From: Candidatus Accumulibacter sp. ACC003
GTDB lineage: Bacteria > Pseudomonadota > Gammaproteobacteria > Burkholderiales > Rhodocyclaceae
DNA length: 64,000 bases
Assembly (NCBI RefSeq): GCF_907163085.1
Contig: NZ_CAJQTX010000009.1
Span: forward strand, 372,001-436,000
Direction: 5' to 3'
Every line of letters starts with the position of its first letter. The stretch's first letter is position 1. The notes beneath the pieces were generated by a model. The model saw nothing but the letters and a program-made list of their open reading frames with translations. It searched no databases and was not told where the DNA came from. A program made the position numbers and the translations under genes. Of the stretch, positions 1-64,000 are shown in pieces.

Positions 1-728
1 AGCAGGCCGGTACCGGGCATGCACGTCGGGTGATACTGAACGAATTCCATATCGCGCAGCGGCACCCCGTGGCGGTAGGCCAGGGCCATGCCGTCGCCGG
101 TGACGACGCCGCCATTGGTGTTCTCGCGGAAGACCCTGCCAGCGCCGCCGGTGGCGATGACCACCGACCGGCCTTCGACGAAGGTAAACTCGCCCGAGCC
201 GATCTCGATCGCGACGACACCCTGCACGCGACCATTCGCAACGACCAGGTCGACACAGAAATGCTCGTCGAAACGCTTGATCGACGGATACTTGATCGAC
301 GTCTGGAAGAGCGTATGCAGCATGTGGAAACCGGTCTTGTCGGCCGCGAACCAGGTGCGCTCGATCTTCATGCCGCCGAAAGCTCGGACGTTGACGTGCC
401 CGTCAGGGGTACGACTCCACGGGCATCCCCAGTGCTCGAGCTGGGTCAGCTCTTCGTTGCAGTGCGCGACGAAGTACTCGACCACATCCTGCTCGCACAA
501 CCAGTCGCCACCGCCGACGGTGTCGTTGAAATGGTATTCGAGGCTATCGGTCGGCAGCTTCACGCCCGCCGAACCGCCTTCGGCGGCGACGGTGTGGCTG
601 CGCATCGGATAGACCTTGGAAACCAGCGCGATCTTCAGCGTCGGGTCGGACTCTGCGACGGCTATCGCCGCTCGCAAACCCGCCCCACCACCGCCGACAA
701 TCACAACATCTGCTTTGAAACTCTCCAT
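1..728 (-). CDS. frdA: Fumarate reductase flavoprotein subunit, N-terminal part (runs off the window)
   Basis: This is the first 242 codons of the FAD subunit of a quinol:fumarate reductase, the membrane-associated enzyme that reduces fumarate to succinate. The start has the Rossmann FAD motif [10 protein letters not shown] near residues 12-21, then [12 protein letters not shown], which holds the histidine that carries covalent FAD. Later come [25 protein letters not shown] and a second FAD motif ATGGAGRV. The text tracks E. coli FrdA rather than SdhA, which differs in these blocks. AAAGGA lies about seven bases before the ATG. rquA lies directly upstream on the same strand, which suggests rhodoquinol as electron donor. 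A fumarate-reducing role is inferred from subfamily resemblance; a reversible Sdh/Frd cannot be excluded. The rest of the gene lies outside the window. Confidence 0.88.
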
Positions 729-776
729 GCTTGATCCTTTCTCGCGCCAGCCATCGCCAGTCGCGACTAACACGCC

Positions 777-811
777 AAAAGCCCTGGCGGAGCTTGCGCT
801 CAAGCAGGGCT
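777..811 (-). terminator. Hairpin terminator between rquA and frdA
   Basis: Read on the minus strand, a 7-bp outer stem AGCCCTG/CAGGGCT encloses an inner GAGC-GCAA-GCTC hairpin and is followed by TTTT. It lies 18 bases after the rquA stop. It could end or attenuate rquA transcription, so frdA may also have its own promoter in the remaining 48 bases. Confidence 0.5.
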
Positions 812-828
812 AGCCAATAATCTGATTC

Positions 829-1590
829 TCAGCTCGCCGATCCTTCCGTCACGTCGACAAGCTTGAGGGTCAACATTTGATACATACCGCCAAAGAAGCG
901 TTGCTTACTGAGAGTCACGAAAGAGCCATCTTGCGGCAACCAGGCAGTGACTTCCTCGCTGAGAAGGTCGTGCGCAAAAGGCTCCAGGCGGTCCAGGACC
1001 GGCTTCCAGAAGTAGAGTAAGGGGTTCAATCGACTGGGCGGCGCGTAGTCGACGATGGTCAGCGTGCCACCCGGGCGAACGACCCGCAGGGCCTCCGCCA
1101 GAGTTCGTTCACGGACTTCTTGCGGCTGTTCATGCAGCAGGAAGAACAACAAGGCCCGGTCGAAGCTGCCGTCGGCGAAAGTAAGCGCCGCCGAATCCAT
1201 GCAATGCAGCTTGATGGGCGCATCCGCCGGCAGCTTGCCGGCGACATTCTGCAGCTGGATCGGCAGGATGTCGGCGATCTCCAGCGAGCCTCCGGGGGCC
1301 ACGCAGGCGACCAGCCGCGGTGTCAGATCGCCGTAGGCACAAGCGATCTGCAGCGTGCGGCCGGGCAAATCATTGCCGTAGGCATGGAGTACCGCATTGC
1401 ACAAACGCTTGTAGTTGCCCCAGAGAATCAGGTTCACCAGCCACTGCCGCTCGAAGACGTGCACCGCCCGCGGATGGACGTAGGCCCACCAATAATGGGC
1501 TTGCAGGTAGTGCGGTACGGCCGGCACGGCAGGCACGGTTTCCTTGACGGCCACGCACGTGGCAGCCGATTGATTCAGGGGGTTTTTCAT
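829..1590 (-). CDS. rquA: Rhodoquinone biosynthesis enzyme RquA
   Basis: This 253-aa protein is related to class I SAM methyltransferases. RquA converts ubiquinone to rhodoquinone, using SAM as amino donor in the characterised enzyme. Diagnostic blocks are YWWAYVHPRAV at residues 33-43, FERQWLVNLILWGN at 46-59, an atypical motif I IACAYGDLT at 82-90 in place of GxGxG, FFLLHEQP at 149-156 and VRPGGTLTIVDY further on. These are recalled features of the RquA subfamily. frdA follows about 100 bp downstream on the same strand, and fumarate reductase is the usual client of rhodoquinone. No good Shine-Dalgarno sequence precedes the ATG, so a slightly later start is possible. A generic ubiquinone-type methyltransferase is the alternative. 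Confidence 0.83.
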   Translation of the reverse strand: MKNPLNQSAATCVAVKETVPAVPAVPHYLQAHYWWAYVHPRAVHVFERQWLVNLILWGNYKRLCNAVLHAYGNDLPGRTLQIACAYGDLTPRLVACVAPGGSLEIADILPIQLQNVAGKLPADAPIKLHCMDSAALTFADGSFDRALLFFLLHEQPQEVRERTLAEALRVVRPGGTLTIVDYAPPSRLNPLLYFWKPVLDRLEPFAHDLLSEEVTAWLPQDGSFVTLSKQRFFGGMYQMLTLKLVDVTEGSAS

Positions 1591-1788
1591 TTTGTGAGGA
1601 GGTCAATGGTTATCTTCCGCAAGGCGTACTGCGAGACCGGCGCCCGACCGAGGCGCGCGCATCCAGCTTGCGCTCCCCCCGATACGTGCCTTTCTCATGC
1701 CCTGCTCATGTACTGCTGATCGCTGGCCCGCTGCTCACGCACTCGAAAAACTCGGAAGCCGGAAGCCGTCAGGCGGTAACGTACCCGA

Positions 1789-2580
1789 TCAACCAGGCAA
1801 ACGCAACTCGGGCAATACCGCCAGCGCATTGGCCGACGTCGCGCTCGCCAGCTGGTCCGCGTCGATGCCTCGCAAAGCGGCCAACACGCCGTTGATTCGC
1901 GGCAACTGCAGCGGTGTATTGCGAGCGCCCGCCAACCACGCCGGAGGCATATCGGGCGAGTCGGTTTCGAGAACGATCGAAGCGAGCGGCAGCGAGCACG
2001 CCAGGCTGCGGATCCGCGTCGATCCGCCATACGTCAGCGCGCCGCCGAAACCGAGCTTGAAACCCAGCTTGATGAACTCTTCGGCTTGCTGCCGACTGCC
2101 ATTGAAGGCGTGCGCAATGCCACCCCTGACCTTGATCCGGCGCAGGTTCTTGAGCACCTGGTCGACCGCACGGCGAACGTGCAAGAGCACCGGCAGATCC
2201 GTGTCGCGGGCGATTTTCAGTTGTTCAACAAAGAAGCGCTCCTGCTTCTCGACGCCCGCATCGGCGACAAAGAAATCGAGGCCGATCTCGCCGACGGCGA
2301 CCGCTCGACCTGGCCCGGCGAGAAGGCCTTGCAGAGTGCGGCGCAAGGCCCCCAGGTCATCGTCGCTGGCGTCTCTGACGTAAAGCGGATGAATACCGTA
2401 GGCCGCTGCACAGCTGGCATGCCGCACGCAACACGCGCGAACAGCGGCAAAACTGGCGACATCGACGGCCGGGACGACGATTGCCGCAATACCGGCCGCC
2501 GCCGCGGCGGCCGCGACGACGTCGCGATCCGACTCGAAATCAGCCGCGGCAAAGTGGCAATGGGTGTCAATCAGGAACAC
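1789..2580 (-). CDS. TatD family metal-dependent hydrolase
   Basis: This 263-aa TIM-barrel hydrolase matches the usual size of TatD deoxyribonucleases. The N-terminal DTHCHF at residues 5-10 gives the HxH metal ligands. GEIGLDFF carries the conserved Glu and Asp, LHVRRA and AHAFNGS supply further His ligands, and LETDSPDMP near residue 215 is the conserved C-terminal Asp block. The start codon is GTG (GTG TTC CTG ATT GAC). Family members act as 3'-5' DNA exonucleases or D-amino-acyl-tRNA related hydrolases; the substrate cannot be read from sequence. The 65 bp between this gene and dadA hold no clear terminator. Confidence 0.85.
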   Translation of the reverse strand: MFLIDTHCHFAAADFESDRDVVAAAAAAAGIAAIVVPAVDVASFAAVRACCVRHASCAAAYGIHPLYVRDASDDDLGALRRTLQGLLAGPGRAVAVGEIGLDFFVADAGVEKQERFFVEQLKIARDTDLPVLLHVRRAVDQVLKNLRRIKVRGGIAHAFNGSRQQAEEFIKLGFKLGFGGALTYGGSTRIRSLACSLPLASIVLETDSPDMPPAWLAGARNTPLQLPRINGVLAALRGIDADQLASATSANALAVLPELRLPG

Positions 2581-2645
2581 GGGCGGGCCGCCAGTTTGGC
2601 CGGCCAGGCAGGCGCGCTGATCTGCACGGTCGCTAGCGCAGCGGC

Positions 2646-3881
2646 TCAGAGAAACCTGAAATCGGGTTCGGGCTTACGGCCGCTGACGATGTCCGCCAGG
2701 GCCGCGCCGGAACCACAGGCCATCGTCCAGCCAAGCGTACCGTGGCCGGTGTTGATGTACAGGCGGGCAATTGGCGAGCGGCCGATCAAGGGCACGTTGG
2801 ACGGCGTCGCCGGACGCAGACCGCACCAGAAGTCGGCTTCGCCAGCCGCTCGCAAGCTCGGGAAGAGTTCGTTGGTGCGGCGCAGCAAAGCGCCGCAGCG
2901 GACGGCATTGAGCTCGGTATTGTAGCCATTGAACTCGGCCGTTCCGGCGATTCGCAGGCGATCGCCAAGCCGCGAAAAGACGATCTTGTGACCGTCGTCG
3001 GTGAGACTGACGCGGGGAGCGACGCTATCGGCCGCCAGCGGCAGCGTCGCCGAGTAGCCCTTCGCCGGATACACCGGCAGACGCAGGCCGAGCGGGCGCA
3101 ACAACAGCGGCGTATAACTACCGAGCGCAGCGACGTAGGCGTCGGCCTGGTGCAACTCACCGGCGGCCAGCACGCCTTCGACGCGGCCAGCGGCGGTGAG
3201 CAGTTGGTCTACCGCGACGCCGTAACGGAAGATGACACCCCGCGCTGCGCAGTGGCCAGCAAGCTGCTGCGTGAAACGATGGGCGTCGCCCGATTCGTCA
3301 TTGGCCGTGTAGTCACCGCCCACCAGCAGCCGCGCCGCCGGGACCAGTGCCGGCTCGATGGCCAGACATTCGTCGACGCTGACCGTCCGTCGCTCACAAC
3401 CAAACTCACGTAGCACCGCCGCCGCCGCGACCGCCGCCGCAAACTCGCGGCGATCGGTGTAGACGTGCAGGATGCCGCGTTCGAGATGATCGTAGGCCAG
3501 CGAGATTTCGCCGCGCAGCGCCTGCAACTGGCGACGACTGTAGAGGGCGAGCGCGACAATACAGCGGATGTTGTCGCGCGTTCGCCGCGCGCTGCACTCG
3601 CGCAAGAAGCGCAGACTCCAGTCGAGCAACGCGGCGTCCCAGCGGAAACGGAACAGCAGAGGCGCGTCCTCGCGCCGCATCCAGGCCAGCGCACGCAGCG
3701 GCGCATGCGGGTTGGCCCACGGTTCGGCGTGCGAGACGGAAATCTGGCCACCGTTGGCAAAACTCGTTTCCAGTCCGGCGCCCGCCTGGCGATCGAGAAC
3801 CGTCACCTGGTGCCCGGCTCTGGCCAGGTACCACGCACTGGTGACACCGACGACGCCGGCGCCGAGAACCAGAACCTTCAA
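2646..3881 (-). CDS. dadA: D-amino acid dehydrogenase, small (FAD) subunit
   Basis: This 411-aa FAD enzyme oxidatively deaminates D-amino acids, classically D-alanine, and passes electrons to the quinone pool at the inner membrane. The N-terminal VLGAGVVGVTSAWYLARAGHQVTVLDR is the dinucleotide-binding fold. ETSFANGGQIS, YPAKGYSATLPL, a GTAEFNGYNT block, FWCGLRPATPSNVPLIG and the C-terminal NTGHGTLGWTMACGSG are DadA hallmarks. Length agrees with the family (about 410-430). The start appears to be TTG with a poor ribosome site, so expression may be weak or the start mis-set. It is separated from spoT by about 110 bp and need not be cotranscribed with it. Confidence 0.9.
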   Translation of the reverse strand: MKVLVLGAGVVGVTSAWYLARAGHQVTVLDRQAGAGLETSFANGGQISVSHAEPWANPHAPLRALAWMRREDAPLLFRFRWDAALLDWSLRFLRECSARRTRDNIRCIVALALYSRRQLQALRGEISLAYDHLERGILHVYTDRREFAAAVAAAAVLREFGCERRTVSVDECLAIEPALVPAARLLVGGDYTANDESGDAHRFTQQLAGHCAARGVIFRYGVAVDQLLTAAGRVEGVLAAGELHQADAYVAALGSYTPLLLRPLGLRLPVYPAKGYSATLPLAADSVAPRVSLTDDGHKIVFSRLGDRLRIAGTAEFNGYNTELNAVRCGALLRRTNELFPSLRAAGEADFWCGLRPATPSNVPLIGRSPIARLYINTGHGTLGWTMACGSGAALADIVSGRKPEPDFRFL

Positions 3882-3993
3882 GGTGAAAAGCGTGCTTTGA
3901 CGCGCCCGGTCGAGACCCGGCAGCGGCCCCGCAAAGGCCAGCGCACGACGGCATTCCGACGATCAAACAAGCGGCCGACGGCGATTTCCAGGC

Positions 3994-6222
3994 TCAAGCA
4001 GGAAGCCCTTGATCACGGGCGATGCGCACCACCTCCGGGATCCGGCGCAGGCTGCGCATCAGCCGCGCCAGTGCCGTGCGATCGGCAACCTGGACGGTAA
4101 AATGCAGCGTCGAGTACAGGCCGGCGCGTTTGTCGTCCATATTGACGTGCTCGATGTTCGTTCCGGAGGTCGAGATCTCGGTCGCAATCCGTCCCAAGGC
4201 ACCAAGCGTGTTTTGCACGACGATCTGCAGACGAACGCTGAACAGCTTGCCGGGCTCCGGCTCCCACTCGACATCGATCCACTTGGTTGGCCTGGCGCCG
4301 CGCGCCTTGCGAATCGCCGGGCAATCGTGCGTATGGACGACCAGGCCTTTCCCTTTCCAGATCGAGCCGATGATCGGGTCGCCCGGGATCGGCTGACAGC
4401 ACGGCGCAAACTGCACGGCCATGCCCTCGGTACCGCGGATGAGCAGCGAGGCTCCGAGCTTGCCGACCGGCTGCGTGCTGGCATCTTCGAGGGTCAACAG
4501 GCGGCGCGCGACGACACCGGCGAGGCGAAAGCCGAGACCAATGTCGGTGTAGACCTCCTTGATCAACTTGTTGCCCGAGTCGCGCAGGACGCTCTTCCAG
4601 CGTGCCACCGGCACCTCGGAGGCGGCGACGCCGAGGGCCCGCAATTCCTGGCCAAGCATCTTCTCGCCGAGCGCCATAGACTCGTCATTCTGCGCCGTCT
4701 TGAGGTAGTGGCGAATCTTGCTGCGGGCCCGACCGGTCTTGACGTGATTGAGCCAATCGGCGACCGGATGGGCATCGGCGGCGGTAAGGATCTCGACGCG
4801 ATCGCCGTTGGTCAGTTGGGTGGTCAGCGGCACCGCGGTAAAGTTGACCCGGGCCGTAGCGGCATGATTGCCGATGTCGGTATGCACCGCGTACGCCAGG
4901 TCGACGGCCGTCGCTTCGCGCGGCAAGGGGATGATCTTGCCCTTGGGCGTGAACACGTAGATCTCGTGCGGAAAGAGGTCGACCTTGACGTGCTCCAGGA
5001 ACTCGGAAGAATCGCCGCTCGCACTCTGCAGGTCGAGCAGCGAGTGAAACCATTTGGTCGTTTTCTGTTGCAGTTCGGCACCGAAGGCGTCGCTGTCCTT
5101 GTATAGCCAGTGCGAAGCGATCCCTTCCTGCGCCACGTTGTCCATCGCCTCGGTGCGTATCTGCAACTCGAATGGCGTGCCGTGCGGGCCGATCAGCGTG
5201 GTATGCAGGGACTGATAGCCATTCGGCTTGGCGATCGCGATGTAGTCCTTGAACTTTCCCGGAACGGGTTTGTAGAGCGCGTGCAGCGCACCCAGCGCGA
5301 GATAGGCGGTGGGCACGTCGTCGACGACCACGCGAAAACCGTAAACGTCCAGCACCTGCGAAAACGAGAGCCGCTTGTCGAGCATCTTGCGGTAGATCGA
5401 ATAGAGACTCTTCTCGCGACCGAAGACCTGCGCCGCGATGTTGGCGCTGAGCAGCTTGCCCTTGATGCCTTCGAGAATCCGCGACAGCAACTCGCGCCGG
5501 TTGCCACGCGCGGCGTTGAGCGCGCGTCCGAGAACGCGCGCGCGCATCGGATAGATCAAGCGAAAGGAGAGATCCTGCAGCTCGCTGAAGAGCTTGTTGA
5601 GACCCAGCCGGTTGGCGATTGGCGCGTAGATTTCCAGCGTCTCGCGGGCGATGCGGCGACGCTTTTCGGCGCGCACGGCAGCCATTGTCTGCAGATTGTG
5701 GTGACGATCGGCAAGCTTGATCAACACCACCCGCAGGTCGCTGGCCATGGCCATCAGCATCTTGCGGAAGTTTTCTGCCTGGGCGTCTTCTTGCGACTGG
5801 AACTCGATCTTGTCGAGTTTCGACAGTCCGTCAACCAGATCCGCGACCGGCTTGCCGAAACGCTCGACAATCTCGCCCTTGCCAACCGCCGTGTCCTCCA
5901 TCACGTCGTGCAACAGCGCGGCGACCACGCCCTCGACGTCCATCTGCCATTCGGCGATCGCCCCGGCCACCGCCAATGGGTGCGTGATGTAGGGCTCTCC
6001 CGATTGCCGGACCTGCCCGCGATGTGCCTCCTCGCTGAACAGATACGCCTGCCGCACGAGCTGGATTTCTTCCGCCGGCAGGTAACTCAGGCTGTCGATG
6101 AAAACGCGGTAAGCCGGATCGTCTTCCGGCGGCAGAAAGTCCGCGGGCTTATCAGCCACTGCTGGCTCAACAGCTGTGCTTGCTGCGGCAACCGGATCCA
6201 CGATCACACACTGGGCAAGCAA
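3994..6222 (-). CDS. spoT: Bifunctional (p)ppGpp synthetase/hydrolase
   Basis: This 742-aa Rel/SpoT protein sets alarmone levels. The HD hydrolase domain is intact: YITHPLAVA with H81, the HD pair in LLHDVMEDT at 105-106, and KLADRHHNLQTM. The synthetase domain shows YGFRVVV and FKDYIAIAKPNGYQSLHT. It is followed by a TGS domain (VFTPKGKIIPLP to GDRVEILT), a conserved Cys block APCCQPIPGD and a C-terminal ACT domain. Retention of HDxxED argues for SpoT rather than hydrolase-dead RelA. It is the last gene of gmk-rpoZ-spoT, the classical proteobacterial order. The longest reading starts at TTG 12 bp after rpoZ; an inner GTG a few codons later is an alternative. Confidence 0.95.
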   Translation of the reverse strand: MLAQCVIVDPVAAASTAVEPAVADKPADFLPPEDDPAYRVFIDSLSYLPAEEIQLVRQAYLFSEEAHRGQVRQSGEPYITHPLAVAGAIAEWQMDVEGVVAALLHDVMEDTAVGKGEIVERFGKPVADLVDGLSKLDKIEFQSQEDAQAENFRKMLMAMASDLRVVLIKLADRHHNLQTMAAVRAEKRRRIARETLEIYAPIANRLGLNKLFSELQDLSFRLIYPMRARVLGRALNAARGNRRELLSRILEGIKGKLLSANIAAQVFGREKSLYSIYRKMLDKRLSFSQVLDVYGFRVVVDDVPTAYLALGALHALYKPVPGKFKDYIAIAKPNGYQSLHTTLIGPHGTPFELQIRTEAMDNVAQEGIASHWLYKDSDAFGAELQQKTTKWFHSLLDLQSASGDSSEFLEHVKVDLFPHEIYVFTPKGKIIPLPREATAVDLAYAVHTDIGNHAATARVNFTAVPLTTQLTNGDRVEILTAADAHPVADWLNHVKTGRARSKIRHYLKTAQNDESMALGEKMLGQELRALGVAASEVPVARWKSVLRDSGNKLIKEVYTDIGLGFRLAGVVARRLLTLEDASTQPVGKLGASLLIRGTEGMAVQFAPCCQPIPGDPIIGSIWKGKGLVVHTHDCPAIRKARGARPTKWIDVEWEPEPGKLFSVRLQIVVQNTLGALGRIATEISTSGTNIEHVNMDDKRAGLYSTLHFTVQVADRTALARLMRSLRRIPEVVRIARDQGLPA

Positions 6223-6234
6223 GGCGTGCCGCGG

Positions 6235-6441
6235 TCAGGCTTGACCGCGGTTCAGAACTTCCAGACCGACCATGCCCGCAGCCAGTTCGCGCAGGGCGAT
6301 TACCGTCGGCTTGTCGCGGCCGGGGTCAATCAGCGGTGATGCGCCAGCGGCCAGTTGACGCGCACGGTAAGTTGCTGCCAGGGTCATCTGAAAGCGATTC
6401 GGGATGCGGTGCAGACAGTCGTCTACGGTCACTCTTGCCAT
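6235..6441 (-). CDS. rpoZ: RNA polymerase omega subunit
   Basis: This 68-aa omega subunit starts [10 protein letters not shown] and continues [18 protein letters not shown], the conserved omega core that clamps the beta-prime C-terminus and helps polymerase assembly. A basic stretch and ALREL follow. The protein stops soon after the conserved core, which is common in betaproteobacteria. It sits 18 bp after gmk and 12 bp before spoT. Omega also forms part of the ppGpp site on RNA polymerase, which fits its position beside spoT. Confidence 0.93.
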
Positions 6442-6459
6442 GTAAATCTCCCACGAGAA

Positions 6460-7068
6460 TCAGAGCATTGTTGCGAACAGGGCGGATTGGCGCTGACGCT
6501 GTACAGCGTAACGGAGCCGCGAGGCGTGAACTACCGTCAACAGGTCGCGCAGCGCACGCGACAGGTCGTCATTGATAATAACATAGTCGAATTCACCCAC
6601 ATGCCGCATCTCTTCGCGCGCGGCAGCGACACGGCGGGCGATGGTTTCGGCACTGTCGGTAGCCCGCTCGCACAGGCGACGTCGCAGTTCGTCGACCGAA
6701 GGCGGCAGGATGAAGACGCCGATGGCCGCCGGAAACGATCGGCGCACCTGCTGCGCGCCCTGCCAGTCGATCTCCAGCAGCACATCCTGGCCGGCCTGCA
6801 GGGCCGCTTCGATAGCGCTCGCCGAGCTACCGTAGTAGTTGCCATGCACTTCTGCCCACTCGAGGAAACCGTCATTGCCGACCTTGTCGAGAAAGTCCTG
6901 CACGCCAACGAAATGGTAGTCGACACCATCGCGCTCGCCGGCACGCGGCACCCGCGTAGTGTGAGAAACCGACAGCCGGATCGCCGAATCCTTCTCAAGC
7001 AAGGACCGCACCAGCGTTGTCTTGCCAGCGCCGGATGGAGCCGTGACGATGTAGAGTTGACCGATCAT
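6460..7068 (-). CDS. gmk: Guanylate kinase
   Basis: This 202-aa cytosolic enzyme phosphorylates GMP to GDP. The P-loop APSGAGKTTL lies at residues 9-18. SVSHTTRVPRAGERDGVDYHFV is the GMP-binding block, and EWAEVHGNYYGS and LLEIDWQGAQQVR are the other kinase signatures. Length is typical (about 205). It is the first gene of gmk-rpoZ-spoT. The 230 bp upstream, shared with the divergent gene at 7298, should hold the promoters for both. Confidence 0.95.
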   Translation of the reverse strand: MIGQLYIVTAPSGAGKTTLVRSLLEKDSAIRLSVSHTTRVPRAGERDGVDYHFVGVQDFLDKVGNDGFLEWAEVHGNYYGSSASAIEAALQAGQDVLLEIDWQGAQQVRRSFPAAIGVFILPPSVDELRRRLCERATDSAETIARRVAAAREEMRHVGEFDYVIINDDLSRALRDLLTVVHASRLRYAVQRQRQSALFATML

Positions 7069-7297
7069 GATGTAGCTGGCCCGCGAATAGGAGACCGCGA
7101 TTGTACTCGCGGCGTACGTTGGGATGTGGCCCGGCAGCTCGACATCGGCGCCAGGTCGCGACCATCTCGGCGCGACGATTGTGCGGCCAGGACTTGCATG
7201 CCTGCCGCGTGCCCGGACTGCTCGCCGGCATGGACTAGTCGAGTCTTAGCGCGGACAATCGGGGCCTTCAGAAGATCACCTGGCAAGGAGCAACTCA

Positions 7298-7669
7298 ATG
7301 TCGCGATGGAAATATGTCCGCTGCGTCGTCCGGTGCGCGGGTCTGGCGCTGGCGATGACGCTGAGCAGCGGCGTCGGCGCTGGCGAAGTGCCAATCAAGA
7401 TCCTCGGCCTCGACGACATGTCGTGCAGTGCCTGGTCGGAATCGAAAAACGACGCCGAGCAACGCGCGCTCTACGTCGCCTGGGTGCGCGGCGTGATCAC
7501 CGGCCACAACTACGCCAACCGCAGCCAGCAGGTATCGGAAATCTCCAGCGGCACGGTCGAAAAACACGTCACGCGCTACTGCAACTACAACCCGCGCAGC
7601 GACATCAGCGATGCGGCATTCCGCCTCAGCGACCAATTCTCCGGCCGCAACGCGGCGATCACCAAATAA
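7298..7669 (+). CDS. Small secreted protein of unknown function
   Basis: A 123-aa protein with a basic N-terminus, a hydrophobic stretch (CAGLALAMTLSSGVGAGE) and a likely signal-peptidase site near residue 29. The mature part has two cysteines (MSCSAW and RYCNYN) that could form a disulfide, and a central AWVRGVITGHNYANRS segment. A Cys-Trp start followed by a W/Y-x-x-G-x-x-x-G-x-N helix is common to small periplasmic proteins of unknown role in proteobacteria. AAGGAG stands about eight bases before the ATG. It has its own strong hairpin terminator and is divergent from gmk, so it is probably monocistronic. No function is claimed. Confidence 0.72.
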   Translation: MSRWKYVRCVVRCAGLALAMTLSSGVGAGEVPIKILGLDDMSCSAWSESKNDAEQRALYVAWVRGVITGHNYANRSQQVSEISSGTVEKHVTRYCNYNPRSDISDAAFRLSDQFSGRNAAITK

Positions 7670-7670
7670 A

Positions 7671-7692
7671 AAGAGCCGCTACCGCGGCTCTT
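7671..7692. terminator. Bidirectional hairpin between convergent genes
   Basis: A perfect 9-bp stem AAGAGCCGC/GCGGCTCTT with a TACC loop starts directly after the stop codon of the plus-strand gene and lies about 50 bp beyond the minus-strand lipoprotein gene. The upstream A-run supplies a U-tract for minus-strand transcripts. Confidence 0.72.
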
Positions 7693-7741
7693 CTCTCCGG
7701 CCAACGATCGCCGGCCGATCTGCGCAAGACGCGCTGGCCGC

Positions 7742-7981
7742 TCAGTAGCCGCGCTGCTCCTGCTGATTCTTGCCCTTGATGTTGCCGACCGTGCCGCCAA
7801 TAACGCCACCGATCGCGGCGCCGGTCCAGCCGTTGCCGCCCGAGATGGCCGCGATGCCAGCGCCAGCGGCAGCGCCAATCGCCGCGCCACTGACCGTTCC
7901 CTGCTCACGCGGCGTCATGTTCGTGCAGCCCATCACCGACAGCGCCGCAACCGTCGCCAGAGCCAATCCGGTTCTTTTCAT
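7742..7981 (-). CDS. Glycine-zipper lipoprotein
   Basis: A 79-aa protein with a short signal peptide and lipobox LSVMGC, so lipidation at about Cys19 is expected. The rest is a glycine-zipper membrane-inserting segment (GTVSGAAIGAAAGAGIAAISGG, then GAAIGGVIGGTVG) and a Gln/Glu-rich tail. OsmB-like and Rickettsia 17-kDa-like envelope lipoproteins share this layout. The start has a reasonable purine-rich site (GAGACGAGAG). It ends before a bidirectional hairpin and follows the next gene by only 12 bp, so the two are probably cotranscribed. Confidence 0.8.
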   Translation of the reverse strand: MKRTGLALATVAALSVMGCTNMTPREQGTVSGAAIGAAAGAGIAAISGGNGWTGAAIGGVIGGTVGNIKGKNQQEQRGY

Positions 7982-7993
7982 CTCTCGTCTCCG

Positions 7994-8389
7994 TTATTTG
8001 TTTTTCTTGAGTCCTGGCACGACCATTTCGAACCAGATCGTCTCCACCACCGGCCGCTGCAAGCGATCGGGGTTGGCGGCGTACCACTTGTCCAGCGTTA
8101 CGGACGCCGCGTCCAGCGTCTGCCCTTGCATGCCCTTGGCAGCGATCAAGGAGAAATCGTCCGCGGAAGCGCGCGAAGATTCGGCCTGATACGCGCGATC
8201 GATCTGCATCGCATTCGCCAGGCCAATAAGATAGGCCTTCTTGACTTCCGGAGCAGACGTCGTCCATTGCGTGCCATCGACCAGCGGCAACTCGTCGGCG
8301 GCAACGGTACCGCCAGCAAACAGCAGCGCCAGGCACGCGGCCGACGCGGCCTTGCCAAATTTCCGAAAACACAATCGAGTAGTCATCAT
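7994..8389 (-). CDS. Small secreted protein of unknown function
   Basis: A 131-aa protein chosen to start at ATG-ATG (8389) because GGAGGGAAAG lies directly upstream; a longer reading would add 40 unlikely residues. The signal peptide runs to about residue 30 (LALLFAGGTVAAD). The mature part has VKKAYLIGLANAMQIDRAYQ and ends with a conserved-looking WYAANPDRLQRPVVETIWFEMVVPGL. The Y-L-x-G helix and C-terminal P-x-x-x-x-R-P-V resemble small periplasmic proteins whose genes often sit beside lipoproteins. No function is claimed. It is upstream of, and probably cotranscribed with, the glycine-zipper lipoprotein. Confidence 0.68.
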   Translation of the reverse strand: MMTTRLCFRKFGKAASAACLALLFAGGTVAADELPLVDGTQWTTSAPEVKKAYLIGLANAMQIDRAYQAESSRASADDFSLIAAKGMQGQTLDAASVTLDKWYAANPDRLQRPVVETIWFEMVVPGLKKNK

Positions 8390-8557
8390 CTTTCCCTCCG
8401 AGACAGGAAACCTGACCTTAGCACAGCGCCATCGCCGTTTGAAGCGAAATATGATCGTCAGCCGCGGCGCCTGACGACCGCCGTCGAGGGCCGCCCCGGC
8501 TGCAAACAAGAGTAACCCGCCGGCGCGTCGCCATCGCCCAACTCGTGGTCGTGCCGA

Positions 8558-9193
8558 TCAGGGTCTGGCGGCCGGCGGAGGCGCCGGCCGCCCAGGCAGG
8601 GGATCTGTGGTCGGAAGCGGCGCGGCAGCAGTGCCGGGCAGTGGTGCTGGCAGCAGCGGCAGCGTGCCGCCTGCCAGGCCCTGGCCAGGCACGACAACGA
8701 GCCCTGTCGGCGCAGCCGCGGCGCTGAAGATCCATTCCGAATAGCTCGACGCGCCTTCGAAAGCGGCATCCTCGGCGGCAAACTCGGCGACCTTGATCGG
8801 CTGCGCCTTTGACAGACTGTGAACGCCCATGATGCCACCGCCGGGGGCGGCAAGCAGCCCCCACTCGTTGCCACCGCTGATCGGATCGGCGTAGAGCTGC
8901 CGCAAATGCCGACGAACGCCGGGATAACGCGGATCCCTGAGGAGCTCGGCGAGCGTTCCCGGGTAACGGCGGTCACCCGCCGGGCTGCTGTCCAGGTAGC
9001 TGGCGATCGCCTGACGGTACGCGGCGCCGACTTCGAGCAGTCGCTGCTCGGCCGCCCGCCGCTGGACAATGCTGCCCAGCGTCAGCATGCCACTGCTCGC
9101 CAGCGCCAGGATGGCGACCAGGATGAGCAGCCCAAGGTAGGTAAAGCCGGCCTCGCTGCGGGCCATGCGGTCGCGATCGCCATGTTTCTCCAT
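8558..9193 (-). CDS. Pseudopilin with proline-rich tail
   Basis: A 211-aa prepilin-like protein. The class III leader reads SEAGFTYLGLLILVAILAL, with cleavage after the Gly and a hydrophobic helix, though the usual Glu at +5 is replaced by Gly, as in some minor pseudopilins. I chose ATG 9193, two bases after the preceding gene's stop. The middle shows pseudopilin-like QAIASYLDSSPAGDRRYPGTLAELLRDPRYP. The last 45 residues are Pro/Ala-rich low complexity. It is the last gene of the secretion operon. A missing +5 Glu is seen in GspK-like tip pseudopilins, so it may sit at the tip of the pseudopilus; this is inference. Confidence 0.75.
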   Translation of the reverse strand: MEKHGDRDRMARSEAGFTYLGLLILVAILALASSGMLTLGSIVQRRAAEQRLLEVGAAYRQAIASYLDSSPAGDRRYPGTLAELLRDPRYPGVRRHLRQLYADPISGGNEWGLLAAPGGGIMGVHSLSKAQPIKVAEFAAEDAAFEGASSYSEWIFSAAAAPTGLVVVPGQGLAGGTLPLLPAPLPGTAAAPLPTTDPLPGRPAPPPAARP

Positions 9194-9194
9194 G

Positions 9195-9608
9195 CTAGAG
9201 GTCGGCGAAGGGCTGGCCATCGCGGCTCGCCCCGGGCGCACCGCTCTTCAGGTCGTACACGCCGCCTTTGGCGTCGGCGCCGCTCGGGGCAATCAGCAGC
9301 CAGGTGCCGGCACTGCCGGTGACCGGGTCGTAGGGCAGCGCGCGCAGGTACTTCTCACTGACCAGTTCGTCGAGGCTGTCGGGATAGCGCCCCTTGTCGC
9401 CATAGAACTTGTCTATCGTTTCGCGAACCAGATGTAGATTCTCGCGCAGCACCGCTTCCTTCGCCGTATCGATGCTGTTGAAGTACCTCGGCACCGCCAG
9501 CGTCAGCAGCAGGGCGATGATCGACAGCACGACCAGCAACTCGATCAGCGTGAAGCCCAGACACTCGCGCCGCCGCGACGGCCGGCGCCGACCGCTGCTC
9601 GTCACCAT
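9195..9608 (-). CDS. GspG-like pseudopilin
   Basis: A 137-aa prepilin. Basic leader, then the cleavage motif [27 protein letters not shown], with Glu at +5, and a helix followed by [19 protein letters not shown] and LPYDPVTGS, the calcium-loop region of GspG-type pseudopilins. It overlaps the preceding gene by seven bases, which indicates translational coupling. It would form part of the periplasmic pseudopilus after processing by a prepilin peptidase, which is not encoded in this window. Confidence 0.82.
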
Positions 9609-10123
9609 TGCCGGTACGGCACGCCGTTCAGTCCGACGCCGCCGGATTTCGAATAAACGTCGTACACATCGTCGCCCTCGCGCGGGGCGTCGGGTTCGCT
9701 GGCGTAGGCGCGCTTGGCCCAGGTGTCGGCCGGTGAGACGCGGGCGTCCGGATGCATCGGATCGCGGGGAATCCGGCGCAAGAAGTAAATCTTGCGATGC
9801 CTGGGGTCACGCAGGTCTTCCTCGCCTTCGAGCAGCACCTGCAGCGTCGCCGGGTAGCCGCTGTCGCTCACCGCCTTGTTGATGCGACCTTCGTCAGCGG
9901 CCTTCTTGTACTGATCAAGGGCGCCACGGATTTCGCGCAAGGCACGTCCGAGATCCTGCTCTTTGCTGCGCTGCACCGCCGTCTGGGCTACTGGCACGAC
10001 AACCCCGGCGAGCACCGCGAGGACGGCGAGGGTAATCAGCAGCTCGATCAGCGAAAAACCACGCGCTGCTCGGCGCGGCGCCGGCTTTGGTCGGCACAGC
10101 GAACCCCCGGTCGGCGCCATCAT
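9602..10123 (-). CDS. GspG/PulG-like pseudopilin
   Basis: A 173-aa prepilin with leader [25 protein letters not shown] (cleavage before Phe, Glu at +5). The globular part, [28 protein letters not shown] and [15 protein letters not shown], is the pattern of bacterial pseudopilins named secretion system X PulG-like in related Rhodocyclales (recalled, not searched). It starts three bases after the secretin stop. Three pseudopilins in a row at the operon end suggest a heteromeric pseudopilus. Confidence 0.8.
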
Positions 10124-10126
10124 CGA

Positions 10127-12502
10127 TCACTGCTCGATGGTCAGCACGTGCGGACCCGGCAGATTGGCGCGGATCGTTGCCCCACCGGCAGCGACCGGGG
10201 CGATGGTGATCAGCTCGACGCGCGAGCTGCCGGCCGCGACGGCGCGGAAGTTGACCGTGGCGACGATATCCGCAGCGGTCGCGCCGCCATCGCCGGAGCG
10301 CGTCGCGGTCATCAGCAGCTGCCCGCCGGGATCGACGCGATAGGTGAAACTGGTCTGCGCCCCCCCCTGGCCAAGGAAGCCCCCCTCGCTGACGCCGGCG
10401 ACCTGCAGCAGGCGCGGGTCGAAAGCGATCGCCAGCGGCAGGCTGACCACCGGCCGATCGGCCTGCATCACCAGTTGTAGCGCAAAAGTGTCACCCGCCT
10501 TGATGTCGGTCGGGCCCTGCCAGAGCAACTGCGCCGAGCCACCGGGCGGCACCGCGGCCTCGCCATCGGCCATCGATGCCGAAGCCGCCGCCGCGCCGCC
10601 GCCGGCTGGCGACGGCAGCGGCACGCTGCCAGCGCCAGCGGCCACAATCGCCGCCGGGTTGGCCACCGACCCGAGTGGCGAGGCACCGCCGCTAGCCGTA
10701 GCGGCCGACACACCGAACAAGGTGCCGGCACCGCCTCCCTCAGGCCGAGCACGGAAATTGCTTTCGGTACCCGCGCCGAATTCCGACAGATGCGCCTCCG
10801 GACGGTGAATGTTGCGAATGATCCGCGGCGTGATCGAGAGCACGATCTCGGTCTTGATCCCTTCGTCGTTGTGGCTGCCGAACAGCCGGCCGAGGATCGG
10901 GATATCGCCCAGGAAAGGCAGCTTGTCGGCGGTTCGCCGGTCCTCATCGCTGATCAAACCGGCGAGCAGCTGATTCTCGCCGTCCTTGAGGCGCAGGACG
11001 CTGGTCGCCGTGCGCGTGCCGATCTGGTAGGCGACCGTTCCCGACTTGGTCTCGACCTTGTTGACGATGTTGCTGACTTCCAGCGTCACCTTGATCGCCA
11101 CTTCGTTGTCGAGATAGATCGTCGGTTCGATGTCGAGCTTCAGCCCGACGTCGATGTAGGCGACCGACTCCGACGAGAAGCCGGTCGCGGTAATCGTCGA
11201 CGTGATGTTCGGCACGCGCTCGCCAATCAGAATCTTGGCCTTCTCGCGGTTGCGTGCGCGGATGCGCGGATTGGCCAGCAAATTGACGTCGCTGTCGAGC
11301 TGGCGGGCGTTGATCACCGTCGGGCCGACGGCAACGCCGATCGTCGACGAGTTGATGTTGCGCAGGTCGTTGAGCGTCAGCCCTTCCAGCGGCAGCGGCC
11401 GGAGAGCCATCGCCTCGGGCCATTTGACGCCCAGATCGCGCAGCCGCGAGCGCTTGACCTCAAGGATTTCCACCTCGAGCATCACCTCGGGTTCGGGTAT
11501 GTCCTGCACGGCAATCAACTTCTCGGCCAGGCGAATCGCCTCGGGACTGTCGCGGAGCATGACCAGGTTCAGCTTCTCGTCGACGACCAGGTCCTTGCTC
11601 TTGAGGATCGTCTTGAGCGTCGCGGCGACGGTCTTGGCGTCGGCATTCGCCAGGTAGAAGGTCTTGACCGTCAGCTCCTGGTAGTCGCGCTGTTTGACCG
11701 GCGTATTCGGATAAATCAGGATCGAGTTGCCGTCGAGAACGCGTTGCTCGAGCTGGTTGGTCAGCAGCAAGACGTTGATCGCCGCCTCGATGCTACTGTT
11801 GCGCAGATAGATGGTCGTCCGCTGATCGGCGCGCAGGTCCTTGTCAAAGACGAAGTTGAGGCCCGACGTTCGCGAAATCACCTCAAAGACCGTCATCAGC
11901 GGCGTATCCCTGAATTCGATGGTGATCGGCTTGCGGTACGCGGCAGCGAGCACCGAATCCTTGGCGACGCGAGCGCTGCTCTCGTCAAGCACGCGCAACA
12001 GCGCCAGCGCGCGCTCGTGCTTCGGGTTGGTCGCCAGGATCTGGCGCAAGCTGGCGCGCGCGGCGAGCAGGTCCTGCTTGCTCCAGGCGGCGGTGGCTTC
12101 GGCGAACAGGCGATCGTGCAAACGTGCCGTAGCGACCAGGCGCATCCCCGCCAGCGCCCGCTCGTTGCCGGGCTGCAGCTGCAGTGCCCGCTGGAAGGCA
12201 GCGTCGGCGGCGTCGTAACGCGCTTCGGCGAGCGCGCGTTCGCCCTTGTCGATACTGGCGGTGACGTAGCGGTCCACGGCCCGCAGGTAGGCAATGCGAT
12301 ACTCGGCCGAAGCCGGTTCAAGGGCGATCGCTTCCTGGATCCTGGCCAGCCCGGCGTCGACCTGCTCGGCCGCCAGAAGATCCTGTCCTTCCTTGAACGC
12401 GTTCTGGGCCGCACAGCCGGCCAGCAGCAGCGCTGCCGCCACGAGCAGGCAGCGACGCCAGCCGGCCCGCGGTCGGCCCGGCGCCGATTGTTCCTTGCTC
12501 AC
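10127..12502 (-). CDS. gspD: Secretin (GspD/MshL-like) lipoprotein with C-terminal cohesin domain
   Basis: A 791-aa outer-membrane secretin that would form the exit pore. Lipobox LLLAGC near residue 30. Residues about 35-180 are TPR-like helices. A short STN-type domain follows (ITIEFRDTPLMTVFEVISRTSGLNFVFD), then N1-type ring domains (VKTFYLANADAKTVAATLKTIL). The secretin core spans about 330-590 and ends with the signature LPFLGDIPILGRLFGS and IVLSITPRII. After an Ala/Gly/Pro-rich linker, the last 130 residues form a cohesin-like beta domain (DIKAGDTFALQLVMQ, FDPRLLQV, FTYRVDPGGQLLM). Cohesins usually bind dockerin partners; none is visible here. The start overlaps the preceding gene by one base. 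Confidence 0.9.
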   Translation of the reverse strand: MSKEQSAPGRPRAGWRRCLLVAAALLLAGCAAQNAFKEGQDLLAAEQVDAGLARIQEAIALEPASAEYRIAYLRAVDRYVTASIDKGERALAEARYDAADAAFQRALQLQPGNERALAGMRLVATARLHDRLFAEATAAWSKQDLLAARASLRQILATNPKHERALALLRVLDESSARVAKDSVLAAAYRKPITIEFRDTPLMTVFEVISRTSGLNFVFDKDLRADQRTTIYLRNSSIEAAINVLLLTNQLEQRVLDGNSILIYPNTPVKQRDYQELTVKTFYLANADAKTVAATLKTILKSKDLVVDEKLNLVMLRDSPEAIRLAEKLIAVQDIPEPEVMLEVEILEVKRSRLRDLGVKWPEAMALRPLPLEGLTLNDLRNINSSTIGVAVGPTVINARQLDSDVNLLANPRIRARNREKAKILIGERVPNITSTITATGFSSESVAYIDVGLKLDIEPTIYLDNEVAIKVTLEVSNIVNKVETKSGTVAYQIGTRTATSVLRLKDGENQLLAGLISDEDRRTADKLPFLGDIPILGRLFGSHNDEGIKTEIVLSITPRIIRNIHRPEAHLSEFGAGTESNFRARPEGGGAGTLFGVSAATASGGASPLGSVANPAAIVAAGAGSVPLPSPAGGGAAAASASMADGEAAVPPGGSAQLLWQGPTDIKAGDTFALQLVMQADRPVVSLPLAIAFDPRLLQVAGVSEGGFLGQGGAQTSFTYRVDPGGQLLMTATRSGDGGATAADIVATVNFRAVAAGSSRVELITIAPVAAGGATIRANLPGPHVLTIEQ

Positions 12503-13032
12503 TAGGGTGATCCTCCGATCGGGATGGTTTGCGACTGTTTCAGCGGCAGGTAAATCAGCGTCAGCGTCGGCGGCCTGACGGCCTTGACCTTGTAAATGCC
12601 GGCCAGCGTCATCCCCTCGCGAACGATGAACACCTGCTCGCCGTTACCGAGATAAGCCTCCCATTGCCCGGCTTCCAGTTTCTTGCCAAGGTACACGAAG
12701 GGCAGCGGTGGCGCCATCGCTGGCGGCGGATTCGCCGATCTTTCGGGCCGCGGCGGCGGCGCCCAGCTCAGCGGCGCGAACAGATCGCGATACGCGTGTC
12801 CATCGGCAGCGCTCGGAATCAGTTGCGCGCGCGGAATCAGTGCCGCCACCTCGAGCTTCAGCACTTTTTCCTCGGCCGACGCGGTGGCGGGAAGAGAGCG
12901 GCCGTCGGCGCGGCGGCGGTCGACGGCGACCGCGACGACGGCCGTCGGGTCGGACGGCGTTTTGTCGCCGAACAAGGCCAGCCACGCGGCGACGACCAAC
13001 GAGCCGAAAAGAATCAGACGACGGGCGTTCAC
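12502..13032 (-). CDS. PilP/GspC-like secretion protein
   Basis: A 176-aa single-pass protein with an N-terminal membrane segment (LILFGSLVVAAWLALFG), a basic and Pro-rich periplasmic linker, and a C-terminal small beta domain (PFVYLGKKLEAGQWEAYLGNGEQVFIVREGMTL...YKVKAV). This YLGK...VREG pattern is typical of proteins placed where GspC or PilP connects the inner platform to the secretin. Public genomes label relatives 'secretion system X translation initiation factor', a misleading name. It overlaps both neighbours by a few bases. Confidence 0.72.
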   Translation of the reverse strand: MNARRLILFGSLVVAAWLALFGDKTPSDPTAVVAVAVDRRRADGRSLPATASAEEKVLKLEVAALIPRAQLIPSAADGHAYRDLFAPLSWAPPPRPERSANPPPAMAPPLPFVYLGKKLEAGQWEAYLGNGEQVFIVREGMTLAGIYKVKAVRPPTLTLIYLPLKQSQTIPIGGSP

Positions 13033-13658
13033 CGCGCCGCCTCGTCGGTCGCGACGTCGCGAAGGCCTTCCGACGGCTTCGCCGGGTGCTGCCAGATGGT
13101 CAGGCGAACCCTGGCCTCGATCTCGTCGAGGCCGATTTCCGCCCGTTTGAAAGCCAGTTCATTGACCGCGACGAAAGCCTGCGTGGCGAGGATCTCTTCG
13201 ATCCAGCGGCGAACATCGGGATAGCGCCCGGACAGCGGCACGGTCATCTGCAGCGTCTCGGCGTTGGCCAAGGGCGCACGGCCACGCTGGTACTCGGCAC
13301 GCGTGCTGCGCAGCTGATGGCTGGCTGCCGAGTCGAGAATGGCCTGGATGCTGGCCAGCACCTGGCGGTCGTCGGCGAGCGTCTGCTGGAAGGCCTGGTA
13401 GTGACGTTCCGACGCCGATTGCCGAGGCACGGCAGGCGGCGGCGCACCACGCGCGCGCGTCTGCAACTCGGCTAGAGTCGTCTGCTGTTCGTTCTGCTTG
13501 TCGGCCAGCTCGGCTTGCAGCCCGGGAATCACGATCAAGGCCAGTGCCAGCAGCGCCGCGCCGATCACCGCCAGCGCCAGCGACCACGGACCGTGGCGCT
13601 GCAGCCACAGCTCGGCGCGCAGCCGCAGTTGCTCGGCGATCAGCGTCAGCTTGTTCAC
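13029..13658 (-). CDS. PilO/GspM-like inner-membrane platform protein
   Basis: A 209-aa bitopic protein. I start it at GTG 13658 because AGGAGG lies five bases upstream and the long in-frame extension reads as low-complexity shadow. Cytoplasmic stub, TM helix (LALAVIGAALLALALIVIPGL) at about 26-46, coiled coil (LADKQNEQQTTLAELQTRARG) and a ferredoxin-like C-terminal domain (LQMTVPLSGRYPDVRRWIEEILATQAFVAVNELAFKR) match PilO/GspM. It overlaps the gene before and after by four bases. Confidence 0.78.
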   Translation of the reverse strand: MNKLTLIAEQLRLRAELWLQRHGPWSLALAVIGAALLALALIVIPGLQAELADKQNEQQTTLAELQTRARGAPPPAVPRQSASERHYQAFQQTLADDRQVLASIQAILDSAASHQLRSTRAEYQRGRAPLANAETLQMTVPLSGRYPDVRRWIEEILATQAFVAVNELAFKRAEIGLDEIEARVRLTIWQHPAKPSEGLRDVATDEAAR

Positions 13659-14215
13659 CGGCCCTCCTGGGCGGGCTCGTCGAGCAGCGCTTCGAACATG
13701 AAGCGGAGCGGCCGGTTGGCATCCTTCTCGTTGATTTCCTGCCGGGTGACCATCGCCCGAGCAAACGGTGGCGCCGATCCGAGCGCCGCCAGGTAGTCGA
13801 GCATCCGCTGGTGGTCCTTGGCCTCGGCGACGCCCTTGACCAGTCGCCGCCGCTTGTCGGGTTCGATCTGCAGCAGGGCGACGTCGGCGCTGGCGACGCT
13901 CTCGAAGCCATCGAGCAGCGCCGGCCAGGGCGTATTGAGCTGCCCGATGGCGGCGTTGATGGCCAGGACCTGCGCCTCCGAGAGGCGCAGCGGCGGCGGC
14001 GTTGGTGGCGTGTGCGTGAGCAATTCGCGGCGCGCCAGGGCGATCGCCTGCGAGGTCTCGGCCACCTGCCGACCGAGTTGCAGCGCGTACCAGGCGAGCG
14101 CCACGCCAGCCAGCAAGACGACGGTCGCCAGGGCGATCAGGATCGTCCTGGCGCGCCCGGCAATCGGCAGGCGCCACGGCGGCCGGTCGACGAAATCGAT
14201 GTGCAGCGGCTTCAT
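13655..14215 (-). CDS. PilN/GspL-like inner-membrane platform protein
   Basis: A 186-aa bitopic protein starting MKPLHIDFVDR, as PilN-type proteins start with a short cytoplasmic peptide that docks into PilM. TM helix ILIALATVVLLAGVALAWYAL near residues 24-44, a coiled segment, and a small periplasmic domain (WPALLDGFESVASADVALLQIEPDKRRRLVKGVAEAKDHQRMLDYLAALG) follow. ATGA overlap with the preceding gene confirms the start. Confidence 0.78.
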   Translation of the reverse strand: MKPLHIDFVDRPPWRLPIAGRARTILIALATVVLLAGVALAWYALQLGRQVAETSQAIALARRELLTHTPPTPPPLRLSEAQVLAINAAIGQLNTPWPALLDGFESVASADVALLQIEPDKRRRLVKGVAEAKDHQRMLDYLAALGSAPPFARAMVTRQEINEKDANRPLRFMFEALLDEPAQEGR

Positions 14216-15057
14216 CGGCAACTGCCCGCCGACGCCAGTTGGCCGGCCGTCGACTGCCCGCCGGCGGGCGTCACGACACGGCGCGAAGGGATCACCCGCG
14301 ACGCGACGCCGGCCAGCGTCGCCGCTGCCGGCAGCCAGTCGGCAGCGCCCGCCCAGAGCAGCGATTGCCGGCCACGCTCCGTGGCGGCCGGCAATCGCAG
14401 AAGCTCCTGTTCGAGCAGCGTTTCGAGCTCGGCCAGGTCCGGCGCAGCGGCCAGCCGCAGGCTGCGCAGCCCGGCGACCTGATCCGCACGCGTGGCAAGC
14501 AGCGTCAGGGTCTGCGCAAAACCGACCAGCAAGCAACCATCGGCCGGGATCGACGCGCACAGACGGTTGCCGACGCGGACGAAGGCCGGACTCACCGACG
14601 CCAGACGCCAGCCGCGCGTCTGCGCCAACTGCTGTAGCGCCTGCCAGAGCGCGCGCGGCAGCGCGCTGGCGACGAACGGCGCCAGCGCGTGCCAGTCGGC
14701 GACCACCAGCCATTGCTCGGCGGACTCGCCGTAAAGCGCCGCGAAACGCGCTGCCGCGCTGGCCCGCAGTTCGCGCAGGCCGCGGGCGCCGCGCGGCGGC
14801 GTGACGACAAAGCTCCTGCACAGACCGTCGTCGAGCGTCACCGTCAAGGCGCACTTCTGGCCGGCGGCGACGCGGGTGTCGAGCTGTAGACCGGGCAGCG
14901 CAGCGGCCAGGCCGGCGGCCGTGGCGCCTGCCGAGCGCTCCACCGGCAAAGTCGCCAGGATGTCGACGGCGGCACCAGGCTGCACCGGATCGGTCAGCAA
15001 GACGGCGCCGTCGGCGGCGCAGCCGAGCAGCAGGCTCTCAGCCTGAAAGCGTGACAC
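14212..15057 (-). CDS. PilM/GspL-cytoplasmic-like actin-fold protein
   Basis: About 281 aa, divergent; identified mainly by place. The sequence shows alternating Ala/Leu-rich beta-alpha units, a possible phosphate-loop-like GCLLVGFAQTLTLLATRADQV, and no membrane helix. Together with the PilN-like protein it corresponds to the split GspL/PilM-PilN arrangement between the ATPase and the membrane platform. GTG 15057 with GGAAGAG eight bases before is preferred; ATG 15084 is also in frame but lies deeper in the ATPase gene. The call is weaker than for its neighbours. Confidence 0.6.
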   Translation of the reverse strand: MSRFQAESLLLGCAADGAVLLTDPVQPGAAVDILATLPVERSAGATAAGLAAALPGLQLDTRVAAGQKCALTVTLDDGLCRSFVVTPPRGARGLRELRASAAARFAALYGESAEQWLVVADWHALAPFVASALPRALWQALQQLAQTRGWRLASVSPAFVRVGNRLCASIPADGCLLVGFAQTLTLLATRADQVAGLRSLRLAAAPDLAELETLLEQELLRLPAATERGRQSLLWAGAADWLPAAATLAGVASRVIPSRRVVTPAGGQSTAGQLASAGSCR

Positions 15058-16741
15058 GGTGCAACTCTTCCAGGGTCGTTTCACCGCTCGCCACCAGGCG
15101 CAGGGCCGCGGCCATCAGGCTGCGCGTACCGCTGCGGTAGGCCGCTTCCTTCAGTTGCCGGATCGGTCGCTTGTCGATGATCAATTCGCGCAGCTCGTCG
15201 TTGAGGTTGAGGATCTCGGCAATCGCCTTGCGGCCGCGATAACCCGTGCCACGACAATCGCCGCAGCCGCTACCGCGGCGAAAGTCACAACGCGCCAGCT
15301 CGTCGGCGCTCATCGCGAAACGCTCGAGTTCGCCGGCGCTGGGCGTATAGGCTTCGCTGCAACGCGCGCAGTTGACGCGTAACAGGCGTTGCGCCCAGAT
15401 GCCGTTCAGCGCCGAAGCAAACGCGTAGGGGTCGATGCCCATGTGCGTGAAGCGACCGAAGACGTCGAAGACGTTGTTGGCATGCACCGTGGTCAGCACC
15501 AGATGCCCGGTCAGCGCCGACTGGACGGCAATTTCAGCGGTCTCGTGGTCGCGGATTTCGCCGATCATGATCTTGTCCGGGTCGTGCCGCAGGATCGACC
15601 GCAGGCCGCGCGCAAAGGTCAGGCCCTTCTTGTCATTGACCGGGATCTGCAGGACTCCGGGTAACTGGTACTCGACCGGGTCTTCGATGGTGATGATCTT
15701 GTCGCGGCCATTGTTGATCTCGGAAATTGCGCCGTACAGCGTCGTCGTCTTGCCCGAACCCGTCGGCCCGGTGACCAGCAGCATCCCGTAGGGCTCGGCG
15801 ACCAGGCGCCGCAGGACTTTCAGCGAGTGCTCGTCAAAACCGAGCAGGTCGAGCGTCAGCGAACCATGCGCTTCGATCACGCCGCGCTTGTCGAGGATTC
15901 GCACCACCGCGTCCTCGCCGTGAATGCTCGGCATGATCGACACCCGCAGGTCGATGTCACGGCCGGCCACCTGCACCCGGAAGCTGCCGTCCTGCGGCGT
16001 TCGCCGTTCGGCGATGTCGAGCTCGGCGAGCACCTTCAGGCGCGAGATCACCTGCTCGGCGAGCGCCACGCCGTTGATCTGCGCGACGCTGTCGAGGACG
16101 CCGTCGAGGCGGTACTTGATGGTGATCCCGGTCGGCGTGCTCTCCAGATGGACGTCGCTGGCAGCGGCCCGCACAGCGTCATAGACGGTCGAGTTAACCA
16201 GCTTGACGGCCGGGCTGGCGGCGCCGCTGACCGACGCGAAACTGAGCACCTCGGCGCTCTGGTAGCGCTCCGGCGTCGCGCTGGTCTCGTGCACCAGCGA
16301 GTGCACGGCGTGCACCGATTCTTCGTGCTTTGACAGATACGCCTGGATGTCTGCCGCCAATGCCAGACAGAAGTGAACCGGGGCGTCGACCAGGCTGGCC
16401 AGCCAGACCATGGCATCGCTGTCGAAGGGATCGGCGATCACGCCGACGATCTGACTGGCGGCGCCGGCCAGCGGTGAACGCAGCAGCAGGCAACCGCGCA
16501 GCTGCGCCCTGACCAGCGGCAGCAGGTCGAAGGCCGCCGCACACGCCAGCATCTCGCTGGTGTCCATGACCACCAGACGAAAGCGCCGCGCCAGTTCAGC
16601 GACCAGGCGCCGCGGCTCGACGCCGGTCAGCGCTTCGAGTTCGCCGACCACCGATCGTCCCGAAACACTGGCCAGCTGGCGCGCTTTCTGCAACAGCGCA
16701 TCGTCGAAGCTGTCGCCACGCGCGTCGCCGACGGCGTTCAT
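15038..16741 (-). CDS. gspE: Type II secretion/pilus assembly ATPase
   Basis: A 567-aa hexameric traffic ATPase that powers pseudopilus assembly. The N-terminal GspE-N domain covers about the first 150 residues. The motor domain follows with AAASDVHLESTPTGITIKYRLDG, Walker A LLVTGPTGSGKTTTLYGA, Asp box TIEDPVEYQLPGVLQ, Walker B IMIGEIRDHETAEIA and the His box GHLVLTTVHAN. A tetracysteine zinc motif (CARC...CGDC) lies near residues 455-500, as in GspE and PilB. Its tail overlaps the next gene by about 20 bp and its start overlaps gspF by four bases. Confidence 0.95.
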   Translation of the reverse strand: MNAVGDARGDSFDDALLQKARQLASVSGRSVVGELEALTGVEPRRLVAELARRFRLVVMDTSEMLACAAAFDLLPLVRAQLRGCLLLRSPLAGAASQIVGVIADPFDSDAMVWLASLVDAPVHFCLALAADIQAYLSKHEESVHAVHSLVHETSATPERYQSAEVLSFASVSGAASPAVKLVNSTVYDAVRAAASDVHLESTPTGITIKYRLDGVLDSVAQINGVALAEQVISRLKVLAELDIAERRTPQDGSFRVQVAGRDIDLRVSIMPSIHGEDAVVRILDKRGVIEAHGSLTLDLLGFDEHSLKVLRRLVAEPYGMLLVTGPTGSGKTTTLYGAISEINNGRDKIITIEDPVEYQLPGVLQIPVNDKKGLTFARGLRSILRHDPDKIMIGEIRDHETAEIAVQSALTGHLVLTTVHANNVFDVFGRFTHMGIDPYAFASALNGIWAQRLLRVNCARCSEAYTPSAGELERFAMSADELARCDFRRGSGCGDCRGTGYRGRKAIAEILNLNDELRELIIDKRPIRQLKEAAYRSGTRSLMAAALRLVASGETTLEELHRVTLSG

Positions 16742-17940
16742 TGCAGGCTCCCCGCGAGGTCGAAGATCGGCATGTACAGCAGGACCACGATCAGCCCGAC
16801 CAGCAGGCCGATGGCGACCATCAGCAAGGGTTCGAAAACCTTGGCGAAGCGTTCGATCCAGCGCGCGCTCTCGCCTTCGTAGAACATCGCCGAGCGCGTC
16901 AACATCGCGCCCATCTGCCCGGATCTTTCGCCAACACGCAGCAGCCGCAGGGCGACCGGCGTCGCCAGACCGCTGCTGTCAAAAGCCTGCGACAGCGTGC
17001 CGCCGTCGGAGACCATCGCCCGCGCCAGACGCAGCGCCTCGCGGGTCTTCGGCGAGACGGTGTTGCCGACAATATCCAGCGCGGCGACGATCGGAATGCC
17101 ACCTTCGAGCAGCATGCCGGTGGTCAGATAGAGCCGCGACAACTCGATCACCCGCACGCGTTCGCCGATTCCCGGCAAGCGCGTCAGAAAAAGGATCCAG
17201 CGACCGCTGCCAATGAAGCGCCGCAGCCAGTAGGCGATCGCCGCGACCAGCGCCAGCAGGCCCCAGATGACGGCCTTGGCGTGCGCACCGGCGAATTGCC
17301 CCCAGTCGATCAGCAGTTGCGACAGCCACGGCAGCGAACGACCACTGCCCTGGTACACGCCGGCGAAGCGCGGCACGACGTAAGCCATCAGGAACAAGGT
17401 CACGCCGCAACCGACGGCGAGCAGGATCGCCGGGTAGATAGCCGCGCTGAGAACCTTGTTACGCAGCGTGTCGAGTCGCGTCTGGTAGTCGATGTAGCGC
17501 GACAAGGCCTGCGGCAGGTTGCTGGTTCCTTCGGCGGCGCGAACGATGCCGACGTACAGCGGCGGGAAGACCTCGGCTTGCCGGGCCAGGGCCGCCGAGA
17601 AGCGCAGGCCCTCGCGCAGGTCTCTGGTCAGCCGCTCGAGTACCGCCCGCGAAGTCGGCGCCGCCTCCTTGTCGAGCAGCGCTTCGAAGGCCTCGACCAG
17701 ACTCAGCCCCGCTTCAAGCAAGGCCAGCAGTTCGGCGCTGAACAGGAGCAGCGAAAACGATCGGCTGGCGCGCCCCGGCAGGTGCGGCGAATTGGCGCCG
17801 GCACCGCTGGCGGCCTTGATCGACAGCGGCTGCAATCGCCGTTGCTGCAGCAGTTGAGCGGCCTCGCCGGCATCCGACGCGTCTACGGTGTGCGTCTCGA
17901 CCAGGTTGTCGGGCGATAAGGCACGCACCTCAAAGCGCAT
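16738..17940 (-). CDS. gspF: Inner-membrane platform protein GspF
   Basis: A 400-aa polytopic platform protein. Two cytoplasmic GspF/PilC helical domains are visible (SFSLLLFSAELLALLEAGLSLVEAFEAL and ELSRLYLTTGMLLEGGIPIVAALDIV). They alternate with membrane helices (AIYPAILLAVGCGVTLFLMAYVVP, AVIWGLLALVAAIAYWL, and the C-terminal LLMVAIGLLVGLIVVLLYMPIF). Length is typical. It lies between gspG and gspE as in many type II operons. Confidence 0.94.
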   Translation of the reverse strand: MRFEVRALSPDNLVETHTVDASDAGEAAQLLQQRRLQPLSIKAASGAGANSPHLPGRASRSFSLLLFSAELLALLEAGLSLVEAFEALLDKEAAPTSRAVLERLTRDLREGLRFSAALARQAEVFPPLYVGIVRAAEGTSNLPQALSRYIDYQTRLDTLRNKVLSAAIYPAILLAVGCGVTLFLMAYVVPRFAGVYQGSGRSLPWLSQLLIDWGQFAGAHAKAVIWGLLALVAAIAYWLRRFIGSGRWILFLTRLPGIGERVRVIELSRLYLTTGMLLEGGIPIVAALDIVGNTVSPKTREALRLARAMVSDGGTLSQAFDSSGLATPVALRLLRVGERSGQMGAMLTRSAMFYEGESARWIERFAKVFEPLLMVAIGLLVGLIVVLLYMPIFDLAGSLQ

Positions 17941-17958
17941 TCTGGTCCCGCCGCCTGC

Positions 17959-18453
17959 TCATGGATAGTTGATGTCGGCGGCGTCGCCGGTGCCACCTGG
18001 CTGGCCGTCCTTGCCGTACGAAACGATCTCGAAGTCGCCGCTGGCGCTCGGCGAGCGATAGAGGTAGACGCGACCCCAGGGATCAAGCGGCACCGCTTTC
18101 TGGAGGTAGGGCCCATTCCACTTGCCGGCGTTGGCCGGCTTGACGAGCAGCGCATTGAGGCCCTCTTCGCTACTCGGATACTGACCGACCTCCAGGCGGT
18201 AGGTATCGAGGGCGCGCGCGAAGGCCTCGACCTGTGCCTTGGCGACGCCCTGTTCGGAGCGGCCGAGCTGCGAAAAGTATTTCGGGCCGACGTAGGCGGC
18301 GAGCAGACCGATGATGGTGACGACGACCAGCAGTTCGAGGAGCGTAAAGCCGCCGACGGCAGACGCGGCAGCGATGGTCGCGCGGCCGCGACGGCCAGCT
18401 GACGATTGCCGGGACGGCGAATTGCGGCGGGCGATGGGTGGGCAGACGATCAC
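17959..18453 (-). CDS. gspG: Major pseudopilin GspG
   Basis: A 164-aa major pseudopilin. A long basic leader precedes the cleavage motif GGFTLLELLVVVTIIGLLAAYVGPKYF. The globular part has ARALDTYRLEVGQYPSSEEGLNALLVKP, WNGPYLQKAVPLDPWGRVYLYRSP and FEIVSYGKDGQPGGTGDAADI, the calcium-binding loop of true GspG. This is the clearest GspG in the operon, while the three pseudopilins at the far end are divergent. ATGA overlap with the transglycosylase gene. Confidence 0.94.
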   Translation of the reverse strand: MIVCPPIARRNSPSRQSSAGRRGRATIAAASAVGGFTLLELLVVVTIIGLLAAYVGPKYFSQLGRSEQGVAKAQVEAFARALDTYRLEVGQYPSSEEGLNALLVKPANAGKWNGPYLQKAVPLDPWGRVYLYRSPSASGDFEIVSYGKDGQPGGTGDAADINYP

Positions 18454-19121
18454 GGCTTGTTCCTTTGTGCGGCGGCGGCCAGGACCGCCGGTACGTAAAG
18501 CATGGTTTCGCGGTAAGGCGGGATGCGGCCGTCGTGCCTGGCGACGGCTCCCTGGCCGGCGTTATACGCCGCCAGCGCCAGCGCCACGTTGCCCCGATGC
18601 AGATCGAGCAGGTCCTTGAGGTGACGCACGCCGGCGTCGATATTCTGTGCCGCGTCGGCGGCGTTGGTCACCCCATAGCGCGCCGCCGTCGCCGGCATCA
18701 GTTGCATCGCTCCCAGCGCGCCTTTCGGCGACACCGCCGCGGCGTTGAAGCCGGACTCGACGCTGACCACCGCCGCGACCAGTTCCGGCGCCACGCGATG
18801 GACGCGCGCGTAGTGTTCGATCAAGGGCGTCAGTTGCCGCTGGCCCTGCCGATCACTCGTGCGGGCCACTGGCGACGACGCGCGGCGCCGAGCCTCTGGC
18901 ACCTCCTGGCCGCGAATGAACAACCGGTAGCTGCCATCCAGACGCTCGCTGGCATAGCGTGGAACGTCGTCGACGGCGTACGAAACAAAGACGCTGCCAA
19001 CCGTCGCCGCCATCGCCGAAAACGACAGCAGACTGCCGACAGCCAAAGCCAGGACCAGGACCAGGACCAGGGAGAAGCCAAACCTGTCTTTCCTGCGCCG
19101 AACAGCAGGCACCTTTACCAC
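18450..19121 (-). CDS. Lytic transglycosylase (SLT domain)
   Basis: A 223-aa membrane-anchored or exported muramidase. The N-terminal helix (FSLVLVLVLALAVGSLLSFSAMA) is a signal or anchor. The SLT domain shows the catalytic Glu in VSVESGFNAAAVSPKGALGAMQLMP (about residue 122), then ATAARYGVT, AGVRHLKDLLD and LALAAYNAGQGAV. It is the first gene of the secretion operon and could open peptidoglycan for the pseudopilus and secretin. It starts with GTG, supported by GGAGG seven bases upstream. Confidence 0.92.
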   Translation of the reverse strand: MVKVPAVRRRKDRFGFSLVLVLVLALAVGSLLSFSAMAATVGSVFVSYAVDDVPRYASERLDGSYRLFIRGQEVPEARRRASSPVARTSDRQGQRQLTPLIEHYARVHRVAPELVAAVVSVESGFNAAAVSPKGALGAMQLMPATAARYGVTNAADAAQNIDAGVRHLKDLLDLHRGNVALALAAYNAGQGAVARHDGRIPPYRETMLYVPAVLAAAAQRNKP

Positions 19122-19902
19122 CGCACTTCCTCCCCGAGACGACGCTTCCGTAAATCAGCCAGCAAGCTGGCGGCCTGCGCCTGGATATCCTTGCCGGCGT
19201 CCAGCCCAAAGCGGTCCGCCTGCGCGGCACACTAACGCACGATCATAATCCGTGCGGCGTTCACCGGGAAGCATTGATGTTGCTTTTGCCGTCGCCGCCG
19301 GCCCGGCGGCAGATAATGCCTGTAAGGTATTCGCGCCGCGTATGCGGTAAAGGCGCCCGGAACCCGGCGACCTGACGCCGCTCGTAGCTTTCGAACCACG
19401 GCAACGAAAGCGGCTACCGCTGTGGCGAGGTTCGACGACTCAAGTGCCAACCTCAGTCCACGACTGGCTGGCAGGCTTGCATTCGGCCGCTGGAACAGCG
19501 TCTCGATCTGTTGAACGGCCGCCGCACGGACTCGGCAATTCACCGACTCGCTCGCCATTACGCCGCCGCCGATTGCATTACAATTCCCAGGGCCGTGCTT
19601 CTGGCCGTTCAACAGTCGGTGATTTTGGAAGCGACCAAGGCACCGCAGAATGCCATCGGTGCGCTCTCCGCCAACACGTTGCGTAGCGCAGGCTCGGTGC
19701 GTTGCCCGCCACTGTGAAGGACGCCACTACGAGCGTCATCGCCTTGTAGTCCGGGAAACCGGGAGCAGGCGGGATTCTTGAATGAAAGCAAGCTTGGGCT
19801 GAGTGGGTGGCATGCCCAGCCGACCAGCTTGCCCGCCGCTCGCTTCACAAGCGCCCGGAGACAAGCGGCCCGACCGAAAAAAAACGCAGGAGGAAATCTG
19901 TC
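19122..19902. other. Intergenic region without a recognised gene
   Basis: This 781-bp stretch separates the divergent secretion operon and prsT. Open frames inside it, for example one on the minus strand at about 19.2-19.6 kb, lack a ribosome site, domain signal or credible composition. Promoters for both flanking genes must lie here, but no clear -35/-10 or -24/-12 pair with correct spacing was found. Confidence 0.5.
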
Positions 19903-22680
19903 ATGTCCGAGAACTATTACATCCGTCGTCTCCTTGGCAGCGCGGCGGCGATCGTCTTGGCCGTGTCGCTGAGCGCTTGTGGCAAAAACCGCGAGGAGTC
20001 CTTGGCCCTGGCACGAGTCGACCAGGCTGGTGGCCAAGCCAACGCCGCCATCATTCGGCTGCGCAGCATCCTGGCGACTGATCCCGAGTACGGCGAGGCG
20101 CGCCTTCTGCTCGGACAGCTCCTCCTTGAGAACGGCGATGCAACCACGGCGGAGAAGGAACTGCGGCGGGCGTTCGACGCGGGAATCGACACCGACATCA
20201 TCAAGCCCTTGCTGGCTCGGGCGCTGCTGGAGCGCGGCGACTACAAAAAAGTCCTCGCCGATTTTTCCCCGCAGCAGATCAGGATGCCCGAGGCCAGGGC
20301 CGAGGTTCTGGTCAGTCAAGCGTTCGCGCAACTGATCCTGGGCCATGTCGAGGCGGCAAAGGCGGCGGTTTCGCAAGCCGTCGAAGCCAGTCCCGGCCAT
20401 CTCGGTGCCGCCATTGCGACGGCGCTGATTACCGGCGTCGAGGGAGATTACGGCGCCGCAACCGTGGCCATCGACGAGGTCCTGGTGCGTCAGCCGAAAT
20501 CAGTCGCAGCTTTGCGGGCCAAGGCGAGCATTGCCCAGGGGAAGGGTGATCAGCAGGCCGCCATTCAGGCCCTGCAGACGCTGACGCAACTCCGGCCTAC
20601 CGATGTTGCCGCCCATTACACGGCGGTCATGCTGCTCTGGCAAGCGGGCAGGATGGCAGATGCGAGAAAACAGGTCGAGAACATGCAGGCCGCTGCGGCA
20701 GGCTACCCGCAGACCGAGCACGTCCTGGCGCTGCTGGCGTTTCGCGACAAGGACCTGACCGCGGCGCGTGACCATATTGCCCTGGCCCTGAAGTCGGCTC
20801 CGGAATTCGGTCCCTCCTTGCTCCTGTCAGGGATGATCAATGCTGAGCTGGGAGCGTACGAGCTCGCTGAACACGGTTTGAGCAAGGTGTTGGAGAAGGA
20901 TCCAAACAACCTGCCGGCACAGCAGGCTCTGATGGGGATAATGCTCCGAACGCACCGCGTGGACAGTGCTTTACTGCTGGCGCAGGACATGGTTTCACGA
21001 GCGGGTGACCAACCTCGCGCTTTGATGGCGGCGGCGGCGGTGTACCTGAACGCCGGCGATACCAAAAAGGCGCGTTCGCTGTTCGAGAAAGCGAACGCGC
21101 TCGGGGCAAAGGACGCCAGGGCGCTTACCAGTCTGGCGGTGGCGCGTATGGCCAGCGGTGACGCCGGGGCCATCGACACCCTGATAGAAGCGTCGGCTGT
21201 GGGCACCTCGTCGATAGAGGCGGATCTCCTCCTGATAAATTTTTATGTGGGGCGACAGGAATTCGACAAGGCGCTCAAAGTTCTGGCGACGATGGCCAAC
21301 AAACGTCCGGGCGATGTGCGCATCCTTACGCTGGAGGGTGAAGTGCTGGTTGCGGCCGGACACAGGGCCGAGGCGAGGCCGGCGTTTGAACGAGCGTACG
21401 AGCTCAGGCCGGATCTGGTCGCTCCCTTGCGTCATTTGGCGCGCCTTGATCTCGCCGACGGCAGGAGCGAACGGGCGAAGAAGCGCTTCAAAGACGCGAT
21501 CGACAAACGACCGCAGGATGCCGACTTGCTGTTGGCCTATGCGGAGTGGCTTCATGACAGCAACTCGGAAGCCGATGCGGTGCGCGCGGTCGTGGTAAAA
21601 GCCCTGGAGGTCGCGCCGAAGGACGTCAACGTAAGAGTTTCACTGGCCGCTTTTTACGCCAGCCGTCGAGACTACGATCGGGCCGTGACCGTTGCCGAGG
21701 AGGCGACCAGGGCGATTCCGGGCAACACGCGCCTGCTGACGCTGCTCGCCGAGTTGCAGATTCAGGCGGGCAAACCCGAACTGGCGGTGAACACCCTGGC
21801 GAAGGCCATCGAGAGCTCGTCCGGGTCGCCGGTGCTGCTGGTTCGCCTGGCAGACCTGCAGCTGGCGAATGGCGACGGCGACGCCGCCATCACCACCCTG
21901 CGCGAGGCGATTCGTTTGCAGCCGGGTTTCAGGCCCGCCGGCCTGCGTCTGCTGGCACTGCAAGGGTCGGCCGCAAGCCCTGCGGAGATGATCGAGGCCG
22001 CACGCGAGCTGCAGCGGTCGCAGCCGGACGCGCCAGTGGGCTATTTTCTCGAGGCCAAGGCTTTCGTTCAGCAGGGCAATTGGCCAGAGGCCGTTCGCGT
22101 CCTCAAGACCGGGATCGAGAAGTCGAACGCACCACAGCTGGTAATCGGCCTGCATTCGGCGCTGATCAAGTCCGGCAGGACGGCGGAGGCGGCCAAGGCG
22201 GCGGCCGACTGGGCAAAATTGAATCCCAAGGACCTTATTGTCCGCAGCTATCTTGCGGACTCCGCCCTGGCGGCCAGGGACTACCCCACCGCCGTACGCA
22301 TTTACAAGGAAGTGGTGGCGGACTCGCCGAACAACCTGCGGGCGCTCAATAATCTGGCCTGGGCGGCGGGTCGCGCAGGCGATCCGATGGCGCTCGATTA
22401 CGCCGAGCGCGCCAGCCGGCTGGCGCCAGATGACCCGAATACCCTGGACACACTGGGATGGCTCCTGGTCGAGCGCGGCGATTTGGTGCGCGGCACCGAG
22501 ATCCTCAGGCGGGCTTCCGCAGCCGCTCCGAACGCGGCCAACCTGCGCTTCAATCTGGCGAAGGCGCTGATCAAATCCGGTGATCCGACCGGCGCCCGCC
22601 GGGAGCTGGAGGTCCTGGCGAAGCTCGGTGACAGCTTCCGCGAACACGCTGAAGTCAGGAAGCTGCTGGACGCTCGCTGA
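19903..22680 (+). CDS. prsT: PEP-CTERM system TPR-repeat lipoprotein PrsT
   Basis: A 925-aa TPR lipoprotein. The start ATG 19903 follows AGGAGG by eight bases; a longer in-frame reading has no support. Signal peptide with lipobox LAVSLSAC near residue 23. The rest is a chain of about twenty TPR-like helical pairs (for example DPEYGEARLLLGQLLLENGD, NNLRALNNLAWAAGRAGD, NTLDTLGWLLVERGD). Length matches the PrsT family (about 930), found in genomes with exosortase A (XrtA/EpsH) and PEP-CTERM proteins and linked to exopolysaccharide and floc formation. A PEP-CTERM protein gene follows 216 bp downstream. Exosortase itself is not in the window. Confidence 0.93.
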   Translation: MSENYYIRRLLGSAAAIVLAVSLSACGKNREESLALARVDQAGGQANAAIIRLRSILATDPEYGEARLLLGQLLLENGDATTAEKELRRAFDAGIDTDIIKPLLARALLERGDYKKVLADFSPQQIRMPEARAEVLVSQAFAQLILGHVEAAKAAVSQAVEASPGHLGAAIATALITGVEGDYGAATVAIDEVLVRQPKSVAALRAKASIAQGKGDQQAAIQALQTLTQLRPTDVAAHYTAVMLLWQAGRMADARKQVENMQAAAAGYPQTEHVLALLAFRDKDLTAARDHIALALKSAPEFGPSLLLSGMINAELGAYELAEHGLSKVLEKDPNNLPAQQALMGIMLRTHRVDSALLLAQDMVSRAGDQPRALMAAAAVYLNAGDTKKARSLFEKANALGAKDARALTSLAVARMASGDAGAIDTLIEASAVGTSSIEADLLLINFYVGRQEFDKALKVLATMANKRPGDVRILTLEGEVLVAAGHRAEARPAFERAYELRPDLVAPLRHLARLDLADGRSERAKKRFKDAIDKRPQDADLLLAYAEWLHDSNSEADAVRAVVVKALEVAPKDVNVRVSLAAFYASRRDYDRAVTVAEEATRAIPGNTRLLTLLAELQIQAGKPELAVNTLAKAIESSSGSPVLLVRLADLQLANGDGDAAITTLREAIRLQPGFRPAGLRLLALQGSAASPAEMIEAARELQRSQPDAPVGYFLEAKAFVQQGNWPEAVRVLKTGIEKSNAPQLVIGLHSALIKSGRTAEAAKAAADWAKLNPKDLIVRSYLADSALAARDYPTAVRIYKEVVADSPNNLRALNNLAWAAGRAGDPMALDYAERASRLAPDDPNTLDTLGWLLVERGDLVRGTEILRRASAAAPNAANLRFNLAKALIKSGDPTGARRELEVLAKLGDSFREHAEVRKLLDAR

Positions 22681-22688
22681 GCGGAGCA

Positions 22689-22721
22689 GGCGGCGGGCAG
22701 CAAGCGTGGCGGCCCGCCGCC
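22689..22721 (+). terminator. GC-rich hairpin after prsT
   Basis: A perfect 10-bp stem GGCGGCGGGC/GCCCGCCGCC with a 13-base loop starts nine bases after the prsT stop. There is no U-tract, so it may be a factor-dependent terminator or only an RNA-stabilising hairpin. Confidence 0.42.
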
Positions 22722-22830
22722 ACCGCGATCGCGAGCGATTGCTCCGGAGGTGTCGGAGATTTTTACATCTGGCGGCCTGGGACGTGGCGTGAAATTGCCT
22801 ATGTATTAATTTAATGTGAACATATTATCT

Positions 22831-22846
22831 TGGCCTGCTTCTTGCT
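22831..22846 (+). promoter_or_regulatory. Sigma-54 (RpoN) promoter for the PEP-CTERM gene
   Basis: TGGCCTGCTTCTTGCT matches the -24/-12 consensus TGGCAC-N5-TTGCW at 13 of its fixed positions' core, including the invariant GG and GC separated by exactly ten bases. Transcription would start near 22857, about 40 bases before the ATG. In related bacteria PEP-CTERM genes are controlled by the PrsK/PrsR two-component system through RpoN; neither regulator is in the window. Confidence 0.68.
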
Positions 22847-22896
22847 ATTCAGTGTTGAGCGCGCAAGGGGCGCGACTACTTCTCGGAGGTCTTGAC

Positions 22897-23763
22897 ATGA
22901 TTACTCAAAGAAACAAACTGGCATGCCTTGTCGCGAGCACTATCGGCCTTGCTGCTACATTCGTGCCCTTCAGTGCGCACGCAGACATGACCAACGGCAT
23001 TGTCGACGTCTGGACAGTCAACGTTGCCAGCGTTTTCAATACGACTACCATCTGCGATAGCACCAACGATTGCATACAGCCCAACGGCGTAACCGTCGTC
23101 AACAACCAGAGCCTGCGTTGGGGTACCGACACCGGATCAGGGCGAAGCGGCCTGGACATCACCAACTCGCCAAGCAATGAGCAGGTAATCACCAACGGCC
23201 CGTCAGTCGCGAACGTCGACATCACGCACCGGAATAGACCAATCACTGGCACGACACTGAAATCGCTCGATATCATTTCCACCCTGATACTAACCCCGTT
23301 CTCGCCAGGGGGTGCTAGTCTGCCCGCCGCACCGATCACCTTTGGCGTGAAGTTCCTGGAGACGCCGAATGACGCCAATCCGTGCGCAGACGGGGGCGCC
23401 AACGGAGTAGGAGTCAATTCTGCTGGTTGCGCCGACATCTATGTCACCGATCAGGGCTCGCTCAACTTCGCCTTTCAGTACGACCTGGACGGCGTTGGCG
23501 GCCCTCTGCAGAATCAGACCTATTTCATCAGCTTCTTTGAACAGGGTGCGGGGCTAAACCCGCTCCCGTCAGCAGCGTGCACTGCAGTCGGCGCTCCCAC
23601 GCCCTGCCTCGGTTTCCGGACGCCTGAAGGGCAGGACACGACCGTCCATTTCGCCTCGCTGATTACCACGGAGCCGGTTTCGATCCCCGAGCCGGGGACC
23701 CTGGCTCTACTGGCCGCCGGGCTGTTCGGCGGATCGCTTGCCCGCCGGCGGCGTCGCAGCTGA
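22897..23763 (+). CDS. THxN-family PEP-CTERM surface protein
   Basis: A 288-aa exported protein. ATG 22897 has GGAGGT seven bases before it. Signal peptide MITQRNKLACLVASTIGLAATFVPFSAHA, then a beta-rich body with Cys pairs (TICDSTNDC, CADGGANGVGVNSAGC) and the motif ITHRNRPI, the THxN signature of one PEP-CTERM subfamily. The C-terminus is a textbook sorting signal: PEPGTLALLAAGLFGGSLARRRRRS. An exosortase would cleave at Pro-Glu-Pro and pass the protein to the cell surface or extracellular matrix. A sigma-54 promoter lies upstream and a strong terminator follows, so it is monocistronic. Confidence 0.92.
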   Translation: MITQRNKLACLVASTIGLAATFVPFSAHADMTNGIVDVWTVNVASVFNTTTICDSTNDCIQPNGVTVVNNQSLRWGTDTGSGRSGLDITNSPSNEQVITNGPSVANVDITHRNRPITGTTLKSLDIISTLILTPFSPGGASLPAAPITFGVKFLETPNDANPCADGGANGVGVNSAGCADIYVTDQGSLNFAFQYDLDGVGGPLQNQTYFISFFEQGAGLNPLPSAACTAVGAPTPCLGFRTPEGQDTTVHFASLITTEPVSIPEPGTLALLAAGLFGGSLARRRRRS

Positions 23764-23788
23764 AGTCATCAGGACTTCTGATCAGGGC

Positions 23789-23812
23789 GGCGGCTTTTTA
23801 GCCGCCTTTTTT
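23789..23812 (+). terminator. Rho-independent terminator of the PEP-CTERM gene
   Basis: GGCGGC/GCCGCC stem with a TTTTTA loop, followed by TTTTTT, 25 bases after the stop codon. Confidence 0.85.
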
Positions 23813-24284
23813 CTTCGACGGCTGGATAGCAGAGATGCGCTGCGCACAATATGGCCAGCTGCCGGCCCGAGCGGAAGCGACCACAGGGCGCCGCGCATGG
23901 CGCTCTTGCAGATCGTCCGCGTCGTTCAAGCCCGTGCCAGTTGTTTCTGCCAAGGCGCCCGTTGGATCGGGGGTGTCACGTGGGAAAACTCGACTTCTCT
24001 GTACTGATTCGGGCTGAATGATTCGCCATGGCTGTCACTGAGTTTGTCTTTTTTGGGCTTTCGACCGTCGATCGCCGCCGCTTCCGGTGGACCGTGGCCT
24101 TCGCTCGGTGCCGTCAAGGCACGCTGGCAGGAGCCTTTGTTGGGGCCGGCGATGGCGACCAAGCAGCGGCACAAATCAGGTTGACTTGACGCCAGCCACC
24201 GATCTTTCTGAACAAGGTTCTGAAAAACATCGGCCCGGCGCAAGCGTCGGCGGTTCTCGACAGCATCAGTCGGCAGCAGTGACC
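23813..24284. other. Intergenic region without a recognised gene
   Basis: About 470 bp with short frames on both strands that show no ribosome site, signal peptide or domain. It may be decayed coding sequence, as a decayed gene lies nearby, but no parent gene could be named. Confidence 0.45.
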
Positions 24285-25664
24285 TTATGACGCGGCTGTC
24301 GAAGTCGATCGTTGGAAGAGGCGCCCAAGCAGCCTTCTGAGCCAGGACGGCCGTTTTTCCCGGAGAGCGTTTCTGTACGCTTGCGCATGCTGCAAGATCA
24401 CACTGACCGCTTCGGCGTCGAGCGTCACGCCGACCCTGTTGATCGCCTTGGCAACTGCTTCCATCTTTTCCGCGTCGGCGCGCAGCTTCAGCGCCCGATA
24501 GATCACGGCCAGATGCATGGCAGCTGGCAAAGCCGCCTGCAACGTGACTTCTTCACCACCAAGGGCGTTCAGAAAACACCGGATCGCCAACTGCATCTGC
24601 CCCCGAGCAACCGCCGCCTGCCCGCGCAGCGCCCAGGCGCCGCACTCGAAGGCGGGCGCCAGCCCTTTCGTCATGGCCTGAACCAGCAGTGCGTCGGCCG
24701 CACAAAACTCCTCGCCGAGGAGCATGCGCAAAGCCGCGTCGAAGTCAGCCTTTCCCGGCCCGGCGTTCTTTGCCATCGGGGCGAAGGTGGTGCGGCAGTG
24801 CAGTGTAGAAACCCGCCCCGGCTCGGCCAGCTTTTCCTGCTCGGCGTCAGAACCGGCAAGGCGAATGTCAACGTCGCTTGCCTTGACGCTGGCTGCGGCA
24901 AGAAAGGGTCCCGCGGGTACCGGGACTGATACCGGGCTGCTTGCCGGGACAGCCGTCCGACGCTGCCGCCAACTCCAGGCGACAAACACGCCTGAGCCAA
25001 GAAGCAGCAAGCCAGCCGCGGCTATCGCCCAGACCGCGCGAGAGGTGCTCCGTAGCCGTTCCCAGGGTTTCGATGAGGCTTGTTCGCCGGCATCGGCGGC
25101 CTTCGTGGCCGCCGCCACCTGCTCGATCACCGGCACAGTGAAGGACCCTCCGGCGAATTCGAGCAACAGCTCGTCGCCCACCCTGGCTACCGCGGGAAAA
25201 GCAAAGCACAGATCGCCATCCTCCCCCTCCCAGCGCAGCTTCCGAGGCGCATCAGGGCTGTCGCGCGACGCAGAAAGGCGGCTTCCCTTGGCGACGGTCA
25301 TGGTCGACACATCTTGCCGGGACACCTCTCGAGCGACGTAACGACACATCGCGATGCTCGCGCCGAAGGTCACCAGTTCCTGCGGGCGCTCGCCTGCTGC
25401 GTTCCTGACCCGGATTTCGGCAAGCACAACCGGATCGAAGCGGGCGCCGGGCGGCACACGCAAACGGCCACGAACTTCGAGAAAGCCGGCGCCATCGGAC
25501 GGAACATGACGGGCGAATTCACTGCCCTCGGCGATCCAGATTGCCGGAACGATCTGTGCCTTCAGCCCCGTCAGCGACCATGAGTCGATGGCCGAGCCGT
25601 CTGCGGCATGCGCCGACCCGACGGCGATCAACAAGGCAGCCAGGCCGGAAGTCAAGTTCCCCAT
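24285..25664 (-). CDS. Uncharacterised single-pass membrane protein
   Basis: A 459-aa protein with a signal peptide (LTSGLAALLIAVGSAHAAD). A mostly beta extracytoplasmic part follows to about residue 200, with LEVRGRLRVPPGARFDPVVLAEIRVRNAAGE and two Cys (MCRYV, DLCFAF). There is then one TM helix (VWAIAAAGLLLLGSGVFVAWSW). A C-terminal helical domain of about 200 residues looks TPR-like (GAWALRGQAAVARGQMQLAIRCFLNALGG, AAMHLAVIYRALKLRADAEKM) and ends in a basic RLLGRLFQR. ATG 25664 gives the clean signal peptide; the frame is open to 25715. I recognise no family. It lies downstream of a decayed prsT-like gene and beside PEP-CTERM genes, so a surface-export role is possible but unproved. Confidence 0.72.
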   Translation of the reverse strand: MGNLTSGLAALLIAVGSAHAADGSAIDSWSLTGLKAQIVPAIWIAEGSEFARHVPSDGAGFLEVRGRLRVPPGARFDPVVLAEIRVRNAAGERPQELVTFGASIAMCRYVAREVSRQDVSTMTVAKGSRLSASRDSPDAPRKLRWEGEDGDLCFAFPAVARVGDELLLEFAGGSFTVPVIEQVAAATKAADAGEQASSKPWERLRSTSRAVWAIAAAGLLLLGSGVFVAWSWRQRRTAVPASSPVSVPVPAGPFLAAASVKASDVDIRLAGSDAEQEKLAEPGRVSTLHCRTTFAPMAKNAGPGKADFDAALRMLLGEEFCAADALLVQAMTKGLAPAFECGAWALRGQAAVARGQMQLAIRCFLNALGGEEVTLQAALPAAMHLAVIYRALKLRADAEKMEAVAKAINRVGVTLDAEAVSVILQHAQAYRNALREKRPSWLRRLLGRLFQRSTSTAAS

Positions 25665-25707
25665 TAGGCCTCGCGCGGACAAGAAAAACAAACAAGGAAG
25701 GCGGACG

Positions 25708-26223
25708 TTACACATCAGGACTTTTCGTCGGCGTGGCCGACAGCGCCTCGGCCGACTTCGGTTGGCGAGACAAGAGCGTATCGATCACCGACGATGCCGC
25801 TTCCTGGTTCCCTACGGAGGCGGTGATCGATGCCGTCAAGATGGCCGCAGCAAGGTTTTCGGGACCGGCTTCGACGGAGTGTCGAATCGCTGTCTTCGCC
25901 TCTTCCACGTTGCCCGTGATGAACTGCGCGTCGGCTTGGCTGGCGAGGACGTCGGCACTCGCCTCGGGCGAGCGACTGTGCTGCGGCGGAAAATCAGCCG
26001 GCCGCCTGTTGTACTGACCGAGATCGGGAAGAATCTGGCCGAGGAGCAGACGAGCGTCGGTGAACTGTGGATTGCTTTGCCGCAGACTGCGCAGCCGAAT
26101 CACCACGGCCTTGGACTCGCCAGCGGCGTACTCCGCTTCAGCTGACGAGAAAGCTTTCTCGGGGCACTCGCTGCCACCTCCCGGCGCCACCACGAGAAAG
26201 ACTTCCCCGGCAATTCTGGCGAG
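25708..26223 (-). pseudogene. Decayed prsT-like TPR lipoprotein remnant
   Basis: The translation aligns by eye with the N-terminus of the intact PrsT at 19.9 kb. AVVIRLRSLRQSNPQFTDARLLLGQ matches AAIIRLRSILATDPEYGEARLLLGQ. SPEASADVLASQADAQFITGNVEEAKTA matches MPEARAEVLVSQAFAQLILGHVEAAKAA. LLSRQPKSAEAL matches VLVRQPKSVAAL. About 35 residues are missing between the first two blocks, the lipobox Cys is lost (VVAPGGGSE), and the frame ends where more than 700 PrsT residues should follow. It is clearly diverged from the intact copy, so it is an old second paralogue rather than a recent duplication. Confidence 0.75.
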
Positions 26224-26489
26224 AGGCGAAACGGGACGACGTTCCACGGTGCATCCCCTCCCAGGCTGTTCGAATGATAAAGGACTACCTTCGGCATTGT
26301 ATTCGCGAACTTGACACTTCCCAGGCATTTTCTCACAGACGTCTCGGCGCCGCCGGCAACCCATGGGCATGGGAGCCTTCGCGCGGTCGTTAGGCGCGCC
26401 TTCCGAGTGACGAGAAGGAGCCTGCGCGCTTGCTGACCACAGCGGCCGCTAGCGCGGCCGGGCGACGGTCTTCGTGTCGAAGTCAGCGC

Positions 26490-27338
26490 TCAGGAAACCT
26501 GGCAGGCAACCGGCCGCGCCGGATCGCTACACCATTCACTCCACGAGCCAGCGTAAAGCCGCGCCTGGTACAGCCCGGCGACCTCCATAGCGAGCAGGTT
26601 GTGGCAGGCGGTAACGCCCGAACCACAGGACATCACCACCTGCTGCGGCGCGCAGCCGGCGAGCAGCGCGAGAAACTCGCGCCGCAACTCGCTGGCCGGA
26701 CGGAAGCAGCCATCGGCGTCAAGATTGTCGCCAAAGAAACGATTGCGCGCACCGGGAATATGCCCGCCGACCGGGTCGAGCGTTTCGTTCTCGCCGCGAA
26801 AGCGATCGGCGCTGCGGGCGTCGATCAGACACAACTGCGCTTCGTAAATATCGGCGAGCACTTCCTGGGTGCTGACCACCCAGTCACGCGGCGACGCTTC
26901 AAAGACCGTCGCCGCCGCCTCCGGAAGTTCGGTCAACAAGGGCCTGCCTTCTTTCACCCAGCGACCAATGCCGCCGTCCAGAACAGCGACGCGGTCGTGC
27001 CCCAGCCACCGCAGCAGCCACCACAGACGGGCGGCAATCATGCCACCCGAATCGTCATAGACGACCACCTGGCTTTCTCGCGAGACGCCTGCCGCTCCCA
27101 GCCTGGCGGCGAGAACGAGCGGATCGGGCAAGGGATGACGACCGTTGCTGCCGTTCATCGCTCCCGAAAGGTGGCGATCGAGGTGCAGAAAACTCGCTCC
27201 TGGCAGATGCCCGGCGACGTAGGCTCTGGCGCCAGCTTCAGGATCGGCGAGTTGATGCCGGCAATCAAGGACCGACCAGCCACGATCGCCGAGATGATCG
27301 GCAACGATCGCGCTGCTGACCAAGGTCTTGTAGCTCAC
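26490..27338 (-). CDS. Sulfurtransferase, 3-mercaptopyruvate/thiosulfate type
   Basis: A 282-aa tandem rhodanese. The inactive N-terminal rhodanese domain has LDCRHQLADPEAG, HLPGASFLHLD, VVVYDDSGGMIAARLWWLLRWLGHDRVAVLDGG. The C-terminal catalytic domain has LIDARSADRFRGENE, GHIPGARNRFF and the active-site loop CGSGVTAC. CGSGVT is the loop of 3-mercaptopyruvate sulfurtransferases, while classical rhodaneses have CRKGVT, so 3-mercaptopyruvate is the likelier substrate. GTG 27338 overlaps the preceding stop as GTGA and has GAGGGA upstream, so I prefer it to the longer ATG frame. Confidence 0.88.
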   Translation of the reverse strand: MSYKTLVSSAIVADHLGDRGWSVLDCRHQLADPEAGARAYVAGHLPGASFLHLDRHLSGAMNGSNGRHPLPDPLVLAARLGAAGVSRESQVVVYDDSGGMIAARLWWLLRWLGHDRVAVLDGGIGRWVKEGRPLLTELPEAAATVFEASPRDWVVSTQEVLADIYEAQLCLIDARSADRFRGENETLDPVGGHIPGARNRFFGDNLDADGCFRPASELRREFLALLAGCAPQQVVMSCGSGVTACHNLLAMEVAGLYQARLYAGSWSEWCSDPARPVACQVS

Positions 27339-27700
27339 GCCGATCCCTCGCCACTTGCTTCGGTCAGCCACGAGCGCGCGTCGAGTTCGTCGTCGAAGAT
27401 GCGCACTTCAGCGTTCACGAAAATTTGCGACAACCATGCGCTCCAGGCCACCCACTGGCTTTCGGTAAGCACCGCGATACGACTGAAGTTGTCGGCGTGC
27501 GCGCGCGAGAAGACGATATCTTCCCAGGCCACGTCAAGGGTGAAATCGGCCATTTCACGCAGGTCGAAAAGCAGGTCGACCTGCCCCTCGAACTGGATGA
27601 CGTAATTGACCGCATTCTCGAACTCCTGATAATCAGCCAGAGTGAACTCTGCATAGACCGTAACCTCGACGCGCTTCGGCTGGTTTTCGATGACTATCAT
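27335..27700 (-). CDS. SpoIIAA-like/STAS-type domain protein
   Basis: A 121-aa single-domain protein, MIVIENQPKRVEVTVYAEFTLADYQEFENAV, then QVDLLFDLREMADFTLDVAWEDIVFSRAHADNFSRIAVLTES and VRIFDDELDARSWL. This is the pattern of small SpoIIAA-like (CRAL-TRIO/STAS fold) proteins of unknown ligand. No signal or TM. It overlaps the sulfurtransferase by four bases, so the two form a translationally coupled pair. The family is widespread without an assigned function. Confidence 0.75.
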   Translation of the reverse strand: MIVIENQPKRVEVTVYAEFTLADYQEFENAVNYVIQFEGQVDLLFDLREMADFTLDVAWEDIVFSRAHADNFSRIAVLTESQWVAWSAWLSQIFVNAEVRIFDDELDARSWLTEASGEGSA

Positions 27701-28001
27701 GGCATTCTCCGTTTATCGTTACGCAAGTGTAGCACCACTGCCGCCAAGGAGGTTTCGCTGCCAACGGCGCGACAGACCGACGGCAAAGGCCGTCGTTGGC
27801 GTCGCGAATGGCGACCGCAGCCGAGGCTCGGCCGTGCGCACCGGCTGGCCCATTGGCGGCCGATTGCACGCCCAGAGACGCCCCGCAAATCGCTCTTGCC
27901 GGCGTTGCCGCTTGACCATTGCGGCGGCTACAGAAATGCCTACCATTTGACCAGCAGGCCACTAATACGCTATTTTCGGCGGTTTGATTCGAGCCCTTCT
28001 C
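27701..28001. other. Divergent promoter region
   Basis: About 300 bp between the SpoIIAA-like gene and xseB. No convincing gene lies in it. An AT-richer patch near 27955-27980 (actaatacgctattttcgg) is the likeliest place for the xseB-operon promoter; no full consensus was found. Confidence 0.4.
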
Positions 28002-28289
28002 ATGCCACGAACTAAACTCGAGAGCACTGCCGACACAAGCGCCTCCGCCAACGCTCATCCGCCCGTTGGCCAGCTCAAGTTCGAAGCGGCGATCGCGCAA
28101 CTCGAACAGATCGTCCAGGACATGGAAGGGGGTCGCCTGCCGCTTGAGGAATCGCTTGCTGCGTATCGCCGTGGCAGCGAACTGCTGCAGCATTGCCAGC
28201 AGCAACTCAGCGACGCCGAACGGCAGATCCAGATTCTGGAAAATGGCGCGCTGCGCGCTTTCGAAACCCATGGCGACGAAGCGCGATGA
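28002..28289 (+). CDS. xseB: Exodeoxyribonuclease VII small subunit
   Basis: A 95-aa helical subunit. The core LKFEAAIAQLEQIVQDMEGGRLPLEESLAAYRRGSELLQHCQQQLSDAERQIQIL is the XseB signature. It pairs with XseA to degrade single-stranded DNA into oligonucleotides. The ATG at 28002 is used; an in-frame TTG 18 bases upstream is possible. Its stop overlaps ispA as ATGA. The xseB-ispA-dxs order is standard in proteobacteria. Confidence 0.94.
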   Translation: MPRTKLESTADTSASANAHPPVGQLKFEAAIAQLEQIVQDMEGGRLPLEESLAAYRRGSELLQHCQQQLSDAERQIQILENGALRAFETHGDEAR

Positions 28290-29209
28290 GCGCTGCCAAG
28301 GTCGTTTCCGTGACGCCGGCTGATCTCGCCTTCCCCGACTGGATGCATACCGTTCAGTCGCAAGTGGAAGCGGCGCTGGCCCGCTGCCTGCCTCCCGGCG
28401 AGGCGCTGCCGGGGCGCCTGCACCAGGCGATGCGCTACGCCGGCCTGAACGGCGGCAAGCGGGTGCGGCCACTGCTCGCTTTCGCGGCTGGGGAATTGAC
28501 CGCGGCGACGCCGCAGCGACTCGAAATCGTCGCCTGCGCGATCGAACTGATCCACAGCTATTCGCTGGTCCATGACGACCTCCCGTCGATGGATAACGAC
28601 GTGCTGCGGCGCGGCCGACCGACCTGCCACGTCGAGTTCGACGAAGCGACCGCTCTGCTGGTTGGTGACAGCCTGCAGTCGCTGGCCTTCGAACTGCTGG
28701 CCAGGGAAGATTTCGGCGACCCCAGGCGGCAACTGGAAATGCTGCGCCTGCTGGCACGAGCGAGCGGCTCGCTTGGTATGGCCGGCGGCCAGGCGATCGA
28801 CCTCGAGGCGGTTGGCCGGAGCCTTGAGCAGCCCGAACTGGAGCTGATGCACGCGCTCAAGACGGGCGCCCTGATCCGTGCCGCGGCGCTGCTCGGAGCG
28901 CTCTGCGGGAGCGCCCTGAGCGCTAGCGAAAGCACCTCTCTCGACCGCTTTGCGAAACGCGCCGGCCTGCTCTTCCAGGTCGTTGACGACATTCTCGACT
29001 GCACGGCCAATACGGCGACGCTGGGCAAGACCGCGGGCAAGGATGCCGCCGCTGAAAAACCGACCTACGTCAGCCTGATGGGTCTCGAACGAGCCCGCGA
29101 ATTTGCCGCTGATCTCAGGAGCCAGGCGCTGGCCGCACTCACCGTCTTCGGCGGACGCGGCCAGCGCCTGCTCGAACTGACCGATTTCATCACCGAGCGC
29201 AAGTTCTAG
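28286..29209 (+). CDS. ispA: Farnesyl/geranyl diphosphate synthase
   Basis: A 307-aa all-alpha prenyltransferase that condenses isopentenyl diphosphate with dimethylallyl or geranyl diphosphate. First Asp-rich motif DDLPSMDND with the preceding [17 protein letters not shown] for IPP binding, GGQAIDLE and the second Asp motif [11 protein letters not shown] are all present. The residues before the first motif ([10 protein letters not shown]) fit a farnesyl-type chain length. Start by ATGA overlap with xseB. It feeds quinone side chains, including rhodoquinone, and undecaprenyl phosphate. Confidence 0.93.
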
Positions 29210-29259
29210 ACACCGCTGCCGGTCAATACCGCGCGCATCTGCTGGACCCAAACAAGAAA

Positions 29260-31185
29260 ATGACCCTTTACCCTCTGCTCGACACCATCAGCGATCCGGC
29301 ACAAGTGCGCCAACTTGACCGCCGGGACTTGCCACAACTGGCCAACGAGTTGCGCGCCTTCCTCGTCGAATCGGTCTCGAGAACCGGCGGACACCTGTCG
29401 TCGAACCTCGGCACGGTCGAACTCACCGTCGCTCTGCACTACACCTTCGAAACGCCGCACGACCGCCTGGTATGGGACGTCGGCCATCAAACCTACGCCC
29501 ACAAGGTGCTCACCGGCCGACGCGCCGGCATGGCCAAGCTGCGCATGCACGGCGGCGTCTCGGGATTCCCCAAGCGCGCCGAAAGCGAGTATGACACCTT
29601 CGGCGTCGGGCATTCGTCGACGTCGATCTCGGCGGCACTGGGCATGGCGCTGGCCGCCAAGATCAAGCACGAGACGCGCAAGGTGGTGGCGATCATCGGC
29701 GATGGTGCGATGTCTGCCGGGCAGGCCTTTGAAGCATTGAACAACGCCGGCGTCGCCGACGCCGACATGCTCGTCGTTCTTAACGACAACGACATGTCCA
29801 TCTCGCCACCTGTAGGCGCACTCAATCGCTACCTGGCGCGCCTGTTCTCCGGCAACACCTTCAACGCCGCGCGCAAGGCCGGCGAAAAGATCCTCGACTT
29901 CTCGCCGTCGCTGCTCGAGTTCGCCAAACGCGCCGAAGAGCACGTCAAGGGCATGCTGACTCCCGGCACTCTGTTCGAGGAACTGGGCTTCAACTACATC
30001 GGCCCGATCGACGGGCACGATCTCGAATCGCTGGTGCCGACGCTGCTCAACCTGAAGAACCTCAAAGGGCCACAGTTCCTGCATGTAATAACCAAGAAAG
30101 GCCAGGGCTACAAGCTCGCCGAGGTCGATCCGATCCTCTACCACGGAGTCTCCAAATTCAAACCCGAGGTCGGCATCGCTGGCGTCAAGACCGGCGCCAA
30201 GCCGACCTATACGCAGGTTTTCGGTGACTGGTTGTGCGACATGGCAGCCGCTGATCCACGCCTGGTCGGCATCACGCCGGCGATGCGCGAGGGCTCTGGC
30301 CTGCTGCGCTTCAGCGAATGCTACCCGGAACGCTACTACGATGTCGGCATCGCCGAGCAACACGCCGTCACTTTCGCCGCCGGACTCGCCTGCGAGGGCA
30401 TGCGGCCGGTGCTGGCGATCTACTCGACCTTCCTGCAGCGCGGCTACGATCAACTGGTGCACGACGTCGCGCTGCAGAATCTGCCGGTAGTTTTCGCACT
30501 CGATCGCGGCGGTCTTGTCGGCGCCGACGGCCCGACGCATCATGGCACTTTCGACATCTCCTTCCTGACCTGCATCCCGAACATGGTGGTGATGACTCCC
30601 ACCGACGAGGACGAATGCCGCAAGATGCTGACCACCGCCTTCCACCTCGACGGGCCGAGCGCGGTGCGCTACCCGCGCGGCAGCGGCCCGGGCGTCGCCA
30701 TCGAGCAGGCGCTGGTCGGTCTGCCGCTGGGCAAGGGCGAAATCCGCCGCCGCGGCAGCAAGGTCGCATTGCTGGCCTTTGGCAGCATGCTCGCGCCGGC
30801 GCTGGAAGCGGCCGACGAGCTCGACGCCACGGTAGCCAACATGCGCTTCGTCAAACCGATCGATCGCCAATTGATTGCCGCCCTGGCGGCGGAACATTCG
30901 CTGCTGGTCAGCGTCGAAGAGAATGCCTTGATCGGCGGCGCTGGCTCGGAGGTCGAGCGGGTGCTCGAAGATCTCGGCAGCCGCGTGCAGCTGCTGCGGA
31001 TGGGAATCCCTGATCAGTTCGTCGAGCAGGGTGACCAGATGCGGCTGCTGGCAGAAATCGGCCTGGATCGCGACGGCATAGTCGGCGCCGTCCGTGCCCG
31101 GCAAGCCCGCGTCGCCGATGTCGGCGACGCGCAGAGCGAATCGGCTGGCGACCGGGAAGACCAGCAAGACTCACAGGAGCCGTAA
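29260..31185 (+). CDS. dxs: 1-deoxy-D-xylulose-5-phosphate synthase
   Basis: A 641-aa thiamine-diphosphate enzyme, the first step of the MEP isoprenoid pathway (pyruvate plus glyceraldehyde-3-phosphate). [17 protein letters not shown] and [12 protein letters not shown] open the TPP domain, [18 protein letters not shown] and NDNDMSIS bind TPP/Mg, [17 protein letters not shown] holds the catalytic Glu, and [15 protein letters not shown] belongs to the pyrimidine domain. The C-terminal 20 residues are a Glu/Asp/Ser tail of no known role. Its stop overlaps the folE2 start by one base. Confidence 0.96.
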
Positions 31186-32003
31186 TGAACGCACCCGAAA
31201 ACCCGCAAGCCCCAACGCTAATGGCCGATGTCCAGGGCTCGGCAGACACCCGGCAGATCGCCATCAACAAGGTGGGAATCAAGGCCATTCGGCATCCCGT
31301 CAAGGTGCTCGACAAGTCCGGCGGCGTACAGCACACAATCGCCCTGTTCAACATGTACGTCGGCCTGCCGCACAACTTCAAGGGCACGCACATGTCACGC
31401 TTCGTGGAGATTCTCAACAGTCACGAACGCGAGATTTCGGTCGAGAATTTCCCGGCCATGCTGCGCGACATGGTAGACCGGCTCGAGGCCGAAACCGGCC
31501 ATGTCGAAATGAGCTTCCCCTATTTCATCAACAAGGCCGCCCCGGTATCCGGCGTCCAGAGCCTGATGGATTACGACGTGACGCTGATTGGCGAGATTGG
31601 CCATGGCCGGATCGAGTCGACGATCAAGGTTGCCGTGCCAGTAACCAGCCTGTGCCCATGTTCCAAGGAAATTTCCGAACGCGGCGCACACAATCAGCGC
31701 TCGCACGTGACGGTCACCGTCAAGATCAACGAGCACCTGTGGATCGAGGAGTTGGTTGAATTCGTCGAGTCGGAAGCATCGTGCGAGCTTTACGGACTGC
31801 TCAAGCGCCCCGACGAGAAATTCGTCACCGAACGCGCTTACGACAATCCAAAATTTGTCGAAGACATGGTGCGCGACGTCGCCGCACGCCTTAACGCCGA
31901 GCAACGGATCGATGCCTACGTGGTCGAGTCCGAAAACTTCGAGTCGATCCACAACCATTCGGCATACGCACTGATCGAGAGTGACAAGCGCCGCAGCGTG
32001 TAA
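31185..32003 (+). CDS. folE2: GTP cyclohydrolase FolE2
   Basis: A 272-aa type IB GTP cyclohydrolase that makes dihydroneopterin triphosphate for folate and queuosine. [22 protein letters not shown], the metal-site Cys block [19 protein letters not shown] and a late [15 protein letters not shown] are FolE2 signatures. FolE2 works with several divalent metals and often backs up zinc-dependent FolE. It ends the xseB-ispA-dxs-folE2 operon; this fourth gene is common in betaproteobacteria. Confidence 0.95.
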
Positions 32004-32016
32004 GCTGCGCGGCCGC

Positions 32017-32055
32017 TAAAAAAGAAAGCGGCGGAGTCGAAACCGACTCCGCCGC
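32017..32055. terminator. Strong bidirectional terminator between folE2 and rplS operons
   Basis: A perfect 12-bp stem GCGGCGGAGTCG/CGACTCCGCCGC with loop AAAC lies between convergent operons. The adjoining TAAAAAAGAAA gives a U-rich tract for transcripts coming from rplS on the minus strand; the plus-strand side has only GTT. Confidence 0.85.
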
Positions 32056-32085
32056 GTTGCTGTTCACCGTTGCTGAGCGGCTTGT

Positions 32086-32451
32086 TCAGCGTTGCTTGCG
32101 CGTCAGCTTTTCCTTGATCCGCGCCGACTTGCCCGAGCGCTCGCGCAAGTAGTACAGCTTGGCACGCCGCACGTCACCACGCCGCTTGACCTCAATCGCC
32201 GCAACCAGTGGTGAGTAGGTCTGAAAGGTGCGCTCGACACCCTCGCCCGACGACACCTTGCGGACGATGAAACTTGAGTTGAGGCCCCGATTGCGCTTGG
32301 CAATGACGACACCCTCGTAAGCCTGCAAACGCTCGCGCGTGCCTTCCCGCACCTTGACCTGGACGACGACCGTGTCGCCCGGAGCAAATACGGGAATGAC
32401 TTTGCCCAGACGGGCAATCTCTTCTTGTTCAAGTTGGTCGATCAGATTCAT
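32086..32451 (-). CDS. rplS: 50S ribosomal protein L19
   Basis: A 121-aa L19, starting [12 protein letters not shown] with GGAG about nine bases before the ATG. Conserved blocks are [83 protein letters not shown]. It lies at the 30S-50S interface. It is the last gene of rpsP-rimM-trmD-rplS. Confidence 0.96.
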
Positions 32452-32474
32452 CTTATTAACTCCATGCATGCAAA

Positions 32475-33293
32475 CTACGCATTATTGTCCTGACCGCATT
32501 GCTCCTGAAACTGCACCAGGAGTTGCGTTTCCAATTTTGACAAGGAACGCCCCGCCAACAACTCGGGACGCCGCTGCCATGTCCGACCCAGCGACTGTTG
32601 CAGCCGCCAGCGTCGTATTTCCTCGTGGTGTCCGGACAGCAGAACGTCCGGCACCCGCTGCCCGTCATACTCCTCGGGCCGCGTGTAATGCGGGCAATCC
32701 AGCAAACCCGCGACAAACGAATCCTGTTGTGCCGACTCGGCGTCGTTCAGCACCCCCGGTAACTGCCTGACGACGGCATCGACCAGCGCCATCGCCGGAA
32801 TTTCGCCACCCGAGACGACAAAATCGCCGATAGAAATTTCCTCATCGACGCAGGCTTTGAGCAGCCGTTCGTCAATGCCCTCGTAGCGCCCACAGACCAG
32901 CACCAGCGCTTCCGCCGCCTGTGCCAGCTGCAGTACGCGCTGATGCGTCAGCGGCGAACCCTGCGGCGACAGGCAAATGACGCGACTGTTCACGCTCAGC
33001 GCCCGCTGCCTGGCCTTCGCCGCGGCGATCGCTGCGGCAAGCGGTCCGGGCAACATCACCATCCCCGGGCCGCCACCGTAGGGGCGGTCATCGACGCTAC
33101 GGTGCTTGTCCGAGGTGAAATCACGCGGATTCCACACCTGCAAGCGCCAGAGCCCTGCGGCCAATGCCCTGCGGGTGACGCCGGAGGCCGTCACCGCGGC
33201 AAACATTTCCGGAAACAAGCTCACGACATCGACGACGAACGGCCGCGCAGCCGGCAAAAAGCCGCCTGACGAAATCACCAGTCGCTTTCCCAT
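32475..33293 (-). CDS. trmD: tRNA (guanine37-N1)-methyltransferase
   Basis: A 272-aa SPOUT enzyme that makes m1G37 and prevents frameshifting. [14 protein letters not shown] opens the fold; [28 protein letters not shown] and the knot loop [31 protein letters not shown] follow. The first 20 residues before VVDVVSLFP are longer than usual. ATG 33293 overlaps rimM by 19 bases; GTG 33278, overlapping the rimM stop as GTGA, is an equally good start. Both overlaps imply coupling with rimM. Confidence 0.95.
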
Positions 33294-33847
33294 TCAACGC
33301 TAACGCGCCGTCGTTCGAGGTCCACCGCCAGCACCACCGCCGCAACAAAAGGCAACAGGCGCTCCGCACGCTCGCCGTCGCCAACTCGCAATACGGCATT
33401 CGCCGGCGTGTCGATCAGACCGACGATCCGGCCCAACGACTGCTCGCGCGTGTTGATCACTTCGAGGCCGATCAGATCGCCCCAGTAATACTCGTCAGCG
33501 GCCGTCGGTGGCAACTCTGCTTGCGGAACACCAACCAGCACGCCAGCCATTGCCTCTGCCGCCGTACGATCGGCAACGCTGGCCAGTTGGGCAATCGGCA
33601 CGCCATTGCGCACGTCGCAACGGCACAGCCTGCTGTACTGCCAGAGCTCGGCAGCGTCACCGTCGCGACCGAGCCACCAGCCTGCCAGCCTGGCCCAGCT
33701 CTCGGGATCGTCGGCAAACGGATAAACGCGAACCGCGCCTTGCAGCCCATGCGCACCGGCGATCTTGCCGAGGACGATGATCTCGGTGCGCGGCGCAACG
33801 ATGGTCGCCGCAACGCCGTCCGATTCAGGCAAGGGAACGCCAGACAA
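33275..33847 (-). CDS. rimM: Ribosome maturation factor RimM
   Basis: A 190-aa 16S rRNA processing factor. [30 protein letters not shown] is the N-terminal beta domain and [38 protein letters not shown] the PRC-barrel, followed by [24 protein letters not shown]. It binds S19 during 30S maturation. It sits three bases after rpsP and overlaps trmD. Confidence 0.94.
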
Positions 33848-33850
33848 AGC

Positions 33851-34105
33851 TCAGGCAGCCACCTTGGCGGCCGACTGCTTGAGCAGGCGAGCGACGGTCA
33901 GAGACAGTTGCGCACCCTGCTGCTGCCAGTAACTGAGACGATCGGTGGCGATACGCAGGCCCTCTTCACCGCCTGAGGCCAGCGGATTGTAGAAACCGAT
34001 GCGCTCAATGAAGCGACCATCGCGGCGCGAGCGTGAATCAGCGACCACCATGTTGTAGAAGGGGCGCTTCTTGGCGCCGCCACGGGCGAGACGAATAACA
34101 ACCAT
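33851..34105 (-). CDS. rpsP: 30S ribosomal protein S16
   Basis: An 84-aa S16: [41 protein letters not shown], then [20 protein letters not shown]. The start at 34105 has GGAAG eight bases upstream; an upstream in-frame ATG would add 26 non-homologous residues. It leads the rpsP-rimM-trmD-rplS operon. Confidence 0.96.
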
Positions 34106-34523
34106 GATAATTTCTTCCGAATTCAGAAAAAGGGGTCGATTATAGCAAGAAAGCGCCTTGCCAACACGATTCAAGCGGATCATTCACCGACTTTCCGGGC
34201 AGCGGCAGCGCAGCACTGCCTACCCGAACAGCGCTCGTCGGCCAGCGAGCAACTCGACCGACGGCAGCTGCCGAAGCGGCAACACATCCAGCGGCTTGGC
34301 CGACCTGCGTGCGGGGCCAACGCAGGGGCAGGCTGGCAAGCCGCGCGCACACCTGCCGGGCACGCTCGCAGCGTATAATCCGCGACAGGCCGGGCGACAG
34401 CCAACACCTGCACTGTGAACCATGCCGTCCGACTGCGCCGCAGTTGCCCGTGCCGCGCGACAAGGCGGCTATCGACAAGGCAAACCGCGTAACAACGTCC
34501 CCCCTTCTTTGGCAGGTGGCCCG
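34106..34523. other. Divergent intergenic region between rpsP and an uncharacterised gene
   Basis: About 420 bp without a supported gene. A perfect -10 hexamer TATAAT sits at 34374-34379 on the plus strand; no good -35 lies 17 bases before it. The rpsP promoter should lie nearer 34106 on the other strand but no consensus stands out. Confidence 0.4.
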
Positions 34524-36047
34524 ATGAGCAATAGCGCTTACGACGAACACGGCGTGACCGAATCCCGATCGCCGCACTCCGGCATACGGACGATCACGCA
34601 GTGGCTGGAGTCGCCGATGGCGCCTCTTCCAGCCGACGAACTTCCCTCCTTGCGAGCGCACGTCAAGGCTCTTGGTGAGGTTGGCGGAACGGCGAAACAA
34701 CGCGCTTACGCTCTCGATGGCTTGTACAAGCGCAGCTCCACCGTCCTTGAGCGGCTACTCCCCGAGCTGACCGACCTGGTGTTGCCGATCCCGCGCAAAA
34801 CCCGACGACTCGTCCGCAGCGTACTCGACCTGCTGCAGATTCTCGCCGATGACACGCTGGCCTTACTCGACGGACAGGACGCGCTGCACAGTTCTGACCC
34901 CAGCCAGGCGCCCGACCTCGCCCTCTGGCGAAGTCTGCAGGCACTCGCACAACAGCTGATGATCAGCCACCTGATTGCCGCTCCGGCGCCTGCCGGCGCC
35001 TGGCAGCAGTTGCACCAGACTTACGCCACGGCGCAACGCCTGCAACTGGCGACATCCATCCCACGCGGCCAGGCGAGCAGCCTGCAACACGTCTACCAGG
35101 CGGCGCTACTGCTCGGCTGCGCGCAGCCAGCCTCATTGACCGCGCGTGAAGTTCTGTTCCTGGCCGCGTACTTCGAACGTTTTGCCGGCCAGGCCGAGGC
35201 CATCCCCACCGCAGCTGCCGTCGGCCCCGGAACATTCTGGATCGACCCGGCACGTGACCAGCCGGCCCTGGCAAGCTCGCGAAAGCTGGCTCAGTCGGCG
35301 TCGCCGTTCGAGTGCTTTTCGTGTGCTCGCCTGGCCTTGCTGCTCAAGACACAAATCGCCCAGCTCAATGCCGGCACGCCGCCGCCGCAGATCAGCCTGC
35401 CGGACTTCGCCGGTACGCCCGCCGGCGTCGGCGTCCTTCGCCGCCTGGCGGGACGTTGGAGCGAGCCGGCCAAGCGCCGCTTTCAGCGCCGCCGGCAGAA
35501 CTATCGGACAGTGCTCAGCACGGGCGGGATCGATGAGCTCTGGCAACTTTGCAAGAACGGCAATGCGGCAAGTGTCGAATTGTCGAGCTGGATGATTACC
35601 AACGAAAGCCCGGACGGCTATTCGGTGATGCACGTGTCCGGCAAGGTCGGTGCCTTGTCGATTGGCGACGTTACCGCCGTCCGCTCGGGCGACGAACAGA
35701 ACTGGCAAATCTGCATGGTCCGTTGGGCGGTATCGGAAAACCCCGAGCATCTCGAACTGGGCCTGCAAATCCTGGCGCCACGAGCGGTGCCGGCGCTCCT
35801 TGCGCAGCCGTCCGAGAACCAGCACGCAGAACATCTGCGCGTCCTTGTCCTGCCCGAAATTCCGATGCTTCGATCCAGTCAATTGCTGGTCGTGGCGTCG
35901 GGCGCCCTGACCACCAGGGACAAGAAACTCGTGCTGATCATCGAGGAGCAGAATCTGGCTGTGCGCGAGGTCAAGAGCATCTGCATTGACGAACAGACCG
36001 GCAGCGTCGAAATTTTGTCGATCGAGCCTGACCAGAAGGATTTCTAG
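34524..36047 (+). CDS. Uncharacterised cytosolic protein with PilZ-like C-terminal region
   Basis: A 507-aa protein with no signal or TM. The N-terminal 250 residues are helical (LRAHVKALGEVGGTAKQRAYALDGLYKRSSTVLERLLPELTDLVLPIP...). After a basic PAKRRFQRRRQNY comes a region whose strands, SSWMITNESPDGYSVMHVSGKVGALSIGDVTAVRS, then WQICMVRWAVSENPEHLELGLQILAPRA, resemble a PilZ-type beta barrel. RRRQNYR would correspond to an RxxxR c-di-GMP motif. Such proteins are common in betaproteobacteria but without a named function. ATG 34524 has AGGTGG upstream. c-di-GMP binding is an inference from pattern only. Confidence 0.7.
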   Translation: MSNSAYDEHGVTESRSPHSGIRTITQWLESPMAPLPADELPSLRAHVKALGEVGGTAKQRAYALDGLYKRSSTVLERLLPELTDLVLPIPRKTRRLVRSVLDLLQILADDTLALLDGQDALHSSDPSQAPDLALWRSLQALAQQLMISHLIAAPAPAGAWQQLHQTYATAQRLQLATSIPRGQASSLQHVYQAALLLGCAQPASLTAREVLFLAAYFERFAGQAEAIPTAAAVGPGTFWIDPARDQPALASSRKLAQSASPFECFSCARLALLLKTQIAQLNAGTPPPQISLPDFAGTPAGVGVLRRLAGRWSEPAKRRFQRRRQNYRTVLSTGGIDELWQLCKNGNAASVELSSWMITNESPDGYSVMHVSGKVGALSIGDVTAVRSGDEQNWQICMVRWAVSENPEHLELGLQILAPRAVPALLAQPSENQHAEHLRVLVLPEIPMLRSSQLLVVASGALTTRDKKLVLIIEEQNLAVREVKSICIDEQTGSVEILSIEPDQKDF

Positions 36048-36105
36048 GACGACCGGCGCCACCTCATCGACCAATGTTTCTCGACTCGGGCGGGGCAGCC
36101 GATGA

Positions 36106-36812
<707 letters not shown>

Positions 36813-36813
<1 letters not shown>

Positions 36814-37199
36814 TGATCCGCGCCCTCTATCTGGCCGCGTGCAGCAGTCTGATTGCGCTGATCTTCCTGTGCCTGGCCTGGGAACTGCGGCTGGCGCCGG
36901 TCCAGCCTGGCGGCTCGTGGCTGGCTCTCAAGTGCCTGCCACTGTTGGCGCCACTGTTCGGCATCCTCAATGGTCGCCGCTATACCTACCAGTGGGCGAG
37001 CATGCTGATTTTGCTGTATTTCACCGAAGGGATCGTGCGCGCCACCAGCGACCAGGGGATCGGACAGCTGCTGGCCGTCGCCGAAACGCTCCTGGCGCTG
37101 ATCTTCTTCGCGGCGACCGTTGCCTACGCCAGACTTACCCGCCCGTCGGCGCAGGCCGACAGGCCAGCGCGCGCGTCGGACAGCGCCGGCCGGAAGTAG
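36813..37199 (+). CDS. DUF2069 membrane protein
   Basis: A 128-aa protein with three or four hydrophobic helices (LAACSSLIALIFLCLAWEL, LALKCLPLLAPLFGILNGRRYTYQWASMLILLYFTEGIVRA, LLAVAETLLALIFFAATVAYA). PLLAPLFGILNGRRYTYQWASM is the DUF2069 signature. Function unknown. Coupled to wrbA by a one-base overlap, it may act in the same quinone or redox context, but nothing in the sequence shows how. Confidence 0.85.
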
Positions 37200-37219
37200 G
37201 CGGTTGCCGGCAATCGCCT
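37198..37219. terminator. Hairpin between convergent DUF2069 gene and leuA
   Basis: AGGCGGTTG/CAATCGCCT, nine pairs with one G-U, loop CCGG. It fills the 24-bp gap between two convergent stop codons. No U-tract on either side, so termination is plausible rather than shown. Confidence 0.4.
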
Positions 37220-37223
37220 GCGC

Positions 37224-38762
37224 TCAAACGTCGGCCTGCGGGTCGACCCGATCGGGAACCTGTAGCTTGTTCAAGGCATTGAGGTAGGCTTTCGCCGAGG
37301 CAATGACGATATCGGTGTCGGCACCATTGCCATTGACGATACGACCGCCTTTGCCCAAACGAACGGTCACTTCGCCCTGCGCGTCGGTGCCGGTGGTGAT
37401 CGCATTGACCGAATAGAGAAGCAACTGCGCGCCGCTGGCCGCGATCGACTCGATCGCCTTGAAGGTCGCATCGACCGGGCCGCTGCCGACCCCCGAGGCC
37501 TTCTGCTCGAGGCCATCGACAATCAGCGTCACGGTCGCTGCTGGCGTCTCGCCGGTCTCCGAACACACCCGCGAATACGCCAACTTGTAGTACTCGCCAT
37601 CCTGCGTGAAGTCATCGCCCGAGACCAGCGCCTGCAAGTCCTCGTCGAAGATCTCGTGTTTCTTGTCGGCCAACTCCTTGAAGCGGGCAAAGGCGGCGTT
37701 CAAGGCTTCATCGCCGTCAAGCACGATGGCCAGCGCCGCCAGGCGCGACTTGAATGCATTGCGTCCGGAGTGCTTGCCGAGAACCAGCTTGTTCTGAGCC
37801 CAGCCGACGTCCTCGGCGCGCATGATCTCGTAGGTTTCGCGGTGTTTGAGAACGCCGTCCTGGTGAATTCCGGATTCGTGCGCGAAGGCGTTGGCGCCAA
37901 CCACGGCCTTGTTGGGTTGCACCGGGTAGCCAGTAATCTGCGAGACAAGTTTGGAGGCCGGGACAATCTGCGTCGTATCAATACGCGTCTCGACCGGGAA
38001 AAGGTCGTTACGCGTTCGCACCGCCATCACCACCTCTTCGAGCGAAGCGTTGCCGGCCCGCTCACCCAAGCCATTGATCGTGCATTCGACCTGGCGCGCG
38101 CCGGCCAGCACCGCCGACAGCGAATTGGCAACGGCCATGCCCAGATCGTTGTGGCAATGCGTGGACCACACCACCTGCGCAGCGCCCGGTACGCGCGCGA
38201 TCAGCGTGCGCATCAGCTCACCCCACACCGAAGGAATGCTGTAACCCACGGTATCGGGAACATTGATCGTCCGGGCACCCGCTTTGATCACCTCCTCGAA
38301 GACCAGGCAAAGGAAATCAACGTCCGAACGCACCGCGTCCTCGGCAGAGAACTCGACATCGTCGGTGTACTCGCGTGCCCAGTGCACCGCTCGCACGGCT
38401 GACTCGACTACCTGCGCCGGCGTCATCCGCAGCTTCTTCTCCATATGGATCGGGCTGGTGGCGATGAAGGTGTGAATGCGACCGCGTGCCGCCGGCTTGA
38501 TTGCTTCGCCGGCGCGACGAATGTCATTCTCGTTGGAACGGGCCAGCGAACAGACGGTGGACTCCCTGATGACCGTCGCGATCGACCTGATGGCTTCGAA
38601 ATCGCCGGGTGAAGCGGCGGCGAATCCGGCTTCGATCACGTCGACCTGCATGCGCTCGAGCTGACGCGCGACGCGCAGCTTTTCATCCCTGGTCATCGAA
38701 GCGCCCGGGCTTTGTTCGCCGTCGCGCAGCGTTGTGTCGAAAATTACCAGATGCTCTTTCAT
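37224..38762 (-). CDS. leuA: 2-isopropylmalate synthase
   Basis: A 512-aa enzyme that commits 2-oxoisovalerate and acetyl-CoA to leucine. [16 protein letters not shown] opens the catalytic barrel, [14 protein letters not shown] gives metal-binding His, and [17 protein letters not shown] and HESGIHQDG are family marks. The C-terminal LeuA dimer domain binds leucine for feedback control. It is the end of the ilvB-ilvN-ilvC-pssA-leuA cluster, 200 bp after pssA, and a small upstream reading frame with its own ribosome site precedes it. Confidence 0.96.
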
Positions 38763-38792
38763 GTCCTGACTCCGGGGGGTGAGACGGGGAAT

Positions 38793-38882
38793 TCAGGGCG
38801 CATGTGCCCTGCCCGTCGGACGATTTCGGCAGGCCCGCCGAAATGCGTACTGCACGTACTGCAAGTAGACCAAAACGGCCAT
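38793..38882 (-). other. Small upstream reading frame before leuA
   Basis: A 29-codon frame with AGGA six bases before its ATG ends 30 bp upstream of leuA. It encodes a peptide containing YLQYVQYAFRRACRNRP, rich in Tyr and Arg. It could be a leader peptide for leuA control, but it lacks the leucine run of classical attenuators. Nearby inverted repeats (GGGCGCATGTGCCC) could form RNA hairpins. Coding status is unproved. Confidence 0.35.
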
Positions 38883-38962
38883 GAGTTTCCTGATCGGGGG
38901 CTGTCTCGACCGGTCATGACCGTTGGCGCGAGCGACCGCGGCTGCACGATCATCGGCAGGCG

Positions 38963-39745
38963 CTAGTCCACCGGCGACGAGGGTGGCGGCGGTGGCGGCG
39001 TCTTGCGCCTGATGCGCTGGATCAACGCCAGGACGTATCCTGACAGCGCATAGGTGACGAACAGGCCAAACAGCGCAACCGGCGTGTCGTAGGCGAGCAC
39101 CGCGAACGCCAGGGCAATGGCCACGACAAAGATGAAGGGCACGCTGCGCCGCAGGTTGACGTCCTTGAAGCTGTGGAAGCGGATATTGGTGACCATCGAG
39201 ATTCCGGCAAAGATCACCAGCGCGCAGGCCAGCCAGCGCACGTGCCCGGCAGCGACGTCCTTGTCGATCATCACCCACAGAAAACTGGCCACCAGTGCTG
39301 CCGCAGCGGGGCTCGGCAGGCCCTGGAAGTAGCGCTTGTCGACGACTTCCAGCGTGGTATTGAAACGGGCCAGGCGCAAAGCCGCACCGGCGCAATAAAT
39401 GAAGGCGGCAATCCAGCCGATTCGGCCCATGTCCTTGAGCGCCCAAGCGTAACTGACCAGAGCCGGCGCGACGCCGAAGGAGACCATGTCCGACAGCGAA
39501 TCGTACTCGGCGCCAAAAGCGCTCTGGGTGCGAGTCATACGCGCCACTCGCCCATCGAGGCCATCGAGCACCATGGCCACGAATATCGCCTCGGCCGCCT
39601 GTTCGAAGCTGCCAGTCATCGCCTTGACGATGGCAAAGAAGCCGCAGAAGAGCGCCGCCGTGGTAAACAGGTTGGGCAGCAGGTAGATCCCGCGACGCCG
39701 CAAGTCGGGGTTGAAGAGGGTCTTGCGAGGCTTGATGTCGGGCAT
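38963..39745 (-). CDS. pssA: CDP-diacylglycerol-serine O-phosphatidyltransferase
   Basis: A 260-aa membrane enzyme of the CDP-alcohol phosphatidyltransferase family, making phosphatidylserine for phosphatidylethanolamine. IYLLPNLFTTAALFCGFFAI and the catalytic motif DGLDGRVARMTRTQSAFGAEYDSLSD (DGxxAR...G...D...D) are complete. Six to eight hydrophobic helices follow and the tail is poly-Pro. Its place between ilvC and leuA is typical of betaproteobacteria although it is not an amino acid gene. Confidence 0.94.
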   Translation of the reverse strand: MPDIKPRKTLFNPDLRRRGIYLLPNLFTTAALFCGFFAIVKAMTGSFEQAAEAIFVAMVLDGLDGRVARMTRTQSAFGAEYDSLSDMVSFGVAPALVSYAWALKDMGRIGWIAAFIYCAGAALRLARFNTTLEVVDKRYFQGLPSPAAAALVASFLWVMIDKDVAAGHVRWLACALVIFAGISMVTNIRFHSFKDVNLRRSVPFIFVVAIALAFAVLAYDTPVALFGLFVTYALSGYVLALIQRIRRKTPPPPPPSSPVD

Positions 39746-39819
39746 TGCGCTGTTGACCGGAAACGGGCTTGTGCGGCGAGGAGGCTAGCGCCCCCTGCCG
39801 CGACGAACGACCGCGTCGT

Positions 39820-41357
<1,538 letters not shown>

Positions 41358-41369
41358 CTTGTCTTTCCC

Positions 41370-43082
41370 TTACAGATCTTCGGCCAGGATCATGTCCGCC
41401 AGGCCTTTGCCGGCCGCCACCATCGGAAAGACATTTGCTTTCTGATCGGTGATGAAGTCAATGAATACCAGATCATCCTTGTGCTCGACGAATGCCTTGT
41501 GCAGCGCGGCCTCAACGTCTTCCGGCCGTTCGACGCGGATGCCGACGTGGCCGTAAGCCTCGGCCAGCTTGACGAAGTCGGGTAGCGAATCCATGTACGA
41601 CTCCGCGTAGCGACTGCCATAGAACATCTCCTGCCACTGCCGGACCATTCCCAGATAGCGGTTATTGAGGTTGATGATCTTGATTGGCAGACGAAACTGC
41701 TTGGCCGTTGACAGCTCCTGGATGCACATCTGGATCGAACCCTCGCCGGTGACACAGGCGATTTGCATCGTCGGATTGGCCAGCGCCGCACCCATCGCGT
41801 AAGGCAGGCCGACGCCCATGGTGCCCAGACCGCCGGAGTTGAGCCAGCGACGCGGCTGCTCGAACTTGTAGTATTGCGCAGCCCACATCTGATGCTGACC
41901 GACGTCGGAAGTCACGATGGCCTGCCCAGCGGTGACCTCGTAGAGCTTCTCGATGACGTACTGCGGCATGATGATGTTCTTTTTCATGCGGTATTTCATG
42001 CACTGCTTGGCGCGCCATTCTTCGATCTGCTTCCACCAGTCGGCAAGCACCTCGGCGTCTGGCTTGGCGTCGCTGGCATCAAGCAGCTTGAGCATTTCCT
42101 CGAGGACGTCCGGGACATTGCCGACGATCGGCACATCGACCTTGACCCGCTTGGAGATCGACGACGGGTCGATATCGATGTGGATGATCTTGCGCGGAAT
42201 GCTCGTGAAGTTCGTCGGATTGCCAATCACCCGGTCGTCGAAACGCGCGCCGATGGCCAGCAACACGTCACAGTGCTGCATCGCCAGGTTGGCCTCGACG
42301 GTGCCATGCATACCCGGCATGCCGAGGAATTGGCGATCGGTCGCCGGATACGAGCCGAGGCCCATCAAGGTATTGGTAATCGGAAAACCGAGGCGGCGAG
42401 CGAGCCTCGTCAACTGCTCGGAGCCGTTGGAGAGGATGACGCCGCCGCCGGTGTAGAGCATCGGTCGCTTGGCCTCGAGCAGCAGATGCACGGCCTTCTT
42501 GATTTGTCCGAGATGCCCCTTGACAACCGGGTTGTACGAACGCATCTGGATCGTTTCGGGGTACTCGAACTTGCACTTGGCGGCCGTAATATCCTTTGGA
42601 ATATCGACCACCACCGGGCCCGGGCGACCGCTGTTGGCGATGTAGAAGGCCTTCTTCAAGGTCACTGCCAGATCGCGCACGTCGCTGACCAGGAAATTGT
42701 GTTTGACGCACGGCCGCGTGATGCCCACGGTATCGCATTCTTGGAACGCATCCTGGCCGATATATTCGGTCGGCACCTGCCCCGAAATGATCACCAGCGG
42801 GATCGAGTCCATGTAGGCCGTGGCTATACCGGTCACCGCATTGGTCGCTCCCGGTCCCGAGGTGACCAGCGCGACGCCGACCCTGTTGGTCGAACGCGCC
42901 AGGCCGTCGGCGGCGTGAACGGCGGCCTGCTCATGACGGACCAGGACATGCTTGATCTGATCCTGCTTGAACAAGGCATCATAAAGGTGGAGGACCGCGC
43001 CGCCCGGATAGCCGAATATATATTCGACCTTTTCTTCCTGCAGGCACCTGATTACAATCTCCGCACCGGTCATCATTGTCAT
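41370..43082 (-). CDS. ilvB: Acetolactate synthase large (catalytic) subunit
   Basis: A 570-aa TPP/FAD enzyme that makes acetolactate or acetohydroxybutyrate. EYIFGYPGGAVLHLYDAL and HEQAAVHAADGLARSTN with catalytic Glu, SGPGATNAVTGIATAYMDS, and the TPP motif VTGEGSIQMCIQELSTAKQF to NLNNRYLGMVRQWQ are intact; the GEG variant of GDG is common in betaproteobacteria. I start at ATG 43082; an in-frame TTG seven codons earlier is weaker. It leads the branched-chain operon and is divergent from the sigma factor gene. Confidence 0.96.
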   Translation of the reverse strand: MTMMTGAEIVIRCLQEEKVEYIFGYPGGAVLHLYDALFKQDQIKHVLVRHEQAAVHAADGLARSTNRVGVALVTSGPGATNAVTGIATAYMDSIPLVIISGQVPTEYIGQDAFQECDTVGITRPCVKHNFLVSDVRDLAVTLKKAFYIANSGRPGPVVVDIPKDITAAKCKFEYPETIQMRSYNPVVKGHLGQIKKAVHLLLEAKRPMLYTGGGVILSNGSEQLTRLARRLGFPITNTLMGLGSYPATDRQFLGMPGMHGTVEANLAMQHCDVLLAIGARFDDRVIGNPTNFTSIPRKIIHIDIDPSSISKRVKVDVPIVGNVPDVLEEMLKLLDASDAKPDAEVLADWWKQIEEWRAKQCMKYRMKKNIIMPQYVIEKLYEVTAGQAIVTSDVGQHQMWAAQYYKFEQPRRWLNSGGLGTMGVGLPYAMGAALANPTMQIACVTGEGSIQMCIQELSTAKQFRLPIKIINLNNRYLGMVRQWQEMFYGSRYAESYMDSLPDFVKLAEAYGHVGIRVERPEDVEAALHKAFVEHKDDLVFIDFITDQKANVFPMVAAGKGLADMILAEDL

Positions 43083-43167
43083 TACCGTCGCCCCAGCAAG
43101 CAAATTGCTCGAAAAAAGTCTGCAACGTTAAAGCTTCGACTTGGATTGGTCAAGGCGTTCACAAAAA

Positions 43168-43782
43168 ATGCCGCCTGGGACAGCTGCATCCCACCCGACA
43201 ACAGCAAGGATTTCCGCTCTGGCCAGCCAACGCGAACTGTCAGACTTTCTCACTGCAGTCGAACGCCGCGCTTTCAAGCAAGCGATGTTCGCGGTGCGCA
43301 ACGAAGAGTCCGCACTGGACATCGTCCAGGACGCGATGATGAAGCTCGCCGAAAAATATGGTGACCGCCCGACAGCCGAACTGCCGCTGCTTTTCCAGCG
43401 CATTCTGCAGAACACGATTCGCGACTACTATCGGCGTAGCAAGGTGCGCTCGATGTGGACCACCCTGCTCTCCGCGCTGTCGCCAAGCGACGACGACGAT
43501 CACGATCCGCTGGAGACGATCAGTGATGAGTCGGGCCTGAGCGTACCGGCGACCCCGCACGGACAGTTCGAACAGGCACAAGTCATGGGAATGATCGAGA
43601 AAGAGATAGAATTGCTGCCGGGACGTCAACGCGAGGCGTTCCTCTTGCGTTACTGGGAGGATATGGACGTTGCCGAAACGGCTTCGGTCATGGGCTGTTC
43701 GGAGGGCAGCGTCAAGACACATTGTTCTCGTGCCAATCACGCGCTGGCGGCGGCACTGAAAGCGAAGGGAGTAACCCTATGA
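43168..43782 (+). CDS. ECF-type RNA polymerase sigma factor
   Basis: A sigma-70 family protein of about 190-205 aa. Region 2: RRAFKQAMFAVRNEESALDIVQDAMMKLAEKYG and LFQRILQNTIRDYYRRSKVR. An acidic linker (SDDDDHD) precedes region 4: LPGRQREAFLLRYWEDMDVAETASVMGCSEGSVKTHCSRANHAL. Homologues usually begin at ASQRELSDFL; here that position is a CTG at 43219 with AAGGA eight bases before. The first ATG in frame (43168) has no ribosome site. It is coupled by ATGA to a DUF3619 gene and heads a four-gene cluster. Confidence 0.87.
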   Translation: MPPGTAASHPTTARISALASQRELSDFLTAVERRAFKQAMFAVRNEESALDIVQDAMMKLAEKYGDRPTAELPLLFQRILQNTIRDYYRRSKVRSMWTTLLSALSPSDDDDHDPLETISDESGLSVPATPHGQFEQAQVMGMIEKEIELLPGRQREAFLLRYWEDMDVAETASVMGCSEGSVKTHCSRANHALAAALKAKGVTL

Positions 43783-44156
43783 ATGAACTGCACTTCGCCT
43801 ACAAGGCGAGACAACACTTGAACCGCGGGCTGCGCGAGCTGCCAGCGTCGACCCAGTCGCGCCTGCAGGTCGCCAGGCAGCGTGCGCTGGCGCGGCAAAA
43901 ACTTGCGGTACACCAATCGGTGCTGGCTACGGCCGGGAGCGTCTTCAACGGCGATTGGGGAAACCTGCGCCCCAAGCAGGTTCTCGTCGCTCTGGCCGTC
44001 GTCGTCGGTGTCGCGACCTACACCTACTGGCAGGCAGACCAGAGTATCGCCGAACTGGAGGCCATCGATAGCGCCCTGCTCGCCGGCGACCTGCCGATCG
44101 CCGCACTCACCGACCGGGGCTTCGATGCATGGCTGAAAAGCTCCGCGTCGCAATAA
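43779..44156 (+). CDS. DUF3619 membrane protein, possible anti-sigma factor
   Basis: A 125-aa protein: a basic helical N-terminal part (FAYKARQHLNRGLRELPASTQSRLQVARQRALARQK), one TM helix (VLVALAVVVGVATYTYWQ) and a short extracytoplasmic tail with LEAIDSALLAGDLPIAALTDRGFDAWL. This matches DUF3619. The sigma gene overlaps it as ATGA, and a small cytoplasmic domain plus single TM is the layout of anti-sigma factors, so such a role is a fair guess but is not established for the family. Confidence 0.8.
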   Translation: MNELHFAYKARQHLNRGLRELPASTQSRLQVARQRALARQKLAVHQSVLATAGSVFNGDWGNLRPKQVLVALAVVVGVATYTYWQADQSIAELEAIDSALLAGDLPIAALTDRGFDAWLKSSASQ

Positions 44157-44695
44157 TTCTCTGTAGCTTTGTTGCCGTTACGGGCTGGGCCGACACGCTC
44201 AGCCCGTCGGCAATTGCCACGCCAGCGCAGCCGCAATGGAGCGAACTGACGGTCGAGCAGAAGATCATCCTGGCGCCGCTCGGTTACGACTGGGATGCGA
44301 TGGACTATCCCCGCCAGAAGAAGTGGCTGGGGATCACACGCCGCTTCTTCAACATGACGCCGGAAGAACAACGCCGCATTCAGGGTCAAATGCAGGATTG
44401 GGGAAAGCTGACGCCCGAGCAGCGGCGCGTCGCGCGCGAAAATTTCCTGAACACCAGCAAGTTGCCGGTCGAGAAGAAGCAGGAACTCAGGCAGAAATGG
44501 GAGCAATACTCCAGCCTGCCCGAAGAAGAAAAGGAAAGGCTGCAGCAGGAAGCGGCCAGAAAGCCGGCGCCCAAACCGGGGCAGGCCAGCGGCTCGGCGG
44601 CCGGACTGCCGCCAGCAGGCTCCGCCACTCGCTTGCCACTGGCGGGCCGGCCGCCGTCAACCTTACCGGCCAGCGTCCCCGAAAGCAGGGACTGA
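44129..44695 (+). CDS. DUF3106 exported protein
   Basis: A 188-aa protein with a signal peptide (VAIILCSFVAVTGWADT). It then has two DUF3106-type repeats (WSELTVEQKIILAPLGYDWDAMDYPRQKKWLGITRRFFNMTPEEQRRIQGQM and WGKLTPEQRRVARENF) and a Pro/Ala/Ser-rich tail. The L-x-P-E-Q-R pattern recalls heavy-metal-sensor periplasmic proteins of the CpxP/ZraP type, so a periplasmic sensing role beside the sigma factor is possible. It overlaps the DUF3619 gene by 28 bp. Confidence 0.82.
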   Translation: MAEKLRVAIILCSFVAVTGWADTLSPSAIATPAQPQWSELTVEQKIILAPLGYDWDAMDYPRQKKWLGITRRFFNMTPEEQRRIQGQMQDWGKLTPEQRRVARENFLNTSKLPVEKKQELRQKWEQYSSLPEEEKERLQQEAARKPAPKPGQASGSAAGLPPAGSATRLPLAGRPPSTLPASVPESRD

Positions 44696-44701
44696 CCTGT
44701 G

Positions 44702-45127
44702 ATGCACGAATCGGCAGCCGTCAGACGGCCAGGCATCGTACGCCGTCTGGCGAGCATGCTCTACGAGTCCTTGCTGTTACTTGCCGTCATCGCCGCGCTG
44801 GTCGTCCTGCCGCATTTCCTGCTGGGCGCCCTCGCCCATCAGGTTGCCACCCGCGTCGTCGTCCAGGCCCACTTCTTTATCGTTCTGCTGGTCTATTTTC
44901 TCTGGTTCTGGAGCAATGGCCGCCAAACGCTGGCCATGAAAACCTGGCGCATCCGCCTGGTGACGCGTGCAGGACACCCCGTTCGCCCGCCGCAGGCACT
45001 GCTGCGCTATCTCCTGTGCTGGCCAAGCATCATCCTGGGCGGCGTGGGCATCTTGTGGGCACTGCTGGACCGTGACCAACTGTTTCTGCACGACCGACTT
45101 GCCGGCACTCAACTGGTGATGAACTGA
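44702..45127 (+). CDS. RDD family membrane protein
   Basis: A 141-aa polytopic protein. IVRRLASMLYESLLLLAVIAALVVLPHFLL is the first helix pair with an RxxxxxxE/D variant of the RDD start. HFFIVLLVYFLWFWSNGRQTLAMKTWRIRLV is the family core, and LLDRDQLFLHDRLAGTQLV the end. Function is unknown for most members, though some are ion exchangers. It starts six bases after the DUF3106 gene (GTG at 44699 is an alternative) and ends the sigma cluster. Confidence 0.87.
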   Translation: MHESAAVRRPGIVRRLASMLYESLLLLAVIAALVVLPHFLLGALAHQVATRVVVQAHFFIVLLVYFLWFWSNGRQTLAMKTWRIRLVTRAGHPVRPPQALLRYLLCWPSIILGGVGILWALLDRDQLFLHDRLAGTQLVMN

Positions 45128-45135
45128 GCGCTGCT

Positions 45136-46206
45136 TCAGCGTCGCTCGACCCACCAGGTCATCGCCATCGCCGCCAGCAGGAACAAGGCCGACGGGGTCA
45201 CCGCGCTGAGCACCGGTGACCAGCTGTTGATCGCACCGAGATTCGCGAACAAGCCGTTGAGCATGTGGAACAGGATGCCGGTCATCACCCCGACGAAGAT
45301 CTTGATGCCCACGCCATCCCGGTAATGCGATCCGCCGAACGGCAAGGCCAGCGCAACCATCACGAAAGCCGCCAACGGGTAGACGACTTTTTTCCAGAAC
45401 GCAATATCGTAACGATTGGTCGCCTGACGGTTTTCCGACAGATGCCGGGTATAGGTGCGCAGGTGCTGCAGCGACATTCGATCGGGAGAAACCATCAGCA
45501 CCGCGAGAATGTCCGGGTTCAGCGCCGAGCGCCACAGAAATTCCGGCATCTGCCGCACTTCCGAGCGGTCGGCGTGCATCATGGTCTGCACGACGCCGCT
45601 CAGCCGCCAACTGTCGGGATGCACGTATTCACCCGCGTCGGCCTCGGTAACCGTCTGCAGCCGTGCATCGTCGTCGAATTCGTAAATCCGGATTCCCCGC
45701 AAGCGCGTATCGGGCAGGACCACGCGGACATTGATGAAGCTGCGTTCGTCCTTGACCCACAGGCCCGAACGCAGGTCTTGGCCGACCATTCGCCCGCGTT
45801 CCCGCAAGCGCAGTTCGTTGGCCGCACGTTCAGCCGGCGGCGCAACGTACTCGCCGATCAGGAACGTGGCCACAGCGAAGACGCCCGCCACCTGGAACAG
45901 GCCCAGCAACAAGCCCGCCGCCGACAGTCCGGAGGCGCGCAAGACGGTGATCTCCGAGTGCCGAGCGAGAGCCGACAAGGCGTACAGCGTACCGATCAGC
46001 ACGGCAATCGGCATCAGTTCATAGACTCGCCCCGGGACGCGCAGCAGCACGAAGCCGAAAGCATGATGGAGCCGGTACCCGCCCTTGCCGACGTCGTTGA
46101 TCTCGCCAAGCATATCGAAGAAAGCGAACAGGGCCAGAAACGCCAGCAAGACCAGCAGCACGGCGCCAACCACCTCGCGCGCAACATAGCGCCGATAAAT
46201 TTTCAT
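45136..46206 (-). CDS. lptG: LPS export permease LptG
   Basis: A 356-aa half of the LptB2FG ABC transporter that extracts LPS from the inner membrane. MKIYRRYVAREVVGAVLLVLLAFLALFAFFDMLGEI opens the first helix. LPIAVLIGTLYALSALARHSEITVLRASGLS is the coupling helix region, and FWKKVVYPLAAFVMVALALPFG and the last helices close it. Between them is the periplasmic beta-jellyroll. Start fixed by ATGA overlap with lptF. Confidence 0.94.
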   Translation of the reverse strand: MKIYRRYVAREVVGAVLLVLLAFLALFAFFDMLGEINDVGKGGYRLHHAFGFVLLRVPGRVYELMPIAVLIGTLYALSALARHSEITVLRASGLSAAGLLLGLFQVAGVFAVATFLIGEYVAPPAERAANELRLRERGRMVGQDLRSGLWVKDERSFINVRVVLPDTRLRGIRIYEFDDDARLQTVTEADAGEYVHPDSWRLSGVVQTMMHADRSEVRQMPEFLWRSALNPDILAVLMVSPDRMSLQHLRTYTRHLSENRQATNRYDIAFWKKVVYPLAAFVMVALALPFGGSHYRDGVGIKIFVGVMTGILFHMLNGLFANLGAINSWSPVLSAVTPSALFLLAAMAMTWWVERR

Positions 46207-47282
46207 CGCGACAGACGCAGAAAAGACGACACCGCGATCCGGTGATAGAACATCAACGGCAGCAGACAGAGAATCAGCAGGTGCGGCGCCAGCAGGCCGA
46301 CGACGAACGAGACCTTGCCGCCGGCAACCCAGGTCTCGCTGATGGTCAGCAGATTGTTGTAGAACACGTAAACCAGAATGGCCAGCAACATGTTCGCCGA
46401 GCGTCCGGCACGCGGATTGACAAAAGACATCGGGATCGCCAGCAAGACCAGGACGACTGCCGAGAGCGGCATGCCGAGCCGCCACAACAGCTCGGCCCGA
46501 TAGGCCGGCAAGTCCACTTGCAGCAGTTCCAGGACGGGCATGTTCTTGGGTGTCCGCTCTATGCCGCGCGCCTCTTTCGTCTCCAGGCGAACGGCATAGC
46601 GCGCGTACTCCAGAATTCGGAAAGCGGCGGTACCCGACTCGAGCTCGTAACGGCGACCGTCCTGCAGGACGATGAAACGATCGCCGTTCGCCGCGATCTC
46701 CTGATGACCCTTGCCGGCCATTGTTACCCCCAGCCGCTCGGTCTGGTTTTCGCTGACGAAGACGTTGCGCACGTGACTGGTATCATCGGCGATCCCTTCG
46801 ACGAAAATAACGCGGTCGCCGGACGATGATTCCTGGAACGTACCGGGCGAAACCTGCCCGGCATCCTTGCGATTGCTCAGCTTGCCGCGGAATTCGGCAC
46901 TCTCCGACAAGGCCCAGGGCGACAGAAAAATGGACAGCGCGGCGACCGTCGCCACCAGCGGCCAGGCGAAAGTGAGGACCGGTCGCATCCACGCCGTCAG
47001 CGACAGACCCGATGAGAACCAGACCACCATCTCGGAATCGCGATAGCTGCGCGACAGAGACAGCAGGATGGCCACGAACAAGGACAGCGACAACAGCGGC
47101 GGCAGATAATTGAGCGCCGCGAAGCCGAGCAGCGCCGCCACCGCGCCCGGGTCGACGCTGCCTCGCGCGGCGTCACTGAGCAGGCGGATCAGCTGCGTGG
47201 TGACCATGATCGCAAAAAGCGCGATGAATACGCCGGCGGTCGAGTGGGCGAACTCGCGCCGGGCGGCGCGCTGAAAGATCAT
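46203..47282 (-). CDS. lptF: LPS export permease LptF
   Basis: A 359-aa partner of LptG. MIFQRAARREFAHSTAGVFIALFAIMVTTQLIRLL is the first TM, YLPPLLSLSLFVAILLSLSRSYRDSEMVVWFSSGLS the coupling helix, followed by a periplasmic jellyroll (VIFVEGIADDTSHVRNVFVSEN) and C-terminal helices (ELLWRLGMPLSAVVLVLLAIPMSFVNPRAGRS). The pair is divergent from pepA with 73 bp between, a classical arrangement. Shared promoter space is in that gap. Confidence 0.94.
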   Translation of the reverse strand: MIFQRAARREFAHSTAGVFIALFAIMVTTQLIRLLSDAARGSVDPGAVAALLGFAALNYLPPLLSLSLFVAILLSLSRSYRDSEMVVWFSSGLSLTAWMRPVLTFAWPLVATVAALSIFLSPWALSESAEFRGKLSNRKDAGQVSPGTFQESSSGDRVIFVEGIADDTSHVRNVFVSENQTERLGVTMAGKGHQEIAANGDRFIVLQDGRRYELESGTAAFRILEYARYAVRLETKEARGIERTPKNMPVLELLQVDLPAYRAELLWRLGMPLSAVVLVLLAIPMSFVNPRAGRSANMLLAILVYVFYNNLLTISETWVAGGKVSFVVGLLAPHLLILCLLPLMFYHRIAVSSFLRLSR

Positions 47283-47355
47283 TCTTTGACTTTGGTGAAA
47301 AACTGCAGTGATAATCGACGTCTTCGAAGAAACACGCCAGTCCCGAGGAGGGTGA

Positions 47356-48852
47356 GTGGAATTTAGCATAAAAAGCGGCAGCCCGGAAAAGCAGCGCAGC
47401 GCCTGTGTGGTAGTCGGCGTTTTCGAACCGCGCAAGCTGACACTGGCCGCCGAGCTGATCGACAACGCGGCGCGCAGCCACCTTTCCGACATCATTCGCC
47501 GCGGCGACATGGAGGGCAAGGCAGGCTCCACGCTGCTCGTCCATAACGTCCCGGGAACGCTCTGCGACCGCGTCCTGCTGATCGGGCTCGGCCGGGAAAA
47601 GGAGTTTGGTGACCGCGCCTATTGCGACGCCATTCGCAGTGCAGTCAGGACGCTGAACGAAACGGGCTCGTTCGACGGCACGGTCTTCCTGACCGAAATC
47701 CCCGTCAGGAAGCGCAGCGCGGCCTGGCGAGTGCGTCAGGCCGCGATCGTTGCCGAGCAGGCGGTCTATCGTTTCGATCAGTTCAAGAGCAAGAAGGACA
47801 AAGTCCGTCGGCCGCTGCGCAAGCTCACCTTTGTCGTCGATCGACGCAACGGACTGGCCGCCGCCGAAGAGGCACTGAGCCAGGGGCAGGCGATCGCCGA
47901 AGGCATCGCGCTGGCGATGAATCTCGCCAACCTGCCCGGCAATGTGTGCACCCCGAGCCATCTGGCCGAGGCCGCGCTCAAGATCGCCGCCGACCACAAG
48001 ATCGACTGCGAGATCCTCGAACGCGAAGATATGGCAGCGCTGGGAATGGATTCGCTGCTGTCCGTCGCCAGAGGTTCGCGCGAGGCACCGAAGCTCATTG
48101 TCTTGCAGTACAAGGGCGGCAAGAGCGATGAGAAGCCGGTGGTCCTCGTCGGCAAAGGCGTCACCTTCGACAGCGGCGGGATTTCGCTGAAGCCAGCGCC
48201 CGAAATGGACGAAATGAAGTACGACATGTGCGGTGCCGCCAGCGTCCTCGGCACGATCAAGGCCGCCGCCCTGATCAAGCTGCCGATCAACCTGACGGTG
48301 CTGGTACCAAGCACCGAAAACATGCCTGGCGGCGCCGCTAGCCGGCCAGGCGACATCGTCACCTCGATGTCGGGCCAGACCATCGAGATCCTCAACACCG
48401 ACGCCGAAGGTCGGCTGATTCTCTGCGACGCGCTGACCTACGCCGCGCGCTTCGACCCGGATACCGTAATCGACGTCGCGACCCTGACCGGCGCCTGCGT
48501 CATCGCCCTCGGCCATGTCGCCAGCGGCCTGTTCGCCAACAACGATACCCTGGCCAGGGAGCTCGAGAACGCGGGCGACGAAGCCTACGACCGAGCCTGG
48601 CAAATGCCCCTGTGGAGCGACTACCAGGAACTGCTCAAGAGCCCCTTCGCCGACATGGCAAACATCGGTGGACGCTCGGGTGGCAGCATCACCGCGGCGT
48701 GCTTTCTCGCCCGCTTTACCAAGAAATACGTCTGGGCTCACCTCGACATCGCCGGCACCGCCTGGAAATCAGGAGCCGACAAGGGCGCGACCGGGCGACC
48801 GGTGCCGCTGCTCATGCACTACCTGCTGAAGCGCGCCGGAAAACTCGGATGA
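47356..48852 (+). CDS. pepA: Leucyl aminopeptidase (cytosol aminopeptidase A)
   Basis: A 498-aa M17 metallopeptidase, a hexamer with two metals. The N-terminal macro-like domain leads to the catalytic domain with VGKGVTFDSGGISLKP, DMCGAASVLGTIKAAA, VPSTENMPGGAASRPGD and NTDAEGRLILCDALTYA, the last being the M17 signature. GTG start with GAGGAGG before it. PepA also binds DNA in some bacteria. Its stop overlaps holC as ATGA; pepA-holC-valS order is conserved in proteobacteria. Confidence 0.96.
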   Translation: MEFSIKSGSPEKQRSACVVVGVFEPRKLTLAAELIDNAARSHLSDIIRRGDMEGKAGSTLLVHNVPGTLCDRVLLIGLGREKEFGDRAYCDAIRSAVRTLNETGSFDGTVFLTEIPVRKRSAAWRVRQAAIVAEQAVYRFDQFKSKKDKVRRPLRKLTFVVDRRNGLAAAEEALSQGQAIAEGIALAMNLANLPGNVCTPSHLAEAALKIAADHKIDCEILEREDMAALGMDSLLSVARGSREAPKLIVLQYKGGKSDEKPVVLVGKGVTFDSGGISLKPAPEMDEMKYDMCGAASVLGTIKAAALIKLPINLTVLVPSTENMPGGAASRPGDIVTSMSGQTIEILNTDAEGRLILCDALTYAARFDPDTVIDVATLTGACVIALGHVASGLFANNDTLARELENAGDEAYDRAWQMPLWSDYQELLKSPFADMANIGGRSGGSITAACFLARFTKKYVWAHLDIAGTAWKSGADKGATGRPVPLLMHYLLKRAGKLG

Positions 48853-49274
48853 CGCAGATTTTTTTCTACCACAACGCTCGTGACCGCGTCGGCGCGGCCG
48901 CGGCCTTGATTGGCAAGGCCTTCGCCCAGAAGAAGGCCTTGCTGGTCTACGCGCCGGATGCCGATCTCGCGGCCGCTCTCGACCGTCAGCTATGGACACA
49001 GCCGCCCACCGGCTTCATCCCGCACGTCGATGTCGACTCGCCGCTGGCCGGTGAAACGCCGGTGTTGTTTGCCAGCACGCTCGACTCGGTACCCCACGAC
49101 GAACGACTGTTCAACCTGTCCAGCCAAGTACCGCCGGGGTTTGCGCGCTTTAGCAGCCTGATCGAAGTCGTCGGGCAGAGTGATGAAGAGCGCGCCGACG
49201 GCCGCCTACGCGCCAGATTCTACAAAGATCGCGGCTACGATGTCCGTTACGTCGATTGCGCGGGGAGAAACTGA
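48849..49274 (+). CDS. holC: DNA polymerase III chi subunit
   Basis: A 141-aa clamp-loader accessory protein that links the polymerase to SSB. TQIFFYHNARDRVGAAAALIGKAFAQKKALLVYAPD, LDRQLWTQPPTGFIPHV, ERLFNLSSQVPPGFARFSSLIEVVGQSDEERADGRLRARFYKDRGYDVRYVD cover the HolC family from end to end. Start by overlap with pepA. Confidence 0.94.
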   Translation: MTQIFFYHNARDRVGAAAALIGKAFAQKKALLVYAPDADLAAALDRQLWTQPPTGFIPHVDVDSPLAGETPVLFASTLDSVPHDERLFNLSSQVPPGFARFSSLIEVVGQSDEERADGRLRARFYKDRGYDVRYVDCAGRN

Positions 49275-49765
49275 TGGCCGACGACAAGGATCTACTCAGC
49301 CGTGCCGACTCGCTAATCCGACCAGACGCCGCTGCGGCAATCGCCGAGCGCCGGGAAAACCCGCGCCAGATGCGCCGACGGCGCAGCTTCCTGGCGTCGG
49401 CCACACCGTCAGACGCGGCGCGTTTTGCGCGGCGCAGCGGCGAGGACGACGACCTGCCGGTGCTCACGGAAGTCGTGCTTGCCGAGCCAGCGGAGCCCGA
49501 AGAGACCGTCGAGAGTATCGCCGCCAGCCTGCGTCCCGGCCTTGCCGCCGATCTTGCTGCGCTGCTCGACCGCCATCTGGCCGCCGAGTTGCCGGCGCTC
49601 CTCGAGACCGCCTCGCGCAACGCCTCGGAGCACCTGCGGCAAGCGCTGCAGACGACCATCGCCAGCGCCTTGCGCGACTTCGTCGGCGAGCGTGGGCAGC
49701 TGGAACTACCTCTGGAAAGCGCTGACGCGAGCGAGGCCGTGGCCGCCGACCAGGACCCGGATTAG
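49274..49765 (+). CDS. Conserved small cytosolic protein (DUF2486-like)
   Basis: A 163-aa acidic-helical protein placed between holC and valS, where betaproteobacteria often encode such a protein. A basic patch ([22 protein letters not shown]) is followed by [13 protein letters not shown] and helical repeats ([47 protein letters not shown]). DLPVLTEVV is the best family marker. Function unknown. The start shares the final base of the holC stop. Confidence 0.7.
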
Positions 49766-49822
49766 GGCCAGGGCCGGTCGACGGACGGCGGCGTCGCGAC
49801 GCGGCGCAGCAAGCCGATCCGG

Positions 49823-49828
49823 TATAAT
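49823..49828 (+). promoter_or_regulatory. Candidate -10 element for valS
   Basis: A perfect TATAAT, preceded by GG, lies 32 bases before the valS ATG. There is no recognisable -35 at 17 bases, so the promoter is only a candidate. Confidence 0.35.
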
Positions 49829-49859
49829 GCGCGCTCCTGCAATCCACCAGTGCTCGCCC

Positions 49860-52684
<2,825 letters not shown>

Positions 52685-52701
52685 CCGCGGCGGTAGCGAG
52701 T

Positions 52702-52706
52702 CAGTT
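52702..52706 (+). repeat. Outer target duplication, left (CAGTT)
   Basis: CAGTT directly precedes the left inverted repeat of IS copy A and recurs at 57465-57469 after its right end, giving a 5-bp target duplication. Confidence 0.8.
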
Positions 52707-54710
52707 CAGATTTCCTGATCTCGGAGGAAACCGGGTTGGCACTTCAGACAAGAGTGAAGGTCATTCTTGCCCCGGTTTCCGGATGCGGAAAATCTTGCAG
52801 GGTGAGTTCCTCGAGGAGCGCGGCGATAGCGCGATCATGAGCTGGGCTGGCCATCCGGTGAATTTTGATGGTCAGGGTGTTGGCTAGCGCGTTCGGTTCG
52901 ATGTCAGCGGAAGAAACGAACAATTCGCGAATGAGCGCACGTGCGTCGTCCTCCTTCTTCAAGTGGCGGCGCAATAGCGCCACCATGGCGGTCTCGGCCC
53001 GGTAGGCGACCATTTTCACGGTATCGCAGAGCATCTTGTTCAGCGGCGGCAGTTGGGTCGGTCGCTCGGCCTCGGGCAGACTGTCGATCGTCACCTTTCG
53101 GGGGCTTGCCTTGCGCGCCGCGCAAAGTCGCTTGAGCTCCTCCTGAACGGCCTGCAGTGCTTCGACAGACTCGGCGTTTTTCTGGATTTCGCCGCCGTCG
53201 TTCAAGGCCGTCCTGGCGATTGCGGCCTGCAGTTTTCTTTCGCTCTGGCGGGTTTGCCTGACGGCCTTGTCGAGTTCCCGCCAGCGGGGGTTAACGACCT
53301 GGTGAGTGCCGGGAAGAGATTCGTCTCCGTACTCGATAAGCCCATCAATATCATAATGTTCCATCATGTACGCGAAGTAGTTTTCCTGGCACCAACGGGC
53401 GAACATCCGCCCAGCGATGGTGGTGTTTCCGAGTTGCCGGGCGGTCGTGATCACGGCTGTTTGATGTCCCGTCTGGGTCAGCCGACGAACTTCGCTCACG
53501 GCCAGGCTGCCATCGCCTGTGCCGAGTCGGGTTTCGCGCATGGCGAGTTTCATCCCGGTGCTGCCGCCTGCCGGCAGATGGACTTCCTGTTCCTGAAACA
53601 CCTCTTCGGACCAGAGGTCCTTGACGTTCTTGCGGTAGGTCAGTGCGCCGATGCGCTGTTTCCAGAGTCTGCCGAGGAGACTCTGGGTGGCCCCTTCCCG
53701 ATCGAAGACCATGACAAACCGGTGCAGGGTCGGGTCGGCGTCCAGTTCGGCCGGCGTCGGCTGTCCCGGGACAATCTCCAGCAGTTGGGGGACGATGTCC
53801 TTGAGCAGGGTCTCGGCGAGTCCGTCATTGAGCGGCTGCGAAACCACAAAGAACGGGCGACCCAGGGCATCGTTAACCCAGTAGTCGGTGGTGCCCCGCA
53901 GGCACAGGCGTTCGCGCGAGACGTAGCGCTTCGACAGCCTGGCCTGCTCGCCGTGATACACCCGAACATGACCATCGACATACAGGTAACCCGCTTCTTC
54001 TGGCTCGCTTTCCATCCAGAGCTTCGCGAGATCCCGCATCCAGGCTGCCGGGTCACCCGTCTTGGCCAGCAGATGGACCTTTTCCCGCAGGGTGCGGACT
54101 TCCGGTACCCGGTCCAGGCCGATGACTTTGCCGAGTTCTCCGGGCGAGGTTTGTCGCAGATGTTCCGGCCGCTTGATTCGCCCCAGGGCCATGAAGCCGA
54201 GGACGAGAAGGATGTGCAAGGCGCTGTAGAATCCCCGGGGCAGCTTGAGATGGCGATCCAGGCCGGTCAGTAGCCCGTTCGCGCACAAGGCCGGCAAGCC
54301 GGCCAACAGCCCCCCCATCGCCACATCGTGGCTCGCTTCGAAGCGCGTCGTCGCACCGGTCGCCAATCCCAGCGCCGTTTGGATCCGCTCGTCGGCGCGC
54401 GTGCAGGCGGTGCCCATCCCCGCGGCGGCTTCCGGCATCCGCCCGGCTGCGCTCACTCTTGGTGCTCGCCGCTTCCAACTCCCCTGCCTCTTGCGGCAAG
54501 GCGGCCAACTGCGGCACGCCCTGGCGCCGGATCGCCTTGCGCAGCGTCGACTCCTGGACGCCCACCTGCCGTGCCACTTCGGCAGGACGCTTTCCCTCGC
54601 TCAACAGCCGCGCGCATTCGGCACTCTTGTCCGGCGTCATGATCCGCGGCCGGCTCGCCGCCGCCGGTCGAAAGAAAGACGATGGCCCGGCTTTGCGGCT
54701 TTGTCCCACC

Positions 54711-54715
54711 CAGTT
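54711..54715 (+). repeat. Inner target duplication, left (CAGTT)
   Basis: CAGTT before the left end of copy B; its partner is at 57092-57096. Joining the outer sequences across the pair restores the uninterrupted transposase text of copy A. Confidence 0.85.
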
Positions 54716-57091
54716 CAGATTTCCTGATCTCGGAGGAAACCGGGTTGGCACTTCAGACAAGAGTGAAGGTCATTCTTGCCCCGGTTTCCGGATGCGGAAA
54801 ATCTTGCAGGGTGAGTTCCTCGAGGAGCGCGGCGATAGCGCGATCATGAGCTGGGCTGGCCATCCGGTGAATTTTGATGGTCAGGGTGTTGGCTAGCGCG
54901 TTCGGTTCGATGTCAGCGGAAGAAACGAACAATTCGCGAATGAGCGCACGTGCGTCGTCCTCCTTCTTCAAGTGGCGGCGCAATAGCGCCACCATGGCGG
55001 TCTCGGCCCGGTAGGCGACCATTTTCACGGTATCGCAGAGCATCTTGTTCAGCGGCGGCAGTTGGGTCGGTCGCTCGGCCTCGGGCAGACTGTCGATCGT
55101 CACCTTTCGGGGGCTTGCCTTGCGCGCCGCGCAAAGTCGCTTGAGCTCCTCCTGAACGGCCTGCAGTGCTTCGACAGACTCGGCGTTTTTCTGGATTTCG
55201 CCGCCGTCGTTCAAGGCCGTCCTGGCGATTGCGGCCTGCAGTTTTCTTTCGCTCTGGCGGGTTTGCCTGACGGCCTTGTCGAGTTCCCGCCAGCGGGGGT
55301 TAACGACCTGGTGAGTGCCGGGAAGAGATTCGTCTCCGTACTCGATAAGCCCATCAATATCATAATGTTCCATCATGTACGCGAAGTAGTTTTCCTGGCA
55401 CCAACGGGCGAACATCCGCCCAGCGATGGTGGTGTTTCCGAGTTGCCGGGCGGTCGTGATCACGGCTGTTTGATGTCCCGTCTGGGTCAGCCGACGAACT
55501 TCGCTCACGGCCAGGCTGCCATCGCCTGTGCCGAGTCGGGTTTCGCGCATGGCGAGTTTCATCCCGGTGCTGCCGCCTGCCGGCAGATGGACTTCCTGTT
55601 CCTGAAACACCTCTTCGGACCAGAGGTCCTTGACGTTCTTGCGGTAGGTCAGTGCGCCGATGCGCTGTTTCCAGAGTCTGCCGAGGAGACTCTGGGTGGC
55701 CCCTTCCCGATCGAAGACCATGACAAACCGGTGCAGGGTCGGGTCGGCGTCCAGTTCGGCCGGCGTCGGCTGTCCCGGGACAATCTCCAGCAGTTGGGGG
55801 ACGATGTCCTTGAGCAGGGTCTCGGCGAGTCCGTCATTGAGCGGCTGCGAAACCACAAAGAACGGGCGACCCAGGGCATCGTTAACCCAGTAGTCGGTGG
55901 TGCCCCGCAGGCACAGGCGTTCGCGCGAGACGTAGCGCTTCGACAGCCTGGCCTGCTCGCCGTGATACACCCGAACATGACCATCGACATACAGGTAACC
56001 CGCTTCTTCTGGCTCGCTTTCCATCCAGAGCTTCGCGAGATCCCGCATCCAGGCTGCCGGGTCACCCGTCTTGGCCAGCAGATGGACCTTTTCCCGCAGG
56101 GTGCGGACTTCCGGTACCCGGTCCAGGCCGATGACTTTGCCGAGTTCTCCGGGCGAGGTTTGTCGCAGATGTTCCGGCCGCTTGATTCGCCCCAGGGCCA
56201 TGAAGCCGAGGACGAGAAGGATGTGCAAGGCGCTGTAGAATCCCCGGGGCAGCTTGAGATGGCGATCCAGGCCGGTCAGTAGCCCGTTCGCGCACAAGGC
56301 CGGCAAGCCGGCCAACAGCCCCCCCATCGCCACATCGTGGCTCGCTTCGAAGCGCGTCGTCGCACCGGTCGCCAATCCCAGCGCCGTTTGGATCCGCTCG
56401 TCGGCGCGCGTGCAGGCGGTGCCCATCCCCGCGGCGGCTTCCGCATCCGCCCGGCTGCGCTCACTCTTGGTGCTCGCCGCTTCCAACTCCCCTGCCTCTT
56501 GCGGCAAGGCGGCCAACTGCGGCACGCCCTGGCGCCGGATCGCCTTGCGCAGCGTCGACTCCTGGACGCCCACCTGCCGTGCCACTTCGGCAGGACGCTT
56601 TCCCTCGCTCAACAGCCGCGCGCATTCGGCACTCTTGTCCGGCGTCATGATCCGCGGCCGGCTCGCCGCCGCCGGTCGAAAGAAAGACGATGGCCCGGCT
56701 TTGCGGCTTTGTCCCACCCAGTTCATCAGCGTGCGGTGCGGGATGCACAGCGGTGGCCTTTCCAGTTCGACCGCCTTGACGTGCCCGTTCTCCATCAGGC
56801 TGGTCAGAGCGAACCTGCGGCCAGCGTCGTCTCCTACGGGGTGCGAGAAGTAATTGTCTCCCCCAACAAAGTAGATCGCTTGGCCATCCTTCTCCAGAAT
56901 CGCCAACCCTTCTCCCACTTTCTGCGCACCATCCGGAAACCCTGGAAGCCACGATTGCCTCAACGTCTGCTCCTCCTTGCACTCCTAGCGAAGCTTGGTT
57001 TATGCCATAAGAAAATCATGGCCGTCAAAATAAAGTGCCACGTGCAATTCCGGAATTCTACCTACATTCCCGGCCGGGATCAGGAAATCTG
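54716..57091 (-). mobile_element. IS copy B, 2376 bp, complete, nested in copy A
   Basis: Complete element with terminal CAGATTTCCTGATCTCGG and its 17/18 inverted repeat, flanked by CAGTT. It carries one long transposase gene in minus orientation, ending 37 bp from the left end and starting 128 bp from the right end. It has the same orientation as copy A and is almost identical in sequence, so the nested insertion is recent. Confidence 0.9.
54753..56963 (-). CDS. Intact 736-aa DDE-type transposase of IS copy B
   Basis: A long transposase. Residues about 1-80 form a basic N-terminal domain with GRRFALTSLMENGHVKAVEL; a helix-turn-helix follows (DKSAECARLLSEGKRPAEVARQVGVQESTLRKAIRRQG, near 110-145). 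The catalytic part has DGHVRVYHG (likely first Asp), TTDYWVNDALGRPFFVV, VMVFDREGATQSLL (likely second Asp) and a downstream Glu not fixed by eye. A C-terminal helical region follows. It starts with TTG, six bases after AGGAG. I cannot name the IS family. Being intact, it may still be active. Confidence 0.82.
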   Translation of the reverse strand: MRQSWLPGFPDGAQKVGEGLAILEKDGQAIYFVGGDNYFSHPVGDDAGRRFALTSLMENGHVKAVELERPPLCIPHRTLMNWVGQSRKAGPSSFFRPAAASRPRIMTPDKSAECARLLSEGKRPAEVARQVGVQESTLRKAIRRQGVPQLAALPQEAGELEAASTKSERSRADAEAAAGMGTACTRADERIQTALGLATGATTRFEASHDVAMGGLLAGLPALCANGLLTGLDRHLKLPRGFYSALHILLVLGFMALGRIKRPEHLRQTSPGELGKVIGLDRVPEVRTLREKVHLLAKTGDPAAWMRDLAKLWMESEPEEAGYLYVDGHVRVYHGEQARLSKRYVSRERLCLRGTTDYWVNDALGRPFFVVSQPLNDGLAETLLKDIVPQLLEIVPGQPTPAELDADPTLHRFVMVFDREGATQSLLGRLWKQRIGALTYRKNVKDLWSEEVFQEQEVHLPAGGSTGMKLAMRETRLGTGDGSLAVSEVRRLTQTGHQTAVITTARQLGNTTIAGRMFARWCQENYFAYMMEHYDIDGLIEYGDESLPGTHQVVNPRWRELDKAVRQTRQSERKLQAAIARTALNDGGEIQKNAESVEALQAVQEELKRLCAARKASPRKVTIDSLPEAERPTQLPPLNKMLCDTVKMVAYRAETAMVALLRRHLKKEDDARALIRELFVSSADIEPNALANTLTIKIHRMASPAHDRAIAALLEELTLQDFPHPETGARMTFTLV

Positions 57092-57096
57092 CAGTT
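57092..57096 (+). repeat. Inner target duplication, right (CAGTT)
   Basis: Second copy of the 5-bp duplication made by insertion of copy B, followed by the rest of copy A. Confidence 0.85.
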
Positions 57097-57464
57097 CATC
57101 AGCGTGCGGTGCGGGATGCACAGCGGTGGCCTTTCCAGTTCGACCGCCTTGACGTGCCCGTTCTCCATCAGGCTGGTCAGAGCGAACCTGCGGCCAGCGT
57201 CGTCTCCTACGGGGTGCGAGAAGTAATTGTCTCCCCCAACAAAGTAGATCGCTTGGCCATCCTTCTCCAGAATCGCCAACCCTTCTCCCACTTTCTGCGC
57301 ACCATCCGGAAACCCTGGAAGCCACGATTGCCTCAACGTCTGCTCCTCCTTGCACTCCTAGCGAAGCTTGGTTTATGCCATAAGAAAATCATGGCCGTCA
57401 AAATAAAGTGCCACGTGCAATTCCGGAATTCTACCTACATTCCCGGCCGGGATCAGGAAATCTG

Positions 57465-57469
57465 CAGTT
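57465..57469 (+). repeat. Outer target duplication, right (CAGTT)
   Basis: Second copy of the duplication made by copy A; its last bases form part of the TAA stop of pabBC. Confidence 0.8.
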
Positions 57470-59249
57470 AGCGATCGAGGACGACCGGCAGCAGGCCACG
57501 CAAGGCGTTGCCGACGTACAAGGCCGACGCCTGCCACAAATCGTCGCACCGCAGCACCTGCTCGACCGCCTGCCCGGACTCGAGCAGTGTTCGCCGCAGG
57601 ACACCGGGCAACAGACCGCAGGCCAGCGGCGGCGTCAGCAGGACGCCATCGCGTTCGACGAAGACGTTGCTGCGCGCGCCTTCGCAGACGTCGCCGCGGC
57701 TATTGCAGAAGATTGCGTCGAACACCGCCGGCTGCGTGGCCAGCGCTGCCAGGGCACGATCATAGCGTGCGCGGGCGGTGGTCTTGTGGCGCAGGAGATA
57801 ATCGTCGACCGGCAGCGCCTCGGCGGCCAGAACAACACGCCACGCTTGCGCCGGCTCGTCGGGCAATGGCGACGCACGCAGGCGACACCTTCCATCGTGC
57901 GCCAGCGTCAGACGCACACGAAAGACGCCGCGCGGCCGACTTGCCGCCGCCGCCGCCAGCGCCGACGATAGCGCCGCCAGCGCACACGCGAAACCCAGAC
58001 TGCGCGCCGACGCCTGCAGGCGCTCCAGATGCAGCGCCAACAGAGGATACTCGCCGTCCTCCAGGCGCAGCGTCTCGAACAGCTCGAAGCCCGGGTCAAA
58101 AGCGGTCAGAAAGCTCGCTTTGAGCAGGCACTCCGCATACTCGCGTGCCGGCTCGGCGTCGATCACGATGCCACTGCCGACAGCAAGCTTCGCGCGCGCG
58201 CCCGGGCCAACTTCGACGGTGCGAATGGCGACACTGAAACGACAATCACCGCCCGGCGCCAGCCAACCCAGAGCGCCGGTATACAGGCCGCGTGCAGCCC
58301 CCTCGATTTCATTGATGCGCTGCATGGCGCGAATCTTCGGTGCACCGGTAATCGAACCGCAGGGAAACAAGGCGGCAAACAGCTCGGCCAGGCTCACCCC
58401 CGGCAAGTCCGCGGCAACCGTCGAAACCATCTGCCACAGCGTCGGGTAAGCCTCTGCTTGACACAGCGCTTCGACGCGCACCTTGCCGGGTCGAGCCAGG
58501 CGCCCGAGGTCGTTGCGCAGCAGATCGACGATCATCACGTTCTCCGCACGTTCCTTTGCCGAGGAAAGCAAGGCGGCACGGTTCGCACGATCTTCGTCGG
58601 GGTTTGTGCCGCGCGGCGCGGTTCCTTTCATGGGTCGCACGACGACGCGCTGACCCGAACGTTCAAAAAATAACTCCGGCGAAAACGAAAGGTTCGTTTC
58701 CTCGCTGGTGCACAGGAAGCCGCCGTAGCGAACCGGCTGTCTTTCGCGCAGGCGTGCATAGAGCGCCAGCGGGTGTCCGTAGAGGCGGAAGGTCAGGGGA
58801 AAAGTGAGGTTGATCTGGTAACAGTCGCCGGCGGTGATCAGGCGATGGATGTTCCTGACCTGCGCCACGTAGCGCCGTTCGTCGACGGCCGACGACAGCT
58901 CGGCAATTCCAGCCTGCCGCTGATACTCGGGCAAGCCGGCCAGTTGTTCGGCAAGAAAAGCGGCCAGCGCTGGCGCATCCAGGCGCCGCCCCTCGGCAAA
59001 AACCCAGGCACGCAACACTGGCCGGCTGCCGGCGGCCGGCGTCAGCGTCCGCTCGAAGCTCGCACCAAGCTCGTAGTCGGCCGCCATAGCGACCCAGTGG
59101 CCAGCGGCCAATTCGCCTTCCACGGCCTCGAAAAGGACCCCGGGATCGGCTGCTTCTTCGAGCACCAACGACCGGCGACAAGCGGTCAGCAGCAGCGCAC
59201 TGCCAGCGTCACCGTCGAAAAGCGCGAACGGCACAGCCGCAGACATCAA
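57468..59249 (-). CDS. pabB: Fused aminodeoxychorismate synthase/lyase (PabB-PabC)
   Basis: A 593-aa two-domain enzyme for p-aminobenzoate. The N-terminal ~350 residues are PabB: AGDCYQINLTFPL, RPMKGTAPRG with the catalytic Lys, MIVDLLRNDLGRLA, and FPCGSITGAPKIRAMQRI. The C-terminal ~230 residues are a PLP lyase of the BCAT/PabC fold: FELFETLRLEDGEYPLLALHLERL, RHKTTARARYD with the PLP Lys, FCNSRGDVCEGARSNVFVERDG and LACGLLPGVLRR. The fusion is common in proteobacteria. The stop codon lies within the IS target duplication and remains intact. It probably follows tusA in one operon. Confidence 0.92.
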   Translation of the reverse strand: MMSAAVPFALFDGDAGSALLLTACRRSLVLEEAADPGVLFEAVEGELAAGHWVAMAADYELGASFERTLTPAAGSRPVLRAWVFAEGRRLDAPALAAFLAEQLAGLPEYQRQAGIAELSSAVDERRYVAQVRNIHRLITAGDCYQINLTFPLTFRLYGHPLALYARLRERQPVRYGGFLCTSEETNLSFSPELFFERSGQRVVVRPMKGTAPRGTNPDEDRANRAALLSSAKERAENVMIVDLLRNDLGRLARPGKVRVEALCQAEAYPTLWQMVSTVAADLPGVSLAELFAALFPCGSITGAPKIRAMQRINEIEGAARGLYTGALGWLAPGGDCRFSVAIRTVEVGPGARAKLAVGSGIVIDAEPAREYAECLLKASFLTAFDPGFELFETLRLEDGEYPLLALHLERLQASARSLGFACALAALSSALAAAAASRPRGVFRVRLTLAHDGRCRLRASPLPDEPAQAWRVVLAAEALPVDDYLLRHKTTARARYDRALAALATQPAVFDAIFCNSRGDVCEGARSNVFVERDGVLLTPPLACGLLPGVLRRTLLESGQAVEQVLRCDDLWQASALYVGNALRGLLPVVLDR

Positions 59250-59322
59250 CAGTGGCTTGGCAACGGCCGCGATCGTTGCCTGGTCACGATGACGGCCATG
59301 CGTGCTGGCACCGCAACCTGAA

Positions 59323-59550
59323 TTACTTTCGTTTGAGGTGGAACTCGAAGACGTCGCTCACCTCGATGCTGGACAGCAACTCGTTGCCGGTCTGTTTGGC
59401 AAAGGCCTGAAAATCCTTTACCGAACCCCGGTCGGTCGCCAGCACGTGCAGCACTTCGCCAGGCGACATTTCCGACAGCGCCTTCTTGGTGCGCAGGATC
59501 GGCAGCGGGCAATTGAGCCCTTTGACGTCGAGTTCTCGGTCGAAATGCAT
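59323..59550 (-). CDS. tusA: TusA-type sulfur carrier protein
   Basis: A 75-aa protein, MHFDRELDVKGLNCPLPILRTKKALSEMSPGEVLHVLATDRGSVKDFQAFAKQTGNELL. The CPxP motif at residues 14-17 is the persulfide-carrying cysteine. TusA family proteins relay sulfur to tRNA thiolation and cofactor synthesis. ATG 59550 is chosen as the family start; longer frames add unrelated residues. A bepA-like gene lies upstream on the same strand but is now separated by about 4 kb of mobile DNA. Confidence 0.93.
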   Translation of the reverse strand: MHFDRELDVKGLNCPLPILRTKKALSEMSPGEVLHVLATDRGSVKDFQAFAKQTGNELLSSIEVSDVFEFHLKRK

Positions 59551-59883
59551 GAGGATGTGGTCCACAACAAAAATGAGACCGTATTCTAACGAATAAGGAT
59601 AGATCGTGCGAAGCCACGATCTGATCCGTTTGTTGGACGAGCCCGGGCCGGAGCGCTGGGCGCCCCCTCTGCAAATATCTTTTTTGGATTTACCCCGCAG
59701 GCATGAATGCCGAAGGGCGGGGAGCGGGCCGTCGCCGCGCGCTGCGGCACCGTCAGCGAAGATCGCGCAAATCCGGCCGTTTTGGCGTCCCGGCCACTGA
59801 ACTCCGGGCGACCCCGTCACTCAGCTTGGGGAAACTGAAGTCCCAAAGGCGGCCGGACAGCGCTGTGAAGGCGGCTTACACGA
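59551..59883. other. Junction between tusA and the IS91-like module
   Basis: No gene seen. A hairpin GATCGTG-cgaagc-CACGATC lies near 59602-59621, and the GC-rich stretch 59640-59760 contains further inverted repeats. The left end of the IS91-like element should be in this region, but no terminal sequence can be fixed. The tusA promoter, if separate, is also here. Confidence 0.4.
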
Positions 59884-60990
59884 TCAGGCAGCGATCGCGA
59901 CGAGCGGTGGAGCAGCGACGACGGCGGGCAATGTTGATCGAATACGCGTCCGGACGATTGACATCACGGAGCCACAGCACGAGCAAAGCATCGCTGGCCG
60001 CTCCTTGCGCGGCGGCGTGAAGCGGCTGGGATCGAACTTCAGCAAGCGGTGCAGCAAGCTGATCAGGCGCTTGCAATTGGCGTGCAGGAAGCCGAAATTG
60101 CGGGCGCGGCGAAAGCCCTTGGGTAGCACGTGCTGGAGGATCAGCCAGAGGAAATCGGCGCCGGCTAGCGAGCGCTTTTCCGACTTGCCGGTTTTGGCGT
60201 TGCGATAGCGGAAGCTCACCCGGCCATTCTCGCAGGCGAGGATGTCCTGTTCACGGATGACGCCGCGGTAGAGATAACGACCGAGGTAGATCAAGGCCTT
60301 GTCGCCGCTGCCCACCGATTTGCAGTGCGCTACCCATTCCCGCGGATAGGACGCCGGCAGGCAAATGCCGGCCGCCTCGATCGCCGCCAGCATTTTTGCC
60401 CGGAAGACCTTGGCCATCGCCTTCTCGTTGAACAGGTAGGTGCCGTTCTTGCCGCGCCGCTTGCGTCGCCAGCGCTGCTTCGCGGCATCGATCGCTGCCG
60501 CGGGGACGACGAGATGGACATGCGGGTGGAAGTCGAGCCGACGCGAGTGCGTGTGCAGGACCGCGATGGCGCCGGGCGTGCCCTGCAACTGCCGGTCGTT
60601 CTGACTGAAGCGGTGCACCGTTTCCCAGGCACAGCGCATCAAGCCATCGAAGACGACGTCGGCGTGCGCCGCAGCGAGCCCGCGCAATTCGGCCGGCAGC
60701 GTGAAGGTCAGCAGAAAGTAGTCGGCCGGGACGAGGCGCTCTATCTGACGTTCCAGCCATTGCTGGCTCTCGTGGTGCTGGCAGTGCGGGCAAAGGCGAT
60801 GGCCGCAGGAATGCGGAACGAGTTTTTGCTGATCGCAGCCTTCGCACTGGAGCTGCATCATCGGGCTGGCCGGGCCGCGGCAATCGCGCATCGCCGAGAG
60901 TGCCCGAAGCTGATCGAAGCTCAGGCGGTGGCGAAATTGCGTCATGAAGTCCGCTTCGAATTCGGCAATGACAGAGCCGAGGCGGATCAT
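59884..60990 (-). CDS. IS91-family rolling-circle transposase
   Basis: A 368-aa HUH-type transposase. The N-terminal zinc finger CEGCDQQKLVPHSCGHRLCPHCQ leads to the TFTLPAELR block, the HUH metal motif HPHVHLVV and YLGRYLYRGVIREQDIL with the likely catalytic Tyr. A C-terminal basic part and CSCCG follow. ATG 60990 overlaps the recombinase stop as ATGA and has AAGGGG eight bases upstream. IS91-type elements move by rolling-circle replication and can carry adjoining genes along. Confidence 0.9.
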   Translation of the reverse strand: MIRLGSVIAEFEADFMTQFRHRLSFDQLRALSAMRDCRGPASPMMQLQCEGCDQQKLVPHSCGHRLCPHCQHHESQQWLERQIERLVPADYFLLTFTLPAELRGLAAAHADVVFDGLMRCAWETVHRFSQNDRQLQGTPGAIAVLHTHSRRLDFHPHVHLVVPAAAIDAAKQRWRRKRRGKNGTYLFNEKAMAKVFRAKMLAAIEAAGICLPASYPREWVAHCKSVGSGDKALIYLGRYLYRGVIREQDILACENGRVSFRYRNAKTGKSEKRSLAGADFLWLILQHVLPKGFRRARNFGFLHANCKRLISLLHRLLKFDPSRFTPPRKERPAMLCSCCGSVMSIVRTRIRSTLPAVVAAPPLVAIAA

Positions 60991-61903
60991 CGCGGCGTCC
61001 CCTTGCTCAGACAAAAGCGGTCCATCAGCGCGTTGATGCGGTCGATGGCGTGATGCCGGGTTTGATCCGTCAGATGGGTGTAGCGAACCGTCGTGAGAAT
61101 CGAGTGATGGCCGAGAATGCTCTGCACCTCGGTGAGCTCGACGCCCGCCTCGATCAGGTGCGTGGCATAGGCGTGACGCAAACTGTGCGGCGAAATGTTT
61201 TTTTTAGTCCGCAGGATTCGACCACCGCCCGCAGTGCCTTCTGAACACCGCCGCGATCGAGCGGTGTCCTGGCGCTGCTCGCACCCGGCAAGCCGCCGCG
61301 GCGATTGGGAAACAGCAGAACGGGATTACGGTGGCGCTGCCAGAAACAACGCAGGAGTCGATAGGTGGCCGTCGGCAGCGGCACCAGGCGATCCTTGTTG
61401 CCCTTGGCATCGCGGATATGCACACGCCCGCGCGCGCCGTCGATGTCGGCGACCGTCAGCCGCAACCCTTCGCCCAGGCGCAGGCCGAGACTGTAGAGGG
61501 TGAAGAAGAAGACGCGGTAACTGAGCACCTGCGTGGCCAGAAAAATCCGCTCGGTCTCCTCGACCGTGACGATGTCCGGGAGGCGCTGTGAACGCGGCGG
61601 CTTGATCAGACCGGGCGCCACCCAGGGTTTCTTCAGCACGTGCTCGTAGTAGAACTTGAGACCGTACAGATCGAGCTTGAGCGAACTCCAGGAGTGCGTC
61701 TCACGCAGGTCGGCGAAGTAATCCAACAGGTCGGCCTCGCTCAGATCGTCGATCTGATGAGCGAAGTAATCTCCCACCCGGCGGACCGCGCGCGAATACG
61801 CGTCGATCGTCTTCGGCTGCAAGCCCTTGAGCTTCAGGTGCTTCTGGTGCAGCTCGTAGTTCGTGTCAAAAATCGTCGTTGCGACAGCGGACATCTCTTC
61901 CAT
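60987..61903 (-). pseudogene. Tyrosine recombinase of the IS91-like module, frameshifted at an A8 run and hit by an IS
   Basis: The first frame (from 61903) has an N-terminal core-binding domain, KHLKLKGLQPKTIDAYSRAVRRVGDYFAHQIDDLSEADLLDYFADL, then YSLGLRLGEGLRLTVADID with the first catalytic Arg. It loses register after CGLKK at about 61199-61206. The -1 frame resumes with NISPHSLRHAYATHLIEAGVELTEVQSILGHHSILTTVRYTH, supplying HxxR, the H/W box and Tyr. An 8-A run at the junction would allow -1 slippage. Such recombinases often accompany IS91-type transposases. The 5' end is disturbed by an IS4-type element. Confidence 0.83.
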
Positions 61904-61904
61904 C
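61896..61904 (+). repeat. Target duplication of the IS4-type element, left (CTCTTCCAT)
   Basis: CTCTTCCAT immediately before the left inverted repeat; repeated at 63461-63469 after the right one. Confidence 0.85.
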
Positions 61905-63460
61905 AACGGTGTCCGGCTTGAATTTTGGCCGAAGCAGGTAATCCACCACAAGGCGGCGTCGCAGTCGTGTTATACGCGGATAATTTGAGTATTTAATAGA
62001 AAAGCGGCAGGTTCGAAATCGACGTGCTCTATGGCGCGGATATTGAGGCGGCAAAAATATTTTTAAAATAATGCGAAAAACACTTGACAAAGGTTTGGCA
62101 AAATGCTCGCAATTTTGGCTGTATAAACAACAGCTTATTGGAGTGTCTTGTGGATACCGAACGATTAACTGCGGTCATGGATAGCCTCATGAACCAAACC
62201 GTCTTGGGTGAATTGTTGGCGCCGATGGCTCGTGCCTTGGCGCAGGTGCGCGGTACCGACGCGGTATCGCGAGTGTTGAGCATGGCGGATTTTATCGGCC
62301 TGGGGGTGCTGCGCCACCTGCAGGGCATGCGCACCCTGCGCGAGCAGGTGCAGTCGCTGCTGCATTGCGAGCCGGGGACGGCGCAGCGCGTCCCGCTGGC
62401 ACGTTCCACCTGGTCGGACGCGCTGTCCTCGCGCCGCCGCCGCACGGTCTTGGAGGCGGCGATGCCGCCGTTGCTCACCGAGGCCCGGGCCGCGCTGCCG
62501 GATCGCCTGGCGCAATTCCCAGCCCTGCAAGGACGGCCGGTGTATGCAATGGATGGGACCTATCAGAGCGAAAGCGCCCACTACGGGCGGTGTACGCCCC
62601 GCCAGGGCGGGACGGACAATCCCAAGGGGCACGCGCTGTTGAGCTTCTACGACGTGCGCCTGGGTTGCCCCACCGACGTGCACGTCGACACCCGCAGTCG
62701 CCACGAAATCACTCTGTTGCGCGACTATGACCAATCCGCGCAGGCCATGACCCGTGACAAGGGCGCGCTGTGGCTGGTCGACCGCGCTTTCATCGACGCG
62801 ACGTTTTGGGATGACCGGAAAAAGAGCTTGGGCGTGACCATGATCACGCGCATGAAAAGCAGCCTGTGCGTCGAGTCCACCGAGCCCTTAAAGATCGAGG
62901 ATGTCCCGGCCAACGACGGGGTGCTCAACGATCTGCGCATCACCTTGCTCAGTTCCCGCCAACACTGGCGCCTGATCACCTTCCGCAGCCGACGAGGACA
63001 TCTCGTGGAGTTTCTGACCAACGAGTTCGACCTCGCGCCCGGCGTCATCGCCTTCCTCTACTCCCGCCGCTGGGAGGAGGAGAAATGTTTCGACACATGG
63101 AAGAACGACTTCAGCCTCGCCAAGGCATGGGGCGCCAGTGTGGCGGCCATCGAGAATCAGGTCCGCCTGGCCGTTGTCACCAGCCTCTTGGTGGCCCTGC
63201 TGGTGCACTACAGAATGGGGCAGCACGGAATCGTGGACGAGAAGGCTTTGCGCAAGCAGGACCGGCGCCAGACCTCGGCGACCGACGGGACCGATCGCCC
63301 CGACTGGACTGCCCCGGTATTCCGCTACACCTCCAAGGTGAGCCGCCAAGTCCTGCGGTTTTTTAAGCACTGTTTTCACAAACCCGCCTCGCAGGCGCTC
63401 TACGAGGCCCAGTTGCGGCCATTGTTGTTGGCATACCTATGAGGCAGCCGGACACCGTTG
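61905..63460 (+). mobile_element. IS4-type element, 1556 bp
   Basis: Perfect 14-bp terminal inverted repeats, CAACGGTGTCCGGC at 61905-61918 and GCCGGACACCGTTG at 63447-63460, enclose a single transposase gene. A 9-bp direct repeat, CTCTTCCAT, lies on both sides, the usual duplication size of the IS4 family. It has inserted at the 5' end of the recombinase gene and moved that gene's own ribosome site and promoter 1.56 kb away. An AT-rich leader (about 61970-62110) includes TTGACA at 62084-62089. Confidence 0.88.
62150..63442 (+). CDS. IS4-family DDE transposase
   Basis: A 430-aa transposase. First Asp in VYAMDGTYQ, second in LWLVDRAFIDATFWD, and the YREK-like signature YSRRWEEEKCFDTWKNDF with the Glu. 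Start chosen at GTG 62150 with GGAG six bases upstream; the frame is open further. The stop lies five bases from the right inverted repeat. It appears intact. Confidence 0.88.
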   Translation: MDTERLTAVMDSLMNQTVLGELLAPMARALAQVRGTDAVSRVLSMADFIGLGVLRHLQGMRTLREQVQSLLHCEPGTAQRVPLARSTWSDALSSRRRRTVLEAAMPPLLTEARAALPDRLAQFPALQGRPVYAMDGTYQSESAHYGRCTPRQGGTDNPKGHALLSFYDVRLGCPTDVHVDTRSRHEITLLRDYDQSAQAMTRDKGALWLVDRAFIDATFWDDRKKSLGVTMITRMKSSLCVESTEPLKIEDVPANDGVLNDLRITLLSSRQHWRLITFRSRRGHLVEFLTNEFDLAPGVIAFLYSRRWEEEKCFDTWKNDFSLAKAWGASVAAIENQVRLAVVTSLLVALLVHYRMGQHGIVDEKALRKQDRRQTSATDGTDRPDWTAPVFRYTSKVSRQVLRFFKHCFHKPASQALYEAQLRPLLLAYL

Positions 63461-63469
63461 CTCTTCCAT
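63461..63469 (+). repeat. Target duplication of the IS4-type element, right (CTCTTCCAT)
   Basis: Second copy of the 9-bp duplication. Reading on in minus orientation, the adjoining sequence restores a plausible original start of the recombinase (ATG at 63485-63487, MRGYRK then MEEMSA). Confidence 0.85.
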
Positions 63470-63478
63470 CTTGCGGTA

Positions 63479-63521
63479 ACCTCGCATTCGTCATGAACGT
63501 CCCTCGGATGAGGGGCGAGGT
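63479..63521. repeat. Nested palindrome near the right end of the IS91-like module
   Basis: Outer arms ACCTCGC and GCGAGGT enclose an inner CCCTC-GGAT-GAGGG hairpin. It lies upstream of the recombinase start. It could be a terminus (terIS-like) structure of the rolling-circle element or a promoter-region hairpin. Confidence 0.4.
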
Positions 63522-63596
63522 CACATCTTGAGTCAACGCGACGACAGCACCGGGGTTTCCTCCGCGTAGCGGCTTCGTCCAACCATTCTGAGAACG

Positions 63597-64000
63597 CTAG
63601 CTGCCGCTCTTCTTTTTCTCCTTCTCTTCGTCCATCTGCCGCTTGCGCAATTCACGGAGCCGCGCGTCCACCTGCGACTGTTCGAAGAAATTGCCGTCAC
63701 CGGCCTGTTGAGCGTACTGCAGTTGTTCGACAGCAGGGGCCAACTGCCCGAGCAGCAGATACGACTCAGCCTGCGCACGGTGCTGTTGCAAGCGCTTACC
63801 GAGCGCTGCGAAGGTCTTGGCTTGCAGAGCGTAGAGCTTGTAATCCGAGCTGTACAGCTGCAGCTGCGAGTCGATGAAGCGCAAACCCTCCTGGTATTGC
63901 CGGCCGTCAAGGAGCGCTTCGGCGTAGCCGTAAACCAGGGCTTTGGACTGCGGATAGCGCTGCAGCGCATTGCGGTAGATCGTCAGCGCGCCCGCCCGAT
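63597..64000 (-). CDS. bepA: BepA-like M48 metalloprotease, C-terminal TPR part (runs off the window)
   Basis: The last 133 codons of a longer gene. The reading shows TPR-like helices (ALTIYRNALQRYPQSKALVYGYAEALLDGRQYQEGLRFIDSQLQLYSSDYKLYALQAKTF, then QAESYLLLGQLAPAVEQLQYAQQAG) and a charged tail (RELRKRQMDEEKEKKK). This is the C-terminal pattern of periplasmic BepA/YfgC proteases that oversee outer-membrane protein and LptD assembly. The catalytic HExxH part is outside the window. In related bacteria tusA follows this gene, which supports the call. Confidence 0.72.
   Translation of the reverse strand, partial: RAGALTIYRNALQRYPQSKALVYGYAEALLDGRQYQEGLRFIDSQLQLYSSDYKLYALQAKTFAALGKRLQQHRAQAESYLLLGQLAPAVEQLQYAQQAGDGNFFEQSQVDARLRELRKRQMDEEKEKKKSGS

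Follow-up and report, generated by a model that had tools for sequence, protein, structure and literature searches.

The quinol:fumarate reductase (QFR) of Escherichia coli is a four-subunit enzyme, and enzymes of this type, FrdABCD, are known to use menaquinol. Rhodoquinone (RQ) has a potential of -63 mV, as compared to +110 mV for ubiquinone (UQ), and is made from ubiquinone by RquA, with SAM as the amino donor and Mn2+ as the cofactor (PMC9814641). In RquA of Rhodospirillum rubrum (Rru_A3227), the aspartates D118 and D143 lie in the SAM pocket, and no RQ8 was obtained from the D118A/D143A double mutant; the reaction required oxygen in vitro, and the authors expect another oxidant in vivo (PMC9814641). 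In many bacteria rquA is found within 15 genes of respiratory complex genes, including those of complex II, for which a shared operon was suggested, and 12 of those bacteria carry a second frd/sdh operon elsewhere (Stairs et al., 2018; PMC5953543). The association of rquA with frd/sdh was therefore already published in 2018, and the pairing described here is not new as a kind.

Candidatus Accumulibacter owes its role as the driver of biological phosphorus removal to a cycle of anoxic feeding and aerobic famine, and its redox balance under anoxia is debated. In Accumulibacter and Propionivibrio, frd genes have been annotated and given a proposed role in anaerobic redox and proton-motive force, and a fumarate reductase together with a novel quinol reductase has been invoked, without a low-potential quinone (PMC4930944, PMC12604563). 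In one of these studies, fumarate reductase is proposed to sustain the proton-motive force, and frdAB transcription is reported to have been higher under low phosphate in one experiment and not significantly so in another (PMC12604563). The passages on Frd considered from both papers name no quinone as its donor and do not mention rquA, whereas at the locus described here rquA precedes frdABCD. No report of rquA or rhodoquinone in Accumulibacter was found among the open-access full texts searched; PMC13310139 mentions rhodoquinone only in its reference list, and PMC3914697 names rhodoquinone and Accumulibacter in separate contexts. The presence of rquA-frdABCD in nearly every genome of the genus provides a candidate electron donor and makes the anaerobic electron sink directly testable.

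Genes of the rquA-frdABCD locus

The window, that is, the whole stretch of 64,000 nucleotides that was analysed, corresponds to positions 372001-436000 of contig C9 of genome G000 (Candidatus Accumulibacter sp. ACC003; 5.39 Mb in 13 contigs). Positions beyond its edge are given on L007, where the position is the window position + 10000. The rquA gene occupies positions 829-1590 on the minus strand and encodes a protein of 253 residues starting with ATG. A sequence-only reading of this DNA had named an RquA-like protein with the blocks YWWAYVHPRAV, IACAYGDLT, and FFLLHEQP. This was borne out, since all three blocks are present in the product and its translation, taken without the start codon, scored 276.8 bits in a profile search with the RquA equivalog model NF038261 (cut-off 175), about 100 bits above the cut-off. 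The same model placed this methyltransferase within RquA and gave no score above the cut-off in any of 14 control genomes. A plain UbiE/MenG identity was ruled out, as the corresponding models gave at most 34.1 bits against cut-offs of at least 158.

Like the R. rubrum enzyme, the window RquA has a SAM-binding fold in which motif I is non-canonical, with a spacing of 25 residues between two aspartates (PMC9814641). These are D107 and D132, which were mapped to D118 and D143 by family score, conservation, and spacing, the R. rubrum sequence lying outside the alignment. D107 is kept in 110/110 RquA rows and D132 in 103/110, the other seven having asparagine. In a FastTree phylogeny of 112 rows, from which L105 was left out because of a frame break, the 110 RquA rows stood opposite only two non-RquA outgroup rows (L003 and L036), with a basal support of 0.848-0.952 and weak support inside. 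Because of this weak inner support and the two outgroup rows, the tree adds little beyond the profile; RquA trees were weakly supported in published work as well (PMC11707229).

The reading had also placed a FrdA-type flavoprotein gene on the same strand 100 bp after rquA, and this is indeed the arrangement, with the gap at 729-828 and the ATG of frdA at position 728 on the minus strand. The window edge cuts this gene, so that its first 242 codons lie inside (1-728) and on their own score below every cut-off given here, and the gene runs on to L007:8941. Once the locus is read past the edge, as had been suggested in order to look for frdB, frdC, and frdD, all three are found and rquA-frdABCD is complete. 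On the minus strand, frdB (ATG at 8948; L007:8948-8193) scored 421.7 bits with NF009051 (cut-off 333), frdC (GTG at 8196; L007:8196-7798) scored 100.6 with its NCBIfam model, below the cut-off of 143, and 149 with Pfam PF02300, above that of 24.2, and frdD (ATG at 7801; L007:7801-7433) scored 149.1 with NF003977 (cut-off 60). Each of these genes overlaps the end of the preceding one, and all are on the same strand as frdA.

The full FrdA has 595 residues and passed both NF006686 (1045.4 bits, cut-off 854) and TIGR01176 (951.5 bits, cut-off 932.7), while with the SdhA model TIGR01816 it reached 563.1, below 727.35. The genome's own SdhA, encoded on contig C11, showed the reverse pattern (930.7 vs. 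727.35 with the SdhA model and 507.3 vs. 932.7 with the FrdA model). Among solved structures, E. coli FrdA (1kf6) was the best match at 849 bits, as compared to 432 for the best SDH chain (6lum) and 399 for E. coli SdhA (1nek). An L-aspartate oxidase was ruled out, NadB models being below the cut-off (best TIGR00551, 366 vs. 453) and the Frd models passed. A check against aerobic SdhA had been proposed for the flavoprotein, and in a tree of 38 rows, from which the cut FrdA proteins of L090 and L122 were left out, it grouped with E. coli FrdA and away from both SdhA references: 35 rows including these two proteins were split at 100/100 from three SdhA-type rows, with a program warning about long branches. 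The latter three are E. coli SdhA, the genome's own SdhA, and the SdhA-type protein of L118, which is encoded close to a different rquA. On the other side, E. coli FrdA and 32 further rows were joined at 99/97, with L106 and L152 outside that group.

Glutamate stands at one site (HTVAAEGG) in 34/34 rows of the FRD side that cover it, L105 not being one of them, and glutamine (HTVAAQGG) in the three SdhA-type rows; we take this difference to separate FrdA from SdhA, although chain 2b76 has glutamine there. By profile cut-offs and tree, an aerobic SdhA is ruled out, and by its sequence the flavoprotein beside rquA is the quinol:fumarate reductase FrdA. The locus has the four-subunit order of E. 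coli QFR, and its FrdA lies on the same side of the tree. The E. coli enzyme has menaquinol as its partner, whereas here a gene for rhodoquinone stands in front and the genome holds no menaquinone marker among those tested.

The rquA-frd neighbourhood within and beyond the genus

RquA was above the cut-off in 26 of the 28 genomes of the genus (G000-G027), and in 26/26 of these loci frdA lies directly behind rquA on the same strand. Because the order is the same in all of them, it is not due to chance. As regards the two misses, the contig of G004 (66557 bases) ends inside frdA, and G016 is 72% complete and has neither RquA above the cut-off nor an E. coli-type FrdA; both are uninformative for these reasons, and a loss of rquA in some species is unsupported. 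From a scan of named genomes, the best 80 of 316 relatives were inspected as named loci. In the 22 that belong to the Accumulibacter group (L080-L100 and L105), frdA follows rquA in every case and frdB-D are visible in 20, the view being cut by contig ends in L090 and L095. In the locus of A. phosphatis SBR_S (L105, on contig C26 of G008), both rquA and frdA are interrupted by a frame break, which in all likelihood reflects sequencing error.

These loci differ from those described by Stairs et al. (2018; PMC5953543) in that rquA and frdA are directly adjacent and their order is kept throughout the genus; the relevant section of that paper names no genera, and Accumulibacter is absent from its main text. 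As in the bacteria of that study, a second complex II is encoded elsewhere in the window genome.

The other 58 named loci were chosen by similarity to the window RquA, with flanks of up to 8 kb and many shorter. E. coli-type frd genes stand beside rquA in 14 of them, in three arrangements: frd is downstream in the same direction in six (L101, L102, L128, L131, L136, and L149), upstream in the same direction in two (L103 and L152), and convergent with rquA in six (L106, L108, L120, L122, L129, and L139), L129 showing only frdD at a contig end. The differing arrangements indicate either several independent origins of the neighbourhood or a reshuffling during which the genes stayed together.

Across the family, 141 of 395 genomes have RquA above the cut-off. 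Among the 30 best-scoring (not randomly chosen) RquA loci from other genera of the family, no FrdA or FrdB was found within flanks of at most 1.5 kb. Among 93 genomes from the rest of the family, counting by eye gave RquA in 23, E. coli-type FrdA in 16 (14 above the cut-off and two just under), and both in seven, as compared to about four expected by chance if relatedness is ignored. None of these seven genomes has rquA and frdA side by side; the genes are far apart on one contig in three and on different contigs in four. The coupling of rquA and frd is real but not obligatory.

In G056 and G075, the flavoprotein found near RquA is a more distant one, with scores of 341 and 404 bits, respectively. 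The metagenome bin of isolate WH4.bin15 has two different rquA genes, one beside frdABCD (L103) and the other without frd in the fetched flanks (L130). Two genomes titled 'Dechloromonas sp.', L101 (CP059264.1) and L102 (JAABQV010000003.1), also contain rquA-frdABCD; their RquA is 76 and 73% identical to that of the window, respectively, their FrdA is 91% identical, and their FrdA rows share a clade with those of Accumulibacter. Misnaming, shared ancestry, or transfer may account for this pattern.

Quinone context and candidate role of the locus

The genome carries ubiU, ubiV, and ubiT in a row (551 bits against a cut-off of 440, 369.7 against 275, and 126.8 against 46.9, respectively), so that by gene content the O2-independent pathway would supply ubiquinone under anoxia. 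The 49-kDa subunit of complex I (PF00346) was found at 384.9 bits, and contig C11 bears a separate SDH operon. Its genes resemble sdhC, sdhD, sdhA, and sdhB, with a small gene and one similar to citrate synthase behind them; apart from SdhA, these names were assigned by eye. A second, weaker match to the complex I family (112 bits) lies at positions 300726-301193 of contig C5 in an open frame of 525 residues, perhaps the large subunit of a membrane hydrogenase-like enzyme. For menaquinone, the best MenD score in this genome was 76.9 against a cut-off of 244.2, which 7/14 controls pass, and MqnA/MqnD (PF02621) gave no match here and matches in 4/14 controls. Rhodoquinone is accordingly the only low-potential quinone for which a marker was found in this genome, MenD and MqnA/D being the menaquinone markers tested.

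In the survey of the genus MenD alone, and not the whole pathway, served as the menaquinone marker. It was above the cut-off in 12 of the 28 genomes, of which 11 have RquA above the cut-off and the twelfth is G004, where rquA is unreadable; G009 and G013 gave matches only to the end of MenD. The O2-independent ubiquinone pathway was reported in 73 of 84 RquA genomes and menaquinone in only five of them (PMC11707229). The window genome fits this pattern and the genus does not, RquA and MenD occurring together in 11/28 genomes, a combination that the published figures make rare. Accumulibacter phosphatis has been listed among genomes with the classical menaquinone pathway and UbiC (PMC3914697).

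The gene identities, the completeness of the locus, the conservation of its neighbourhood, and the supporting genes (ubiUVT, the complex I subunit, and SDH) were established by computation. We infer that rquA is active, that rhodoquinol is the donor of FrdABCD, and that the anaerobic feed phase is when the pathway operates. In our judgement, this locus of Candidatus Accumulibacter quite probably encodes a rhodoquinol:fumarate reductase module. Some of the ubiquinone would be converted by RquA to rhodoquinone (about -63 mV), which complex I and other dehydrogenases would reduce when oxygen and nitrate are lacking. FrdABCD, an E. coli-type membrane enzyme, would then re-oxidise rhodoquinol and reduce fumarate to succinate. 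The cell would gain a sink for its electrons under anaerobic conditions, complex I would pump protons, and succinate would become available for propionyl-CoA; the reductive route that leads from oxaloacetate to propionyl-CoA would thereby be coupled to energy conservation. Once conditions turn aerobic, ubiquinone and the separate SDH would take over. Several observations stand against such a module: rquA is not bound to E. coli-type Frd in the wider family, rquA and frd are convergent in 6 of the 14 loci that link them in other genera, MenD is above the cut-off in 12/28 genomes of the genus, a terminator-shaped hairpin lies between the two genes, no Fnr box was found upstream of rquA in this genome, and RquA depended on oxygen in vitro (PMC9814641).

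FrdABCD might also be mainly a succinate oxidase, a spare complex II, and QFR can operate in both directions. In one Accumulibacter symbiont, SDH has reportedly been lost, leaving fumarate reductase as the only enzyme for this step (PMC13310139). We nevertheless regard this explanation as very unlikely here, where a separate SDH with an SdhA above the equivalog cut-off is present, the neighbouring gene makes a quinone of lower potential, and FrdA has the HTVAAEGG glutamate as compared to the HTVAAQGG glutamine of the genome's SdhA, a difference whose discriminating value is presumed and which is qualified by 2b76. That the window protein is an RquA-like SAM enzyme devoid of RQ activity appears extremely improbable, given an equivalog score so far above its cut-off, the retention of both SAM-pocket aspartates, and a one-step reaction for which confirmation is reported from 15 species (PMC11707229), even if an rquA from Desulfobacterota yielded no RQ when expressed in E. 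coli (PMC13386864) and a family match is consequently no proof.

A third explanation accepts that RquA works and holds that rhodoquinone mainly serves other enzymes, FrdABCD being fed by ubiquinol, or by menaquinol in the species with MenD, and the neighbourhood reflecting only a shared anaerobic regulation. It would agree with the lack of an E. coli-type FrdA in 16 of the 23 genomes with RquA from the rest of the family (tally by eye) and with the six convergent loci, which are not co-transcribed. Moreover, menaquinol is the known donor of E. coli-type FrdABCD, so that in the 12/28 genomes of the genus with MenD rhodoquinol need not be the donor. This explanation is unlikely for the window genome, which has neither MenD above the cut-off nor a match to MqnA/D, and the tight same-strand order, from which none of the 26 RquA loci of the genus departs, also opposes it. 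Ubiquinol, on the potentials given above, is a poor donor to fumarate (PMC9814641).

The intergenic gap and the leader upstream of rquA

The physical pairing of the genes had been taken to make a functional unit likely. Its conservation throughout the genus and the rquA-frd pairs found elsewhere in other arrangements support this view; as for a common operon, the question is touched by two conserved hairpins in the gap of 100 bp (729-828, minus strand), one of them terminator-shaped. The hairpin H1 combines a GC-rich stem (780-811, minus strand) with four consecutive T and resembles a weak terminator. The hairpin H2 (742-766, minus strand) overlaps by two bases the ribosome-binding sequence of frdA, GAGAAAGGA. 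The gap measures 82-110 bp in 20 of the 22 named Accumulibacter loci and 151 bp in L100, and is unreadable in L105 owing to the frame break; in the 'Dechloromonas' loci it is 82 bp (L101) and 15 bp (L102).

The conserved hairpins recur in the counterparts of 729-828 across L080-L101. Of the alignments used, A2 omits L102 and L105, and A3 omits L100, L102, and L105. For H2, 83.9% of cells are paired, as compared to 32.5-50.9% with the partner columns offset by 1 to 3, and one of 500 shuffles reaches 83.9%; changes on both sides occur in 5/10 pairs, a number reached by 35/500 shuffles. The RNAalifold consensus holds both H1 and H2, with changes on both sides in 7/12 pairs and a small covariation term (-0.72). 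No Rfam match was obtained up to E 1 across L007:7000-12200, and no promoter or terminator was called in 600-2000 (shuffles gave a mean of 1.3 terminators). A dispersed element was ruled out for H2, which is present in a single copy in the genome (58.6 bits vs. 19.3 for the next place).

It is a fair guess from the sequence that the hairpins make the levels of frdABCD and rquA differ on one transcript. If oxygen matters for RquA, rhodoquinone might, speculatively, be made aerobically and spent anaerobically, which would suit feast-famine cycling. A broader picture, which we put forward tentatively and with more doubt than confidence, is that throughout the genus a dedicated pool of rhodoquinone supplies FrdABCD during the anaerobic feed. 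This pool would be formed from ubiquinone while the aerobic phase lasts or shortly afterwards, and the quinones would thus carry redox capacity from famine to feast; about four in ten species, those with MenD, would keep a menaquinone pool too, and the hairpins would set the ratio of quinone maker to reductase.

Between a tatD-type gene and rquA lies a leader of 198 bp (1591-1788, minus strand), in which no sigma-70-like promoter was called. An Fnr-type box (TTGAT-N4-ATCAA, at most two mismatches) was absent from the 260 bp upstream of rquA in 25/26 loci, including that of this genome; L101 has one Fnr-like match upstream of rquA, with one mismatch in each half. Just past the stop of the tatD-type gene, at 1765-1788 on the minus strand, the non-coding stretch TCGGGTACGTTACCGCCTGACGGC is largely kept across the Accumulibacter loci, as judged by eye in the alignment, and is a possible regulatory site.
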